Below are positions 1 to 64,000 of a stretch of DNA of 64,000 nt, in pieces; the stretch's first letter is position 1, and each line of letters starts with the position of its first letter. Source of the DNA: Polynucleobacter sp. MWH-Spelu-300-X4. GTDB lineage: Bacteria; Pseudomonadota; Gammaproteobacteria; Burkholderiales; Burkholderiaceae. The stretch spans positions 248,001 to 312,000 of the forward strand of contig NZ_CP061294.1 in assembly GCF_018687515.1 (NCBI RefSeq), in the 5' to 3' direction. A model generated the notes under the pieces. The model worked only from the letters and a program-made list of their open reading frames with translations. It searched no databases and was not told the origin of the DNA. Made by a program: the position numbers and the translations under genes.

Positions 1-525
1 ATCTCTTGTGATATCGCTAGGCTTTTGGTTTTCAGTGCTTGGGAAAAATTCTGCGCCAGCTTGTTCCGTAACTGTTTTTAATTGAGCGATAGCAGCAGGG
101 CGATAAACGTCGCAAGAAACAGTTAATACTTTTTTCTTTTGAGTTTCTTTAAGCCATTTGGCTAATTTACCGACTGAAGTTGTTTTGCCGGCACCTTGAA
201 GGCCGGCCATCAAAATAATCGCAGGAGGCTGCGCAGCTAAATTAAGTTTGCCAGCAGTGGGGTCGCCCATAATGGCGACTAACTCTTTTTGTACGACGCT
301 GACTAACGCTTGTCCTGGGTTTAAGCTATCAAGAACTTCTACGCCAAGCGCTTTTTCTTTAATATTGGCAATAAGTTCTTTGATGACAGGTAAAGCGACG
401 TCTGCCTCTAAAAGGGCGAGACGTACTTCGCGTAGCATGTCTGCTGTATTGGCCTCGGTTAATCTTGCCTGGCCGCGCATGGTTTTAACCACACGACTTA
501 AACGGTCTGTTAGATTTTGGAACAT
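1..525 (-). CDS. ffh: Signal recognition particle protein Ffh, N-terminal part (cut by window start)
   Basis: SRP54-type GTPase that binds signal peptides on ribosomes and delivers them to FtsY at the membrane. The reverse strand from ATG at 525 reads MFQNLTDRLSRVVKTMRGQA, a typical Ffh start. It covers the helical N domain (about residues 1-90) and the start of the G domain with the P-loop GLQGAGKTT. The first 175 codons are visible; the rest of the G domain and the M domain lie beyond base 1. It is divergent from the CcsA-like gene, with only about 20 bases between the starts, an arrangement like ffh/ypjD in many proteobacteria. Confidence 0.93.
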   Translation of the reverse strand, partial: MFQNLTDRLSRVVKTMRGQARLTEANTADMLREVRLALLEADVALPVIKELIANIKEKALGVEVLDSLNPGQALVSVVQKELVAIMGDPTAGKLNLAAQPPAIILMAGLQGAGKTTSVGKLAKWLKETQKKKVLTVSCDVYRPAAIAQLKTVTEQAGAEFFPSTENQKPSDITRD

Positions 526-545
526 ATGAGCATTAAACTGTAGAT

Positions 546-1406
546 ATGAATATTTTAGGTCACCCCAGCCTTGCATGGTTACCCAGCATCCTATATTTCC
601 TGTTTTTTTGGCAGGAAGTTAGGTTTTATAGCAAAAAAGACGAGCAAAAAGATGGGGAATTAAGTTCTTCCTCTGCTTTAGGTTGCTCGCAGTGGCTTCT
701 GTTGCCTGTATTGATCTTGCATGGTTTTATCTTGCATGAGTCCATTTTTACCGCTGCAGGGTTCATTTTTGGATTTGCCCAAGCGCTCTCAACCATGGCT
801 TGGATTGGTGTTTGCTTTTTCTGGGTAGAGAGCTGGTACTTACCTATGAGGGGTCTAAAAGCATTTATTCTTTTGGCGGCAGGTATTTGTAGTTTATTGC
901 CAATTATTTTTGGTGGTTACGTACTATCTTCAAGAGCAGTGGATGATCCATGGTTTAGAAGTCACTTTATTGTTGCCAATAGCGCCTATGGATTATTAAG
1001 TCTGGCGGCTTTGCATGCTATTTTGATGCATTGGCAAGACAGGTATTTGCATAAAACTCATCAATCATCAGGCTTGTTGACATCATGGGTGAATCGCTTA
1101 CCTCCTTTAATGACGATGGAAAAAATTCTATTCAGAATTTTGACGGTTGGTTTTGCTTTATTAACCTTGACTGTGTTTTCTGGCTTATTTTTCAGTCAGA
1201 CCTTATTTGGTAAAGCTCTATTTTTTGATCACAAAACCATTTTTGGTATTTTGTCCTGGTTAATGTTTGCAGGCCTACTGATTGCCCGTCAACGCATTGG
1301 TTTACGTGGCTTAAGCGCGATTCGTTGGGTGTTAGGTTCTTTTGCGATGTTGTTATTAGCCTATGTGGGTAGCCGCTTTGTGATTGAGGTTTTACTGCAG
1401 CGATGA
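546..1406 (+). CDS. Cytochrome c assembly (CcsA/YpjD)-family inner membrane protein
   Basis: Polytopic membrane protein of 286 residues with about eight hydrophobic segments along its whole length. It resembles the CcsA/HemX/YpjD family, many members of which handle haem in cytochrome c maturation. YpjD itself is the neighbour of ffh in E. coli, as here, and its role is not settled. A conserved-looking region near residues 225-245 (LFFDHKTIFGILSW) contains the histidine expected in this family, and the tail has a further hydrophobic segment. The stop overlaps the next gene by 4 bases (ATGA), suggesting translational coupling. Function is inferred from family resemblance only. Confidence 0.75.
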   Translation: MNILGHPSLAWLPSILYFLFFWQEVRFYSKKDEQKDGELSSSSALGCSQWLLLPVLILHGFILHESIFTAAGFIFGFAQALSTMAWIGVCFFWVESWYLPMRGLKAFILLAAGICSLLPIIFGGYVLSSRAVDDPWFRSHFIVANSAYGLLSLAALHAILMHWQDRYLHKTHQSSGLLTSWVNRLPPLMTMEKILFRILTVGFALLTLTVFSGLFFSQTLFGKALFFDHKTIFGILSWLMFAGLLIARQRIGLRGLSAIRWVLGSFAMLLLAYVGSRFVIEVLLQR

Positions 1407-2182
1407 AATGGTTACTATTTGCCATCATCATGGCCGGACTCATTATTTGGTGGCGTTCTGCCCATGTTGAACAAAACAATCGTTCAACCGCTAAACCAAA
1501 GCCGAAAACTCCAATAACGCCAAAATTAATGTCCCAATGCCCTTTTTGTGGCGTGCGTTTTCCTAGTGATGAAGGTGTGGGCGGCTACTGTTCAGTCGCA
1601 CATAAAAAAGCCATTGATTCACGAGGTTGGTGGGGAGAGGCTGAATGGGTTAAGTCGCCTAATTACGATGAGCGTCCGGCTAACATGCCTGTTGAATTAG
1701 TACTGGTTCATCACATTAGCTTACCGCCTGGGCAGTTTTCCGGAAATTACATTGCTGACTTTTTTCAAAATAAATTAGATCCCAAGGCTCACCCTTATTT
1801 TGAATCCATAGCCGATCGACAAGTGTCTAGTCATTTTCTGATTCGCAGAAATGGGCAGGTACAGCAGTTTGTTTCAGCCAATCATCGTGCTTGGCATGCG
1901 GGAGTATCAGATTTTTTTGGTCGAGAACGTTGTAATGATTTTTCGATTGGTATTGAGTTGGAGGGTACGGATGATTTGCCATTCCAACCTGCTCAGTACA
2001 CATCGCTTAGAGAATTAGTTTTTGCATTGAAAAAAACATATCCTATTGCAGCTTATGCTGGGCATAGTGATGTTGCCCCAGGAAGAAAAACAGATCCAGG
2101 TATTCATTTTGACTGGCAATTATTCTCAAAATTGGCAGAAATTCCAGAAAAAGAGATGCCTTATGGCACTCAAAAAAGATAA
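1403..2182 (+). CDS. ampD: AmpD-type N-acetylmuramoyl-L-alanine amidase with N-terminal PP0621-like membrane/zinc-finger segment
   Basis: The C-terminal part, from about residue 95, is an AmpD amidase (Amidase_2). AmpD cleaves 1,6-anhydro-MurNAc-peptides during cell-wall recycling. Zinc ligands are seen as H103/H104 in LVHHIS, H221 in AGHSDVAPG and D231 in KTDPG, with catalytic-type E186 in GIELEG. The N-terminus is unusual. A hydrophobic segment (residues 3-17) is followed by a basic/proline linker and a Cys cluster CPFCG...GYCSVAHK (C46, C49, C63, H67) typical of the small PP0621 family, which is usually a separate gene next to ampD. The reading frame is continuous, so this is a natural fusion or a fused-gene arrangement, and it would anchor a normally cytosolic amidase to the membrane. 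It overlaps the upstream gene by 4 bases. Confidence 0.85.
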   Translation: MKWLLFAIIMAGLIIWWRSAHVEQNNRSTAKPKPKTPITPKLMSQCPFCGVRFPSDEGVGGYCSVAHKKAIDSRGWWGEAEWVKSPNYDERPANMPVELVLVHHISLPPGQFSGNYIADFFQNKLDPKAHPYFESIADRQVSSHFLIRRNGQVQQFVSANHRAWHAGVSDFFGRERCNDFSIGIELEGTDDLPFQPAQYTSLRELVFALKKTYPIAAYAGHSDVAPGRKTDPGIHFDWQLFSKLAEIPEKEMPYGTQKR

Positions 2183-2326
2183 TTTCTAGTTTGGTAGATT
2201 AATTATGTGAGTGATCACTAACTAATTAAGCCTGTTACTGACTGATATCTCAAAAAAGTGTCCAAAATGGGGCCTATTTTTGCCCTGAATTAGGGATTTC
2301 GATAGGTATTTATTTGCAAAAAGTGC

Positions 2327-2356
2327 TTATCAAAAACACAACAAATATCCTATACT
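2327..2356 (+). promoter_or_regulatory. Candidate sigma-70 promoter of nrdAB
   Basis: A -35-like TTATCA (2327-2332) and a -10-like TATACT (2351-2356) are separated by 18 bases in the 297-base gap before nrdA. The predicted transcript would start near 2363. The two NrdR-like boxes lie over the -10 and start region, as expected for repression. The rest of the gap (2183-2326) shows no gene. Confidence 0.45.
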
Positions 2357-2394
2357 TAGTACCGTTGTCGCAAACGAAACACTAAATATAGTGT
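2347..2394 (+). promoter_or_regulatory. Pair of NrdR boxes upstream of nrdA
   Basis: Box 2 at 2379-2394 reads acactaaatatagtgt, a nearly perfect match to the NrdR consensus (acaCwAtATaTwGtgt). A degenerate second box lies at 2347-2362, exactly 32 bases upstream, matching at about 10 of 16 positions. A spacing of about three helical turns is characteristic of NrdR sites. NrdR represses ribonucleotide reductase genes when (d)ATP is plentiful. The nrdR gene itself is not in the window. Confidence 0.75.
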
Positions 2395-2479
2395 TATCTG
2401 TCGCGAATAGCCGTCGCTTTACCTAATAAAAATCGTAGTTTTGCTTAATTAATACATATATATAGATATAGGAGTTCTA

Positions 2480-5428
2480 ATGTCCTACGCAGACCCACAA
2501 GCCGCTGGTCAAACGCCAAGCCCTTTTGCAGGCCAACCTGCTGGTCAAGTTAGTCAAGATCCATCAGCCAATTTTGTTGCTGGTGGAGTAGGTGGTTCAA
2601 ACGCCACTTTGTTGTCAGATTACAAAATCATTCGCCGTAATGGTTCAGTAGTGGCATTTGAGCCATCAAAAATTGCCATTGCTGTAACAAAAGCATTTTT
2701 AGCAGTTAATGGTGGTCAAGGTGCTGCCTCTGCACGAGTTCGTGAGCAAGTTGAGCAATTAACGCAAGTAGTTGTACGTGCTTTGTTACGTAGCCGCCCA
2801 AATGGTGGCACATTCCACATTGAAGATATTCAAGATCAAGTTGAATTGGCTTTGATGCGTAGCGGTGAGCATAACGTTGCTCGTGCTTATGTTCTTTATC
2901 GTGAAAAGCGTAATCAGGAGCGTGCTGCGATGGTGTCAGCCCAAGCTGCTGCTCCTCAATTGGTTGAGCATCCTGGTTTAAACGTTAGTGACAATGGTGT
3001 TGTTAAACCATTGGATATGGCGGCATTGCAAAATGTGATTCAGTCAGCTTGTGCTGGTTTGGGCGCCGCAGTTAATGCAGAACCAATCATTAAAGAAACA
3101 ATTAAGAACTTGTACGAAGGTGTACCAATGGCTCAAGTCTATGACTCAGCTATTTTGGCGTCACGTACATTAATTGAAAAAGATCCTGCTTATAGCCAAG
3201 TAACAGCTCGTATTTTGATGCACACCATCCGTAAAGAAATTTTGGGTCGTGAAGTGCCTCAAGCAGCTATGGCTGCTGAGTACGTTAACTATTTCCCACA
3301 ATTTATTAAGCAGGGCGTGGATGCAGAGTTGTTGGATCAAAAATTATTAAGTTTTGACCTAGTGAAGTTGGGTTCTGCACTAAAAGCCGACCGTGACTTG
3401 CAATTTAACTACCTCGGTTTACAAACATTGTATGACCGCTACTTCTTGCATATTGAAGACCACCGTATTGAAATGCCACAGGCTTTCTTTATGCGTGTAG
3501 CGATGGGCTTGGCTTTGAATGAAGTGAACCGTGAAGCACGTGCGATTGAGTTCTATGAGATTCTTTCTACATTCGACTTCATGTCAAGCACGCCAACACT
3601 ATTTAACTCTGCAACATTGCGTTCACAGTTATCAAGCTGCTACCTAACAACTATTCCAGATGATTTGGATGGTATCTATGAAGGCTTGAAAGAAAACGCT
3701 TTGTTATCTAAGTTTGCTGGTGGTCTAGGTAATGACTGGACAAGTGTTCGTGCTTTAGGTAGCCACATTAAGGGCACCAACGGTAAGTCACAAGGTGTTG
3801 TGCCATTCTTGAAGGTAGTGAATGACACAGCCGTTGCGGTTAATCAGGGTGGTAAGCGTAAGGGCGCCGTGTGTGCCTATCTAGAAACATGGCACTTAGA
3901 CGTTGAAGAGTTTTTAGAGTTGCGTAAAAACACAGGTGACGACCGTCGTCGTACACATGACATGAACACAGCGAACTGGATTCCTGACTTGTTTATGAAG
4001 CGTGTGATGGAAAACGGTGAGTGGACATTATTTACGCCTTCAACATGCCCTGATTTGCACGATAAGTTCGGTGCTGAATTCGAAAAAGCTTATTTAGCTT
4101 ATGAGCAAAAAGCGGCTAATGGTGAGTTAAAGCCATTTAAGAAGGTAAGAGCGTTGGAAATGTGGCGCAAGATGTTAGGCATGTTGTTCGAAACAGGCCA
4201 CCCATGGATCACATTCAAAGACCCATGTAACGTTCGTAGCCCACAACAGCACGTTGGCGTTGTTCACTCATCTAATTTATGTACAGAAATTACTCTGAAC
4301 ACCAATGAATCAGAAATCGCTGTTTGTAACTTGGGTTCTGTGAACTTGGCCGTTCATTTGAAGACTGATGCGAGTGGTAAGTTAGTGCTTGATCATGAAA
4401 AACTCCAAAAAACTATCCGTACAGCGATGCGTATGTTGGATAACGTGATTGATATCAACTATTACGCGGTTGCTAAAGCTCGTAATTCAAACTTGAAACA
4501 CCGTCCAGTTGGTATGGGCATCATGGGCTTCCAGGATTGCTTGCATATGTTGCGTATTCCATACGCTAGCGAAGCTGCGGTTCAGTTTGCCGATGAGTCT
4601 ATGGAAGCAGTTTGCTACTACGCTTATTTGGCCTCTACAGAATTGGCTGAAGAACGTGGCACATACGCAACCTACAAAGGTTCATTATGGGATCAAGGCA
4701 TCCTTCCACAAGATTCAGTGAAGTTATTGGCTGAGCAACGTGGTGGCTATGTAGAAGTAGATATGTCTTCTAAGATGGATTGGACGCCAGTACGTAACCG
4801 TATTAAACAATTTGGTATGCGTAACTCTAACTGCGTAGCGATTGCTCCAACAGCAACAATTTCTAACATTATTGGCGTTTCAGCATGTATCGAGCCAACT
4901 TATCAGAATTTGTTCGTGAAATCGAACCTTTCAGGTGAGTTCACAGTGGTTAACGACTACTTGGTGCGTGACTTGAAGGCTCGCGGCCTTTGGGATGAAG
5001 TCATGATTGCTGATTTGAAGTATTTTGACGGTTCATTGTCAAAAATTGATCGTGTTCCTCAAGATTTACGTGATTTATATGCAACAGCTTTTGAAGTGGA
5101 GCCTTTATGGTTAGTTGAAGCTGCTTCACGTCGTCAAAAGTGGATTGACCAAGCTCAGTCATTGAATATCTACATGGCTGGCGCTTCTGGTAAGAAGCTA
5201 GACGACACTTATAAGTTGGCATGGTTGCGTGGTTTAAAGACAACTTACTACTTGCGCACGATTTCAGCGACTCACGTTGAGAAATCTACAGTGAAGAGTG
5301 GTTCTTTGAATGCAGTTTCAAATGGTGAGCCAACATTGTCTGCAGCTCCTGCTGTTGAAGCAGATGGCCCAGTTTGCACCATGCGTCCTGGCGACGCTGG
5401 ATTTGATGAATGTGAAGCTTGCCAGTAA
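2480..5428 (+). CDS. nrdA: Ribonucleoside-diphosphate reductase, alpha subunit (class Ia)
   Basis: Large subunit of the enzyme that reduces NDPs to dNDPs, with NrdB supplying the tyrosyl radical. It has 982 residues, longer than E. coli NrdA (about 760), because of a Gln/Pro/Ala-rich leader and two ATP-cone-like regulatory regions (about residues 46-140 and 165-255). Active-site residues are visible: C387 (LSSCYL), N599/C601/E603 (NLCTEI), C616 (CNLGS) and the C-terminal redox pair C978/C981 (ECEACQ). The start ATG follows GGAG at a good distance. nrdB begins 36 bases after the stop, so the two form an operon under the NrdR boxes. Confidence 0.97.
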
Positions 5429-5464
5429 TTAAAGTAGTTAAGAACAGAAAGTTCGGAGAAAATT

Positions 5465-6652
5465 ATGTTGAATTGGGATGAAGAAACCCCAGCCGCGCCG
5501 TTAAGTAAGCCCGCACCGGTGGTAACACCGGCAGCGGCGGTTGAGAGCAATTTGTTACCTAACCGTCCGATGCCTCTACCTACGGCGTCAGCTTTTGCAC
5601 CTTCTGCAGCAGTAAATACAGAAAATGCTGCAGAGCGTCGTGTGAACGTCGCTGATAAGCGAATTATTAATGGTTCAACAGACGTGAACCAGTTGGTGCC
5701 ATTTAAATATAAGTGGGCATGGGAAAAGTATCTGGCTGGTTGCGCTAACCATTGGATGCCTCAAGAAATTAATATGACGCGCGATATTGCTCTTTGGAAA
5801 GATCCAAATGGCTTAACGGAAGATGAGCGTCGCATTATTAAGCGTAACTTGGGATTTTTCGTGACAGCCGACTCATTGGCTGCGAATAACATTGTTTTAG
5901 GTACTTATCGCCAGATTACTGCGCCCGAGTGCCGTCAATATTTATTGCGTCAGGCTTTTGAAGAGGCAATTCATACTCACGCATACCAATATATTGTTGA
6001 ATCTTTGGGGCTTGATCAGGCAGAAATCTTCAATGCGTACCATGAAGTGCCTTCGATTCGTGACAAAGATGAGTTTTTGATCCCATTTATCGATGTTTTG
6101 ACTGATCCATCTTTCAAAACAGGCACGATGGAGAATGATCAGAAGCTATTGCGCTCATTAATTGTGTTTGCTTGCATCATGGAAGGTTTGTTCTTCTATG
6201 TTGGTTTTACGCAAATTCTTGCGATGGGTCGTCAAAATAAGATGACAGGTGCTGCTGAGCAATATCAATACATTTTGCGTGATGAATCTCTTCACTGTAA
6301 TTTTGGTATCGACATGATTAACCAAATCAAGTTGGAAAATCCTCATTTATGGACGCCTGAGTTCAAAGAAGAATTGCGCAGTTTGTTTGAAAAAGCTGTA
6401 GAGCTTGAGTATCGCTACGCTGAAGACACTATGCCACGTGGGGTTCTAGGGCTTAATGCACCAATGTTCAAAGGTTACCTCCGTTACATTTGCAATCGTC
6501 GTTGCATGCAGATCGGACTCGAAGCAATGTTCCCGAATGAAGAAAATCCATTCCCATGGATGAGTGAAATGATCGACTTGAAGAAGGAAAGAAACTTCTT
6601 TGAGACACGTGTGATTGAATATCAAACTGGTGGTGCGTTGAACTGGGAGTAA
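5465..6652 (+). CDS. nrdB: Ribonucleoside-diphosphate reductase, beta subunit (class Ia)
   Basis: Di-iron/tyrosyl-radical subunit partnering NrdA. Metal ligands appear as D136, E167, H170, E240, E274 and H277 (in [24 protein letters not shown] and DESLH). The radical tyrosine is Y174, four residues after H170 as in E. coli (H118/Y122). Presence of this Tyr places it in class Ia rather than the Tyr-less Ic group. The first 65 residues are a Pro/Ala-rich extension without an obvious domain. The C-terminus ends in TGGALNWE, the expected peptide that docks into NrdA. An SD-like GGAG precedes the ATG. Confidence 0.96.
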
Positions 6653-6770
6653 TTTTTTTAATATTTTTGATGACAACGCATCTCTTAAGTTGTACTATCA
6701 CGAAAGTTATGAACATTAGGAGAAAAAACTGTTGAGTAGTTATAGGCAACAACATGGATTAAAAACCAAT

Positions 6771-6876
6771 ACTCTGAATCATCAGAGTGAGTTGTTATCT
6801 GTTTCTTTCGATAGTTCGAAACGTTTCTCTAACTTATTTAAAAAGCCGTTACCTATGAAGGTTGCGGCTTTTTTTT
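6771..6876 (+). ncRNA. Possible structured small RNA or structured nrdB 3' region (three hairpins)
   Basis: The 354-base gap between nrdB and the histone-like gene holds three consecutive stem-loops on the plus strand. They are actctga-atca-tcagagt (6771-6788), tttcga-tagt-tcgaaa (6806-6821), and a terminator hairpin (6840-6876) ending in eight T. The first two are perfect 7- and 6-bp stems with 4-base loops. This could be a separate small RNA or the folded 3' end of the nrdAB message. I see no convincing promoter of its own, and I do not recognise a known RNA family. Confidence 0.3.
6840..6876 (+). terminator. Rho-independent terminator after nrdAB
   Basis: The stem aaaaagccg / cggcttttt contains an inner acct/aggt stem and is followed by a run of T (6869-6876). 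It lies 190 bases after the nrdB stop. Confidence 0.8.
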
Positions 6877-7006
6877 CGGGATTCATTAGCATGCGACGTG
6901 TAGTGAGTGGCGTGCCGATGAATGGCTCGCTCACACGAAGTTGGTGTGGTCGGGTTTCTTTAATCAGTAGTATGTATCAATCACTTTCACGTGAAGGAGT
7001 GTAATT

Positions 7007-7309
7007 ATGGCAACTGCCAAGAAAAAACCTGCTGCAAAGAAACCAGCTGCTAAAAAAGTAGCTGCAAAGAAACCAGCTGCTAAGAAAGTAGCTGCTAAAA
7101 AGCCTGCTGCTAAGAAAGTAGCTGCTAAGAAGCCTGCTGCTAAAAAAGCTGCTGCTAAAAAACCAGCTGCTAAGAAAGTAGCTGCTAAGAAGCCTGCTGC
7201 TAAAAAAGCTGCTGCTAAGAAGCCAGCTGCTAAAAAAGTAGCTGCTAAGAAGCCAGCCGCTAAAAAAGCAGTTAAAAAAGCTGTTAAAAAAGCAGTAAAA
7301 AAAAAGTAA
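7007..7309 (+). CDS. Histone H1-like lysine/alanine-rich DNA-binding protein (zero-frame product)
   Basis: A protein of 100 residues built almost entirely of AAKKP / AAKKV / AAKKA repeats ending in [12 protein letters not shown]. It resembles bacterial H1-like nucleoid proteins (AlgP/Hc1-like tails), which bind DNA non-specifically through lysine-rich tails. The start ATG follows AAGGAGTG. The repeat is visible in DNA as a 15-base unit of gctgctaagaagcca type. The zero frame stops directly after an A9 run; the usual-looking C-terminus lies in the -1 frame just beyond it (separate entry). Either the gene is frameshifted or two products are made. Repeat number is likely to vary between strains. 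Confidence 0.85.
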
Positions 7310-7440
7310 GTAAGCCAGTTGCTGCCAAAAAACCGGCAGCATCTAAAAAGCCAGCTGCTAAAGCTGCCCCAGCTTCTAAAGCTAAGACAGTTTTAAATCC
7401 AGCAGCTGCTTGGCCTTTCCCAACAGGTTCACGCCCTTAA
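7297..7440 (+). other. A9 slippery site and out-of-frame C-terminal tail of the histone-like gene
   Basis: Bases 7297-7305 are nine A followed by G. In the zero frame the last codons read A AAA AAG (7300-7306) and then TAA, exactly the dnaX-type -1 slippery heptamer. Moving to the -1 frame gives 44 more codons (7306-7437, stop at 7438-7440) that continue the same composition ([16 protein letters not shown]...) and end in NPAAAWPFPTGSRP, a C-terminus I associate with Burkholderiales histone-like proteins. A perfect 7-bp hairpin (7320-7326 with 7335-7341) lies 13 bases downstream. Alternatives are transcriptional slippage on A9, a real frameshift mutation, or a homopolymer sequencing error. Confidence 0.7.
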
Positions 7441-7471
7441 TTTATTAAGAGCTGGCTCCCAAAAGGAAAAC

Positions 7472-7506
7472 AAACCCGCTAAAGTTTCGGCTCTAGCGGG
7501 TTTTTT
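7472..7506. terminator. Bidirectional Rho-independent terminator
   Basis: The inverted repeat aaacccgcta / tagcgggttt encloses a 12-base loop, with T-rich tracts on both strands. It sits between the histone-like gene and the convergent PfkB kinase gene and can serve both. Confidence 0.85.
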
Positions 7507-7521
7507 CTTGCCTTAAATAAA

Positions 7522-8481
7522 TTAAAAGCTGTAATTAAATGCTTTTTTGAATTGAGATTGGATCTCTTCTTGAGAAGGTTGATGATTTTGAGGGCCTTGG
7601 CTAGCAATTTTGATCGACCCCATGAGACTTGCGAGTCGGCCTGTGGTTTCCCAATCAAATCCTTGTTCTAAACCATAGAGTAATCCGCCTCTAAAAGCAT
7701 CGCCACAACCAGTTGGATCGATAGCTTTTGCAACGGGGACTACTGGAATATCAATTTTTTTGCCTTTTGCATGAATTTCAGCACCTTGAGAACCCTTAGT
7801 GACAACTAAAGCTTCAACTCTTTCAGAAATTTCTTTTAGGCTAAGGCCTGTTCTTTGGGAAAGCATTTCACCTTCATAATCATTAACGGCGACATAAGTA
7901 GCTTGTTCAATGAAGCCAAGCAAATCTTTGCCGTCAAACATCGGCAATCCTTGGCCTGGGTCGAAAATAAAATCAATTTTGGCATCCGCTAATTGTTGGC
8001 AGTGTTCAACCATGCCTTGGCGGCCGTCTGGTGCAACGATGGCAATCTTGGGGATGTTTAATTTCTTGGATTGGCGGTGAGCCACCACATCAGCAACTTG
8101 GTTGAGGTGAGATTCACTCATGGCACCTGGGTGGAAAGCAGTGATTTGGTTGTTATCACGGTCTGTTGTGATCATCGCTTGTGCTGTAAATGCTTCTGGC
8201 AACTCACGAATATGATCTGAAGAAATATCGTATTTTGCTAATTGATCATAGTAAGTCCCCGCATCACCACCAACCGTTGCCATGATGACGGGTTCGCCAC
8301 CTAAAAGTTTGAGGTTATAGGCAATATTTCCAGCACATCCACCGAATTCACGACGCATGCTAGGTACTAGAAATGCCACATTCAGAATATGGATTTGGTC
8401 TGCAAGAATCTGATCTTGAAAACGACCTTCAAAAGACATAATCGTGTCGTAGGCAATGGATCCACAAATTAAACTAGACAT
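7522..8481 (-). CDS. PfkB-family carbohydrate/adenosine kinase
   Basis: ATP-dependent kinase of the ribokinase fold, 319 residues. The N-terminal PfkB signature is seen in FGGCAGNIAYN (residues 46-56), and the C-terminal signature with catalytic Asp in DPTGCGDAFRGGLLYGL near residue 255. The overall sequence is closest in character to proteins annotated as adenosine kinase in Burkholderiales, but substrate cannot be fixed from sequence alone. It is the last gene of the minus-strand accB-accC-prmA group, 29 bases after the preceding gene, with AAGGAAA before its ATG. Confidence 0.85.
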   Translation of the reverse strand: MSSLICGSIAYDTIMSFEGRFQDQILADQIHILNVAFLVPSMRREFGGCAGNIAYNLKLLGGEPVIMATVGGDAGTYYDQLAKYDISSDHIRELPEAFTAQAMITTDRDNNQITAFHPGAMSESHLNQVADVVAHRQSKKLNIPKIAIVAPDGRQGMVEHCQQLADAKIDFIFDPGQGLPMFDGKDLLGFIEQATYVAVNDYEGEMLSQRTGLSLKEISERVEALVVTKGSQGAEIHAKGKKIDIPVVPVAKAIDPTGCGDAFRGGLLYGLEQGFDWETTGRLASLMGSIKIASQGPQNHQPSQEEIQSQFKKAFNYSF

Positions 8482-8510
8482 AAATTTCCTTGAGAGCTTT
8501 AAGGTAGGTG

Positions 8511-9980
8511 TTATGGGTAAAGTATTCGTACACGATAACCAGCAGACTCTTCTGGTAGTGTGAGATTGATGTTGCTCGATATTTCAGAGTTGCCATCTGC
8601 TCCCTGAGCTATCTTTTCAGGAGATGCTCTCAAGTTATCTGGTAACCAAGCGCTAGGGAAAATGATGCGCTGCGCAATTAATGTGTCATTGGCATCGGTA
8701 ACAGATAGTTCAAGAGATGGCCAGGCAACAGACGCAGCTATCTTGTTTCTGATTTGAAGTTGTAACTGACTTTGTTTTGAGTGGCCAATTTGTAGGTCGG
8801 CAAATTCAATTGCCCAAACTGAAAAATCTTTAATAGGTATGTCTTGGCAGGGTAAATAATCGCAAATTCCCTGATCTACATAAGTAAATACAGTTTGAAG
8901 TGGCGCTTGAATGCTCTCGGGAGTTTTTGCTATTAGATGTTTGATGACGTTGCGCCCTAAATAGCTAACTTGAGCTAACACGAGTAGGCTTAATACAACA
9001 GCGGCAATTACTCTTGCCCAGGTAGGTTTTTGAGAATCTTCTTTATTTAAAGTTTTTTTTTGAGCTAAGGCATTATCAGATGGCATTAATTGGCCGGTTA
9101 GGCAAACCCAACCATCGCATTCACGCCAAATATGTAACTTTAGCCAAGGTTGGTAAGTGGCAATAACTTCTTCTGCTTGCCTTGCCAAAATACCAGAAAG
9201 AACAATATGTCCATTAGGCGCAATGCGCTGACATAGAGCTGGTGCTAAAACTTGTAGAGGATTCGCTAGGATGTTGGCAACCACCACATCGTGTTGGCTG
9301 TCAGCTTTATCTTCTTCAGGCAAGAAGAAATCAACAGTGACTTCATTGCGGATAGCGTTGTCTTTGGCGGAGATAACCGCTTGCGGATCGATATCAACCC
9401 CAATTGCTGGCCCACAACCGAGGCGTTTGGCTGCAATCGCCAAGATTCCTGAGCCGCAACCGTAATCTAATAAAGTTTTAGATGCTAAATCTGGATGTTC
9501 CTCTAACCATTGCATGCATAGCTTCGTGGTTGGGTGACTACCTGTACCAAAAGCAAGGCCGGGGTCAACTGCTAAACAAACAGCGTTAGGATCGTTGGGG
9601 GCTTCGTGCCATGAGGGCACAACCCATAAACGTTGACCTACTCGGATTGGATCAAATTGAGATTGGGTTAATCGAACCCAGTCTTGTTCCTCGACAGATC
9701 TTTCTGTAGGTGGAGCAACTTGAAAACCCGCTTCACTTAATTCATTTAGGATTTCTTGGGCGTTAAGGCCTTGTTCATCGAACAGTGCTATAACTTGTGA
9801 CTGTTCCCAAGCATTGCGATCAGGCGTTAATCCGGGTTCGCCGTATAAAGGTTTTTCTTGTTCCGTATCGGCGGCGGCATCGCTAACAGAAATAGATAAG
9901 GAGCCTAGCTCCATTAAGGCATCCCCAAGGCTCTCTGCAAGATCCTCGGGTACCGTAAAAACTAATTCACGAAATGCCAT
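8511..9980 (-). CDS. prmA: Ribosomal protein L11 methyltransferase PrmA fused to a membrane-anchored DUF3426-like domain
   Basis: Residues 1-298 are PrmA, which trimethylates ribosomal protein L11. Its SAM-binding motif is LLDYGCGSGILAIAA (from about 170), the substrate-side motif is NILANPLQVLAP (from about 236), and the domain ends in CDGWVCLTGQL as PrmA should. The frame then runs on for about 190 residues. A short charged linker is followed by a transmembrane segment (about 321-340) and a region resembling DUF3426, normally the C-terminal part of a separate zinc-ribbon protein encoded next to prmA. No CxxC zinc ribbon is present. A T9 run at 9053-9061 (A9 in the message) lies within the linker, so a sequencing or natural indel could alter the join. 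An in-frame ATG at the junction might also permit separate translation of the second part. Confidence 0.88.
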   Translation of the reverse strand: MAFRELVFTVPEDLAESLGDALMELGSLSISVSDAAADTEQEKPLYGEPGLTPDRNAWEQSQVIALFDEQGLNAQEILNELSEAGFQVAPPTERSVEEQDWVRLTQSQFDPIRVGQRLWVVPSWHEAPNDPNAVCLAVDPGLAFGTGSHPTTKLCMQWLEEHPDLASKTLLDYGCGSGILAIAAKRLGCGPAIGVDIDPQAVISAKDNAIRNEVTVDFFLPEEDKADSQHDVVVANILANPLQVLAPALCQRIAPNGHIVLSGILARQAEEVIATYQPWLKLHIWRECDGWVCLTGQLMPSDNALAQKKTLNKEDSQKPTWARVIAAVVLSLLVLAQVSYLGRNVIKHLIAKTPESIQAPLQTVFTYVDQGICDYLPCQDIPIKDFSVWAIEFADLQIGHSKQSQLQLQIRNKIAASVAWPSLELSVTDANDTLIAQRIIFPSAWLPDNLRASPEKIAQGADGNSEISSNINLTLPEESAGYRVRILYP

Positions 9981-9995
9981 TTGCCTAAGTAACTA

Positions 9996-11366
9996 TTACT
10001 TCTCGTTACCGCGGCGTGAAGCTGCTTGTTCTTCGAGTTTGTGCTCAAGGTAGTGAATACTTGTGCCACCTACTTCAAACTTAGGATCAAGCATTAATTC
10101 ACGATGAAGCGGTACGTTGGTCAAAATGCCGTCAATTGCTACCTCTGACAAAGCGATGCGCATACGGCGAATAGCTTGTTCACGGGTTGCGCCATAAGCA
10201 ATTAATTTACCAATCATAGAATCGTAAGTTGGTGGCACGAAGTAACCAGCGTAGGCATGAGAGTCAACGCGGATACCAGGGCCGCCTGGCATATGCCAAG
10301 ACTGAATACGACCTGGGCTTGGCATAAATTTAACTGGATCTTCCGCATTGATACGGCACTCAATGGCGTGGCCTTTGAATTCGATATCTTTTTGACGGAA
10401 AGCCAGTTTTTCACCAGCAGCAATCAAAATTTGTTGTTGAACAATATCAATACCAGTAATTAGCTCTGTGACTGGGTGTTCAACTTGAACGCGAGTGTTC
10501 ATTTCAATGAAATAAAACTCATCGTTTTCATATAAGAACTCGAAAGTACCTGCGCCGCGATAACCAATTTTGCGACATGCTTCAGCACAACGTTCACCAA
10601 TTTTGGCGATTAAGCGACGGTCAATACCAGGGGCTGGCGCTTCTTCAATTACTTTTTGGTGACGGCGCTGCATAGAGCAATCACGTTCACCTAGATAAAC
10701 CGCATTCTTGTGCGTATCCGCAAGAATTTGAATTTCAACGTGACGAGGATTCTCTAAGAATTTCTCTAAATAGACTTCTGGGTTGCCAAAAGCTCTACCT
10801 GCTTCTTCGCGAGTCATATTAACCGCGTTAAGTAAGTGTGCTTCGGTATGTACAACGCGCATACCGCGACCACCACCACCGCCGGCAGCTTTAATAATGA
10901 CGGGGTAACCTACTTTTTTAGCAATCGCTAAAATTTCTTTTGGATTATCAGGCAGTGCGCCTTCAGAGCCAGGTACGCAAGGTACACCTGATTTAATCAT
11001 GGCTTGTTTTGCAGAAACTTTGTCACCCATGATGCGGATGGATTCTGCTGTTGGGCCGATAAAAGCAAAGCCAGATTTCTCTACACGCTCAGCAAAGTCT
11101 GCATTCTCAGATAAGAATCCATAACCAGGGTGAATAGCTTGCGCATCGGTTACTTCAGCTGCAGAAATAATTGCAGGCATATTTAAGTAACTTTGCGCTG
11201 ATGGAGCTGGTCCAATACAAACAGCTTCATCAGCTAACTTAACGTATTTAGCATCGCGGTCGGCTTCAGAGAAGACAACTACTGTTTTAATGCCCATTTC
11301 GCGACAGGCGCGCTGAATGCGTAGAGCAATTTCGCCGCGATTGGCGATAAGGATTTTTTCAAACAT
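9996..11366 (-). CDS. accC: Acetyl-CoA carboxylase, biotin carboxylase subunit
   Basis: ATP-grasp enzyme that carboxylates the biotin on AccB, the first half-reaction of malonyl-CoA synthesis. The protein begins [17 protein letters not shown], has the glycine-rich ATP loop [11 protein letters not shown], the [14 protein letters not shown] segment, and [16 protein letters not shown] with metal- and biotin-site residues. Its length of 456 residues is normal. It follows accB by 16 bases and precedes prmA by 15 bases, forming a tight operon. Confidence 0.97.
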
Positions 11367-11382
11367 CCGGAAACCTCTTTAA

Positions 11383-11838
11383 TTAACCAATAATAAAAAG
11401 AGCTTGACCGAATTCAACACCTTGGCCGTTCTCGCAAAGAATTTCTTTAACTACACCAGATTTATCAGATTCAATTTCATTGAGAAGCTTCATCGCCTCA
11501 ATAATGCAAAGTGTTTGACCTTCTTTAACTGTATCGCCAATTTTCACAAACGCATCTGCGCCTGGTGTTGGTGAACGGTAGAAAGTTCCAACCATTGGAG
11601 ATTTAACTGGGTGACCTGTTGGTGCTGTTGGAGCAGCTTCAACTGGAGCCGGTGCAGCTGCGGGAGCTGCGGCAGCAGGTGCTGCAGCTGGTGCATAAAC
11701 TTGTTGAGCAGGTGCTGCTAGGATGGGGGCTGGATTCTTAACGATGCGAACTTTGTCTTCGCCTTCAGTAACTTCTAGTTCTGATACGCCAGATTCGGCT
11801 ACTAAATCGATCAAAGTTTTAAGTTTTCGTAAGTCCAT
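11383..11838 (-). CDS. accB: Acetyl-CoA carboxylase biotin carboxyl carrier protein
   Basis: Carrier subunit of acetyl-CoA carboxylase. The C-terminal biotinyl domain holds the EAMKL motif with K117 as the biotin attachment site. An Ala/Pro-rich flexible linker occupies about residues 36-75. The 151-residue length fits the family. It lies between tlpA and accC on the same strand. In many Burkholderiales, from memory, aroQ sits just upstream; it is absent here. Confidence 0.97.
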
Positions 11839-11858
11839 GATTCCCTTCCTGTTGTTTT

Positions 11859-12398
11859 TTACTTGGATGGGAGTATAGCGCTATCTAGCCATGATTTGAG
11901 CTCATCTTCGCTTATTTTTCCTAATTTTGTCTTTTTAATGACACCTTTTCCATCCACTAGAACGGTAAAAGGTAGCCCTCCGCTTGGATTTCCCATGTTT
12001 TTTGCCCAATTAACGCCTTCTATGGGGTTTACTGTGATCGGGTAGTTAATCGGTGTTTTTTCTAGAAATTGACGAATATTAGATGGTGAATCGACACCGA
12101 TGCCGACAAATAAAACATTTTTATCTTTATATAGGCTATAAGCTTTTTCGAGGGTTGGCATTTCCTCTACGCATGGAGGGCACCAGGATGCCCAAAAATT
12201 AAGCACCAAAATTTTATTTCGCCATTCCTTTGTTACATGAATAGCGCCATCGGGCCCCTTTAATTCTTCTTTTAAGAAGAGCTCAACAGCCTGATCTTTA
12301 GCCTCAGTTGTTCTATGTTTAAAGCTAGATAACCCGATTCCGAGGATGGCGGCAATAAGTCCGGCGGAAATTAGCAAAGCCCATTGGCGTTTATTCAC
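11859..12398 (-). CDS. TlpA-type periplasmic thiol-disulfide oxidoreductase
   Basis: Thioredoxin-fold protein of 179 residues with an N-terminal membrane anchor or signal (residues 6-24) and the redox motif WASWCPPC (C73, C76). A cis-proline region is seen in [13 protein letters not shown]. TlpA/ResA-like proteins reduce disulfides in the periplasm, often for cytochrome or oxidase assembly; the partner here is unknown. It lies 20 bases upstream of accB in the same direction, which may simply be shared transcription. Only a weak AGAAAGA precedes the start. Confidence 0.85.
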
Positions 12399-12463
12399 AA
12401 TCTTTCTTTCTGTTTTTCAATAATTTGGCTTATTTTGCACTCATCATTAGATAAAATCTTGCC

Positions 12464-13867
12464 ATGCATCTTCATATTCTAGGTATTTGCGGTACTTTTA
12501 TGGGCGGGATTGCCGCCATCGCACGTCAGGCTGGTCATAAAGTGACAGGTTGCGACGCTAATGTTTATCCTCCAATGAGCACTCAATTAGAGGCGCAAGG
12601 TATTGAATTGATCGAAGGTTTTTCACCTGATCAAATTGCCCTCAACCCCGATCTTTTTATTATCGGTAATGTGGTTTCTCGTGGCAATCCATTGATGGAA
12701 GCTATTTTGGAGCAAGGTTTGCCTTATCAATCTGGACCCCAATGGTTGGGTGAGCAGGTTTTGCAGGGTAAGCATGTTTTGGCTGTAGCTGGCACGCACG
12801 GTAAAACAACCACAACAGCCATGTTGACTTGGATTTTGCAGGCTAACGGTTTAGAGCCTGGATATCTGATTGGTGGGGTACCTAATAATTTTGATGTATC
12901 GGCAAGATTGGGTAGCAAAGTTCCAACAGCAAAAGCGCATTATTTTGTGATCGAAGCTGATGAATACGATACGGCCTTCTTTGATAAGCGCAGTAAGTTT
13001 GTTCATTACAGACCACGTACGGCAATTCTGAATAATTTGGAGTTTGATCATGCCGACATCTTTGCCGATATCACTGCCATAGAAACCCAATTTCATCATT
13101 TGGTGAGAACAGTGCCGGGTAGTGGTTGTTTAGTCGTCAATGCTGCTGAAGAAAGTTTAGAGCGTGTTTTAAAGCGTGGCTGCTGGTCTGTTGCTGAAAA
13201 ATTTGGCGGAGAAGCTTCAGAGTCTGATTGGGCTTTGCAAGATACGCAAAATGATGGATTTAGAGTTTTTTATAAAAACCAAGAAGTTGCGGAAGTTGTC
13301 TGGGATCAAGATGCATCAGTTACTGGTCGCCATAATCAACTTAATGCGTTGGCGGCCATCGCTGCTGCTCATCATATTGGGGTGTCACCTAAAGATGCTG
13401 CAAAAGCTTTAGGGTCTTTCAAAAACGTGAAGCGCCGTATGGAAGTGATTGGCCGTGTCAATGGCATCACCGTGTACGATGATTTTGCACATCACCCAAC
13501 TGCAATCACAACGACGGTAGATGGTTTGCGCCGAAGAATAGGTAGGGCTGAAGGCACTCGTTTATTGGCGGTATTAGAGCCTCGTTCTAATACGATGAAA
13601 TTGGGTGTTATGAAAAGCCAGTTGCCTGATAGTTTGCGAGATGCCGATTTAGTGTTTGGCTATGGGGCATCTGAGGGTAAGGATGCTTTGGGCTGGGACC
13701 TTGGGGAATCTTTATCTCCATTAGGTAATAAGGCGCAAGCATTTAATGATTTGAATAGTTTGATCGCTGCGGTTAAACAACAAGCGCGACCTGGTGATCA
13801 TATTTTGGTAATGAGTAATGGTGGTTTTGGTGGTGTGCATAAAAAACTACTAGAGCAACTCCAATAA
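12464..13867 (+). CDS. mpl: UDP-N-acetylmuramate:L-alanyl-gamma-D-glutamyl-meso-diaminopimelate ligase
   Basis: Mur-ligase family enzyme that reattaches recycled tripeptide to UDP-MurNAc. The N-terminal Rossmann start MHLHILGICGTFMGGIA, the ATP loop GTHGKTTTTAM (about 110-120), the ILNNLEFDHADIF segment and the FAHHPTA motif all match Mpl rather than MurC. Its length of 467 residues is typical. It is functionally linked to AmpD elsewhere in the window. It diverges from tlpA with a 65-base gap. A weak promoter-like pair (TTGGCT, 17 bases, TAGATA at 12448-12453) would give an almost leaderless message. Confidence 0.95.
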   Translation: MHLHILGICGTFMGGIAAIARQAGHKVTGCDANVYPPMSTQLEAQGIELIEGFSPDQIALNPDLFIIGNVVSRGNPLMEAILEQGLPYQSGPQWLGEQVLQGKHVLAVAGTHGKTTTTAMLTWILQANGLEPGYLIGGVPNNFDVSARLGSKVPTAKAHYFVIEADEYDTAFFDKRSKFVHYRPRTAILNNLEFDHADIFADITAIETQFHHLVRTVPGSGCLVVNAAEESLERVLKRGCWSVAEKFGGEASESDWALQDTQNDGFRVFYKNQEVAEVVWDQDASVTGRHNQLNALAAIAAAHHIGVSPKDAAKALGSFKNVKRRMEVIGRVNGITVYDDFAHHPTAITTTVDGLRRRIGRAEGTRLLAVLEPRSNTMKLGVMKSQLPDSLRDADLVFGYGASEGKDALGWDLGESLSPLGNKAQAFNDLNSLIAAVKQQARPGDHILVMSNGGFGGVHKKLLEQLQ

Positions 13868-13915
13868 TTTATTTAACAACCTATACATTAAAAATTAATT
13901 TAAAAGAGACTAAAT

Positions 13916-14671
13916 ATGACTAATCCAGCAAAGCGTTTGGAGAATAAAGTTTGCGTCATTACAGGTGCCGCTAATGGCATTGGTTTCGCAACTGCTCAGA
14001 AATTTTCTAATGAAGGTGCTTTAGCGATTATTTGCGACATGAACCAGGAACAGGTTGATGCAGCAGTTAAAAAAATTGTGGATGCTGGTGGTCGCGCGGA
14101 AGGTTATGTTCTAAATGTAACGGATAGAGCAAGTATTGATTTGGTGGTGGCTGCGTTGATGGCTCGTCATGGTCGCATTGATGTCTTAATTAATAACGCG
14201 GGTATTACAAAAGATGCGCGCTTGGTTAACATGACTGAGCAACAGTTTGACGCAGTAGTAGATGTTAATTTAAAGGGCGTATTTAACTGCACGCAAGCGG
14301 TTGTGCCACATATGTTGAAGGCTGGTAAAGGCTCTATTGTGAGTGCTTCAAGCGTGGTTGGTTTATATGGCAATTTTGGCCAAACGAATTATGCGGCAAC
14401 AAAATTTGGTGTGATTGGCATGACCATGACTTGGGCGCGTGAGTTGGGCCCTAAAGGAATTCGTGTGAATGCGGTATGCCCAGGTTTTGTTGAAACCGGT
14501 ATTTTGGCAACCATTCCGGAAGATGTTCTAAAGGGTATGCAAGAGCGTTCTTGGTTGCGTCGTCTAGGTCAACCTGAAGAGTTGGCGAATGTTTATGCAT
14601 TTTTGGCTAGTGATGAATCTAGTTATATCAATGGTATTGCGCTAGAAGCCAGCGGCGGGATGTCTTTGTAA
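13916..14671 (+). CDS. FabG-like short-chain dehydrogenase/reductase
   Basis: Classical SDR of 251 residues. The cofactor loop is TGAANGIG (residues 16-23), NNAG is present (93-96), a Ser lies near 145, and the catalytic YAATK has Y159 and K163. It resembles 3-oxoacyl-ACP reductases (FabG), but many SDRs share this pattern and the true substrate is uncertain. It is not in a fatty-acid gene cluster. Its stop shares a base with the ATG of the following RNB gene (TAATG), indicating coupling. Confidence 0.85.
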
Positions 14672-16746
14672 TGCATTTGTTGCATGAAGAAGGTGGCGAT
14701 ATCAAAATTGCCACGCTGTTATCAGGTGATGTGAACTCCGAAAAAGAGGCATTGGCTGTTGAAACGCTTGGTGGTAAACGTGGCAAATTAAAGACTAAAG
14801 ATGTTTGGCTTAAATTTGAACACGCGCATCCAACCAAGATGCTAGAAGAAGCGCAAATTATTGCTCAAGAGATCGATTTAGATTTTCTTTGGGAGTGCGC
14901 AGGCTCAGGTGAGTTCCATTTTCTAGATTTAGCTAAAGAATATTTTGGTGAATCATCGGATGTCGCTCAAAAAACAGGTTTAGCGATTGCTTTGCAGGGT
15001 GCGCCCATTTATTTCAGACGTAAAGGTCGTGGACAATTTTTACGTGCACCAGAAGATCAATTAAAAGCAGCCATCCAAGCAGTTGAAAGAAAGAAACTGG
15101 AGTTGGCTAAGCAAGAACAGTGGGAGAACGACTTAAGGCAAGGTCAATTACCGGAAGAAATTGCTCCTCAAGTAAATGCCTTGCTATTTTCTCCGGACAA
15201 AAATACGACTGCTTATAAAGCCGTTGCAAATGCTAGCCAAGGTTTAAAGGGTGGTGTTGCAGAATTATTCCTGAAGTGTGGCGTATTAGGTTCGGCTTTA
15301 GCCTATCACGAAGGTAAATTTTTAAAAGAGCACTTTCCAAAGGGCACGGGTTTTCAAGTGCAGTTGCAAGCTGATGAGCAGGCGGCTTGGGATGCGGCTT
15401 TAGAAAAGCTACCGGTAGCTGAAGTGGAAGCATTTTCTATTGATGATGCAACAACCACTGAAATTGATGATGCTTTTTCTGTTACGCAGATTCATGATGA
15501 AACCTTAGGTACGTTATTTAAAGTAGGTGTTCATATCGCTGCACCAGCTTTGGCGATTCAGCGCGCTAGCGAGTTGGATGCGATTGCCCGTCAAAGGTTA
15601 TCGACCGTTTATTACCCTGGTGGCAAGATCACCATGCTGCCTGATCATGTTATTGATATCTTTTCATTGCATGCGGCAAATGATGTGAGCAAGGCTAAAC
15701 CTTTGCGTCCAGCAGTTTCTTTATATGTCACGCTTAATGCCGATGGCGTACCCATTGCGGAAGGTCCTCATGCGCCAATAACGAAAGTTGAGCGTATTCC
15801 CATGGGTGCTAATTTACGTTTAGATGATTTAGAGAATCTTGTAACGGAAGAGGCGCTTTCATCAGAGCAAAATATTAAACAACTACCCTATCAACAAGAG
15901 TTGGCATTGTTGTGGAATTCAGCACAAAAGTTACATGCAAGACGACAAGAGCAGCGGGTAGCAAGTGGTTTGCGTGCTGAGGCATTGGGTTTGCCCGACC
16001 CTCAGGCGTTAGCCAAAGACTTTAACTTTAAAGTGGTAGATGGTGTTGTTGAGATTGCGCCGCGTCAGCGAGGATCGATTATGGATTCGATTGTTGCCGA
16101 GTGGATGATCTTTTGTAACAGTACTTGGGGTAATCAATTAGCGGCCCATAGTGTGCCAGGTATTTACCGTACTCAAAAAGGTTGGGGCCCACAACGAACA
16201 CGTATGCAAACCATGCCAGGTCCGCATGAGGGTTTAGGTGTTGAAAATTATGCGTGGTGTACATCACCTTTAAGACGCTATGTTGATTTGGTGAATCAAT
16301 GGCAATTAATTGCTATGGCTCAGAATGGTGTGACTGCTAAATTGGTTGCACCCTTTAAGCCAAAAGACGCAGATTTAATGGCGATTGCTGCAGATTTTGA
16401 TGGCACTTATGCTGCTTATGGTGAACATCAAAATCAAATGGAACGATATTGGTGTTTGCAGTATTTGAAGCAATTGGGTTTACCTTGGCGTGGCATTGTG
16501 AGGCATCTAAAAGACGGTCAGGCTCGTGTGGAGCCGATACCTTTGCGTTTAACAGTTCCTGAGTTAGCTGATCAAGCTAGGGGCGCGCGAGCTGAGGTTG
16601 AGGTATTGGATATAGACCCTCTAGCTTTGGAGGCTAGTGTGCGTTATCTTGGTTTGGTTGATGCTGTTGGATCTGATGTGGAAGATGTTGAGGTTGCCCC
16701 AGCAGTAATAGATGGCCATGTTTCCGTTGATGAACCCAAAGAATAG
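14671..16746 (+). CDS. RNB-domain (RNase II/R family) exoribonuclease
   Basis: A 3'-to-5' exoribonuclease-like protein of 691 residues. The RNB catalytic motif DDATTTEIDDAFS (about 258-270) keeps the aspartates that bind the metals. A second family motif is seen in TSPLRRYVDLVNQWQL, the substrate-clamp region. The N-terminal part is not a clear cold-shock domain, which differs from E. coli RNase II/R, and this is the usual form in beta-proteobacteria. Its start overlaps the preceding SDR gene by one base, and the next gene begins inside its 3' end. Confidence 0.88.
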   Translation: MHLLHEEGGDIKIATLLSGDVNSEKEALAVETLGGKRGKLKTKDVWLKFEHAHPTKMLEEAQIIAQEIDLDFLWECAGSGEFHFLDLAKEYFGESSDVAQKTGLAIALQGAPIYFRRKGRGQFLRAPEDQLKAAIQAVERKKLELAKQEQWENDLRQGQLPEEIAPQVNALLFSPDKNTTAYKAVANASQGLKGGVAELFLKCGVLGSALAYHEGKFLKEHFPKGTGFQVQLQADEQAAWDAALEKLPVAEVEAFSIDDATTTEIDDAFSVTQIHDETLGTLFKVGVHIAAPALAIQRASELDAIARQRLSTVYYPGGKITMLPDHVIDIFSLHAANDVSKAKPLRPAVSLYVTLNADGVPIAEGPHAPITKVERIPMGANLRLDDLENLVTEEALSSEQNIKQLPYQQELALLWNSAQKLHARRQEQRVASGLRAEALGLPDPQALAKDFNFKVVDGVVEIAPRQRGSIMDSIVAEWMIFCNSTWGNQLAAHSVPGIYRTQKGWGPQRTRMQTMPGPHEGLGVENYAWCTSPLRRYVDLVNQWQLIAMAQNGVTAKLVAPFKPKDADLMAIAADFDGTYAAYGEHQNQMERYWCLQYLKQLGLPWRGIVRHLKDGQARVEPIPLRLTVPELADQARGARAEVEVLDIDPLALEASVRYLGLVDAVGSDVEDVEVAPAVIDGHVSVDEPKE

Positions 16747-17551
16747 TTTTGTTGCTGCTAATTTGACGCAGTGGAAGCAGCCCATTGTTTATGCATTGGG
16801 GCTATCTTTTGTGTTGCATATGGTTTTTTTGGGCATTAAATGGCATCAAGATGATGAGCATGCACGTCGTTTAAAAACACCTTTAAGTGTTGTTTTGGTT
16901 AATGCTAATAGTGCTAAAGCGCCTGCAAATGCCAAGCGTTTGGCTCAGGCTGATTTAAATGGTGGTGGTGAACTGAAAGATGCACAAGCCAGTGCATTGC
17001 GTCGAGCTGATCCTCAGTTGGCTAATCAATTGGAAAAGATGCAAGCTGAGCAAAAGCGCTTACTTTCTCAAATCAAAGAGGGGCGTTTTAGTGATAAAAG
17101 TACGCTTAATAGCCAAAGCTCTCAATCTCAAAAAGAATCTAATCCTTTAGAAGCAGAAATTGCGAAACGGCTTCAAAAAGATGGTCAGCAACCTAGGCGT
17201 GCTGCTGTAACCGCAACTAGTGCAAAAGCTGTTGTTTTTGCTCATTACTATGATGCGATGCGTAAACAAATTGAAGCTTTTGGTACAACCCATTTCCCGA
17301 GGGTTCAGGGGAAAGCTTTGTACGGTAGTGTGGTGTTGATGGTGAGCGTTGATCAGCAGGGACACTTAGTGAAGGACGGGATTTCTGTTATGAAATCTTC
17401 AGGCAATCAAGAGTTAGATCGCCAAGCAATTGCTATTATTCGATCAGCTGCTCCATTTGGTCGATTCACAGATCGGATGAGAAAGCAGATTGATATTTTG
17501 GATTGGGTATCCACTTTTGAATTTACGCGTGAGGGTGCTGAGCTCAAGTAA
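16712..17551 (+). CDS. TonB-family energy transducer
   Basis: Single-pass inner-membrane protein that couples the proton-motive force to outer-membrane transporters. A hydrophobic anchor lies at about residues 25-43 and is followed by a charged, Gln/Ala-rich periplasmic region. The TonB C-terminal fold is seen in the last 90 residues (GSVVLMVSVDQQGHLVKDGI... SSGNQELDRQAIAIIRSAAPFG). No classical Pro-Glu/Pro-Lys repeat is present. The start is uncertain: 16712, 16718 and 16730 are in-frame ATGs overlapping the end of the RNB gene. No exbBD is nearby. Confidence 0.78.
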   Translation: MAMFPLMNPKNSFVAANLTQWKQPIVYALGLSFVLHMVFLGIKWHQDDEHARRLKTPLSVVLVNANSAKAPANAKRLAQADLNGGGELKDAQASALRRADPQLANQLEKMQAEQKRLLSQIKEGRFSDKSTLNSQSSQSQKESNPLEAEIAKRLQKDGQQPRRAAVTATSAKAVVFAHYYDAMRKQIEAFGTTHFPRVQGKALYGSVVLMVSVDQQGHLVKDGISVMKSSGNQELDRQAIAIIRSAAPFGRFTDRMRKQIDILDWVSTFEFTREGAELK

Positions 17552-17607
17552 AGAAAATGGCTCGGTAAAAACCTTACAATGAATAAAACCTTTTATTTCT
17601 TATTTGC

Positions 17608-18492
17608 ATGAATACACCAACAGTAGATCAAGTTAATCCGCAAGACTATCCGGGTAAAGATGTTTATACGGTGATTGGGCACCCTATTGCGCATAGTCGT
17701 TCCCCTATTATTCATATGACTTTTGCTAAACAAGCAAATGAACCTATTTATTACGGACGTATTTTTGCTGAGTTGGATGAATTTAAGAAAAAAGCGACTG
17801 AGTTTTTTGCTCGCGGCGGTAAGGGAATGAATATTACGGTGCCATTCAAATTGGAAGCTTATGAATTAGGCCAAAAGAAAACACCTCGTGCGGAATTAGC
17901 TAAAGCTGCTAATGTGCTTTGGATGCAAGATGGTGAGTTGTGGTGTGACAACACGGACGGTATTGGTTTGATCTTGGATCTGAAGCGCCTCCTAAAAGAA
18001 CAGGGGCAAGTGTTATCCGGTGCCAAGGTTTTAATTTTAGGTGCTGGCGGTGCCGCGCAAGGTGTCGTAGCGCCTTTGATGGACGAGGGTGTTACAGATT
18101 TATCCTTGGCTAATAGAACTTTTTCAAAAGCAGAGCAGATGGCCCAGCAATTTCCATCTTTAAAGCCTTTGCGCATGGAAGATTTGGCGGCTTTTTCAGA
18201 GCCCCAAAAATTTGATTTAATTATTAACGCTACTGCTACTGGTTTGGGAGATAGCTCGCCTATCGCTAAAGATGTGTTGGCTAAATTGATGCATTCAAAA
18301 TCAGTTGCTTATGACATGGTGTATGGCAAAGATACGCGTTTTATGAAAGATGCTGCTGAGTTGGGTATTAGGGCGGTTGATGGTTTGGGTATGCTGGTAG
18401 AGCAAGCAGCTGATGCTTTCATAACATGGAGAAAGCCTCAAGTGTCTTTGGATATTAATGCGGCGATTGTTGCGGCGAGAGCCACTTATTAA
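17608..18492 (+). CDS. aroE: Shikimate dehydrogenase (NADP+)
   Basis: Reduces 3-dehydroshikimate to shikimate in aromatic amino-acid synthesis. Substrate-site motifs are IGHPIAHSRSP and GMNITVPFK (catalytic Lys and neighbouring Asn), and the NADP loop is ILGAGGAAQGV. The TATGLGD and YDMVYGKDT segments are also typical. It has 294 residues. Neighbouring tonB and mtgA lie on the same strand, with mtgA following 11 bases after the stop. Confidence 0.96.
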   Translation: MNTPTVDQVNPQDYPGKDVYTVIGHPIAHSRSPIIHMTFAKQANEPIYYGRIFAELDEFKKKATEFFARGGKGMNITVPFKLEAYELGQKKTPRAELAKAANVLWMQDGELWCDNTDGIGLILDLKRLLKEQGQVLSGAKVLILGAGGAAQGVVAPLMDEGVTDLSLANRTFSKAEQMAQQFPSLKPLRMEDLAAFSEPQKFDLIINATATGLGDSSPIAKDVLAKLMHSKSVAYDMVYGKDTRFMKDAAELGIRAVDGLGMLVEQAADAFITWRKPQVSLDINAAIVAARATY

Positions 18493-18503
18493 ATAAAATA
18501 TTT

Positions 18504-19199
18504 GTGAAATATTTACGCTATTTCCTCACGGTATTTTTTCTAGCCTTTTTGGCTTTACAGGCGTTCTTCTTTTTACAAATTCTTTCTTGGCGTTGGATTA
18601 ATCCAGATTCCACTGCCTTTGCCCGTGCTGAACGTTATCGTTTGTGTGGTTGGAGCATTCCTTATCTTGATAAGTGTGAGATACAGCATGAGTGGGTGGA
18701 TTTTAAAAAAATATCCCCTTATCTAAAACGTGCCATCACCATTAGCGAAGATAGTGATTTTTATCGCCATGCTGGTTTTGAGCCTCAGGCCATGAAAGAT
18801 GCTTGGGATAGAAATCAAAAAAACAATAAGCACTTAAGGGGTGGCTCAACCATTACTCAGCAGTTAGCTAAAAATCTCTTCCTCTCCAGCGAAAAGAGTT
18901 ACGCACGCAAAGGTCAAGAGTTTTTAATTACGGTGATGCTAGAAGTAGCTTTGCCTAAAGAGCGTATTTTTGAAATTTATCTCAATAGTGTTGAATGGGG
19001 TGAGGGTATCTTTGGTGTTGGTGCGGCTTCACAGCATTACTTTGCATTAAAGCCCTCCCAGTTAAGCATGGAAGAAGCGGTATCTCTGGCAACGGCTTTG
19101 CCGGCGCCTAAGTGTTATGACAAGGTGAAGTATTGCTCTAAGGCGCGTGTTAATTTTTCAGCAAGAATTGATTTCATTCTGGAAAGAATGAATAAATGA
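18504..19199 (+). CDS. mtgA: Monofunctional peptidoglycan glycosyltransferase
   Basis: Family GT51 enzyme that polymerises lipid II into glycan strands at the inner membrane. An N-terminal membrane segment (residues 7-27) precedes the GT51 motifs ISEDSDFYRHAGFE (catalytic Glu), GGSTITQQLAKNLFL, KGQEFLITVMLE and RIFEIYLNSVEWGEG. There is no transpeptidase domain, so it is monofunctional. The best start is GTG at 18504, giving MKYLRYFL. Its length of 231 residues is normal. Confidence 0.95.
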   Translation: MKYLRYFLTVFFLAFLALQAFFFLQILSWRWINPDSTAFARAERYRLCGWSIPYLDKCEIQHEWVDFKKISPYLKRAITISEDSDFYRHAGFEPQAMKDAWDRNQKNNKHLRGGSTITQQLAKNLFLSSEKSYARKGQEFLITVMLEVALPKERIFEIYLNSVEWGEGIFGVGAASQHYFALKPSQLSMEEAVSLATALPAPKCYDKVKYCSKARVNFSARIDFILERMNK

Positions 19200-19241
19200 T
19201 TAAATAAATAAGCGCTTAACTAACCCGCTACTTACCAGTAC

Positions 19242-19718
19242 TTATTTACAAAATTCTAAAAGCCTATTTAAGCTGTAGTCACAGGCTTGTGATCGAATCG
19301 CTTCGCGATCACCGGGGAATAATTTCTTCTCAGAAACAACTGAGCCATCTTGAAGTGCCCATGCAAACCAAACGGTACCAACAGGTTTTTCTGCGCTGCC
19401 ACCGGTAGGGCCTGCGATGCCTGTGATAGATAGAGCGATATGAGAGGAGCTAGATTTTTTGGCTCCTTGTGCCATCGCTTGTGCTACTTCTTCGCTAACC
19501 GCACCATGTTGTTGGATGAGCCTTGAATCTACGCCAATATCTTGCGTTTTTGCTTCATTGCTATAAGTAACGTAACCTCTCTCAAACCAATCGCTCGATC
19601 CTGCTAAGGTGGTGAGTGCTGCTGCGACAAGACCACCGGTGCAAGACTCTGCTGTAGAGAGTCGCCATTGATTCTTTAGAAAAACTTCAGCGAGCTTGGT
19701 GACAACAGGTTTCACCAT
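19242..19718 (-). CDS. pncC: Nicotinamide-nucleotide amidase (CinA C-terminal domain)
   Basis: Deamidates nicotinamide mononucleotide to NaMN in NAD recycling. The whole 158-residue protein is the CinA C-terminal domain: STAESCTGGLVAAALT (nucleophilic Ser), GGYVTYSNEAK-like GYVTYSNEAK, and SITGIAGPTGGS. The N-terminal competence-damage domain is absent, as in many proteobacteria. It overlaps pgpA by 7 bases on the minus strand. Confidence 0.92.
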   Translation of the reverse strand: MVKPVVTKLAEVFLKNQWRLSTAESCTGGLVAAALTTLAGSSDWFERGYVTYSNEAKTQDIGVDSRLIQQHGAVSEEVAQAMAQGAKKSSSSHIALSITGIAGPTGGSAEKPVGTVWFAWALQDGSVVSEKKLFPGDREAIRSQACDYSLNRLLEFCK

Positions 19719-20257
19719 AGTCGCATTCCGATGGCAATAACCATTAATGTGAAGATGGCTGCAGCCACGTCGTCAATCATTACGCCAAAGCCACGTATTG
19801 CCCAAGTGGGAATAGTTCTGGGTTGATCTACTCTTTCAACGGGTGGTTGCCAATTTTTAAAAAATAAATCGATAGCTTTGATGGGGCCAGGTTTCACAGC
19901 ATCAAAGAAGCGAAATAATAAAAATGCCCAAATTTGTCCCCAGAAATTAGTAGGCATGACTATAAATAACACCATCCAAAACGCAACGAACTCATCCCAA
20001 ACGATACCGCCATGATCTGGTACGCCTAATTCTTCTCCTACTTTCCCGCAAATCCAAATACCTGCGATAGCACCAATACCAATAATCCAAGCGATGGTGG
20101 TGCTTTCTAGAAAAGCGTGAAAGCCTAAATAGATGGCCCAGGCATAAAGAGTGCCAATGGTGCCTGGGGCAAATAACGATAAGCCAGATCCAAAGCCAAA
20201 TGCTAGAGCGCGTTCAGGTCGTGACCAAACCCAAGAGGCTTGAGGAATGATGCGCAT
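19712..20257 (-). CDS. pgpA: Phosphatidylglycerophosphatase A
   Basis: Inner-membrane phosphatase producing phosphatidylglycerol from PG-phosphate. Family signatures are seen in GFGSGLSLFAPGTIGTL near the start, the DHGGIVWDEFVAFW motif with acidic metal-binding residues, and RFFDAVKPGPI. Four hydrophobic segments are apparent in 181 residues. It sits between pyrF (3-base gap) and pncC (overlap) in a minus-strand cluster. Confidence 0.94.
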   Translation of the reverse strand: MRIIPQASWVWSRPERALAFGFGSGLSLFAPGTIGTLYAWAIYLGFHAFLESTTIAWIIGIGAIAGIWICGKVGEELGVPDHGGIVWDEFVAFWMVLFIVMPTNFWGQIWAFLLFRFFDAVKPGPIKAIDLFFKNWQPPVERVDQPRTIPTWAIRGFGVMIDDVAAAIFTLMVIAIGMRLW

Positions 20258-20260
20258 AGA

Positions 20261-21106
20261 TTATTTAGCTGCTCGCAAAGCGTCACGGGTTGCGAGGGCA
20301 ACTTTTCTGGCGGCCTCGGCAAAGTTAGTATCTTTGCTTGCATACAAAATAGCTCTAGATGAATTGATGATCATGCCAGTCCCTGGTGCATTGCTTACCG
20401 TACCCGCTTTAACTGTTGACGGAATATCGCCACCTTGAGCACCAATACCTGGAATCAATAAAGGCATATCACCAACAATACTTCTAACTTTGGCAATTTC
20501 TTCTGGGAAAGTTGCGCCAACAACTAATCCCAATTGACCAGTTTTATTCCATTGGCTTGCAGCCAATCTCGCGACACGCTGATACAGAAGTTCACCTGAG
20601 TGATTGGGATCATTTACTTCTAAAAATTGCAAATCTGAACCGCCAGGGTTGGATGTTCTGCAAAGAACAATAACCCCTTTATTGGCGTATTTAAGATAGG
20701 GCTCAACAGAATCAAAGCCCATGTATGGGTTAACCGTTACGGCATCTGCCTGATAGCGTTCAAAGGCCTCTACTGCGTATTGCTCAGCGGTACTGCCAAT
20801 ATCCCCACGTTTGGAGTCCAAAATAACCGGCACTTGTGGGTGTTGGCGGTGGATATGATCAATCAGTTGCTCTAGTTGATCTTCAGCTCCGTGGGCTGCA
20901 AAGTAGGCAATTTGTGGTTTAAATGCACAGACCAAATCAGCTGTGGCATCCACGATTTCTCGGCAAAAGGCCAAGATGGCGCCGCCTTCACCCTTAAGGG
21001 ATGCGGGGAATTGTTTAGGGTCTGGATCCAAGCCCACGCATAGCATGCTGTCTTGTTGACTCCAGGCATTAGCCAGTTGTTCTGTGAAAAGTGGGCGATT
21101 TTTCAT
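20261..21106 (-). CDS. pyrF: Orotidine-5'-phosphate decarboxylase (type 2)
   Basis: Final enzyme of UMP synthesis. The catalytic K/D network is in [16 protein letters not shown], and a second marker is [16 protein letters not shown]. The LCVGLDPDP start and PGIGAQGGD phosphate-binding segment fit the longer type 2 family (281 residues), not the short E. coli form. It leads a pyrF-pgpA-pncC group and diverges from corA. Confidence 0.95.
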
Positions 21107-21238
21107 CGGTATTTCATTAATCTTTCATTAATCGCAGTTAGAGTGCTTTAGTTTTCTCAGACTATAGGATAAACTCCGCGAACCCAACTGGCCAACTCCT
21201 CAACTGAAATAGTTGAAAAACAAGATCGGAGCCCCGGC

Positions 21239-22204
21239 ATGATTAACCTATTCGTACTACAAAAAGGTCGCCTAGCCCAAGAGCAGGTAGATGACCGTAA
21301 AGAACTATTAGAGCACCATAATCCAATTTGGATTGATGTGGTCGACCCTGAAGAAGAAGAGCTTCAATGGATTAAGGAAGCTTTTGGCGTTTCTTTGCCT
21401 GAATTGGAAGATTTAGGTGACTTGGAAGCATCTGCGCGCTATTTTGAGGCGGAAGATGGCCATTTGCACATCCGTACGGATTTCATCTTGGATGATGATG
21501 AAAATTCCCGTAACGTTCGTGTGGCTTTTGTTTTGACCGACAACATTTTGTTCTCGATTCATGAACAAGATTTACCTGTATTCCGTTTAGTGCGTTTACG
21601 CGCTCGTTTACGTCCTGGTTCAGTACGTAATGCGAAAGATGTTTTATTGGATCTTTACTCCACAGATGCTGAGTATTCAGCTGATGCATTGGAAGAGGTT
21701 TATGAGAACCTTGAAGAGGCTGGTAAGCAAGTGCTATCTGATAACGTCACAGATGCGGATGCGGCTGATATTTTGGAAACCATTGCTCGTGAAGAAGACT
21801 TGAATGGTCGTGTGCGTCGCAATGTGATGGATACGAGACGTGCTTTGTCATTCTTGATGCGCAGCAAATTATTATCTGATGAACAGCAAGAGGAAGCGCG
21901 TCAGATTTTGCGAGACATTGATTCTTTAGAAAACCATACGGCTTTTTTGTTCGATAAGATCAACTTCTTAATGGATGCGACGGTTGGTTTCATTAACATT
22001 AACCAAAATAAAATTATTAAGATCTTCTCGGTTGTGTCTGTTGCCTTAATGCCGCCAACCTTACTAGCTAGTATCTGGGGTATGAACTATGAACACATCC
22101 CTGAGTTGCACTTGACATGGGGTTACCCATTTGCGCTTGTGATGATGCTTATTTCAGCCTTAATACCTTTAGCGTATTTCTATAAAAAAGGTTGGATGCG
22201 TTAA
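21239..22204 (+). CDS. corA: CorA magnesium/cobalt transporter
   Basis: Homopentameric divalent-cation channel. A long acidic cytoplasmic N-terminal domain is followed by two C-terminal membrane segments and the selectivity motif GMN (about residues 281-283) with the outer loop YEHIPELHLTWGYP. It has 321 residues. A GGAG-like SD lies shortly before ATG. A small hairpin, tcaact-gaaat-agttga (21200-21216), is in the leader, with no clear resemblance to known Mg sensors. Confidence 0.95.
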   Translation: MINLFVLQKGRLAQEQVDDRKELLEHHNPIWIDVVDPEEEELQWIKEAFGVSLPELEDLGDLEASARYFEAEDGHLHIRTDFILDDDENSRNVRVAFVLTDNILFSIHEQDLPVFRLVRLRARLRPGSVRNAKDVLLDLYSTDAEYSADALEEVYENLEEAGKQVLSDNVTDADAADILETIAREEDLNGRVRRNVMDTRRALSFLMRSKLLSDEQQEEARQILRDIDSLENHTAFLFDKINFLMDATVGFININQNKIIKIFSVVSVALMPPTLLASIWGMNYEHIPELHLTWGYPFALVMMLISALIPLAYFYKKGWMR

Positions 22205-22238
22205 CCAATAGACAGTGCATCTAAATAAAAGCAAAAAT

Positions 22239-22266
22239 AAAAAAGCTCCTATACAGGAGCTTTTTT
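22239..22266. terminator. Terminator between corA and thiL
   Basis: Stem aaaaagctcct / aggagcttttt with a 4-base loop, with A and T tracts on both sides, so it can work for both convergent genes. Confidence 0.88.
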
Positions 22267-22291
22267 ATTGCGCTAGCAATTACAAATTTAA

Positions 22292-23299
22292 TTATTTGAA
22301 GTGGTCGAACGATTTTAGATATTGACTCGCTAAGTTAGGCGGCAGTTGTTGACCTTCTTGGTCAATGAGCCGAATGAGTTGATTGGCATTGGCTTCAGTA
22401 ACTTTGCCAATTTGAGTAAGTTTTAGATTTAATTTTTCAGAAACTTGAGAAATATAACTAGCTTCATAACTTGGCGCTGTAAAACAAAGCTCATAGTCAT
22501 CTCCACCCATGAGTGTGCATAAGCGTTTTAGTTCCACAGATTTACTTTGGAGTGTTTCAGAAGCTGGTACATCGTCTATGTTGATATCTGCACTGACATT
22601 TGATTGTTTAAGGATGTGCGCTAGATCACCGAGTAGGCCATCGGAAATATCAATAGCTGCATGTGCATGGCCTAATAGATGTTGTCCAAGAGCTACTCGG
22701 GGTGTGGGTGCATGCATGCGTGGTGTAACTAAGGCCAATTCTTCTGAGGGTAGTGCCCATTCTTGGCGTAATGCGCCTAATGCAAGCCTTGCATCACCAA
22801 CTGTATGAGAAACCCAAATGTCATCCCCAATTTTTGCGTTGCTACGTTTTAGGGCTTTTTCTTTAGGGACTTCTCCAAAAATCGTGATGTTGATGGTCAG
22901 AGGTCCTGCCGTGGTGTCTCCACCAATTAGCGTGCAATGATGCTCATCAGCAAGACTTAACAGTCCTTTAGAAAAAGGTTCTAACCAATCGGCGTTGGCA
23001 TGTGGCAAAGCAAGTGATAGAGTAAATCCAATCGGCTTTGCTCCCATAGCTGCTAGATCCGACAGATTCACGGCTAAGCATTTATGACCTAAAAAATAAG
23101 GGTCTGCATGGGCTAAGAAGTGTCGACCTTCTACCAACATGTCTGTACTGATGGCCCAATTGGATGTGGAGGGTAGATTCTCTAAGAGGGCGCAATCATC
23201 ACCAATCCCCAGTGTTACCAACGGGTTAGGTGGTAAATCACGTTTAAAAAAACGTTTAATTAAGTCAAATTCGCCTAAAGAATCATTCAAAGAAGCCAT
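22292..23299 (-). CDS. thiL: Thiamine-monophosphate kinase
   Basis: Phosphorylates thiamine monophosphate to the active diphosphate. The AIRS/PurM-like fold is indicated by GIGDDCALL near the start, the ISTDMLVEGRHF segment, NLSDLAAMGAKP, GGDTTAGPLTI, DISDGLLGDLAHIL and GGDDYELCFT. Its length of 335 residues is normal. It stands alone on the minus strand between corA and maeB. Confidence 0.96.
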   Translation of the reverse strand: MASLNDSLGEFDLIKRFFKRDLPPNPLVTLGIGDDCALLENLPSTSNWAISTDMLVEGRHFLAHADPYFLGHKCLAVNLSDLAAMGAKPIGFTLSLALPHANADWLEPFSKGLLSLADEHHCTLIGGDTTAGPLTINITIFGEVPKEKALKRSNAKIGDDIWVSHTVGDARLALGALRQEWALPSEELALVTPRMHAPTPRVALGQHLLGHAHAAIDISDGLLGDLAHILKQSNVSADINIDDVPASETLQSKSVELKRLCTLMGGDDYELCFTAPSYEASYISQVSEKLNLKLTQIGKVTEANANQLIRLIDQEGQQLPPNLASQYLKSFDHFK

Positions 23300-23486
23300 G
23301 AGTCATTGTAGGGGGTAAAAACACTAATTTGAAGATTCTCAAAAACCATTATTTTTGTAATTTATTACCTCTTTGGCGAACAGGAATAGAATCACAACAA
23401 TAAGTAATAAAAATAACAGTCCCCACAAGGGGTAAAACAGAGACAGGTTGCAACATACCAAGGATTGATGAAGGTTTAAACGACAA

Positions 23487-25808
23487 ATGGCTTCAGATAA
23501 AAATTCCAAAAGCTCTAGTGAGCAACAGAAGGCGGATTTACGTAAAGCAGCTCTTGAATATCATGAGTTCCCAACACCGGGAAAGATTGCGATTGCTCCC
23601 ACAAAACAATTAACCAATCAGCGTGACTTAGCCTTAGCTTATTCGCCAGGCGTGGCAGCGGCTTGTGAAGAGATTGTGGTGGATCCAGCAAATGCGTTCC
23701 GTTATACCTCTCGTGGCAATTTGGTTGGTGTGGTAACCAATGGTACTGCTGTGCTTGGTTTGGGTGATATTGGGCCTTTGGCTAGTAAGCCTGTAATGGA
23801 AGGTAAGGGCGTTTTATTTAAAAAATTCGCTGGCATTGATGTCTTTGATATTGAGATCAATGAAAAAGACCCAGATAAGTTAATTGAAATCATCGCCTCC
23901 ATGGAGCCAACATTTGGCGGTATTAACTTAGAAGATATTAAAGCGCCGGATTGTTTCTATATTGAGCGCAAGTTGCGTGAGCGCATGAAGATTCCTGTCT
24001 TCCACGATGATCAACATGGAACAGCGATTGTGGTTGGCGCAGCAATCAGTAACGGCCTTAAGGTTGTTGGTAAAGATATTAAAAAAGTAAAACTAGTTAC
24101 TTCTGGCGCTGGTGCGGCAGCTTTAGCTTGCTTAGACTTATTGGTTGATTTGGGTATGCCTATTGAAAATATTTGGGTAACCGATTTGGCTGGTGTGGTT
24201 TACAAAGGTCGTAAAGAGTTGATGGATCCGGATAAGGAGCCGTTTGCGAAAGAAACTACTCAGCGTACTTTGGCAGAAGTGATTGAAGGTGCGGATGTAT
24301 TCTTGGGCTTGTCTGCTGGTGGCGTATTAAAGCCTGAAATGGTTGCGAAGATGGCTGCTAAGCCATTGGTTTTTGCGCTGGCTAATCCAACGCCTGAAAT
24401 TTTGCCGGAAGAAGTGAAGGCTGTTCGTGATGATGCGATTATTGCAACAGGCCGCACGGATTATCCAAACCAAGTTAATAACGTTTTGTGTTTCCCATTC
24501 ATTTTCCGCGGAGCGTTAGATGTGGGCGCTACGACCATTACTCGCGAAATGGAAATTGCCGCGGTGAATGCGGTTGCTGATTTGGCTCAGGTAGAGCAAA
24601 GCGATGTGGTGGCTTCTGCTTATGGGGCTAGTAATTTATCGTTTGGCCCTGAGTATTTGATTCCAAAACCATTTGACCCACGTTTAATTGCGATCATTGC
24701 CCCAGCGGTGGCAAAAGCTGCGATGGAATCTGGCGTCGCGACTCGTCCGATTAAAGATTTCACGGCATATAAAGATCAGTTGCAACAATTTGTGTACCAC
24801 TCAGGTACTTTAATGAAGCCGTTGTTCTCCGTAGCGAAAAAAGTGCCAATGGCTAAAAAACGCGTGGTCTTCTGTGAAGGTGAAGATGAGCGTGTATTGC
24901 GTGCAGTTCAAGTGGTGATCGATGAAAAGATTGCTAATCCTATTTTGGTTGGTCGTCCTGCTGTGATTGCTCGTCGTATTGAGCGTTTCGGTTTGCGTAT
25001 GACACCAGGTGTTGATGTTGAAATTTGTAATCCAGAGTTTGATGAGCGTTATCGCGATTATTGGCAAACTTATCAAAAGCTCACGGAGCGTAAAGGTGTT
25101 ACAGAATCTTATGCGCGTCTAGAGGTTCGCCGCCGCAATACTTTGATTGGTTCTTTGATGGTTTACAAAGGTCAAGCGGATGGTTTGATTTGCGGCACGA
25201 TTGGTCAGACAGGCGCACATCTTCATTACATCGATCAAGTTATCGGGCATGAGCCTGGAGCAAAAACTTATGGCGCGATGAATGCTTTGGTATTGCCAGG
25301 CCGACAAGTTTTCTTGGTGGATACGCACATTAACGTTGATCCGACTGCAGAACAGTTGGCTGAGTTAACAATTTTGGCTGCGCAAGAATTGCGTGCTTTG
25401 GGTATTGAACCGAAAGTGGCTTTGTTATCGCACTCTAATTTTGGGTCTAGCCAAGCACCTTCTGCTCAAAAAATGCGTGATACGTTAGCCATCTTGAAAG
25501 AAAAAGCGCCTGATATGAAGGTTGATGGTGAAATGCATGGTGATTGCGCTTTGGATGAGGCGATTCGTAAAAACATCATGCCTGACTCTACTTTGACTGG
25601 GGACGCGAATCTTTTGGTCTTACCAAATATTGACGCTGCTAATATTTCTTATAACTTGTTAAAGACAGCTGCTGGTAACGGTATTGCGATTGGCCCAATT
25701 CTATTGGGTGCTGCAAAACCAGTTCATATCCTGACGCCGTCTGCGACACCACGTCGTATTGTGAATATGACAACCTTGGCTGTTGTGGAGGCAGCGCAGC
25801 AAAAATAA
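23487..25808 (+). CDS. maeB: NADP-dependent malic enzyme with C-terminal phosphotransacetylase-like domain
   Basis: Oxidatively decarboxylates malate to pyruvate, generating NADPH. Residues about 1-430 are the malic enzyme ([37 protein letters not shown]). About residues 440-773 form the phosphotransacetylase-like regulatory domain ([45 protein letters not shown]). This is the usual MaeB architecture, 773 residues, and in known cases the C-terminal domain binds acetyl-CoA as a regulator. Confidence 0.96.
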
Positions 25809-25824
25809 GTCATAAAAAGTGATA

Positions 25825-25840
25825 GTGAGCGTGCGCTCAC
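25825..25840. repeat. 16-base perfect palindrome after maeB
   Basis: Bases 25825-25840 read gtgagcgtgcgctcac, a perfect inverted repeat 17 bases after the maeB stop. It is followed by an AT-rich stretch without a true T run. It could be a weak terminator stem or a protein-binding site for the downstream barstar gene. An exact TATAAT lies at 25874-25879 without a good -35. Confidence 0.4.
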
Positions 25841-25903
25841 ATATTTATATTTATATATAAAACAAAGACTTACTATAATTAACTCTTTGTGACACTTGTT
25901 TTT

Positions 25904-25931
25904 GGGGGCTAAAAAGGGTACTCTAGCCCCC
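25904..25931 (+). promoter_or_regulatory. Hairpin ending three bases before the barstar-family start codon
   Basis: Perfect 8-bp arms gggggcta (25904-25911) and tagccccc (25924-25931) enclose a 12-base loop aaaagggtactc. The only SD-like AAGGG is in the loop, and the ATG follows at 25935. Such a GC-rich stem in the initiation region would be expected to lower or control translation. No known riboswitch is recognised. Confidence 0.5.
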
Positions 25932-25934
25932 ATC

Positions 25935-26468
25935 ATGACGACGAATATTTCAGAAAACAACCTTTATGGTCAGCCTCTTTTGGGCGATCTGACTTCGTCC
26001 GCTTCAACTGCACCTCCTGCCAAAACGCCAACTTGGCGCATTGCGTTGGCAGCTCGTGAAGACGGCCCAACGGCTTCTTTAAGAGCGGTGCGCACCAATA
26101 TTGTTCAATCTATTAGAGCTTTCCGTACAGAAGATCTTGTAGAAGCCGCTGGAGAATTGGGGCAGCATTTTATTTACGCCAATAGTACCCATGCGTTAAC
26201 TAAATCTGAAGTTTTGGAAAGTATTGCTAATGGCTTTTATTTCCCAAGACAGCAAGCTAAAAACTTTGATGGTTTACTCAATTCATTAACAACCCTGATT
26301 GACCGTTCCGGTCCTCAACCTGGTTTTGTGATTGTTTTAGAAGGTTTGCCTTGCACGCATAAGTTTGACAAAGAAGCGCGCGAAACACTTTTAGATGTGT
26401 TCCGTGATGCTGTTGAGTTCTGGGCTGATCGTCGCGTATCTTGCCGTGTTTTCTACTCATTTGCGTAA
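25935..26468 (+). CDS. Barstar-family protein
   Basis: The C-terminal 90 residues resemble the barstar (barnase inhibitor) fold: an amphipathic start, NFDGLLNSLTTLI and GFVIVLEGLP. The first about 85 residues are an extra N-terminal region rich in Ala/Thr/Pro without clear identity. No barnase-type ribonuclease gene is adjacent, so a toxin-antitoxin role is not supported; such genes sit beside maeB in other Burkholderiales as far as I recall. A TTG-initiated reading from 25896 exists, but the ATG at 25935 is preferred because the upstream extension would translate the hairpin. Confidence 0.72.
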   Translation: MTTNISENNLYGQPLLGDLTSSASTAPPAKTPTWRIALAAREDGPTASLRAVRTNIVQSIRAFRTEDLVEAAGELGQHFIYANSTHALTKSEVLESIANGFYFPRQQAKNFDGLLNSLTTLIDRSGPQPGFVIVLEGLPCTHKFDKEARETLLDVFRDAVEFWADRRVSCRVFYSFA

Positions 26469-26501
26469 AAAATACTGTAAAAGACGTTAACTCTAAAAAA
26501 T

Positions 26502-26526
26502 AAAGCCGCTAAATAGCGGCTTTTTT
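26502..26526. terminator. Terminator between barstar gene and rsmE
   Basis: Stem aaagccgcta / tagcggcttt with a very short loop and T6 tail. It lies between convergent genes. Confidence 0.88.
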
Positions 26527-26555
26527 GTTGTTTAAAAATAATCTTTCAAACTAAT

Positions 26556-27308
26556 TTAGAACTGGTTCCAAATCGTATGGATCGCAGATAAGGCCACGAT
26601 GCCAGCAGTTTCTGTGCGTAGGATGCGCTGTCCCATTGAAACAGGAGTAAATCCAGCTCTTTTAGCTTGTTCTTCTTCGGAGTCACTTAACCCGCCTTCT
26701 GGGCCAATTAGGATGGTTAGAGCTTGAGGTGTGCAACGTTTGACAACACTTAATAGGCTACTTTCAGCTCTAGGTGAGAGCATGATCCGCAGGCTATTGT
26801 CATGAGGGTCCAAACTGGAGAGCCAAAGAGGGATGTTTTGGACTGCTTCAATACTAGGAAGCACCGTTCTGCCTGACTGCTCTGAGGCGGCAATCAAAAT
26901 ACCTTCCCAGTGCACCTGCTTTTTAGCAGCTCGCTCCCCATCCAATCGGACAACGGAGCGTTCTGTGTGTAAAGGGATGACATGGCTAATGCCTAGTTCA
27001 ACCGATTTTTCAATGAGCCAGTCCATTTTGTTACCGCCAGCAATGCCTTGAGCCAAGGTAATGGGGACTTTGGTTTCTGTACGCAGATTTTCTTGAATTT
27101 CCGATAAGCGAACTGCCGCTGATTTTTTATCCATTACCGTCAAGCAAGCATTGGCGCTTAAGCCCTTGCCGTCGAAAACCTTAAAGGTTTCATTGAGTTG
27201 GTAGCGACGAACCCTTAAATGGTGCGCCAATTTGGCGTCCAAGACCATTTCATCGGTGAAGTCTTGCCCAGGTTTTGGCCAAGGGCCAGGAAGATAAAAA
27301 TGTGACAT
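26556..27308 (-). CDS. rsmE: 16S rRNA (uracil-1498-N3)-methyltransferase
   Basis: SPOUT-class methyltransferase acting on m3U1498 of 16S rRNA. SAM-knot motifs are ILIGPEGGLSDSEEEQAK and LGxRILRTETA-like MGQRILRTETAGIVAL at the C-terminus. The N-terminal PUA-like part contains HLRVRRYQLNETFKVFDGKG. ATG at 27308 (MSHFYLPGPW) is chosen. The in-frame ATG at 27350 would add 14 residues not expected in the family. The product has 250 residues. Confidence 0.92.
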   Translation of the reverse strand: MSHFYLPGPWPKPGQDFTDEMVLDAKLAHHLRVRRYQLNETFKVFDGKGLSANACLTVMDKKSAAVRLSEIQENLRTETKVPITLAQGIAGGNKMDWLIEKSVELGISHVIPLHTERSVVRLDGERAAKKQVHWEGILIAASEQSGRTVLPSIEAVQNIPLWLSSLDPHDNSLRIMLSPRAESSLLSVVKRCTPQALTILIGPEGGLSDSEEEQAKRAGFTPVSMGQRILRTETAGIVALSAIHTIWNQF

Positions 27309-27418
27309 AAAACAATGATAAGGGAGGTGGCGCCAATGATAAAATGTCACTCTTTGAAGGATTCGGGCTTTTTACTTAAAAATCGGCTCGAATTCAATAA
27401 TGTGCCGCAGGGAAAATA

Positions 27419-29398
27419 ATGTCTTCTAAGCAACAAAATATGGCTAACGCCATTCGCGCCTTGGCTATGGACGCCGTTCAGCAAGCTAATTCAGGTCATC
27501 CAGGTATGCCAATGGGCATGGCTGAAATTGCGGTAGGTCTTTGGGGTGAACATCTTCACCACAATCCTAAAAATCCAAAATGGATCAATCGCGATCGTTT
27601 CGTTTTATCGAATGGTCACGGCTCGATGTTGTTGTATTCCTTATTGCATCTCACAGGCTATGACCTATCGATGCAAGACTTGAAAGATTTCCGCCAGTTG
27701 CATAGCAAGACACCAGGTCACCCTGAGTATGCAATTACGCCGGGCGTGGAAACGACGACTGGTCCACTAGGTCAGGGTATTACCAATGCGGTTGGCATGG
27801 CTTTGGCTGAAAAACTATTGGCACAAGAGTTTAATAAGCCAGGTTTAGATATTGTTGATCACTACACCTATGTGTTTATGGGTGACGGTTGTTTGATGGA
27901 AGGTGTTAGCCACGAGGCTTGTTCATTCGCCGGCACATTAAAGTTAAATAAATTAATCGCGTTATGGGATGACAACGGTATCTCTATTGACGGCAAAGTG
28001 GTGAGCTGGTTTGCTGAAGATACACCTAAGCGTTTTGAAGCTTATGGTTGGAATGTGATTAGAAATGTGAACGGTCATGATGCAAACGCTGTTGCCAAGG
28101 CAATTGAAGCTGCTAAGAAGAGTGATAAGCCAACTTTTATCTGCTGCAAAACATCGATTGGTCAGGGTTCTCCTAATTTAGCCGGTACGGATAAAGTTCA
28201 CGGTGCGCCATTGGGTGCCGCAGAGATTGCAGCAACACGTGCTGCGATTGGTTGGAATCACCCGCCATTTGAAATCCCAGCTGATGTTTATGCGGCGTGG
28301 GATGCAACCGGCAAGGGACAAAAATTAGAAGCAGATTGGAATAGCCAATTTGCAGCTTATCGTGCGAAATATAAAAAAGAAGCAGATGAATTAGAGCGTC
28401 GCATGAACGGCACGCTATCGGCTGATTTTGATAAAACAGTTGAAGCTTATTTGGCGAGTTGTGCTGAAAAAGCGGAAACAATAGCGACGCGTAAGGCCAG
28501 TCAAAATGCGATTGAGGCATTAGCGCCAGCGTTGCCAGAGTTTATGGGTGGTTCGGCCGATTTGACGGGTTCGAACCTAACAAACTGGAGTAAGTGCCAA
28601 GCCGTTCGCGCCAATCAATGGGGTAACCATATCAATTACGGTGTGCGTGAATTTGGTATGAGCGCCATCATGAACGGCATTGCTTTGCATGGTGGTTACA
28701 TTCCATTTGGTGCGACTTTCTTAACGTTCTCTGATTACAGCCGTAATGCATTGCGCATGGCAGCGCTCATGAGAATTCGTAGCATTTTCGTATTCACCCA
28801 TGACTCGATTGGTTTGGGTGAAGATGGTCCAACGCATCAGTCTGTGGAACACGTAGCAAGTTTGCGTTTGATTCCAAATATGGATGTTTGGCGTCCATGC
28901 GACACCACTGAAAGTGCGGTGGCTTGGGCAAGCGCTGTGAAGCGTGCTAATGGTCCAAGTAGTTTAATTTTTAGCCGTCAAAATTGCCCATTCGTTAAAC
29001 GTGATGCGAAGCAAGTAGCTGCGATTTACAAAGGTGGTTATGTGTTGCGTGATGACAAGCATGCGCAAGCTGTATTGATGGCAACAGGCTCTGAAATCGC
29101 GATTGCATTAGAAGCTGCTGAGTTGTTGAAAAAAGAAGGTATTGCTGTGCGTATTGTTTCGATGCCATCAACAACCGTGTTTGATAAACAAACAAAGGCT
29201 TATAAAGACTCTGTGTTGCCAGCTGGTTTGCCACGTATTGCGATTGAAGCAGGTGTTACTGATTACTGGTGGAAATACGCTTGTGCGGCAGTTCACGGTG
29301 TGGATACATTTGGTGAATCTGCACCAGCGGGTGTTTTATATAAACACTTTGGCTTAACGGCGGATGCGGTTGCTACTACTGTGCGTCAGTGTATTTAA
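27419..29398 (+). CDS. tkt: Transketolase
   Basis: Thiamine-diphosphate enzyme of the pentose phosphate and Calvin-type sugar rearrangements. Motifs are [12 protein letters not shown] near the start, [32 protein letters not shown] (TPP/Mg site) and [16 protein letters not shown] in the pyrimidine domain. Its length of 659 residues is normal. It is followed by gap 33 bases downstream, a common pairing of central carbon genes in Burkholderiales, where fbaA/pyk often follow. Here gap is the last gene before a strong terminator. Confidence 0.97.
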
Positions 29399-29431
29399 AG
29401 AATTTATATTTAGAGATCAAGGGAGTTAGTT

Positions 29432-30445
29432 ATGACAATTAAAGTTGCGATTAATGGCTATGGTCGTATTGGCCGCATGGTTGTTCGTGCGATTTACGAA
29501 GAGAAGCGTGATGACATTAAAGTGGTGGCCATCAATGGTTTGGGCGGTATTGATATCAATGCTCACTTGACTCAGTATGACTCTGCTCATGGCCGTTTCC
29601 CTGGCACTGTAACGGTTGATGGCGATCATTTGATCATCAACGGGGACCGTATCAAGATGTTCTCAACACGCAACCCATTGGAAACCAATTGGGGTGATTT
29701 AGGTGTGGATGTTGTTTTGGAATGTTCTGGTGCTTTTACATCTAAAGAAAAAGCCATGGTGCACATCGCTCAAGGTGCTAAGAAAGTATTGATTTCTGCG
29801 CCAGGTGAAAAAGATGTGGACGCAACGATTGTGTATGGCGTGAACCATCAGGTTTTAAAAGCGACGGATCAAGTTGTTTCTAATGCAAGCTGCACAACCA
29901 ATTGTTTGGCGCCAGTTGTAAAACCGTTATTGGATTCAATTGGTATTGAATCTGGTTTGATGACGACGATCCATGCTTATACCAATGACCAAGTATTAAC
30001 GGATGTGTATCACAAGGATATGCGTCGCGCTCGTTCAGCAACGATGAGCATGATCCCAACTAAGACAGGCGCTGCTAAAGCCGTTGGTTTGGTATTGCCA
30101 GAATTACAAGGCAAATTTGATGGTTTTGCGATGCGTGTCCCAACCATTAACGTATCTGTAGTGGACTTAACATTTACGCCAACAAAAGCTACTAGTGTTG
30201 AAGAAGTAAATGACGTGATTCAAAAGGCAAGTGTTGGTGCTCTAAAAGGTATTTTGGGCTACAACACATTACCTTTGGTATCAGTAGACTTCAATCATGA
30301 CCCACGTCCAAGTATTTTTGATAGCACGCAAACACGCGTATCTAAAGACGGCAAATTGGTGAAAATTCTTTCTTGGTATGACAACGAGTGGGGCTATAGC
30401 TGCCAGATGTTGAATGCCACAAAAGCATTAATGGAAGCTAAGTAA
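29432..30445 (+). CDS. gap: Glyceraldehyde-3-phosphate dehydrogenase
   Basis: Oxidises glyceraldehyde-3-phosphate to 1,3-bisphosphoglycerate. NAD-binding start [15 protein letters not shown]; catalytic C154 in [11 protein letters not shown]; and [13 protein letters not shown] at the end. Its length is 337 residues. AGGGAG lies just upstream of ATG. It is probably cotranscribed with tkt and ended by the palindrome at 30473-30506. Confidence 0.97.
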
Positions 30446-30472
30446 ATTGCCGTAGTGGTTTGGTGAATCTTG

Positions 30473-30510
30473 ATACCCCCTATTAACAGCTGTTAATAGG
30501 GGGTATTTTT
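30473..30510. terminator. Strong terminator after gap
   Basis: A perfect 34-base palindrome (30473-30506; 16-bp arms around gc, with ccccc/ggggg in the stem) followed by T5. It separates the tkt-gap unit from the accessory Fic gene. Confidence 0.9.
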
Positions 30511-30535
30511 ATTTAAGAGTTTTGTTATTTGAGGT

Positions 30536-30646
30536 GGAAAATTAACCGGCAAAAATTAATTTATATTAATCGTTGTTATTCATTTAAGTTATTGTTATTA
30601 TTATAAATAAATTAAAATTTAAACCGGAAAATTAACCGGCAAAAAT
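30536..30646 (+). repeat. Two 21-base direct repeats flanking the fic promoter
   Basis: An identical 21-base sequence occurs at 30536-30556 and 30626-30646, exactly 90 bases apart. Its core is ggaaaattaaccggcaaaa. The second copy runs into the fic start codon (30645). The repeat holds a ccgg...ccgg-type element at its downstream copy (30624-30639). The AT-rich DNA between holds an ATTAAT-ttat-ATTAAT inverted repeat (30555-30570). Likely binding sites for a regulator, perhaps the Fic protein's own C-terminal winged-helix domain. That last point is inference. Confidence 0.65.
30573..30601 (+). promoter_or_regulatory. Candidate fic promoter
   Basis: TTGTTA (30573-30578), 17 bases, TATTAT (30596-30601), positioned between the two direct repeats. 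A start near 30608 would give a leader of about 37 bases. Confidence 0.45.
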
Positions 30647-31841
30647 GGCTGATAAAATAACTCATCATTACTCCCAGATTCATCAATTTGAACCTTTGTT
30701 GCCACAAAGGAAGCTTGATGTATTGCAGGATCAAGCCTTAGAGGTTGCGGAAAAGTCTTCGCGCTTGGGTGGCGGCATTCATTCAAGCACTATCAGTTCT
30801 ATCCAGGGGTTGGTGCGTTCCATGAACTCGTACTACTCTAATCGGATTGAGGGGCAAAGCACACATCCCGCGAATATTGAGCGGGCCTTGGTTCAAGATT
30901 TCTCTGATATGCCTAGTACGGCAAAATTACAGAGAATTGCAATCGCTTATATTAATGCTGAGAAAGAGCTTGAGAAGATTGGTGGTCTTGGGTTGGAAAA
31001 TACCTTGCGCTCATCTATTTTGCTTGAGGCGCATCGAGCTTTGTATGGGCGCTTGTTACCTGAAGACAGGACTACTGAAGAAGGTCGGGTTATTGAGCCG
31101 GGTCTAGTGAGGCAAGAAAATGTTACTGTGGGTAGGCATGATCCACCACTTTGGACGAGTGTCCCAGATTTCTTGAAAAGAATGGATCAAATCTATGCTC
31201 AACCAGCAAGCAGTAATCAAAGTTTAATTAGAGTTGCCTGTGCGCACCAGCGCATGATGTGGGTCCATCCATTTTTAGATGGAAATGGTAGGGCTGTTCG
31301 TCTACAAACCCATTTAGCTTTATTGCCTTTAACTAAGGGTTTGTGGTCAATGAATCGGGGTCTTGCCCGTCAGCGTGATGATTATTATGCGTATCTTGCT
31401 GCAGCTGATCAACCAAGGCAGGGTGATCTGGATGGCAGGGGTAATTTGAGTGAAAAAACGCTATGGGAGTGGTGCCAGTGGTTTATTGGCATTGCTAATG
31501 ACCAAGTTGGGTTTATGGAAAAAATGCTTAATCTTTCAGAGATGAGAAGGCATATTGAAGCACTTATTTTTTTTCGGGCTAGTCAAGATAAAGCAATTCG
31601 CAAGGAAGCTATTGCACCCTTGTATCACCTTTATTTAGCTGGCCCAACTAAGCGAGGTGATTTTTTACAGATGACAGGGCTTGGCGAACGTACGGCAAGG
31701 TCATTGCTTTCACGGTTATTGGAGACAGGGCTTGTTATGAGTGATGGTCATAAATCGCCTGTCCAATTTGCTTTCCCTTTGGATAGCTTGCAATTTTTAT
31801 TACCTAACCTTTACCCGGAGGCAGCAATTATCAATCATTAA
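30645..31841 (+). CDS. Fic-domain protein (AMPylator-type) with C-terminal winged helix
   Basis: A 398-residue Fic protein. The active-site loop HPFLDGNGRAVR (H208, D212, R216) is intact, so nucleotide transfer (usually AMP) to a protein hydroxyl is possible. The inhibitory motif SNRIEG (S65-G70, pattern S/T-x3-E-G/N) lies in the N-terminal helical part, which marks a class II, self-inhibited Fic protein. The last about 70 residues (LTGLGERTARSLLSRLLETGLV-like, see residues 345-385) look like a winged helix-turn-helix for DNA binding. The target is unknown and no separate antitoxin is adjacent. The direct repeats around its start suggest autoregulation. It lies between core genes gap and fur, so it may be an acquired single-gene module. 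Confidence 0.88.
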   Translation: MADKITHHYSQIHQFEPLLPQRKLDVLQDQALEVAEKSSRLGGGIHSSTISSIQGLVRSMNSYYSNRIEGQSTHPANIERALVQDFSDMPSTAKLQRIAIAYINAEKELEKIGGLGLENTLRSSILLEAHRALYGRLLPEDRTTEEGRVIEPGLVRQENVTVGRHDPPLWTSVPDFLKRMDQIYAQPASSNQSLIRVACAHQRMMWVHPFLDGNGRAVRLQTHLALLPLTKGLWSMNRGLARQRDDYYAYLAAADQPRQGDLDGRGNLSEKTLWEWCQWFIGIANDQVGFMEKMLNLSEMRRHIEALIFFRASQDKAIRKEAIAPLYHLYLAGPTKRGDFLQMTGLGERTARSLLSRLLETGLVMSDGHKSPVQFAFPLDSLQFLLPNLYPEAAIINH

Positions 31842-31875
31842 ATAGATTTAGTTACTGCTTTGCTATGAAACAAGG

Positions 31876-32331
31876 TTATTTAAGCTTTTTCTTCTTAGTG
31901 CAGTTCTTTTGATGGCAGGTGCCGTAAATAGCTAGGGCGTGGTCAACGATTTCAAAACCGAGGTTTGCAGCGATTTCATGCTGTCTTTTCTCGATGACGG
32001 GGTCTACAAACTCTTCAACATGCCCACATTCGATGCAAACGAGGTGATCGTGGTGATCCCCTTCGTTGAGCTCGAAAATAGCCTTACCTTCGGCTTTGCC
32101 AGATTCAAAATGATTGCGTAAAAGTAGTCCGGCTTGCTCAAATTGGGTCAGAACACGGTAGACTGTCGCTAGTCCGATATCCATGCCTTCGGCAACCATG
32201 GCATGATAGATATCTTCGGCGCTGAAGTGTTTGTGGCGGTTCTGGTGAAAGAACTCCAGGATCTTCATCCGAGGGGCTGTAACCTTGAGACCCATGTCTC
32301 TTAAATTATTTGGAGATACTGTGTTTGTCAT
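31876..32331 (-). CDS. fur: Ferric uptake regulator
   Basis: Metal-dependent repressor of iron-uptake genes. The DNA-binding wing-helix segment is DMGLKVTAPRMKILEFF, and the metal/dimer region is HHDHLVCIECGHVEEF with a CxxC and CHQKNC near the C-terminus. ATG at 32331 (MTNTVSPNN) gives 151 residues, the normal size. Longer upstream starts would read back through the divergent bamE signal peptide and are rejected. Confidence 0.95.
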   Translation of the reverse strand: MTNTVSPNNLRDMGLKVTAPRMKILEFFHQNRHKHFSAEDIYHAMVAEGMDIGLATVYRVLTQFEQAGLLLRNHFESGKAEGKAIFELNEGDHHDHLVCIECGHVEEFVDPVIEKRQHEIAANLGFEIVDHALAIYGTCHQKNCTKKKKLK

Positions 32332-32368
32332 AGCGCTAAAATCAATTTTCCTCATGATACGGCTTACC

Positions 32369-32938
32369 ATGCAAATTTGTTTAAAAACCCTAAAAAATAG
32401 CTCAGGCATCCGCCTAGGAGCCCTTGTATTCGTTGCTTGCGGTCTTCTAAGCGCCTGCAGCAACTTCACAACCATCTCAGAAGGCTCTAAAAGCAAGCTA
32501 GGAGCTGTTTTTAAGCCTTACCGTCCCGATATGGTTCAAGGTAACTTTATTTCCAAAGAGCAGCTCGCTAAGGTGAAATTAGGGGCTGACCGTGAAGAAG
32601 TAAAGGTCATTCTAGGAACCCCACTTTTAACAAGTGCTATGCATGCCAACCGCTGGGACTATATTTTTGCCTACAAGCGTGGCGATACTCAGTTAGTCGA
32701 GCAACGTCGCGTAACGCTTTACTTTGAAAAAGACCTATTGGTTAAGGTTGATGCTGATGAATTACCAACCGAGTACGAGTTAATTGCTGAAATTGACGGT
32801 ATTAAAGGTGCTCGTCGTCCACAGCGTCCACCTGTTGCAAAAGAGTTGGATGATGGCAAGACTACGACTCAACAGGTTCCTACTGTGCCTAACCCAACCC
32901 AGGGTCTTGGTATTCCACGTGGCGACACTAGAAACTAA
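32369..32938 (+). CDS. bamE: Outer-membrane assembly lipoprotein BamE (OmlA/SmpA)
   Basis: Small lipoprotein of the BAM complex that inserts outer-membrane beta-barrels. It has a signal peptide with lipobox LLSAC (Cys30 when started at 32369), then the conserved KVKLGADREEVKVILGTPLL and WDYIFAYKRG...VTLYFEKDLLVKV fold. Upstream in-frame ATGs at 32354 and 32285 would overlap fur coding sequence; 32369 is preferred. It is divergent from fur with only 37 bases between starts, the classic fur-omlA arrangement. The C-terminal tail (about residues 140-189) is Pro/Thr-rich. Confidence 0.92.
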   Translation: MQICLKTLKNSSGIRLGALVFVACGLLSACSNFTTISEGSKSKLGAVFKPYRPDMVQGNFISKEQLAKVKLGADREEVKVILGTPLLTSAMHANRWDYIFAYKRGDTQLVEQRRVTLYFEKDLLVKVDADELPTEYELIAEIDGIKGARRPQRPPVAKELDDGKTTTQQVPTVPNPTQGLGIPRGDTRN

Positions 32939-33010
32939 AGATAGATAAGCAGTAAAAAAATAAAACAGATAAGAAATACAGAAAAATAAAGAAGAATAGA
33001 GATTAAGAGA

Positions 33011-33829
33011 ATGGCTACTTTGAAATTCGCGATTGCTGGTGCTTCAGGTCGTATGGGTCGCATGTTGATTGAGACCGTTTTAAATACTCCTGATGCTCAG
33101 TTAGTGGGTGCTTTAGATATTCCGGGAAGTCCTTATTTAGGACAAGACCCTGCCGCATTCTTGGGTAAGGACACCGGTATCAAAATTACCGCTGACTTAA
33201 AGGAAGGTTTGAAGGATGCTGAATTTTTAATCGATTTCACAAGACCTGAGGGAACCTTAGCTCATTTAGCTGTAGCAGCTGAGATGGGTGTGAAGATGAT
33301 TATTGGCACAACTGGTTTTAGCGATGAACAAAAAGCAACGCTAAAAAAAGCGAGTGACAAAATTGCTATCGTATTTGCTCCTAATATGAGCGTGGGTGTT
33401 AATGCCACATTTAAATTATTAGAAGTGGCTGCAAAGATTTTGAATCAGGGTTATGACATTGAGATTGTGGAAGCTCACCATAAACATAAAGTAGATGCCC
33501 CGTCAGGTACCGCTTTAGGGATGGGTGAGGTGATTGCCAAAGCTTTAGGTAAGAATCTAAATGATTGCGCTGTGTATGCGCGTGAAGGTCATACAGGCCC
33601 TCGTGAAGAAGGTACGATTGGTTTTGCGACTATTCGTGGTGGCGATATTGTGGGTGATCACACAGTGATGTTCTGTGGTGATGGTGAGCGTATAGAGGTC
33701 ACTCATAAATCAGCAAGTCGTATGTCTTATGCCCAAGGCTCTGTTAGAGCCGGTCGTTTCTTGGCTAAGCAAACCAAAGGCTTATTTGATATGCAAGATG
33801 TGTTGGATTTGAAAAATATCAAAATCTAA
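33011..33829 (+). CDS. dapB: 4-hydroxy-tetrahydrodipicolinate reductase
   Basis: NAD(P)H-dependent step of lysine/meso-diaminopimelate synthesis. Cofactor loop [23 protein letters not shown]; and the substrate motif [20 protein letters not shown]. It has 272 residues. The 72-base leader after bamE is strikingly A-rich and T-poor. It may be cotranscribed with bamE. Confidence 0.97.
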
Positions 33830-33875
33830 ATAGATCTATCCATTCTAGAAAAAATTAAGTTCAGCGTTTATTTAA

Positions 33876-36545
<2,670 letters not shown>

Positions 36546-36601
36546 TTGGATCAAAATAGGCTAAATCGCTTACAGTAATAAAAATCATATTTAAAGCTCT
36601 T

Positions 36602-37219
36602 ATGACTCAACATTCAAACAACCAGTTGCCAGCGACATCAATGACCAGGCGTCATTGGTTGGGTGGTTTGGCTATGTTGTCAGTAGCTTTTGGCTTAAGT
36701 GCTAGTTTGGGCGCTTGCGGTTGGCGTATTCGCGGCAAAATCGAGCTGCCGTATAAAAAGATTTTGATTAGCGGTACCTTGACCCCTGAACTCAAAAACA
36801 TGATGGTGATGGTGCTTAATGTTAATGATATTCAGGTGGTTGAAGCAGCTAAAGAGTCTGATCTTGTTTTAGAGATCATGAGTGAGCAAAATGCGAAACA
36901 AGTGCTTGCTTACAACACGGCTGGTCAAATTACCTCTTATCGCATTATCTCTAGAATTGTTTTTAGAACTTTTGATCCGGTTACAGGTATTGAAATCATG
37001 CCTGAGTCTGATATCTATCAAATGCGCGATCTCGAATTTAACCAATCAAATATTCAAGCCTTTGATCAGCAAGTGAACGATTATGTGGCGAATATGCGTA
37101 CGGATATCGTTGTTCAGTTAATGCGTCGCTTAGCTTCTATTAAGAAGCTTCCTGCCGAATCGTCCTCAGGGTCTTCAATCATCCCTCCAGTAGCAAACCC
37201 AACACCACCAGCGAAGTAA
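36602..37219 (+). CDS. lptE: LPS-assembly lipoprotein LptE
   Basis: Outer-membrane lipoprotein that plugs LptD for lipopolysaccharide export. It has 205 residues with an N-terminal signal and lipobox LGAC (Cys39), followed by GWRIRGKIELPYKKILISG. The position between leuS and holA is diagnostic. The signal peptide contains a twin-arginine-like TRRHWLGGLAML stretch, which is also compatible with an ordinary Sec signal. The C-terminus is Ser/Pro-rich. Confidence 0.9.
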   Translation: MTQHSNNQLPATSMTRRHWLGGLAMLSVAFGLSASLGACGWRIRGKIELPYKKILISGTLTPELKNMMVMVLNVNDIQVVEAAKESDLVLEIMSEQNAKQVLAYNTAGQITSYRIISRIVFRTFDPVTGIEIMPESDIYQMRDLEFNQSNIQAFDQQVNDYVANMRTDIVVQLMRRLASIKKLPAESSSGSSIIPPVANPTPPAK

Positions 37220-37220
37220 G

Positions 37221-38303
37221 ATGCTAAAAGCAGATGCTTTTGAAGCGCATTTAGCGCAGGCTAAGAAAAATGGCCCAGAACCCCTTTATGTTTTAACGGG
37301 TGATGAACCTTTGTTGGTGATGGAATTGCAAGATCAATTGCGCGCCATGGTGGTAGCTCATGGTCATACTGAGCGTGAAGTCATGGTGTATGAAAAAGGT
37401 TTTGATTGGTCAGCACTCATGAATGCTGGTCAAACGATGTCCTTGTTTGGCGATAAGCGTTATGTGGAGTTGCGTATACCAACAGGTAAACCTGGGCGTG
37501 ACGGTGCTGATGCGATTAAACAATTTTGTTCTCAGGTAGCTGCTCAAAAAAAAGCAAAAGAGCCTGTTGATACAGTGACTTGTTTATTTTTACCGAGGGT
37601 AGATTTTCAGACGCAAAAATCAGCTTGGTTTACAGCTTTGGATGAAGCGGGTACGGCAGTACGTATTGATCCAATTGAGCGTGGTTATTTGCCAGGTTGG
37701 ATTGCGCAGCGTCTAAAAAGACAAAAACAACAGGTTGAAGCTGGTGAGCCTGGTCAGCGTGCTTTGCAGTTCATGGCCAATCAGGTAGAGGGTAATTTGA
37801 TTGCGGCTCATCAAGAGATACAAAAGCTAGGCCTTCTATATCCAGAAGGTGATCTCACGGAAGAGAATATTCGAGATGCGGTTTTAAATGTGGCGCGTTA
37901 CGATGTATTCCAATTAACCGAATCTTTATTAGCGGGTGATTTAGCAAGATTTAATCGTATGGTTGATGGCTTGCAAGGTGAGGGTGAAGCTTTGGTGTTG
38001 ATTTTATGGACTGTTACCGAAGAGGTGCGTCTATTAAATCGTTTACGCCAGGCAGTCGACCGTGGGGATAACTTGCAGATGCTTATGAAAGTCAACCGTA
38101 TTTGGGGCAATAAAGAAAAACTCATTCCACAAGCATTGCAGCGATTAAGTGCCGACCGTTTAACCAAAGCTTTAATGGTGGTTAGTGGCTTGGATAAACA
38201 ATCGAAGGGTTTACAGATTCAGAAGGGATCTGGGCCTATCCTTGAAAAACTACCAGGCGACCCTTGGGATGGTCTTAGGATGTTGGGACGGTTGTTCGTT
38301 TAA
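37221..38303 (+). CDS. holA: DNA polymerase III delta subunit
   Basis: Clamp-loader wrench subunit that opens the beta sliding clamp. It has 360 residues. The start MLKADAFEAHL and PLYVLTGDEPLLVMELQDQLRA, plus AFxxMANQVEGNLIAAHQEIQKL-like QFMANQVEGNLIAAHQEIQKL, are typical. It begins one base after the lptE stop, so is cotranscribed. Confidence 0.94.
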   Translation: MLKADAFEAHLAQAKKNGPEPLYVLTGDEPLLVMELQDQLRAMVVAHGHTEREVMVYEKGFDWSALMNAGQTMSLFGDKRYVELRIPTGKPGRDGADAIKQFCSQVAAQKKAKEPVDTVTCLFLPRVDFQTQKSAWFTALDEAGTAVRIDPIERGYLPGWIAQRLKRQKQQVEAGEPGQRALQFMANQVEGNLIAAHQEIQKLGLLYPEGDLTEENIRDAVLNVARYDVFQLTESLLAGDLARFNRMVDGLQGEGEALVLILWTVTEEVRLLNRLRQAVDRGDNLQMLMKVNRIWGNKEKLIPQALQRLSADRLTKALMVVSGLDKQSKGLQIQKGSGPILEKLPGDPWDGLRMLGRLFV

Positions 38304-38313
38304 ACAACTTTAA

Positions 38314-38349
38314 ATTCTGTTTGACAGAATCTGTTATCCGGAATAATAT
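38314..38349 (+). promoter_or_regulatory. higBA promoter with overlapping palindromic operator
   Basis: TTGACA (38321-38326), 17 bases, TAATAT (38344-38349) is a near-consensus promoter. A perfect inverted repeat attctgt-ttg-acagaat (38314-38330) covers the -35, the expected place for HigA autorepression. The ATG of higB at 38355 lies only five bases beyond the -10, so the message would be leaderless if this start is right. Confidence 0.75.
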
Positions 38350-38354
38350 ATCTC

Positions 38355-38633
38355 ATGATCCATTCTTTCTTATGTTCTGATACGCAAGCTCTTTTTTTGA
38401 GTAAATCTGTAGCGCGTTTTAAAAATATCGAGAGGGTGGCTAGGCGAAAGTTATTGCAATTACATGCAGCAACAAGATTGGAAGATTTAAAAATTCCTCC
38501 AGGTAATCATTTGGAGCCATTAAAGAAAGACCGTAAAGGTCAGCATAGTATTCGTATTAATGATCAATGGCGCATTTGTTTTATTTGGAAACTAGATGGT
38601 GTTTATCAGGTTGAGATAGTGGATTACCACTAA
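38355..38633 (+). CDS. higB: HigB-type toxin (RelE/ParE superfamily)
   Basis: Small ribosome-dependent mRNA endonuclease of 92 residues. Family marks are the basic centre [23 protein letters not shown] and the C-terminal VEIVDYH with the terminal His typical of HigB/RelE killers. It comes first, followed 18 bases later by higA, the reversed toxin-antitoxin order of hig loci. A full-length, intact-looking toxin. The first about 10 residues are less certain because the start would be leaderless. Confidence 0.9.
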
Positions 38634-38651
38634 AGGTGTGAGAGGGGTAGT

Positions 38652-38960
38652 ATGACCAAATTATTAGATGAAATTCATCCAGGCGAAATCTTATTAGAGG
38701 ATTTTATGAGGCCTATGGAGATTACGGCTCGTCAATTAGCGGCTGATATTGATGTGCCCCCTAGCCGCATTAGTGAAATTGTGCACGGACATCGCCCGAT
38801 TACGGCAGATACAGCATTGCGTTTAGGTTTGTTTTTTGGAATGGATCCAAGGTTTTGGATCAACTTACAGTCTGAGTACGATATTCGAATTGCGCAACGA
38901 ACACTGGCTAAAAAGATAGCGCCGAGAGTGAGAGTATTTCAAGAGTTGGTGGCAGCTTAA
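38652..38960 (+). CDS. higA: HigA-type antitoxin (XRE helix-turn-helix)
   Basis: A 102-residue XRE-family regulator. The opening [43 protein letters not shown] is the HigA helix-turn-helix, and [20 protein letters not shown] is the typical dimer part. It should neutralise HigB and repress the operon through the operator at 38314. A GAGAGGGG SD precedes ATG. Confidence 0.93.
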
Positions 38961-39004
38961 TCAGTGATTTAATAAAAAGTGATATTTCCTTTAAAGTAAG
39001 GCCT

Positions 39005-40300
39005 ATGAGTAATCAAAACACCACCAATACGGATGCCGTTGCCTTGATGAAGGCAATTGGGCAAAAAGCGAGGAATGCTTCTCGTGCGATGGCTCGTGCC
39101 AACACCGCTGCCAAAAATCAGGCTTTACTTCATTTGGCTGATTTAGTTAGAAAAAACGCTGAAAGCTTAAAAGTTACTAATGCCAAAGATGTGGAACGCG
39201 CTAAAGCGAATGGCCAAGATGCCGCTTTTATTGATCGTTTAACGCTAACGGATAAAACCATTGCCACTATGGCAGAAGGTTTAGAGCAAATTGCTAAGCT
39301 TGCTGATCCTATTGGTGAAATGACCAATATTAGAACGATGCCATCAGGTATTCGTGTGGGGCAAATGCGTGTGCCATTGGGTGTCATTGGCATCATCTAT
39401 GAATCTCGTCCTAATGTGACGATTGATGCAGCTGCACTTTGTTTAAAGTCAGGTAATGCCACGATTTTGCGTGGTGGTTCTGAGGCAATTGACTCGAACA
39501 CTGCTTTGGCTAAATTGATTCAAGAAAGTTTGGCAGCTGCTGGTTTGCCTGCGGAAGCCGTGCAGGTTGTTGAGACGACTGATCGCGCAGCCGTGGGTGC
39601 TATGATCACCATGAACGAATACATCGATGTGATCGTACCTCGTGGTGGCAAGAGCTTAATTGAGCGTTTAATGGCTGAAGCTCGCGTGCCAATGATTAAA
39701 CACTTGGATGGTATTTGTCACACCTATATCGATGTGTTGGCTGATTCTGCTAAAGCTATTAAGGTTTGTGATAACGCCAAGACACAGCGCTACGCCCCAT
39801 GTAACACCATGGAAACTTTGTTGGTACACGAAGCAGCGGTTAAAGATTCTTTATTACCTTTGTGCAAAATTTATCAACACAAAGGCGTGGAGTTGCGAGT
39901 TTGCAAAAAAACGAAACAAGCTTTGGAAGCGGCAGGTATTAAAAATTTAGTTGATGCTACAGAAGAAGATTGGTCCACAGAGTATTTGGCTCCTATTTTG
40001 TCTATTAAGTTAGTGAAAGATATGGATGAAGCCATGGAACATATCAATCACTATGGTAGCCACCATACAGATTGCATCATTACTGAAGACTATTCAGCTG
40101 GTATGCGTTTCTTAAGAGAAGTGGATAGCGCGAGTGTGATGATCAATGCTAGCTCTCGCTTTGCCGATGGTTTTGAGTATGGCTTAGGCGCTGAAATTGG
40201 TATTTCAAATGATAAGTTGCACGCTCGTGGCCCTGTGGGCTTAGAGGGTTTAACTTCTATGAAATACATCGTGTTTGGTCAGGGCGAAGTTAGGACTTAA
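39005..40300 (+). CDS. proA: Glutamate-5-semialdehyde dehydrogenase (gamma-glutamyl phosphate reductase)
   Basis: Second enzyme of proline synthesis, an aldehyde-dehydrogenase-fold protein of 431 residues. Features are [31 protein letters not shown], the Cys region [18 protein letters not shown], and [19 protein letters not shown]. The holA-proA neighbourhood is seen in other Burkholderiales; here the higBA module sits between them. Confidence 0.97.
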
Positions 40301-40330
40301 TTAGCAGTTAATGTTGGCAATAAGTAATAG

Positions 40331-40357
40331 CCTCATCATTCAGCATGAATGATGAGG
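40331..40357 (+). promoter_or_regulatory. Perfect 10-bp hairpin between proA and hemJ
   Basis: Arms cctcatcatt (40331-40340) and aatgatgagg (40348-40357) with a 7-base loop. There is no T run, so it is not an ordinary terminator. The longest in-frame start of hemJ (ATG 40345) falls inside the loop. A 16-codon reading frame at 40361-40411 begins just after the stem and stops in an ATGA overlap with the preferred hemJ ATG (40408). A regulatory leader is possible but unproven. Confidence 0.45.
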
Positions 40358-40407
40358 AGCATGGATCTAAAAATACAGTTCCATTCAAACCTAAAGGGAT
40401 GGTTGAG

Positions 40408-40866
40408 ATGAGTGAAACATTAAGTTTAAATTTGGGTAATAGTTACCTTTATGTGAAAGCCTTACATATTTTGTTTGTGGCTTCCTGGTTTGCGGGTTTA
40501 TTCTATTTGCCGCGCATCTTTGTTAATCTCGCTCAAGAGACTAACCCCCAAGCTTTAGAACGCCTTCTGGGGATGGCTCATCGTTTATACCGTTTTATGA
40601 CGATTTTGATGGTGCCGGCACTCATCTTAGGTTTAATACTTTGGTTGTACTACGGTATTGGTCAAGGCCCTAATTCATTGTGGATGCATAACAAGCTAGC
40701 ATTGGTATTTGTATTGTTAGGTTATCACCATGCTTGTGGTTCGATATTGAAAAAATTTAAAGCTGGTCAAAATAAACGCTCACATATTTGGTTTCGTTGG
40801 TTTAACGAATTACCAGTGGTGATCTTTTTGATCATTAGTATTCTTGTGGTTGTAAAACCTTTCTAA
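40408..40866 (+). CDS. hemJ: HemJ-type protoporphyrinogen IX oxidase (UPF0093/CopD-like membrane protein)
   Basis: Four-helix inner-membrane protein. The family marks are YLYVKALHILFVASWFAGLFYLPRIFV (His in the first helix), the LWMHNKLALVFVLLGYHHACG segment and RWFNELPVVIF. HemJ oxidises protoporphyrinogen IX in haem synthesis; hemL lies 2 kb away, supporting a haem role. I chose ATG 40408; ATG 40399 and 40345 are alternatives that extend the N-terminus by 3 or 21 residues. From 40408 it has 152 residues. Confidence 0.8.
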   Translation: MSETLSLNLGNSYLYVKALHILFVASWFAGLFYLPRIFVNLAQETNPQALERLLGMAHRLYRFMTILMVPALILGLILWLYYGIGQGPNSLWMHNKLALVFVLLGYHHACGSILKKFKAGQNKRSHIWFRWFNELPVVIFLIISILVVVKPF

Positions 40867-40891
40867 CCAGTTACCTTTAAGAGGTTTTACG

Positions 40892-42274
40892 ATGAAATTT
40901 TTTATTGTTTGTCCACGTGGACTAGAAATTCCTTTAGCTGATGAGTTAAAAGAAATTGCTGAACGACCTGAAGTAAAAGCTTTGGGTGCTTGGGTGATTG
41001 ATCCTCCGCCTTTAAACAATACCGGTGGTTTAGGTGTGGCGGGGCCAATGGCGGTTGCTTTAGCGATTAACTTACATTCTCGTATTGCTAGTCGTTGCTT
41101 GCTGCAAATGACGCATGTCACTTATCGCAAAGAAGATGATGTTTATAAAGCTGTACGTTCTTTATCTTGGGAAGATTGGATTACACCTGATCAAACCATG
41201 CGTGTAGATTTAACGGCACATCGCTCACCTCTGACTAGTTTAAATTTCGTAACCCTCAGAATTAAAGATGCGGTTTGTGATCGATTAAGAGAAGTTAAAG
41301 GTGCACGCCCAAGTATTGATACGGAGTTGCCCGATGTGCGTGTGCAAGCGCATTTGACAGCGACGCATGCAACGGTTTACTTGGATACTAGTGGCCAATC
41401 ACTATTTAAACGGGGTTGGCGTGACGATAAAGGTGCTGCACCACTAAAAGAAAATTTAGCGGCTGGTATTTTGGCTTTAACGGGTTGGACGCCTGAGCGA
41501 CCATTGTTCGATCCTATGTGCGGTAGTGGTACTTTTTTAATTGAAGCTGCTTATCGTGGTTTAGGTATTCCATCAGGATCTATTCGTGCAGGCTTATTAA
41601 ATGCTACTCCTGAAAAGGCAGTAGAGGCTTCTCCTAAAGCGGAGAAATCTGAGGTTAGCAATCCGCAAACCAAATTTATGCGCTATCGTCCAACACGTGT
41701 TGATTTAGTCGGAGCGGATCAGGGATTTGGTTTTCAACGACTCAAACCGTTTAATACGCCAGACCTTAAAAAGCAATGGCAAGGTTTATGTGATGTGGCT
41801 AAGAAAAATATTGAAGCTGGATTGGCTAATGCCAATAAACTCAAAATGGCTGCATGTGACATTAATGAGAACATGATCACCATTGTTAAAAATAATTGGA
41901 AGCGTGCTGGTTTGCCCGCTCAATCGGGTGTGTTATCCAATGTGCGACAAATTGATGCCTTAGTAGCTAAATCACCATTTGCTGAACCGGGCGTGATGTT
42001 ATTTAACCCGCCTTATGGTGAGCGTTTAGAGATCAAGGGACGCGGCGCTAGAGATGCATTGCCAAAGAACAATAACTCTCCAGAGTTCATGGAGTTTTTA
42101 AATCAGTTTGGTAAACACCTCAAAGATAACTTTGGTGGTTGGCAAGTTGATGTATTAACCGCTGATATGGGTTTGCCTGGGCAGTTGCGCATGAAAGAAT
42201 CTAAACGCACACCTCTATATAACGGCCCCTTGGAGTGCCGTTTATTTAGATTTGATATGAGAAAGCCAGAATAG
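40892..42274 (+). CDS. THUMP-domain class I RNA methyltransferase (RlmL N-terminal-half-like)
   Basis: A 460-residue protein. It starts MKFFIVCPRGLEIPLADELKE, with a THUMP RNA-binding region (about 60-160), then the methyltransferase with FDPMCGSGTFLIEAA (SAM loop) and the base-flipping NPPYGERL. It matches the RlmL (23S rRNA m2G2445) domain of E. coli RlmKL and lacks the second RlmK domain. So m2G2445 methylation is likely and the other modification must be made elsewhere, if at all. Confidence 0.85.
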   Translation: MKFFIVCPRGLEIPLADELKEIAERPEVKALGAWVIDPPPLNNTGGLGVAGPMAVALAINLHSRIASRCLLQMTHVTYRKEDDVYKAVRSLSWEDWITPDQTMRVDLTAHRSPLTSLNFVTLRIKDAVCDRLREVKGARPSIDTELPDVRVQAHLTATHATVYLDTSGQSLFKRGWRDDKGAAPLKENLAAGILALTGWTPERPLFDPMCGSGTFLIEAAYRGLGIPSGSIRAGLLNATPEKAVEASPKAEKSEVSNPQTKFMRYRPTRVDLVGADQGFGFQRLKPFNTPDLKKQWQGLCDVAKKNIEAGLANANKLKMAACDINENMITIVKNNWKRAGLPAQSGVLSNVRQIDALVAKSPFAEPGVMLFNPPYGERLEIKGRGARDALPKNNNSPEFMEFLNQFGKHLKDNFGGWQVDVLTADMGLPGQLRMKESKRTPLYNGPLECRLFRFDMRKPE

Positions 42275-42381
42275 AAGGCTTGATGGCATTGTTTAGTGTA
42301 AGGATATAAGTAATCATTTTTATCGATTTGATTTGACTGGCAATTATTTATAAAATTTGTAAATAACTGCGTGAGAATTCA

Positions 42382-42687
42382 ATGACAAATTTTGATACAT
42401 ACACATTCCTCAAGACGCTACAAGATAAAGGTATGCCTGAGGCCCAAGCAAAAGCTATTTCTGATGGCTTGAGGAATTGTCATGATTCATCTGACTATGT
42501 AACTAAGTTGGATATTGCTTGCTTGGAGGCTAGATTAGATAAAAAGATTTCAGATGTGCTGCACCGACAAACAAAAATGCTGGGTGGCATGATGATTGGC
42601 GCTATTACCTTAATGACTTTTGTGGATCGATATTTGCCATCGAATTTAGTGTCTATCGGCGAGTATTGGTTACCGCGCTTGACTTAA
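42382..42687 (+). CDS. DUF1640-like coiled-coil protein with C-terminal membrane segment
   Basis: A 101-residue protein. FDTYTFLKTLQDKGMPEAQAKAISDGL resembles the start of DUF1640/CCDC90-type proteins. A charged helical part (about 35-70) is followed by a hydrophobic segment (about 70-87, GGMMIGAITLMTFVDRY). The cellular role is unknown. It stands alone between the RNA methyltransferase and rubredoxin genes. Confidence 0.65.
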   Translation: MTNFDTYTFLKTLQDKGMPEAQAKAISDGLRNCHDSSDYVTKLDIACLEARLDKKISDVLHRQTKMLGGMMIGAITLMTFVDRYLPSNLVSIGEYWLPRLT

Positions 42688-42773
42688 CTCAAACTATCTC
42701 AAAGAGTTACTATCTAAAAATTCTTCTTATTTCTTGAGCCCTAGTAGAATATAGGGAAAATAGGAAAGAGATC

Positions 42774-42944
42774 ATGGAATTTAAAACTTATATGTGTTTG
42801 ATTTGTGGCTGGGTCTACGAAGAAGAGGCTGGTTTGCCTGAGGAAGGTATTGCCCCAGGTACATTGTGGAAAGATGTACCGATGAACTGGACTTGTCCAG
42901 AGTGTGGTGCGCGTAAAGAAGATTTTGAGATGACTGTCATCTAA
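42774..42944 (+). CDS. Rubredoxin
   Basis: A 56-residue iron protein with the Fe(SCys)4 site from C8, C11, C41 and C44 (YMCLICGWVY and WTCPECGARK). Electron carrier; the partner is not evident here. Often located before hemL in Burkholderiales, as here. AGGAAAG lies seven bases before the ATG, and a UUCG-loop hairpin follows. Confidence 0.95.
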   Translation: MEFKTYMCLICGWVYEEEAGLPEEGIAPGTLWKDVPMNWTCPECGARKEDFEMTVI

Positions 42945-42960
42945 GTCATCAAAACATAAC

Positions 42961-42990
42961 AAGCCACCTTCGGGTGGCTTTGAAGTTTTT
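42961..42990 (+). terminator. Terminator after rubredoxin
   Basis: Stem aagccacc / ggtggctt with a ttcg tetraloop (42961-42980), then a short gap and T5. The tail is imperfect. Confidence 0.65.
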
Positions 42991-43028
42991 GAAACCGTAT
43001 TTTTAGAGATTCCGATAAAGTTATTGAA

Positions 43029-44327
43029 ATGAGTAAAAACGAAGAACTATTCCTAAGAGCCCAAAAAACCACACCGGGTGGTGTGAACTCTCCTGTGCGT
43101 GCATTTCGCCAAGTTGGGGGTGTACCTCGTTTTGTAACACGCGCGCAAGGGGCTTATTTTTGGGATGCTGATGGTAAACGTTATATCGACTGTATTGGTT
43201 CTTGGGGGCCGATGATTGTGGGGCATGCACACCCTGAAGTTGTGAAAGCGGTGCAAGAAGCTGCTGCTCATAGCTTCAGTTTTGGTGCGCCAACAGAAGG
43301 CGAAGTAGTAATGGCTGAGCGGATTTGTCAGTTAGTGCCTAGCATTGAACAGATTCGTTTGGTATCAAGTGGTACGGAAGCGACCATGAGCGCTTTGCGT
43401 TTAGCACGTGGTTTTACAGGGCGTGACTTGATTGTGAAATTTGAAGGTTGTTATCACGGTCATGCAGATAGCTTATTGGTTAAAGCAGGCTCAGGCATGT
43501 TGACCTTCGCTGACAATACTCAGAATGCCCCTTCTTCAGGTGGTGTGCCACAAGACTTGATAAAGCACACCTTGGTTCTACCTTATAACGATGTGGAAGC
43601 ACTTCAGTTGGCCTTTAAACAGCACGCTGGCAAGATTGCAGCCGTGATTGTAGAGCCCATTGCTGGCAATATGAATTTGATTCAGCCGAGTAGCGAGTTT
43701 GTGAAAGCAATGAGAGATTTAACGACTCAAGATGGCGCTGTGTTGATTTATGACGAAGTTATGACGGGTTTTAGAGTTGCTTTAGGTGGTGCACAAAGCT
43801 TACATGGCATCAAACCTGATTTAACTTGCTTAGGTAAGGTCATGGGTGGTGGTATGCCGATGGCTGCTTTCGGTGGTCGCACAGATATTATGAATAAATT
43901 AGCGCCATTGGGTAATGTTTATCAAGCTGGCACGCTATCTGGTAATCCATTGGCAGTCGCTGCGGGGTTAGCTAATTTAGACATTATTACGAGACCTGGT
44001 TTTTACGAAAACTTAAGCAACCACACAAAGAAATTTGTGACGGGTTTAGAAGTGAGAGCTAAGCAATCAGGCGTGACCTTCTCCGTCGATAGCGTGGGTG
44101 GTATGTTTGGCCTGTACTTTGCCAAAGCGGTTCCTACTTCTTATGCGGATGTGACTGCCAGTGATATTGAAGCTTTCAAGCGCTTCTTCCACTTAATGTT
44201 AGATAACGGCGTATATTTAGCGCCTTCTGCTTATGAGGCAGGGTTTATTTCTTTGGCGCATGATGATGCGGTGTTAGATGCTATGTTTATAGCCGCAGAA
44301 AAATCTTTTGCAGCAATGGTGTCTTAA
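43029..44327 (+). CDS. hemL: Glutamate-1-semialdehyde 2,1-aminomutase
   Basis: PLP enzyme producing 5-aminolevulinate in the C5 haem pathway. PLP lysine K270 is in [12 protein letters not shown], and the DEVMTGFR cofactor-binding segment is present. [15 protein letters not shown] and [12 protein letters not shown] are typical. It has 432 residues. It is followed 9 bases later by apaH. Confidence 0.97.
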
Positions 44328-44336
44328 ACTGAGCTC

Positions 44337-45170
44337 ATGGATAAGATATTCGCGATTGGGGATGTGCAGGGTTGTGGACAACAACTTAAGCAACTTATTA
44401 AAAAATTACCTAAAGATGCCAAGATCATTTGTGTAGGTGATTTGGTTAATCGCGGACCGGATTCATTAGGTGCATTGCGAACACTCAAAGCTTTGCAAGA
44501 AGCTGGTAAGGCTGAGTGTGTCTTAGGTAATCACGATTTGCATTTATTGGCTCGTGATGCAGGTATTCGAGGACCTAAATCTTTGGATACTTTGGATGAC
44601 ATCTTAAAAGCACCTGATCGAAGAGAATTGATTGATTGGTTAAGACATCGCCCAATGACTTTGTATAGCGGTCAGAAAAACTTTAATACTTTATTTGTGC
44701 ATGCAGGCATCTTGCCGCAATGGGACATTACTAAAACCTTAGAATTGGCCCATGAACTAGAAAAAGTATTGCGTCATAAGAATTATGCTAAATCATTAGT
44801 GGAAATGTATGGCAATACACCCAACCAATGGAATGACAAACTCAAAGGCACGGAGCGCCTAAGAGTCATTATTAATTCATTTACGCGTTTACGTTTTTGC
44901 ACAGCTAAAGGTGTGATGGAGTTTGAGAGTAAAGAAGGTGCTGGGGATGCGCCACGCGGTTATATGCCCTGGTTCAATGTGCCTAATCGCAAAACTCAAG
45001 ATGCCAAAGTGATATTTGGTCATTGGTCTACTTTGGGCTTACTAAAGAAAAAAAATGCGGTAGGTCTTGATACGGGTTGCGTATGGGGTGGTAAGTTAAC
45101 GGCGATGTCTTTGGGTAAAAAGCCCGAATTTATGCAGGTACCAGGATTACAAAAACCAGTAGGTTTATAA
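44337..45170 (+). CDS. apaH: Symmetrical bis(5'-nucleosyl)-tetraphosphatase
   Basis: Hydrolyses Ap4A to two ADP. Metallophosphoesterase motifs GDVQGC, GDLVNRGPDS and GNHDLHLL are followed by HAGILPQW and FGHWSTLG. It has 277 residues. It is translated close behind hemL. Its stop codon lies at the edge of the palindrome at 45169. Confidence 0.95.
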   Translation: MDKIFAIGDVQGCGQQLKQLIKKLPKDAKIICVGDLVNRGPDSLGALRTLKALQEAGKAECVLGNHDLHLLARDAGIRGPKSLDTLDDILKAPDRRELIDWLRHRPMTLYSGQKNFNTLFVHAGILPQWDITKTLELAHELEKVLRHKNYAKSLVEMYGNTPNQWNDKLKGTERLRVIINSFTRLRFCTAKGVMEFESKEGAGDAPRGYMPWFNVPNRKTQDAKVIFGHWSTLGLLKKKNAVGLDTGCVWGGKLTAMSLGKKPEFMQVPGLQKPVGL

Positions 45171-45187
45171 AATTAGAGTCTAATTTT
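45169..45187. promoter_or_regulatory. 19-base palindrome before the Phd-like gene
   Basis: Perfect 9-bp arms aaaattaga / tctaatttt around one base, beginning in the apaH stop codon and ending 14 bases before ATG 45202. Its symmetry with a one-base centre is better for a DNA-binding dimer than for an RNA stem. It is the expected place for an antitoxin operator. Confidence 0.55.
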
Positions 45188-45201
45188 GAAAAGTAGCTGA
45201 T

Positions 45202-45450
45202 ATGAATACTGCGTTAACCACTCTAACATTTGATTTATCAGAGCTAGCGGATGTGCATCAATTAATTGCAAAGATTGGAAATCAGCCAGTAGCCATTTCT
45301 AGCCGTGAAGAGCTTATTGGGTATTTTGTTCCTGCGAGCGCTGTGTTTGATATTGAGTTCGCTGAAGCTACAAATGATCAAGTAACAGAATTTCTTGATG
45401 GAAAATTGTCAAATATTACCCACGTTTTAAATTATTTAGAAGATAAATAA
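45202..45450 (+). CDS. Phd/YefM-like putative antitoxin (orphan)
   Basis: An 82-residue protein. The segment HQLIAKIGNQPVAISSREELIGYFVPA has the pattern of Phd/YefM antitoxins (short DNA-binding N-terminal domain with a 'pv.Isr..e..g.fvp' strand). The tail is acidic/helical, as in toxin-binding tails. No toxin gene follows: the next gene is the convergent photolyase. So it may be a solitary antitoxin, a regulator, or a relic. Resemblance is moderate. Confidence 0.55.
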   Translation: MNTALTTLTFDLSELADVHQLIAKIGNQPVAISSREELIGYFVPASAVFDIEFAEATNDQVTEFLDGKLSNITHVLNYLEDK

Positions 45451-45477
45451 TTTTTGTGGCAGTAATTATTCAAAGAA

Positions 45478-46986
45478 TTACTCTTTTTTCACGACCGCAT
45501 AACGAATCAAAGTATTTTTTCTGGCTTCATCGTGCTGAATAATTGGATGAGGATAATCTCGTCCCAAACGAATACCTGCGATATCTAATTCAATATCACC
45601 CGCTAACCAAGGTGCATGTATTGTTTTCTTGGATAGTTTCGCCAATTGAGGCAAATACTTTTTAATGAATTTACCTTCCGCATCAAATTTCTCTGATTGA
45701 GTGATGGGGTTGAAGATGCGGAAATAAGGTTGGGCATCACAACCGCTAGATGAAGCCCATTGCCATCCACCATTATTAGCTGCGAAATCAAAATCATTTA
45801 AATGATCAGCAAAGTATTGTTCACCCCAACGCCAATTAATCCCTAAGTCTTTCACTAAGAAACTAGCAACCACCATACGTAAGCGGTTATGCATATAACC
45901 GCTTTGATTGAGTTGATGCATCGCTGCATCAACTAAAGGGTAGCCAGTTTTTCCTTCGCACCAAGCTTTAAATAGTTTTTGTGCTTTAGGGCCACTTTCC
46001 CAAACGATTTTGTCATAATCTGGTTTAAAAGATTCATGACCCATCGTGCCATGAAGTAAAGACTTATTTTTTGAACTTAATGCCAAAGGTGCTAAGCGTG
46101 GGTGATTACTCAAAATCATGAAATAAAAATCACGCCAGATGAGTTCTGATAACCAAATAGTTGCTCCCATACTGCCGGCTAACATACGAGTATGTGCCTC
46201 ACGCACCAAGGCTCGAATAGAAATCGTACCAAAACGCGAATGAACCGATAAGTAACTAGGGCCTTTAACTGCAGGAAAGTCTCGGGTTGCGTGATAGTGG
46301 TCAATACGCTCTAAGAAGTGTTCAAAAAACTCAGAGGCACCGGACATGCCTGCAGGTAAATAAGACTCAATTCCAGTGGACTCGAACCCCATGGATGCTA
46401 GTGACGGGAAAGGGATGTCTAAGGCTTTGGGAATAGGTGAGAATTTGCCATGGTCTAAATCGACGGCATGTGCATCCAGGTCGGAAGCCTCTAATTTTTT
46501 AAGCCAGGCATTCTTATAGGGCGTGAAAACAGAAAAGACCCCGCCTTGTCCTGTGAGTACTTCTTTATTTTCAAAAATGACATGATCTTTGTAACTATGA
46601 AAACCAATATCACGTTCTTCTAAAGCAAGGGATACTTGGCTATCGCGTTCAATAGCAGCTGGTTCATAGTCTTTATTCGTAAATACATGATGAACACCTA
46701 AATCGATGGCTAATCGAGGAATAATCTCAGTGGGTTTGCCATGGCGAACAATCAGACCACCGCCTTTGCTACGAAGCTCGGTATCGATTTCTTGAAGAGA
46801 CTGCCAAATAAAATCAATACGGCGATCTTTAGTAAGACCGCGTTCTAACAAATGAGACAGGATGTCCGTATCAAAAACAAAAGCTACCCAGACTTGTTGG
46901 CAAGTTTTGAGTGCCATACGCAAGGCATGGTGATCGTGAAGCCTTAAATCACGTCGTAGCCAGACTAAGCCTGAGAGAGTTGTCAT
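45478..46986 (-). CDS. phrB: Cryptochrome/DNA photolyase family protein (deoxyribodipyrimidine photolyase)
   Basis: Light-dependent repair of pyrimidine dimers. The N-terminal photolyase domain begins GLVWLRRDLRLHDHHAL. FAD-binding motifs are GYPLVDAAMHQLNQSGYMHNRLRMVVASFLVKDL and LNDFDFAANNGGWQWASSSGCDAQPYFRIFNP, with the tryptophans of the electron chain. It has 502 residues. It is divergent from the HepT/MntA module. Consistent with a sunlit surface-water habitat. Confidence 0.93.
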   Translation of the reverse strand: MTTLSGLVWLRRDLRLHDHHALRMALKTCQQVWVAFVFDTDILSHLLERGLTKDRRIDFIWQSLQEIDTELRSKGGGLIVRHGKPTEIIPRLAIDLGVHHVFTNKDYEPAAIERDSQVSLALEERDIGFHSYKDHVIFENKEVLTGQGGVFSVFTPYKNAWLKKLEASDLDAHAVDLDHGKFSPIPKALDIPFPSLASMGFESTGIESYLPAGMSGASEFFEHFLERIDHYHATRDFPAVKGPSYLSVHSRFGTISIRALVREAHTRMLAGSMGATIWLSELIWRDFYFMILSNHPRLAPLALSSKNKSLLHGTMGHESFKPDYDKIVWESGPKAQKLFKAWCEGKTGYPLVDAAMHQLNQSGYMHNRLRMVVASFLVKDLGINWRWGEQYFADHLNDFDFAANNGGWQWASSSGCDAQPYFRIFNPITQSEKFDAEGKFIKKYLPQLAKLSKKTIHAPWLAGDIELDIAGIRLGRDYPHPIIQHDEARKNTLIRYAVVKKE

Positions 46987-47010
46987 ATGGTTAAATATCC
47001 TTTAACGCTA

Positions 47011-47039
47011 TTGTATAGAGCTATTACTAGTAATATAGT
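47011..47039 (+). promoter_or_regulatory. hepT-mntA promoter with palindromic operator in the spacer
   Basis: TTGTAT (47011-47016), 17 bases, TATAGT (47034-47039). A perfect 14-base palindrome tattactagtaata (47022-47035) fills the spacer. A repressor bound there would block RNA polymerase. Likely operator for the pair downstream. Confidence 0.6.
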
Positions 47040-47138
47040 CAATAACATCTTAATAAATGGTATTTGCCTTAGTGGAAATATGTATTGATTAAGCAAAGAT
47101 ATGTGACAATAAAACATTCATTCAAATATCCAAATGCC

Positions 47139-47546
47139 ATGACTATTCTTGATTTGAGTTCTTTGCAAAAAGCTATATCAAAATTGGAAAGTGGTTTGTT
47201 GCGTTTTCAGCTTGACACAACGGATGATCAAATACGTGATGGCTTAATCCAGCGTTTTGAATTTACCTATGAGTTGTCTCATAAGATGTTAAAAAGATAT
47301 CTTGAGATGACGAGCGCTAATCCGGATGAAGTTGATCAGATGGATTTTCAGACCTTGATTAGAACAGCTAATGAGCAAGGTTTATTATTGGGTGATTGGC
47401 CCATTTGGCGAGTTTATCGAGATCAAAGAGCTAGGACAAGCCACACATATGACCAAGAAGTTGCTGAAAAGGTTGTGACATTCATTCCTCAATTTTTAAA
47501 AGAAGCACAATTTCTTTTTGAGAAATTAACCCAGAGATCAAAGTAA
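47139..47546 (+). CDS. HepT-type HEPN protein (HI0074-like)
   Basis: A 135-residue all-helical protein matching the HI0074 'nucleotidyltransferase substrate-binding' family. The HEPN RNase motif RX4HXY is intact as R97-ARTS-H102-T-Y104 (RARTSHTY). In the Shewanella HepT-MntA (type VII) system the HepT toxin is silenced by polyadenylylation of its tyrosine by MntA. I use ATG 47139 (MTILDLSSLQKAI); a TTG at 47085 would add 18 residues. Directly followed by mntA. Confidence 0.85.
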   Translation: MTILDLSSLQKAISKLESGLLRFQLDTTDDQIRDGLIQRFEFTYELSHKMLKRYLEMTSANPDEVDQMDFQTLIRTANEQGLLLGDWPIWRVYRDQRARTSHTYDQEVAEKVVTFIPQFLKEAQFLFEKLTQRSK

Positions 47547-47867
47547 TTGAAGCCTAAAGAACTTTTGGTTAGCGAGAGTGAGTGGACAATTATTCAAAAT
47601 ATCTTGAATAACAATTTGATTTACCAGCAAGTCTTTGCATTTGGCTCTCGAGTTAGCGGACAGCCTAAGAAGTTTTCAGATCTCGATTTGCTCATTAAAG
47701 ACTCTTTAGAAGTTGGGCAAGAAAAATTGGCGGCTTTGGCTGAAGAGTTCTCAGAGTCAGATTTGCCATATAGGGTTGATTTGGTTCTTTTCTCTGAAAT
47801 TTCTGATTCCTTCAAAAAAATAATTGAAGAAAAATATATCTTAATTTTCCCGCTCTCTATCGCTTAA
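47547..47867 (+). CDS. MntA-type minimal nucleotidyltransferase antitoxin
   Basis: A 106-residue nucleotidyltransferase. The motif GSX10DXD is complete: G33-S34, then D45-L-D47 (in FGSRVSGQPKKFSDLDLLI), plus a third acidic residue in YRVDLVLF. TTG at 47547 immediately follows the HEPN stop and is the only convenient start. It should inactivate the HepT partner by AMP transfer, by analogy with the known system. Confidence 0.85.
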   Translation: MKPKELLVSESEWTIIQNILNNNLIYQQVFAFGSRVSGQPKKFSDLDLLIKDSLEVGQEKLAALAEEFSESDLPYRVDLVLFSEISDSFKKIIEEKYILIFPLSIA

Positions 47868-47908
47868 TTCTTAATTAGCTTTTTTCTTTAATCAGATAAA
47901 ATTTAGGC

Positions 47909-48499
47909 ATGACTCAACATGACGATGCTAAACACTTAGCGAATCAATTTTTAATTGCGATGCCAGGCATGGTGGATGACACTTTTGCTGGCACAGTGGT
48001 CTATTTATGTGACCATACCGATAACGGCGCCATGGGTTTGGTGATTAATCGACCGACTGATGTTGATTTGGCCAATGTTTTTGACAAAATTGATCTTCAG
48101 CTAGAGATTCAGCCTTTGGCCAAAAAACCGGTTTATTTTGGCGGTCCTGTACAAACCGATCGAGGTTTTGTATTGCATGAGCAAAAAGCATCAACAGATT
48201 ACAGTTCTTCTCTAAAAGTTCCTGGTGGTTTAGCTATGACCACATCCAAAGATGTCTTAGAAGCGGTAGCTTCTGGAAATGGTCCTGAACGATTTTTAAT
48301 GACTTTGGGTTATGCAGGTTGGAGTGCTGGCCAGTTGGAAGATGAAATTTCCCGCAATGGTTGGTTGAATATTCAGGCGCCTACCGATGAGATGGCTCAA
48401 ATTATTTTTGAAACCCCAAATGAAGATAAATATGACAAAGTTTTAGCTTTGTTAGGTATTGATGCTAGTTTCTTATCTAGTGAGGCTGGGCACGCTTAA
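47909..48499 (+). CDS. UPF0301/AlgH family protein YqgE
   Basis: A 196-residue protein. [36 protein letters not shown] is the conserved start, and [19 protein letters not shown] follows. The molecular role of the family is unsettled. Its stop overlaps the ATG of ruvX by one base (TAATG). Confidence 0.9.
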
Positions 48500-48873
48500 T
48501 GACAGCAACTCAAACACTATTGGCGTTCGATTATGGTGAGAAGCGCATTGGAGTGGCTGTAGGCAATACGATCACCAAAACAGCTGAGCCACTCACCATC
48601 ATCCAGCAAAAAAATCAGGATGAACGTTGGAAAGCCATTGAGCAACTCATTCAAGAGTGGCAGCCAAAAATATTGATCGTAGGTTTGCCCAAACATCCTG
48701 ATGGTGCTGAACATGACATGACCCATAAAGCTAAGCGCTTTGGTAATCAGTTAAATGGGAGATTTCAAAAACAAGTGGTTTGGGTGGATGAGCGCTATAC
48801 CTCTGTATCGGTTGATGGTGGCAATGATGCATTGGCAGCGCAGCTAATTCTGCAGCAGTATTTAGAGGTTTAA
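48499..48873 (+). CDS. ruvX: Putative pre-16S rRNA nuclease / Holliday junction resolvase-like YqgF
   Basis: RNase H-fold protein of 124 residues. [17 protein letters not shown] carries the first acidic residue, [10 protein letters not shown] the later conserved part. YqgF in E. coli matures the 16S 5' end. Conserved pair with yqgE. In related genomes pyrR normally follows directly; here the ATPase gene intervenes. Confidence 0.93.
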
Positions 48874-48910
48874 TTTATTAAATACATTGATTTATAAGTA
48901 TTTTTTTAAT

Positions 48911-48966
48911 ATTTTTATGTAAATACACTTTTAAAAAGTGTATTTACATAAAAATTAAGGTAAAAT
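48911..48966 (+). promoter_or_regulatory. 45-base perfect palindrome and -10 box before the DUF4143 ATPase
   Basis: Arms of 22 bases at 48911-48932 and 48934-48955 are perfectly complementary around a single base. The core is atgtaaatacac / gtgtatttacat. It is followed by TAAAAT (48961-48966) and the ATG at 48973, which gives an apparently leaderless message. The length far exceeds that needed for one operator. It may hold several dimers or act as an insertion boundary. Confidence 0.75.
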
Positions 48967-48972
48967 ATCCTC

Positions 48973-50178
48973 ATGATTTATAGAAATATCACCCCTACCT
49001 TATTACGACTTTCCAAAACATTCCCAATTTTGGGAGTGACCGGGCCAAGACAATCAGGCAAAACTACGTTGGTCAGAGAATTATTTGGGGATAAGCCTTA
49101 TGTGAGCTTGGAGGAGCCTGATGAGAGAGCATTTGCTTTTGAGGACCCTAGGGGATTTTTGAAAAGATTCGAAGACGGTGCTATTTTCGATGAGGCACAA
49201 CGTTGGCCAGACTTATTTTCTTATTTACAAGGAATGGTTGATCAAGATAGACGACCTGGAAGATTTGTTGTAACAGGGTCTCAGCAATTTAGTTTATTAG
49301 CTGGCATTAGTCAGTCTTTAGCCGGGCGTATTGGTATGAGTCGTTTGTTACCTTTGCAGTGGCCTGAGATAAAAAGCTTGTTTAAGGAAGGTGTCAATTT
49401 AGATGAACATCTTTTAAGAGGTGGCTATCCTGCTATCTACACGACACATAAAAATAATTTAGAAAGTACGGTATCTCATCAAGATTGGTTCGCTAGTTAC
49501 ATGACGACCTATATTGAAAGAGATGTTAGGCAATTAATTAATGTGCACGATGTTGGAGTGTTTCAAAGATTTATTAAATTATGTGCAGCGAGAACAGGGC
49601 AGTTGTTAAATATAAGTGCATTAGCCAGTGAGGCTGGCATTTCAGCTTCAAGAGGAAGTGCTTGGCTATCTATCTTGGAGACAAGTGATTTAATTTATTT
49701 GCTAACTCCTTATCATCGTAATTTTGGTAAACGTTTAGTTAAGTCTCCTAAATTGTATTTTGTTGATACAGGGTTGGCTGCTTGGCTATTAGGTATTAGG
49801 GATAAGGAGATGCTAAACATTCACCCGATGCGCGGAGCCTTATTTGAGACATATATTGTTATTGAGCATTTGAAAAATTTTTATAACCAAGGTAACTCCG
49901 CTGATATTCATTTTTGGCGAGATAGTAATGGTGTTGAGGCAGATCTTGTGTATGAAATAACAGAAAAAAAAGAAGAGCAGATTATTCAGAAATTACAAAC
50001 TATAGAAATTAAATCAGGTGCTACAGTAACTAGCGACTATGTAAAATTAGGCAAAAAATCTGGTCAATTTGCTGGTGATGAGGCTGCTAAGTTGAGATTA
50101 ATCTATGGGGGCGACGAAAGTTTTGAGCGTTCTGGAATTGATTTTGTTAGTTGGCGTGACCTTTTGTTTAAAAAATAA
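48973..50178 (+). CDS. AAA-type ATPase with DUF4143 (PD-(D/E)XK-like) domain
   Basis: A 401-residue ATP-binding protein. Walker A is GPRQSGKTT (residues 24-32) and Walker B GAIFDEAQ (69-76); a sensor-like VVTGSQQF follows. The C-terminal DUF4143 part ends with FWRDSNGVEADLVYEI ... IEIKSG, which has the ExD/ExK pattern of PD-(D/E)XK nuclease folds. Biological function of the family is unknown. It breaks the usual ruvX-pyrR continuity and has its own palindrome, so it looks like an acquired gene. Confidence 0.85.
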   Translation: MIYRNITPTLLRLSKTFPILGVTGPRQSGKTTLVRELFGDKPYVSLEEPDERAFAFEDPRGFLKRFEDGAIFDEAQRWPDLFSYLQGMVDQDRRPGRFVVTGSQQFSLLAGISQSLAGRIGMSRLLPLQWPEIKSLFKEGVNLDEHLLRGGYPAIYTTHKNNLESTVSHQDWFASYMTTYIERDVRQLINVHDVGVFQRFIKLCAARTGQLLNISALASEAGISASRGSAWLSILETSDLIYLLTPYHRNFGKRLVKSPKLYFVDTGLAAWLLGIRDKEMLNIHPMRGALFETYIVIEHLKNFYNQGNSADIHFWRDSNGVEADLVYEITEKKEEQIIQKLQTIEIKSGATVTSDYVKLGKKSGQFAGDEAAKLRLIYGGDESFERSGIDFVSWRDLLFKK

Positions 50179-50252
50179 AAAGACTTAAATTAACAATGCA
50201 AGATAATGGGTTGTAACGGATCTAAACTAATCTACCAAATAAAGATAAAACG

Positions 50253-50780
50253 ATGAGTTCTTTTATGACGACCAATATGCCTCAAGCAGAAGACTTGTAT
50301 CAAGCTCTGCTCAATCAATTAAAAAAACAGAAAAGTTTGGGTGACAACTTTCAATTAGCCGGTTTGGCTAGCGGTGGTGCTTGGGTAGCTGAACGTTTGG
50401 CTAAAGATTTAAACCTGCTAGCTTATGGTGTCATTAATGTCTCATTCCACCGTGATGATTACGCTGACAAAGGTGTAAAAGCTTTTAATAGTGCTGAAGG
50501 TATGGCCACTAAGCTCCCATTTGATGTGGAGGGGGCTCACATTATTTTGGTTGATGATGTCTTGGATACGGGTAGAACTGTTCGAGCAGCCCTTAATGAG
50601 TTATTTGATTACGGTAGACCCTCTAAAGTGGATTTGGCGGTATTGGCTGATCGTCATAGAAGACAGTTACCCGTCGATGCGACTTTCAAAGGCGCCAAGG
50701 TCAATGTGGCTGATGACCAAATTTTGGTTTTAGATCAGGCAGATGATGGCAAATTCCTGTTCACAACGGAAGCCAAATAA
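50253..50780 (+). CDS. pyrR: PyrR bifunctional regulator / uracil phosphoribosyltransferase
   Basis: A 175-residue PRTase-fold protein. The PRPP loop IILVDDVLDTGRTVRAAL is intact. In some bacteria PyrR controls pyr genes by RNA binding; no attenuator is visible here. It precedes pyrB by 100 bases. Confidence 0.88.
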   Translation: MSSFMTTNMPQAEDLYQALLNQLKKQKSLGDNFQLAGLASGGAWVAERLAKDLNLLAYGVINVSFHRDDYADKGVKAFNSAEGMATKLPFDVEGAHIILVDDVLDTGRTVRAALNELFDYGRPSKVDLAVLADRHRRQLPVDATFKGAKVNVADDQILVLDQADDGKFLFTTEAK

Positions 50781-50880
50781 AGAATCCAGAAAACCAAAAA
50801 GAATCAAAGAAAAAGTTAAAGAAAAAACCAAAGAAAATAATAAAAAATAGAGCCAGAAAAGACTAAAATATCCACCTAAG
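50781..50880 (+). other. A-rich, T-poor spacer between pyrR and pyrB
   Basis: The 100-base spacer consists largely of purine runs such as aaagaaaaagttaaagaaaa and shows no stem-loop or terminator. A similar A-rich leader precedes dapB. It looks like an unstructured translated-region leader. Confidence 0.4.
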
Positions 50881-51855
50881 ATGACAAAGACTGCTAAGAC
50901 TGCCAGCCAACTCCAGCTCAATGAACAAGGTGAGCTCACTCATTTACTCACCTTAGAGGGATTATCTAAAGAACATATCCTTCATATCTTAGATACAGCC
51001 AAGCAGTTCGTAGCGGTTAGTGAGTCTGATCGTGAAGTAAAAAAAGTACCTCTTCTTCGCGGAAAAAATGTTTTCAATCTCTTCTTCGAAAATTCCACAA
51101 GAACGAGAACAACTTTTGAGATCGCTGCTAAACGTCTATCAGCAGATGTTATCAATTTAGATATCCAAACTTCATCGACGGCTAAAGGTGAAACACTTTT
51201 AGATACCATTGATAATTTGGTGGCGATGCAAGCAGATATCTTTGTGGTGCGTCATAAAACAACGGGTGCTGCAGTAGAAGTAGCGGCTCATTTACCGTCG
51301 CATGTGCACGTAATTAATGCGGGTGATGGTACCAACCAACACCCGACGCAAGGTTTACTCGATATGTACACCATGCTTCACTTCAAGCAAGACTTCACCA
51401 AGATTAAAGTGGCCATCATTGGCGACATTGTTCATAGTCGTGTGGCTAAGTCGAATATTCATGCGCTAACGACTTTGGGTTGCCCAGAGATCCGGGCGAT
51501 TGGTCCAGAGAGTTTATTGCCTAAAGATCTCAATATGATGGGCGTCAAAATCTACAACAACATCGAAGAAGGTCTAAAAGGTGTTGATGTGGTGATGACT
51601 CTCAGAATCCAAAAAGAACGTATGGAAGCAGGGCAGGTTCCTGAAGGTGATGAGTTCTATAAGCAATGGGGGTTAACTCCTGAAAGACTCAAGCTAGCTA
51701 AACCTGATGCCATCGTGATGCACCCAGGCCCCATGAACCGCGGGGTCGAAATTGATTCCGAAGTAGCTGATGGCCCGCAAGCCGTCATCCTAAAACAAGT
51801 AACCTTCGGTATTGCCGTACGGATGGCAGTCATGTCGATCGTGGCCGGTAATTAA
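50881..51855 (+). CDS. pyrB: Aspartate carbamoyltransferase catalytic subunit
   Basis: Condenses carbamoyl phosphate and aspartate, the first committed pyrimidine step. Motifs are [19 protein letters not shown] (carbamoyl-phosphate site), [29 protein letters not shown] and [11 protein letters not shown]. It has 324 residues. A pyrC-type dihydroorotase usually follows in this order group; here the polysaccharide genes begin instead. Confidence 0.96.
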
Positions 51856-51927
51856 AACTGACAGCAATAAATACTTAAGTTAATACCAATCTAAAACCAA
51901 AACTATAACTAAGACCAAATATTCATC

Positions 51928-52770
51928 ATGGCCACCTGGTCGATTACCTGGGCATTAAGGAATCTAATTGCTGAGCTTTTGATGCCGCCAGGTATTTGGA
52001 TTGTTTTAATTGTTTTAGCATTTATCTGTCTTAACAATTACAAGAAATCTCAAAAAGCAGTTGTCCTGTTGGCTGTGGCCATGATTTGGGTAACCAGTAC
52101 GAATTTTGTGGCTATTCAATTAACACACATGGCTGATCACTTCATGCATTGGCCTGAGCCCTTAAATTTCAGTGATATCAAAAGTGTCAGTGGCATCAGA
52201 AACATTAATAGTATTCATGAATCAGATAAGAAAGCTCAAGCCATTGTTATTTTGGGTGGTGGTAGAAGAAAAGGTGCGATAGATGTACCTCAGTACCAAA
52301 ATCAAGATGTTAGTGCGAGCACTATGGAGAGGTTGCGATTAGGATCAAGACTCGCAAAAGTAACTCACTTACCAGTATTGGTAACAGGTGGAGCACCTGA
52401 TCGAGTGAGTGTTAAAGATATTCCTGAAGCTCAATTAATGGCTCAAGTACTTCAACATGAATTGGGCTCTCCAGCTAAGTGGATTGAATATCAATCAGCC
52501 ACGACCCAAGAAAATGCAAAATTTTCAGCAAATATATTAAAAAAAGAACATATTAATCAGATTTATTTAGTCACTCACTTTTGGCATATGCCCAGAGCCA
52601 AAGAATTCTTTGAGAGTGAGGGATTGCAAGTAATAGAGGCTCCTACAGGCTTTTATCAGAAAGATCAGTTCAATCCCCTTGATTTTTACCCTAGTAATGA
52701 AGGTTTTCAGAGAAATCGATGGATTTGGCATGAAATACTCGGGGAGCTTTGGCGCCGCTTAAAGTTATAA
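51928..52770 (+). CDS. YdcF/ElyC-family (DUF218) membrane protein
   Basis: A 280-residue protein with two N-terminal membrane segments (about 18-34 and 43-60). The periplasmic DUF218 domain carries AIVILGGGRRKGA, SRLAKVTHLPVLVTGGAP, ESATTQENA-like QSATTQENAKFS and VTHFWHMPRAKEFFE. ElyC has been linked to undecaprenyl-phosphate metabolism, which suits a place beside the polysaccharide locus. The exact role is unknown. Confidence 0.82.
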   Translation: MATWSITWALRNLIAELLMPPGIWIVLIVLAFICLNNYKKSQKAVVLLAVAMIWVTSTNFVAIQLTHMADHFMHWPEPLNFSDIKSVSGIRNINSIHESDKKAQAIVILGGGRRKGAIDVPQYQNQDVSASTMERLRLGSRLAKVTHLPVLVTGGAPDRVSVKDIPEAQLMAQVLQHELGSPAKWIEYQSATTQENAKFSANILKKEHINQIYLVTHFWHMPRAKEFFESEGLQVIEAPTGFYQKDQFNPLDFYPSNEGFQRNRWIWHEILGELWRRLKL

Positions 52771-52814
52771 TAATTAGAAATGTTTCAATAAAAACTCATT
52801 AGGTTGATTACGCT

Positions 52815-53648
52815 ATGTCAGAACAATTCTTAAATGAAGCACAAGAAGATGAAATCTCAATTAAAGATATTCTTGATTTCTTTATAGCGTCTTGGAAAAC
52901 AATTCTGTTAACAACCTTTTTAGGTATTTCGGGTGCAGTAGCTTATATATGGGTAACTCCAAATTCTTATGAGGGAACGATGCAAGTGCAAATGTCTCAA
53001 TTAGCATCTGGGTCTGGTAAAAATAATGTGAGTCCTTTAGGCATCAATATTGAAGATCCTTTGGTGCTGATAGCTCGCCTAAAGATGCCGAGTATTTACG
53101 ATCAGGCTAATATTGAGGCTTGCTCACTTTCTGGAAAGCCAAATGCGTCAGAAATATTGGTTAAGAAAATTAACGCTACTCAATTGAAGGGTAATAACTC
53201 TGTTCTTGAGGTGAAAATTCAGGATGTTTCCGTTGAGCAAGTGACGAAATGTTTAGAGAGTATTTTTGAGAAAATTCGAGTGACTCAGAAAGCTATTAAA
53301 GAACCATTTTTGGAAGAAGCAAAACAAAAAGTAATGGCTTATGAAACTAAATTGAAGGAATCTAAATCTGTGATTGCTCGGGCAGATAAATCTAATAGCG
53401 CTTTATCTGCAGCTTACTTAGCCACAAGAGATGAGGTGAGGCAGTTAACGGATGAGATTATGGATTTAAATGATTTCATTACTGCTGGTGAGAATCGTCG
53501 TGCTAAATTGATTTCTCCGATTTATGTATCTGATAGACCAGTATCTCCTAAGAAATTAATTGGCTTACTCGTTGGTTTATTGGGCGGTATCTTTCTTGGT
53601 ATTTTATGGGCAATGGGTCGAAAAGCTTTAGTTGCTTATCGTAACTAA
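52815..53648 (+). CDS. wzz: Wzz-type chain-length determinant
   Basis: Polysaccharide co-polymerase of 277 residues. DEISIKDILDFFIASWKTILLTTFLGISGAVAYIW is the cytoplasmic start and first membrane helix. A periplasmic coiled coil occupies about 90-240. The family's PxxP-containing end PVSPKKLIGLLVGLLGGIFLGILWA is present. It sets O-antigen chain length with the Wzy polymerase at the window end. It lies 12 bases or so before the rfaH start. Confidence 0.88.
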   Translation: MSEQFLNEAQEDEISIKDILDFFIASWKTILLTTFLGISGAVAYIWVTPNSYEGTMQVQMSQLASGSGKNNVSPLGINIEDPLVLIARLKMPSIYDQANIEACSLSGKPNASEILVKKINATQLKGNNSVLEVKIQDVSVEQVTKCLESIFEKIRVTQKAIKEPFLEEAKQKVMAYETKLKESKSVIARADKSNSALSAAYLATRDEVRQLTDEIMDLNDFITAGENRRAKLISPIYVSDRPVSPKKLIGLLVGLLGGIFLGILWAMGRKALVAYRN

Positions 53649-53664
53649 TTTAAAAAATAGTTTT

Positions 53665-54174
53665 ATGAAATGGTATGTCATTCATACGAAAGTGCGAGAA
53701 GAGTTTAGGGCTCTAGAGAATCTGCAAGCTCAAGGATTTGAAGTCTTCTTGCCGACTTGCCAAGTTCAAAAAAGACAATCGACTAAAGTTAAGTTAGTGA
53801 CTGAACCCTTATTTGCGAGATACCTTTTTATTAAGCTATCGGATGTGACGAGTAATTGGTTTCCGATACGCTCCACTCGAGGGGTAGCCCAGCTACTCAG
53901 ATTTGGCGCCAGCGTAGAGCCTGTATCCATTCCTGATGCGGTTGTCCATTGTTTAAAAGAACGCTGTACTCAAGAAGAGCCTTTGCATGAGTTATTTAAA
54001 CAAGGCGAGATGCTAGAAATTACGCAAGGCCCTTTTAAAGGTTTGTTTGGGTTCTTTAAAAAACTGCAAACATTACCGGATGGTTTATCGAGAGCTTTGG
54101 TTTTAGTAGAGCTTTTAGGAACGGTTCAGAAGCTAGAAATCAACTTACCGCAACTGAAAAAAGTAGGCGCTTAA
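53665..54174 (+). CDS. rfaH: RfaH-type transcription antiterminator (NusG paralogue)
   Basis: A 169-residue specialised NusG. It starts MKWYVIHTKVREEFRALENL, with PLFARYLFIKL and IRSTRGVAQLLRFG in the N-terminal domain and the KOW-like EMLEITQGPFKGLFGFFK region. RfaH loads onto polymerase at ops elements and keeps long surface-polysaccharide operons expressed. The predicted partner ops is 1.3 kb downstream at 55491. ATG 53665 is chosen over 53632 because the family begins at MKWYV. Confidence 0.92.
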   Translation: MKWYVIHTKVREEFRALENLQAQGFEVFLPTCQVQKRQSTKVKLVTEPLFARYLFIKLSDVTSNWFPIRSTRGVAQLLRFGASVEPVSIPDAVVHCLKERCTQEEPLHELFKQGEMLEITQGPFKGLFGFFKKLQTLPDGLSRALVLVELLGTVQKLEINLPQLKKVGA

Positions 54175-54197
54175 TTAATCACCTAACCAGAAATTGG

Positions 54198-55295
54198 TTA
54201 TTTGAAAAACTTAAATAAACTAGGGGTCTTGAATTTCACAATAGCGCCGTAAACCCAGACATAAGATACACAGAACAATAGCGCAAAGCATTGCAAGATC
54301 CAAGTGGTTTGCCACCAAATAATCGCAGGAAAAACAGCTAAGCTGGACAGTAACCAAAGGTACGGTGAGGTTCTAGCATTTTTTGCAAATGAGGCAGTTG
54401 CTTGGGATTCACTGACTTCAGCCCAACGAATCATTCTTCTATAAATTAGCGAATGAAAGTGTGCCCCATCAGGAAGTCCTGGATTTTTGCCTTGATGAAC
54501 TTTTCGTCGCCAAATCGTAAAGAGTGTTTCAAAAATAGGATAGGCGTTGACCAATAAGGCGAACCAAGGAGAGACGCTGGGGTTTCGATTGACTAGTAAG
54601 ATGGATAGTGTCGCAATTAAAAAGCCAATGAGATAAGCCCCACCATCTCCTAAAAAAATAAGACCTCGTGGGTAGTTCCAAATAAAGAACCCGCTGATAG
54701 CACCAATCACTATGAGAGCTATGGAGGCAAGGATTGGATCGTTGGCTTTAAAGGCGACATAACCAATCGCTAATAAGCTAATGATGGCAATCATGCTGGC
54801 TAGGCCGTTAAAGCCATCAATGATGTTGTAGGCATTGGCTAAACCAGTGACGGCAATCACTGTAAAAATAATAGCGATGATAGCAATACTTAATAGCCAA
54901 TCAATACCGGGTATCTGTATTTGGGTGACCCAGACATTTAACGCGTAGCCACTTAAAAGGGCGGAACTCGCTGTGGCTAACAACCTGATTTTCACACCAA
55001 TTTTTTTAGTGAGATCTTCTGTGAGGCCAATGAAGAACGTTGGGAGTGCGCAGGCACTTAATTGAAGCAATAAAGTACCTTTTTCAGGATTTGAAAAATT
55101 AAGTGCTACGACCCCACTGATGAGGAGTGCTAAGAAGATGCCGATGCCTCCAATTCTGGGGACGGCATGGGTATGGAACTTTTGTGGACCAGATAAATCA
55201 TGGTCATGGGAGATTTTTTCGTGAAGATGCTGGTACCTGATTAAAACCAAGGTGACGAGCAAACTTGAGAAAAAGGCCAGAATTAAGTATTCCAT
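54198..55295 (-). CDS. WecA/MraY-type undecaprenyl-phosphate sugar-phosphate transferase
   Basis: Glycosyltransferase family 4 membrane protein of 365 residues with about ten helices. Motifs are VPRIGGIGIFLA, the Mg/catalytic NAYNIIDGFNGLAS, FLGDGGAYLIGF and the cytosolic DGAHFHSLIYRR that binds UDP-sugar. It would start O-antigen repeat synthesis on undecaprenyl phosphate, but the sugar (GlcNAc or other) cannot be told. It lies opposite the ops operon, sharing a 256-base regulatory gap. Confidence 0.88.
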   Translation of the reverse strand: MEYLILAFFSSLLVTLVLIRYQHLHEKISHDHDLSGPQKFHTHAVPRIGGIGIFLALLISGVVALNFSNPEKGTLLLQLSACALPTFFIGLTEDLTKKIGVKIRLLATASSALLSGYALNVWVTQIQIPGIDWLLSIAIIAIIFTVIAVTGLANAYNIIDGFNGLASMIAIISLLAIGYVAFKANDPILASIALIVIGAISGFFIWNYPRGLIFLGDGGAYLIGFLIATLSILLVNRNPSVSPWFALLVNAYPIFETLFTIWRRKVHQGKNPGLPDGAHFHSLIYRRMIRWAEVSESQATASFAKNARTSPYLWLLSSLAVFPAIIWWQTTWILQCFALLFCVSYVWVYGAIVKFKTPSLFKFFK

Positions 55296-55350
55296 GGCGA
55301 TATTGTAATTTTTGCGATGCAGAAATACATTAAATACTCCATTAATTAGT

Positions 55351-55438
55351 TATAATGTTCATAATTGAACGCATAAAAATTCATCATTAATGAAATTTTT
55401 AAAACATGTTTTATGCAACATATAGTTAATAACTATAT
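55351..55438. promoter_or_regulatory. Leader region of the polysaccharide operon: -10 box and palindromes
   Basis: The 256-base gap 55296-55551 contains a TATAAT (55351-55356) on the plus strand without a clear -35. It also has an inverted repeat gttca-taat-tgaac (55357-55370) and a perfect 19-base palindrome atatagtta-a-taactatat (55420-55438). The palindromes are candidate operators for the MarR-type regulator encoded first in the operon. Confidence 0.45.
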
Positions 55439-55490
55439 GATTTTTAAATAAAAATTAATTAATATTTTCAAATGTCGCTTGATTAGACAG

Positions 55491-55502
55491 GGCGGTAGCG
55501 TG
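55491..55502 (+). promoter_or_regulatory. ops element (RfaH recruitment site)
   Basis: ggcggtagcgtg at 55491-55502 is a perfect match to the E. coli ops core (GGCGGTAGCGTG, followed by C in both). It is in the transcribed leader 50 bases before the first gene. RfaH is encoded nearby, so RfaH/ops control of the operon is likely. Confidence 0.9.
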
Positions 55503-55551
55503 CCTACAATAATTCTGTTAATTATTACTAACAATTAAAAAATACCTTCTA

Positions 55552-55935
55552 ATGCCAACTGAACTCCAGTTCCGGGTTTTACGATTGCTAGAATCCAATC
55601 CCCATTTGACCCAAAGAGAGCTCTCTCAGTCTTTGGGGGTGAGCTTGGGTGGGGTTAATTACTGCTTAAATGCCTTGATTTCCACAGGTCTTATCAAAAT
55701 ACAGAACTTCAGGAACAACAAAAATAAGTGGGTGTATGCTTATTTATTAACTCCCAAGGGCGTCGCAGAAAAAACAGCCTTAACAGCTACCTTTTTGAAA
55801 CGTAAAATGCAGGAGTACCAGCAGCTTCGTGAGGAGATTGAGTCCTTGAGGCAAGAAGTGGCTGTAGCCGAACAGCAAGCCTTGGCGACCAGCGATGTAT
55901 CTCAGGCATCTCGTGAGGTGGTGCGTTATGAGTGA
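55552..55935 (+). CDS. MarR-family EPS-associated transcriptional regulator
   Basis: A 127-residue winged-helix protein. The DNA-binding region LTQRELSQSLGVSLGGVNYCLNALISTGLIKIQNF is followed by a helical tail. It matches the EPS-associated MarR-like family found at the head of polysaccharide operons. Effect (activator or repressor) is unknown. It overlaps a possible 27-codon reading frame at 55928-56011. Confidence 0.85.
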   Translation: MPTELQFRVLRLLESNPHLTQRELSQSLGVSLGGVNYCLNALISTGLIKIQNFRNNKNKWVYAYLLTPKGVAEKTALTATFLKRKMQEYQQLREEIESLRQEVAVAEQQALATSDVSQASREVVRYE

Positions 55936-56035
55936 GCAGAGTGAGTCTATGTTGAGATGCAGAGACTGCACCCCGGATCGGGCATTAGCAGGCGTGAGTT
56001 TTATTAAGTAATTAAATTATTTCAAAGAGTCATTT

Positions 56036-56809
56036 ATGAAGGCAGTTATTCTAGCGGGCGGTTTGGGAACAAGAATTTCAGAAGAAACTGAAAGTAAACC
56101 TAAGCCCATGATTGAGATTGGTGGCATGCCAATTTTGTGGCATATCCTTAAACTTTATTCAGCTCATGGCGTTAATGATTTTGTCATTTGCTGTGGGTAT
56201 AAGGGATATGTCATTAAAGAATATTTTGCTAATTATTTTCTACATATGTCTGATGTCACTTTTGATATGGCTCATAACAAAATGGAAGTACACCATCGTT
56301 ATGCAGAGCCTTGGAAAATCACTTTAATTGATACGGGCCCCGAGACTATGACGGGCGGACGTTTAAAACGCGTTGCTCAGTATGTAAAAGAAGAAGAGGC
56401 TTTTTGCTTTACTTATGGCGATGGTGTGAGTGATGTCAATATTACTGACCTCATTAATTTTCATAAAAGTCATGGTAAGAAAGCAACACTGACGGCCGTT
56501 TATCCGCCGGGTCGATTTGGCGCTATCGATATTCATCAAGATCACCACATAACATCTTTTAAAGAAAAACCTAAAGGCGATGGCGGGATGATTAATGGTG
56601 GTTTCTTTGTTCTCTCTCCTAAAGTCATCGATTTAATTAAAGATGACGCCACTATTTGGGAAAGAGAGCCTTTAGAAAATTTAGCTCAAGAGTCTGAGAT
56701 GATGGCATACCAACATCATGGCTTCTGGCAACCAATGGACACTTTACGCGATAAAAATTATTTAGAGGAACTTTGGGGTTCTGGTAATGCACCTTGGAAA
56801 TCTTGGTAA
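56036..56809 (+). CDS. rfbF: Glucose-1-phosphate cytidylyltransferase
   Basis: Makes CDP-glucose from CTP and Glc-1-P, the first step of the 3,6-dideoxyhexose pathway. Nucleotidyltransferase start [20 protein letters not shown], signature [10 protein letters not shown], and later [12 protein letters not shown]. It has 257 residues, normal for RfbF/DdhA. Its stop is overlapped by the rfbG ATG (TAATG). Confidence 0.95.
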
Positions 56810-57888
56810 TGAAGAGCGCTAAAGTTGATCCACAGTTTTGGAAAGACAAAAGAGTCTTTTTAACTGGGCATACTGGATTTAAGGGTAGTTGGTTGTCTTT
56901 GTGGTTATCTTCGATGGGGGCAAACGTTACAGGTTATGCATTGGCGCCCAATACGACGCCTAATTTATTTGATGTATTAGAGATTGATTCTTTAATAGAG
57001 ACGTCTCATATCGCTGACATCCGTGATTTAGTATCTCTGCAAAAAGCGATGTCAGAAGCAAAGCCTGATGTAGTTATTCATATGGCGGCTCAGCCATTAG
57101 TGCGTTATTCCTACGTTAACCCAGTGGAGACTTATGCTACTAATGTAATGGGTACAGTCCATGTTTTGGAAAGTACGCGAAGTATTGATTCAGTGAGAGC
57201 TACTGTGATCGTAACTACGGATAAATGTTACGAAAATAAAGAGTGGGTTTGGGGTTATCGCGAGAATGAACCTATGGGTGGCTACGACCCCTACAGTAAT
57301 AGTAAGGGTTGTGCAGAGCTAGTTACTTCTGCATACCGTCAATCTTATTTTTCAAGTTCTAATTCAATTAATAAAGTAGCCTCTGCAAGAGCTGGCAATG
57401 TCATTGGTGGCGGTGATTGGTCTGAGGATCGTTTGGTACCTGATGCGATTAAGGCTTTTGAATCAAATAAGCCGTTAATGATTCGGAACCCTTCAGCCAC
57501 GCGTCCTTGGCAGCATGTTTTAGAGCCCCTTTCTGGTTATTTGATTTTGGCTCAAGCGGTTTATGAGCAAGGGTCAACTTTTGCTTCGGGTTGGAATTTT
57601 GGCCCGCGTGATGAAGATAATCGCTCTGTACAAGAAGTGATTGATCTTTTGATTTTTTATTGGGGTAGTTCGGCTCGTTGGCAGAAGGAAGGGCTTGAAC
57701 AACCGCATGAAGCTAATCTTTTGAAGCTAGATTGTTCCAAGGCGCGTGCCCAATTAGGCTGGATTCCGGCGTGGGATATAGATCTTGCTATACAAAAAAT
57801 TGTTGAATGGCAAAGAGCCTATCAGCTAAACGAAAATATGCAAAAGGTAAGTCTCGCACAAATAAATCAATATATGAGTTTTAAATAA
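56809..57888 (+). CDS. rfbG: CDP-glucose 4,6-dehydratase
   Basis: SDR-fold enzyme forming CDP-4-keto-6-deoxyglucose. NAD loop [37 protein letters not shown], and catalytic [12 protein letters not shown] 56809 is used; a TTG at 56794 would be upstream. From 56809 it has 359 residues. It is coupled to rfbF and rfbH by one-base overlaps. Confidence 0.95.
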
Positions 57889-59231
57889 TGAATGCACAAA
57901 CTATCGACACTAAAAAACTAGAGCAAGAAAAATTACGCAAGCAAATTGCTGCGCTAGTTGATCAATATGCCTCCATTGAGTTTTCTCCAAAAGCATTCGA
58001 GCCCGGGCAAACAGCTGTCCCTCCATCTGGAAAATTAATTGGTGGTGAAGAGCTAAAAAATATGGTGGATGCCTCCTTAGATGGATGGCTTACCACGGGT
58101 CGCTTTAACGAGCAATTTGAAAAAAAACTAGCTGAATTTATTGGGGTGAAGCACGCCATTACCGTGAACTCCGGATCATCTGCTAATTTAATAGCTTTCT
58201 CTACACTTACTTCTCCAAAGCTGGGTGATCGCGCAATTAAGCAAGGCGATGAAGTGATTGGTGTTGCTGCAGGATTTCCTACAACTGTTAACCCCATCAT
58301 TCAGTTTGGTGCAATCCCAGTGTTTGTAGATGTAGATAAGTACACGCATAATATTGATGCCTCAAAAATTGAAGTAGCGATTAGTCCAAAAACTAAAGCC
58401 GTTATGTTAGCTCACTCTTTGGGAAATCCCTTTAACTTAGATGTCGTAATGGCACTATGCAAGAAATACAATCTATGGCTTATAGAAGACTGTTGTGATG
58501 CTTTAGGTAGTACTTACAAAGGTCAAATGGTTGGCACTTTTGGCGACATTGGAACTCTGAGCTTCTACCCTGCGCACCACATTACCATGGGTGAGGGCGG
58601 TGCTGTTTTTACCAACAATTTTGAATTAAAGCAAATTGCTGAAAGCTTTAGAGATTGGGGTCGTGATTGCTACTGCCCTCCTGGAAAAGATAATACTTGT
58701 GGAAAGCGTTTTTGCTGGAAGCTGGGTAATTTGCCCGAAGGCTATGATCATAAATACACATACAGCCATTTGGGCTACAACCTTAAAATTAGCGATATGC
58801 AGGCAGCATGTGCCTTGGCACAATTGGAAAAAGCACCGGCGTTTATTCAAGCTCGTAAAGATAATTTCAAATTCTTAAAAGAGCGTCTTAGCTCTTGCGA
58901 GGAATTTTTGCAGCTTCCTGAGATCGCTGAGGGATCTGATCCTTCTTGGTTTGGATTTCCGATTACGGTGAAAGATGACTGTCCGGTATCTCGCCTGGAT
59001 TTAACCACCTACTTAGATCAAAACAAAATTGGGACTCGCTTGTTATTTGCTGGTAATTTAACAAGACAGCCTTATATGATTAACGCTAAGTATCGTGTGA
59101 GTGGTGAATTAATTAATACTGATACAGTAATGAATAATACTTTCTGGATCGGTGTTCAGCCAGCTTTAACCAGAGAGATGTTGGAGTTTGTGGTTGAGAA
59201 AATTGAGGCTTACTTAGGTGTGAATTTCTAA
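57888..59231 (+). CDS. rfbH: CDP-4-keto-6-deoxy-D-glucose 3-dehydratase (E1)
   Basis: PMP-dependent, [2Fe-2S] enzyme removing the C3 oxygen. The catalytic histidine replacing the usual aminotransferase lysine is seen in [14 protein letters not shown] (H230/H231). The iron-sulphur cysteines are C261, C263, C271 and C276 ([16 protein letters not shown]). It has 447 residues. It needs a reductase (RfbI/DdhD, E3), which is not in the window. Confidence 0.95.
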
Positions 59232-59241
59232 GAGAAGTGTT

Positions 59242-60120
59242 TTGAATATTCTTATTACTGGCGCAGGTGGTTTTTTGGGAAGTGCTCTAGCACGTAGACT
59301 TGGTGAAATGGATCATCAGGTATCTTTATTGGTTAGAAAAAATACCGATCTTTATCGATTAACTGATTTATCTATCTACAAGATAGGGAGATGTGAGACC
59401 GATCAGGAAATTACTCAATTTATTAGAGAAGTATACCCTGATATCGTCATTCACACTGCTTGTTGTTATGGGAGAAATGGAGAATCGATAATAAAAATCA
59501 TTGACTCCAATCTTCGGTTCGGTGCATTGATATTAAATGTCATCAATAGCCTTGAGAAAAAAGTTTCTTTTATCAATACCGGGACTGTCTTATCTAGGGA
59601 TGTAAGTTTGTATGCTCTAACAAAAATACAGTTTCAAGAGTTGGGGATCTATGAAACTAAGCACTCAAATAGAAATACCCAATTTATTAATATTAAACTC
59701 CAGCACATGTATGGGCCGGGGGATAGTGCCTCTAAATTTACTTCGTATGTAATTAATGCATGCAGGAATAACGTATCCAAATTACCCTTATCGCTCGGTG
59801 AGCAAACAAGGGATTTTGTTTATATTGATGATGTAGTTGATGCTTACATAACGATTTTAGAAAACTTATCAAAATTAGAGAAGGCTCAACATATTGAATT
59901 GGGATCAGGTGAAGCCCCCTGTTTGAGAGATTTTGTAGAAACAGTTCATAAATTGACCAGTTCGAAAACGGAGCTTTTATTTGGTCAAATACCCTATCGT
60001 GAAAATGATGTTATGTGTATGGTGGCTAATATAGATAAGCTAAAAAGTATGGGGTGGATTCCAAAGTTTGATCTTGAAGCGGGAATCAAAAAAACAATTG
60101 AAATGGATGTGGCGAAATGA
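59242..60120 (+). CDS. RfbS/RfbJ-like CDP-3,6-dideoxyhexose synthase (probable CDP-paratose synthase)
   Basis: Extended SDR of 292 residues. It starts [20 protein letters not shown] (TTG start). [58 protein letters not shown] and IELGSGEA strongly resemble Salmonella RfbS (paratose synthase) and, less, RfbJ (abequose synthase). It reduces the 4-keto group of CDP-4-keto-3,6-dideoxyglucose. The stereochemistry cannot be read from sequence. The next gene, an RfbE-like epimerase, favours paratose. Confidence 0.8.
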
Positions 60121-61148
60121 GATTATTGATTACTGGCGGTTGTGGTTTTTTAGGGAGCAATCTTGCTTCTGATGCACTGGCTCGTGGAGATGAATTGGTT
60201 GTGTTTGATAGCCTATATAGAAATGGATCAAGAGAAAATCTAATATGGCTTCAAACCCAAGGTAATTTTAAATTTGAACATGGAGATATTCGAAATCAGA
60301 ATGACATTACTAGAGTAATTCAGGATTTTCAGCCTGATGCGATCTTCCATTTGGCTGGTCAAGTAGCAATGACAACATCAATTGCGAATCCTAGAATGGA
60401 TTTTGAAGTTAATGTTCTTGGAACTGTAAATTTACTAGAAGCAGTCCGCCAATATTGCCCAAATGCAGCAGTGATTTATTCTTCAACGAATAAGGTGTAT
60501 GGTGATTTAGAGCAGTATTCTTATGTTGAAACTACAACACGATATAAGTGCGTAGAAAAGCCAAATGGATTTGATGAGCTTACGCAATTGGATTTTCATT
60601 CACCATATGGATGTTCTAAGGGTGCGGCTGAACAATATATGCTTGACTATGCCCGCACCTTTGGAATAAAGACTGTAGTTTTCCGACACTCGTCAATGTA
60701 TGGAGGGAGGCAATTTGCTACTTATGATCAAGGTTGGGTAGGTTGGTTTTGTATGAAGGCACTAGAAACTAGCAAGGGAAATCTGAAAGATAAATTTACA
60801 ATATCGGGGAACGGGAAGCAGGTCAGAGATGTGCTTCATGCAGAGGATATGAAACAGCTTTATGGAAATGCATTGATTCATATTGATAAAGCTTCTGGAC
60901 AAGTTTTCAACATCGGTGGTGGCTCTGAAAATAGCTTGTCATTACTAGAATTATTTGCATTACTTGAAAAATCAATCGAAATAAATCTTGAATATATGAA
61001 ATTACCAGCTCGTAAAAGTGATCAGCGTGTTTTTATTGCTGATATAGATAAAGCAAAAAAAATATTCTCTTGGGAGCCTAAGATCAATATACAGGATGGT
61101 ATAGCACGTATGGTTGAATGGATTAACTTGCGCCAAGATAATAAATAG
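60117..61148 (+). CDS. rfbE: RfbE-like CDP-paratose 2-epimerase (CDP-tyvelose-forming)
   Basis: Converts CDP-paratose to CDP-tyvelose. The 343-residue protein shows [86 protein letters not shown] and [19 protein letters not shown]. These near-match the Salmonella group D RfbE/Tyv protein along the whole length as I recall it. It overlaps the preceding gene by 4 bases. Confidence 0.9.
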
Positions 61149-61195
61149 CAATAGACTAATACTTAAAAATATTTAATATTTATACCAAACCTAAG

Positions 61196-62059
61196 ATGTA
61201 CCATAGTATTGAATTAACACAGCACCATGAAGTTATAAAGAAATATCTTGAAAAGAAAATAAATATAAAAATTTATTCTGGAAGCCGAAGTCTTATTGAG
61301 GTCATTAAGTATGTAAGAAAAATAGAAAAAAATGATGAAATTATAATAAATACATTTAGGCATGACTTCAGAACAATTGCTGTAATTACAGCTGGGTTTA
61401 TATTTGGTAAGAATATTAATGTCGGCATACATTGCGCTAATCAATTTCTGGGGCGTGAGTATATTGGCTTAAGAAAATATTTAAAAATTAAAGAAAAATC
61501 CTTAAAAAATATCTTTAAATATTTTCTTTTTATAGTAATAAATTATCTGATAACTTGGTATCTTAAAAAGATGGCGAAGCCATTTGGTTATATCTCTGAA
61601 ATCAACAAATTGTTTTTAAAAGAGAAAATAGAAATTTCAGATTTATCAAAATATATCTCTGACCCAGATTCAAATTTTGAAATATATAGGGGTTTTGATA
61701 GTGATGAAAAGTTATTAATTTATGGTCGACTTGACGATCAAAGAATTTCGTTTGAAAAACTTAAAAAATTAATAAAAATTGTTAGTGATAGTGAAGTTGA
61801 GCTGAATGTACTTGTTGATAGTATGAGCGACATACCCAAAATAATACAAGAGTCAAAAAAAATAAAAATATATGTAGAGAAAGGCTACTCATATGAAGTA
61901 CTCGGCAAATATATTGCATCATGTGATTATATAGTAGATATAACAAATGAAGCTAAAATTAGGCGTGGGATGAATTTTGAACAATATGGAAAGACGATTA
62001 TGTCAGGCATGAATTTAGACTCAGTAATATATAACAAAAAAATAATTAAAATAAATTAA
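61196..62059 (+). CDS. Possible GT-B-type glycosyltransferase, unrecognised family
   Basis: A 287-residue protein, very rich in Ile/Lys/Asn and in AT-ending codons. The C-terminal half reads like a nucleotide-sugar domain (EKLLIYGRLDDQRISFEKLKKLIKIV and YSYEVLGKYIASCDYIVDIT). A hydrophobic patch near residues 105-125 suggests membrane contact. No family-level match is recognised. Position between sugar-nucleotide genes and Wzx suits a transferase assembling the repeat. It lacks a clear SD. Confidence 0.5.
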   Translation: MYHSIELTQHHEVIKKYLEKKINIKIYSGSRSLIEVIKYVRKIEKNDEIIINTFRHDFRTIAVITAGFIFGKNINVGIHCANQFLGREYIGLRKYLKIKEKSLKNIFKYFLFIVINYLITWYLKKMAKPFGYISEINKLFLKEKIEISDLSKYISDPDSNFEIYRGFDSDEKLLIYGRLDDQRISFEKLKKLIKIVSDSEVELNVLVDSMSDIPKIIQESKKIKIYVEKGYSYEVLGKYIASCDYIVDITNEAKIRRGMNFEQYGKTIMSGMNLDSVIYNKKIIKIN

Positions 62060-63117
62060 TGCCAGAAAAAAAATATATATATCCACTTATCATTGTAAGT
62101 GGGTCATTAGTAGCCTACATAGTAAATTTTTACTTATTATCAATATACCCAGTTAATTTTTCAGAGTATATGATTGCATTTGGAATCGCATCAATTTGTG
62201 CGGATCTTGGATATAGAACACGAGCGATCGTTCAGGAGAGAAGTATCCATCTTCGCGAGTTATTTTACAATAGAGTAGCTTACCTTGCATTATCAAGCAT
62301 ATTAATTTTAACAATAAAAACAATAATAGATATAAAAATATCAATAATTTTAATTGTGGTGCCTGAAATAATAATTGCGAATGTAATAGGGTATGCAATA
62401 TCTATTTATTTATCAACTACTAACCGGTATTCGGAGTCAATTAAAACAGATTTTATATCTAAAATAATTTCAGCATTATTAAGGTTGATAATAATAATAA
62501 ATGGAATTTTTTTGGCTGAAGTTTTTTCTGAGAATGTGTTATATATATTAATTGCAATAATTTTAACTGTAATAGTTGATGGATTTTATAATAAAAAAAT
62601 AAAGCTTGAATGGATATTAATTAATTTTGATGGTTATTCAGTTTCATCAGCAATTTTTATGTTTATAATATGGGTTAACTATCATCATTTATTGAGTATA
62701 TTGAGTCCAAAAGAGATTAGAGCAATTGGATATATTTTAACAATTCACTCAATATTCTATACATATTTTCCAATAATTCGAAGAAATTTTACTTCAGAAA
62801 AAATTAATATTTATTTTAAATTATTTGTTATTTTAACAATTATATCGGGAAGTATAATTTTAACATTTGATAAAGATATGGAAATCGGGTTTATTTTTAG
62901 TATCCTATTGATTTTTATCATAAGATTTTATTCTGTTAATAAAGAATATGATTTTTTAAAACTCGATAAATACAATGTTATTGTATTACATAGACTGGCA
63001 TTGTTGCCAACAGTTTTTTTAATATATAAAGGGAAAGTTTTCTTTAGTGTTTTACTATGGCTAATCGTTGAGTTTATATTTATTAAAATAAAAAAAAATG
63101 ATTTCCATATCAAATAA
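62059..63117 (+). CDS. Multi-spanning membrane protein, probable Wzx-like O-antigen flippase
   Basis: A 352-residue protein with about ten hydrophobic segments, one base overlapping the preceding stop. It is shorter than usual Wzx (about 400-480), so it might be a truncated or divergent flippase. Sequence motifs are not diagnostic. The assignment rests on topology and position in an O-antigen operon that otherwise lacks a flippase. Extremely AT-rich. Confidence 0.5.
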   Translation: MPEKKYIYPLIIVSGSLVAYIVNFYLLSIYPVNFSEYMIAFGIASICADLGYRTRAIVQERSIHLRELFYNRVAYLALSSILILTIKTIIDIKISIILIVVPEIIIANVIGYAISIYLSTTNRYSESIKTDFISKIISALLRLIIIINGIFLAEVFSENVLYILIAIILTVIVDGFYNKKIKLEWILINFDGYSVSSAIFMFIIWVNYHHLLSILSPKEIRAIGYILTIHSIFYTYFPIIRRNFTSEKINIYFKLFVILTIISGSIILTFDKDMEIGFIFSILLIFIIRFYSVNKEYDFLKLDKYNVIVLHRLALLPTVFLIYKGKVFFSVLLWLIVEFIFIKIKKNDFHIK

Positions 63118-64000
63118 AAATATAAAATCTATATTTCACACATTTGGAATAATTATTTGTGCCTTCAGCATTTTATCGCATACAATAGAATTGCAGCTAG
63201 CATGCATATCAATACTAATATTTAAAAAAGATATTAGGGTAAGGGTAATAAAATATAAGATATTGATTGCAGCCATATTATTTTTTATAACAATTATATT
63301 TAGCATGAATCAAAGTAAATATGTTGGATTTATATATATATATGTATCAAATTATTGGCTGACATTGATTGCTACTGAGGAAAAGATGAAAATCAATATA
63401 AATTCAATAATTATATTGTTGATATTAACATCTGTTACAAATTTTTTAAATTTCACACCAGTCGATTTTTATAGTCCAGTATTTAAAGATTCAGGATTTT
63501 TATCAGATACATATTATTCAAGGACTATTGGCTTTTGGGGAAATCCCAATTTGACAGCATTTATTATTGGTATTTTTTCATTCACTTGTATTGCAAACAG
63601 TAAAAATAGAGTTGTACTTTTCGTTAGTTATATTTCTCAAATACTGTCGGCATTTACAAATATAAGTAGAACTATGATGGTAAGTTCTATGATCGTAGTG
63701 CTGCGAAATAAATTTAAGTTGGGAATCTTTTTGGGCTTAACAGTTTTTATGTATTTGATCTATCATGGTTTTTTGATTGATAATAATGTTTTTATTACAA
63801 GATTATTTTCTGATTTTGATTCATTAAGTGAACGAATTGAAGTTTATGATAATGTTATAAATAATGTAAATGTTGAATTCTTTGATTCTGATATATCCGC
63901 CTTAAGTTATTCTTTCGGTTATGGCGGTTTATTATTTCCAATTACGGCTTTGCTTTATTCTTTTTATAAGAAAAATTTATTAATTTTATTTATATCAATT
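63098..64000 (+). CDS. Wzy/O-antigen polymerase-like membrane protein, partial
   Basis: An open frame from ATG 63098 to the window end (301 codons, no stop), overlapping the preceding gene by 20 bases. Hydrophobic throughout. The segments RTIGFWGNPNLTAF and ISRTMMVSSMIV match the pattern of Wzy/WaaL-type polymerases and ligases ('GNPN' and 'SRT' near membrane helices). It would polymerise O-units, with length set by the Wzz upstream. It is cut at its C-terminus. Confidence 0.65.
   Translation, partial: MISISNKNIKSIFHTFGIIICAFSILSHTIELQLACISILIFKKDIRVRVIKYKILIAAILFFITIIFSMNQSKYVGFIYIYVSNYWLTLIATEEKMKININSIIILLILTSVTNFLNFTPVDFYSPVFKDSGFLSDTYYSRTIGFWGNPNLTAFIIGIFSFTCIANSKNRVVLFVSYISQILSAFTNISRTMMVSSMIVVLRNKFKLGIFLGLTVFMYLIYHGFLIDNNVFITRLFSDFDSLSERIEVYDNVINNVNVEFFDSDISALSYSFGYGGLLFPITALLYSFYKKNLLILFISI

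Follow-up and report, generated by a model that had tools for sequence, protein, structure and literature searches.

A frame break at an A9 run, kept across the genus Polynucleobacter, probably lets one histone H1-like gene encode two protein forms

Background

In Escherichia coli dnaX, -1 frameshifting occurs on the heptamer A_AAA_AAG in a cell with a sole tRNA-Lys; the Thermus thermophilus gene relies on slippage at an A run, with stops in both other frames, and slippage there gives the short form. A few dnaX genes have the reversed layout, the long form being made by the shift and the zero-frame stop lying right after the site, and cso2 is reported to lack an upstream SD as well (PMC5009743, in the sections drawn upon here). 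The stem-loop of dnaX-type sites ranges from 5 to 8 nt downstream (excerpts of PMC4066793). In tssM1 of Citrobacter rodentium a zero-frame stop soon follows a run of 11 A's, at which transcriptional slippage restores a long C-terminus; both forms are needed, at a short:long ratio of 3-4:1, and the portion of the source used here describes a poly-A tract in only one other tssM (PMC4256274). The chlD and magnesium chelatase genes carry A-rich slip sites, shift mostly by -1 and yield two products, which are enzyme subunits (PMC3711429; PMC9227772, both in part). Chelatase gene cassettes placed in E. coli gave 10, 40 and 63% frameshifting with 7, 9 and 11 A's, in an assay, as excerpted, that does not separate the transcriptional and ribosomal routes (PMC3711429). 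In E. coli and Buchnera, transcriptional insertions become exponentially more frequent as runs lengthen, with no frame rescue reported in the part of that study used here (PMC5574713).

The Polynucleobacter gene described here shares with E. coli dnaX the heptamer and the sole tRNA-Lys, and with the Thermus gene, in one group of relatives carrying an in-frame A10, the stops in both other frames. It differs from dnaX in that no upstream SD was found, that its product is H1-like and that both layouts occur within one genus. The stop soon after the A run recalls tssM1, but the protein is another one, the run is not A11, and it is found genus-wide. The likeness to the chelatase genes lies in the slip site and the two products, here predicted, not in the gene. 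In repeat composition and probable DNA binding the product resembles the Lys-Ala-Pro proteins HC2/HctB and AlgP/PhaF (PMC9239181, PMC9060813), and KPAA-repeat peptides of AlgP are described as binding DNA (PMC9239181); the sections of these two papers used here mention no frameshift, whereas the WPFPTG tail that concerns us was seen in Polynucleobacter and related genera. P. duraquae is named in a paper on chelatase frameshifting (PMC9227772, in part). Our literature search returned nothing on WPFPTG and nothing joining Polynucleobacter, frameshift and histone; among titles on programmed frameshifting or transcriptional slippage in Polynucleobacter none concerned histones, and the main text of the GeneTack paper (PMC3711429) has no mention of histone or Polynucleobacter.

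Results

The window is the whole 64,000-nucleotide stretch of DNA analysed, from Polynucleobacter sp. MWH-Spelu-300-X4. The features at and around the junction are:

6994..6999, + strand: probable ribosome-binding site AAGGAG, read from the sequence and assigned by its position 7 nt before the ATG of the histone-like gene
7007..7309, + strand: zero-frame ORF, translated as a short form of 100 aa, a Lys/Ala/Pro repeat protein (Pfam HC2, histone H1-like)
7297..7305, + strand: A9 run, the putative slippage site, read from the sequence (A8-A10 at the junction in 139/173 genus loci)
7300..7306, + strand: heptamer A_AAA_AAG, in phase for tandem -1 slippage (columns -6 to 0 invariant in 140/140)
7307..7309, + strand: zero-frame stop TAA (TAA in 139/139 loci)
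7311..7313, + strand: second TAA, the stop of the +1 frame in TAA-N-TAA (columns +5 to +7 invariant in 140/140)
7306..7440, + strand: -1-frame tail of 44 aa ending WPFPTGSRP, by translation and pN/pS
7320..7341, + strand: 7-bp hairpin with an 8-nt loop, 13 nt 3' of the heptamer
7469..7506, + strand (minus strand in one listing): terminator-like inverted repeat between convergent genes

The ORF ends with the codons GTA AAA AAA AAG TAA, the G of the junction being nucleotide 7306. Its product starts MATAKKK(PAAKK)n and ends KAVKKK; the C-terminal residues of the tail (7306-7440) are NPAAAWPFPTGSRP, followed by a stop. The first-pass annotation, made from the letters alone, had read here a zero frame stopping right after A9 at an exact A_AAA_AAG, a 44-residue -1-frame tail ending WPFPTGSRP and a 7-bp hairpin 3' of the site: coordinates and phase were verified on the sequence, the tail by translation, and the hairpin is real (7320-7326 / 7335-7341). 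The neighbours of the gene are taken by us to be nrdB (5465-6652, 5' of the histone-like ORF) and a sugar kinase. Elsewhere in the window, positions 60001-64000 have a GC content of 28% against about 39-45% in the remainder, perhaps marking an island.

The short form matches the Pfam HC2 model (PF07382) with 57 bits (cut-off 40), a score to be read with caution as the sequence is of low complexity and the Extensin model is also a weak match. It is the only HC2 match found in the genome. Against the NCBIfam model NF038053 (hist_H1_lk_Burk) the short form scored 45.6 and the in-frame form of a relative (L197) 46.5, below the cut-off of 80.

That the end of the tail is conserved had been guessed from the window; a degenerate WPFPTG pattern is in fact present in 170 of the 186 genomes of the genus and in 140 of the 144 of good quality. 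Allowing mismatches raises the count to 172/186, with G033 and G125, among the 16 genomes lacking a match, each showing one mismatch. We analysed 173 loci of the genus, 157 with a recognisable start and 16 without. A junction of A8-A10, G and TAA with the tail at -1 occurs in 139 of the 173, each from another genome; the comparison of run lengths among relatives that the annotation had called for finds the same junction as in the window, beyond what chance would give. It makes up 128 of the 157 started loci (A9 in 119, A8 in 8, A10 in 1). Among the other started loci, 25 are in frame, two (L019 and L050) combine A8 with a +1 tail, L132 has an upstream break, and L054 shows a separate -1 break at A6 G TAG, 3' of an in-frame A10. 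The 16 loci that lack a start comprise 11 with the A8/A9 junction, L137 and L201 with A10, a cut in-frame gene (L020), L202, in which the run is broken to A6 and the tail substituted, and L003, with A9 and an extra A downstream.

In L003 the A9 junction is kept and the extra A closes the -1 frame ahead of WPFPTG, leaving the same 28-aa open frame as in L271 of the second set described below. L202, from genome G033, keeps the heptamer with A6 but has a tail reading WPSPTG and Glu codons replacing Lys in its repeats; to judge by these changes, the gene looks as if it were decaying.

A second set of loci, overlapping the first, was drawn from records matched by the neighbouring kinase, whose closest records are a Polynucleobacter MAG (90%), P. 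cosmopolitanus and strain AM-26B4 (both 87%); tail frame and run only were scored. Of its 38 loci from Polynucleobacter and near relatives, 24 combine A9 with a tail frame that closes within 59 codons (including P. necessarius PPGSP2); A8 is found in 3, via GCT, and also in P. hirudinilacicola (L269), there in the L019 context. In five, which include P. kasalickyi and P. rarus, A10 stands in the tail frame; the P. sphagniphilus locus (L273) is in frame, L290 is without a long run, and P. aenigmaticus (L271) has the 28-aa frame. In L276 and L288 the motif was not found within the DNA stretch examined.

In-frame A10 followed by GTAGTTAA is confined to one group plus L051, 15 of the 173 loci in all; the first-pass annotation had held that in-frame A10 in all relatives would mean a sequencing error or a simple mutation, and the relatives do not bear this out. 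In all 15, a stop comes 4 codons on with one A fewer and 6 codons on with one A more; the count includes L132, with its own upstream break, and L137 and L201, whose starts are not on the contig. By analogy with the Thermus arrangement, slippage at these loci would make the short form, a mirror image of the A9 layout. A further 13 of the 157 started loci (the L002 group and a few others) are in frame without the A10 layout and, from their reading frames, probably make only the long form, so that not every lineage needs the short one.

Outside the genus, a pattern AAWPFPTG is found in 268 of 299 genomes of the family and 16 of 25 genera, 40 of the 299 genomes being from the same genus. Of 50 outside loci, 49 carry the tail within an open frame, 74-262 codons long with start codons left aside; the remaining one, L154, is another protein. 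In 42 further loci the motif was present in 38, with an open frame of at least 77 codons in 36 and a shorter one in 2. The in-frame gene is most likely ancestral, judging from these frames, and since the tail is in an open frame in related genera the break would have arisen within the Polynucleobacter lineage. Some H1-like genes of other genera, too, contain an in-frame A8, for example GAAAAAAAAGTAGTAG in L222, and such runs are a possible precursor state. At L154 (1491-3023, minus strand), in another genus of the family, an unrelated 511-aa ORF ends LDPAAAWPFPTGGAK, with the same C-terminal motif; it matched no Pfam family at E 0.01, and we presume it to be ParB-like.

In a tree of nrdB, built from 160 rows and 435 columns and with stars on 17 of its 156 inner branches, shifted rows are spread over the whole genus part; they include the earliest branch of the genus, the main groups and the window itself (support 86, not starred). 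The fewest changes between shifted and in-frame states on this tree are 7, outgroups and odd loci not counted. Pairs of shifted loci have nrdB identities down to 75%, and down to 43% at third positions (differing at up to 57%); the break is kept in 139/173 loci over about 8.8 substitutions per site of the tree. At the level of sequence, offset, run, stop and tail are shown to be conserved over the depth of the genus.

The tail is under protein-level selection in the -1 frame only. In six length groups, its pN/pS is 0.12-0.47 in that frame; the other two frames give 0.70-2.13 or an undefined ratio (L054 and one length group with 3 distinct sequences are left out). In the junction AAAAAAG TAA N TAA, all 140 loci agree at columns -6 to +2 and again at +5 to +7, and 139 agree at column +3, L054 having TAG; both other frames are closed by TAA-N-TAA in 139/140 and by TAG-N-TAA in L054. 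L202, outside the 140, has lost the second stop. Taken alone, this column conservation is modest evidence, nearby degenerate sites being quite conserved too.

Codon choice bears on the run itself. The Ala codon before it is GCA in 103 of 111 cases, against 42 of 950 for Ala before AAA elsewhere in the genes (GCT 886, GCC 22), and KKK is coded AAA AAA AAG in 128/128 junctions and 0/412 times elsewhere; these counts are not independent, as rows share ancestry and repeat expansion inflates the 'elsewhere' figures. No other A run longer than 7 exists in the 128 ORFs. Where substitution has altered run length the offset is kept (among the 128, 8 A8 via GCT and one A10 via GAA). On this evidence there is a preference for the run at a synonymous position, and since the heptamer needs only seven letters, yet synonymous choice lengthens the run, selection appears to reach for A9. 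Two marks of a programmed transcriptional slippage site are found here: a homopolymer of about 8-9 or more, in this case A8-A10, conserved beyond codon need (139/173, with the GCA bias), and stops close to the run in the non-productive frames (139/140, and 15/15 of the A10 loci). None of the remaining nine A9/A10 runs of the genome is followed by G.

Re-initiation within the tail was considered and rejected: ATG is absent from the tail frame in 139/139 loci, and GTG or TTG, present in 111/139, comes no earlier than codon 16 in 104 of these.

Discussion

We consider it likely that the A9 run is a selected, programmed frame transition by which one gene gives two forms of an H1-like nucleoid protein, one of 100 aa ending KKK and one of 144 aa with the ancestral WPFPTG tail. 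A fraction of passages through the run would slip and so regain the tail frame. We lean slightly to an RNA polymerase that adds one A and gives an A10 mRNA; -1 ribosomal slippage on A_AAA_AAG, helped by the sole tRNA-Lys UUU and the downstream hairpin, would contribute or, less likely, be the main route. DNA binding would fall to the repeat part, and the short tail would contact a partner or the protein itself, the conserved WPFPTG end suggesting a docking peptide, so that the ratio of forms would tune nucleoid packing. That the annotation's reading of two C-termini is supported rests on the conserved offset, the purifying selection in the -1 frame, the run-lengthening codon bias and the conserved zero-frame stop; its wording needs amending in that the two histone forms are with and without a tail, not with two different tails. 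Counting against a programmed transition are the 25 of 157 loci in frame, L019 and L050 at +1, and the odd arrangements of L003, L054 and L132.

The annotation had also called the site dnaX-like and had named programmed frameshifting or transcriptional slippage as the route, either of which may operate. The heptamer is in phase at the shifted loci, and the stem spacing is dnaX-like in most relatives: a stem with a 7-nt spacer and at least 6 of 7 pairs is present in 112/139 loci. In the window itself it begins 13 nt away, and no SD-like 4-mer was found within 22 nt before the heptamer in any of the 139. The window's genome has 35 tRNA matches (4, of 82-99 nt, untyped), and ARAGORN, run on 30 loci, gave a single tRNA-Lys gene, UUU. 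Given 61 distinct junctions aligned with MAFFT, RNAalifold returned no consensus structure (energy 0), and the hairpin was assessed by synonymous shuffles: 36 of the 62 distinct sequences form one of at least 7 bp, compared with 331 of 1860 shuffles, and the folding signal is modest (mean z -0.88 over the 62, -2.18 for the window).

A mainly dnaX-type -1 ribosomal frameshift, with faithful transcription at A9, is possible though on the improbable side, and its probability overlaps with that of the preferred reading. Besides heptamer, tRNA and stem, it can call upon the offset kept in A8 variants and upon L202, which keeps the heptamer with only A6, although L202 also carries a substituted tail. 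Any A7 plus G run at this offset yields the heptamer automatically, and it stands in phase elsewhere in 17 of the 128 ORFs, so that it is not unique to the site; moreover the tail in L019 and L050 is unreachable by -1 slippage. The choice of A9 rather than A8, the mirror layout with A10, these two loci and the missing SD-like motif put transcription slightly ahead; we slightly favour it, and ribosomal slippage may contribute or dominate.

Slippage may also be a 'saviour' without adaptive value, as has been suggested for poly(A) tracts in endosymbionts of insects: a base loss in an ancestral A10 would have been tolerated, enough full-length protein being made, and the short form would be a by-product. 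The open in-frame gene of related genera, the several in-frame lineages of the genus and the mirror A10 group all fit this scenario, which we nevertheless regard as unlikely, because a one-base change would restore the frame and yet the break persists in 139/173 loci over the 8.8 or so nrdB substitutions per site, because synonymous choice makes the run longer, and because the stops of both other frames are kept (TAA-N-TAA in 139/140). Phase variation, with DNA-level slippage toggling the tail in subpopulations, would suit a homopolymer inside a coding region, but the three phases are not sampled among genomes (139/173 at -1, 2 at +1) and in-frame A10 runs lie in one group and L051; we hold it to be very improbable. 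Homopolymers are error-prone in sequencing; an error of sequencing or assembly, or a dead tail, is nonetheless refuted by the recurrence of the A8-A10/TAA junction in 139 loci from different genomes and by the conservation of the tail at the protein level.

A second A9 run of the window, at 9053-9061 on the minus strand, falls in the linker of an ORF (8511-9980) that, by Pfam, fuses PrmA to DUF3426. Of 39 loci including the window, 34 are fused, with A9 in 30, A7 in 3 and no run in 1. Adding or removing one A leads in 28 of the 30 to a stop within 4-12 codons, mostly 5 and 6. Codon evidence is weak here, since AAA (75% of Lys) and CAA (82% of Gln) are already common elsewhere in these ORFs. 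The 5 unfused loci are without exception members of the A10 histone group, a DUF3426 match not being found in 2 of them. As a speculation that we judge unlikely, short poly(A) runs in Polynucleobacter would be tunable two-isoform devices: the mirror A9 and A10 histone layouts, with the short form templated by A9 and the long one by A10 and the other made by slippage, would yield the same pair of proteins, the prmA-DUF3426 run would act likewise for a ribosomal-protein methyltransferase, and slippage, perhaps ATP-sensitive, would set the ratios of nucleoid and ribosome proteins together.

If the programmed transition is real, Polynucleobacter would have a genus-wide recoding site in a bacterial chromatin-like protein, a small gene giving isoforms that differ by a conserved tail, which an annotation of the zero frame only would miss. 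The natural panel of A8, A9, A10, in-frame and broken loci would allow direct tests of the mechanism and of what the tail is for. A frame break at an A run could then be not only kept but re-used, in both directions.
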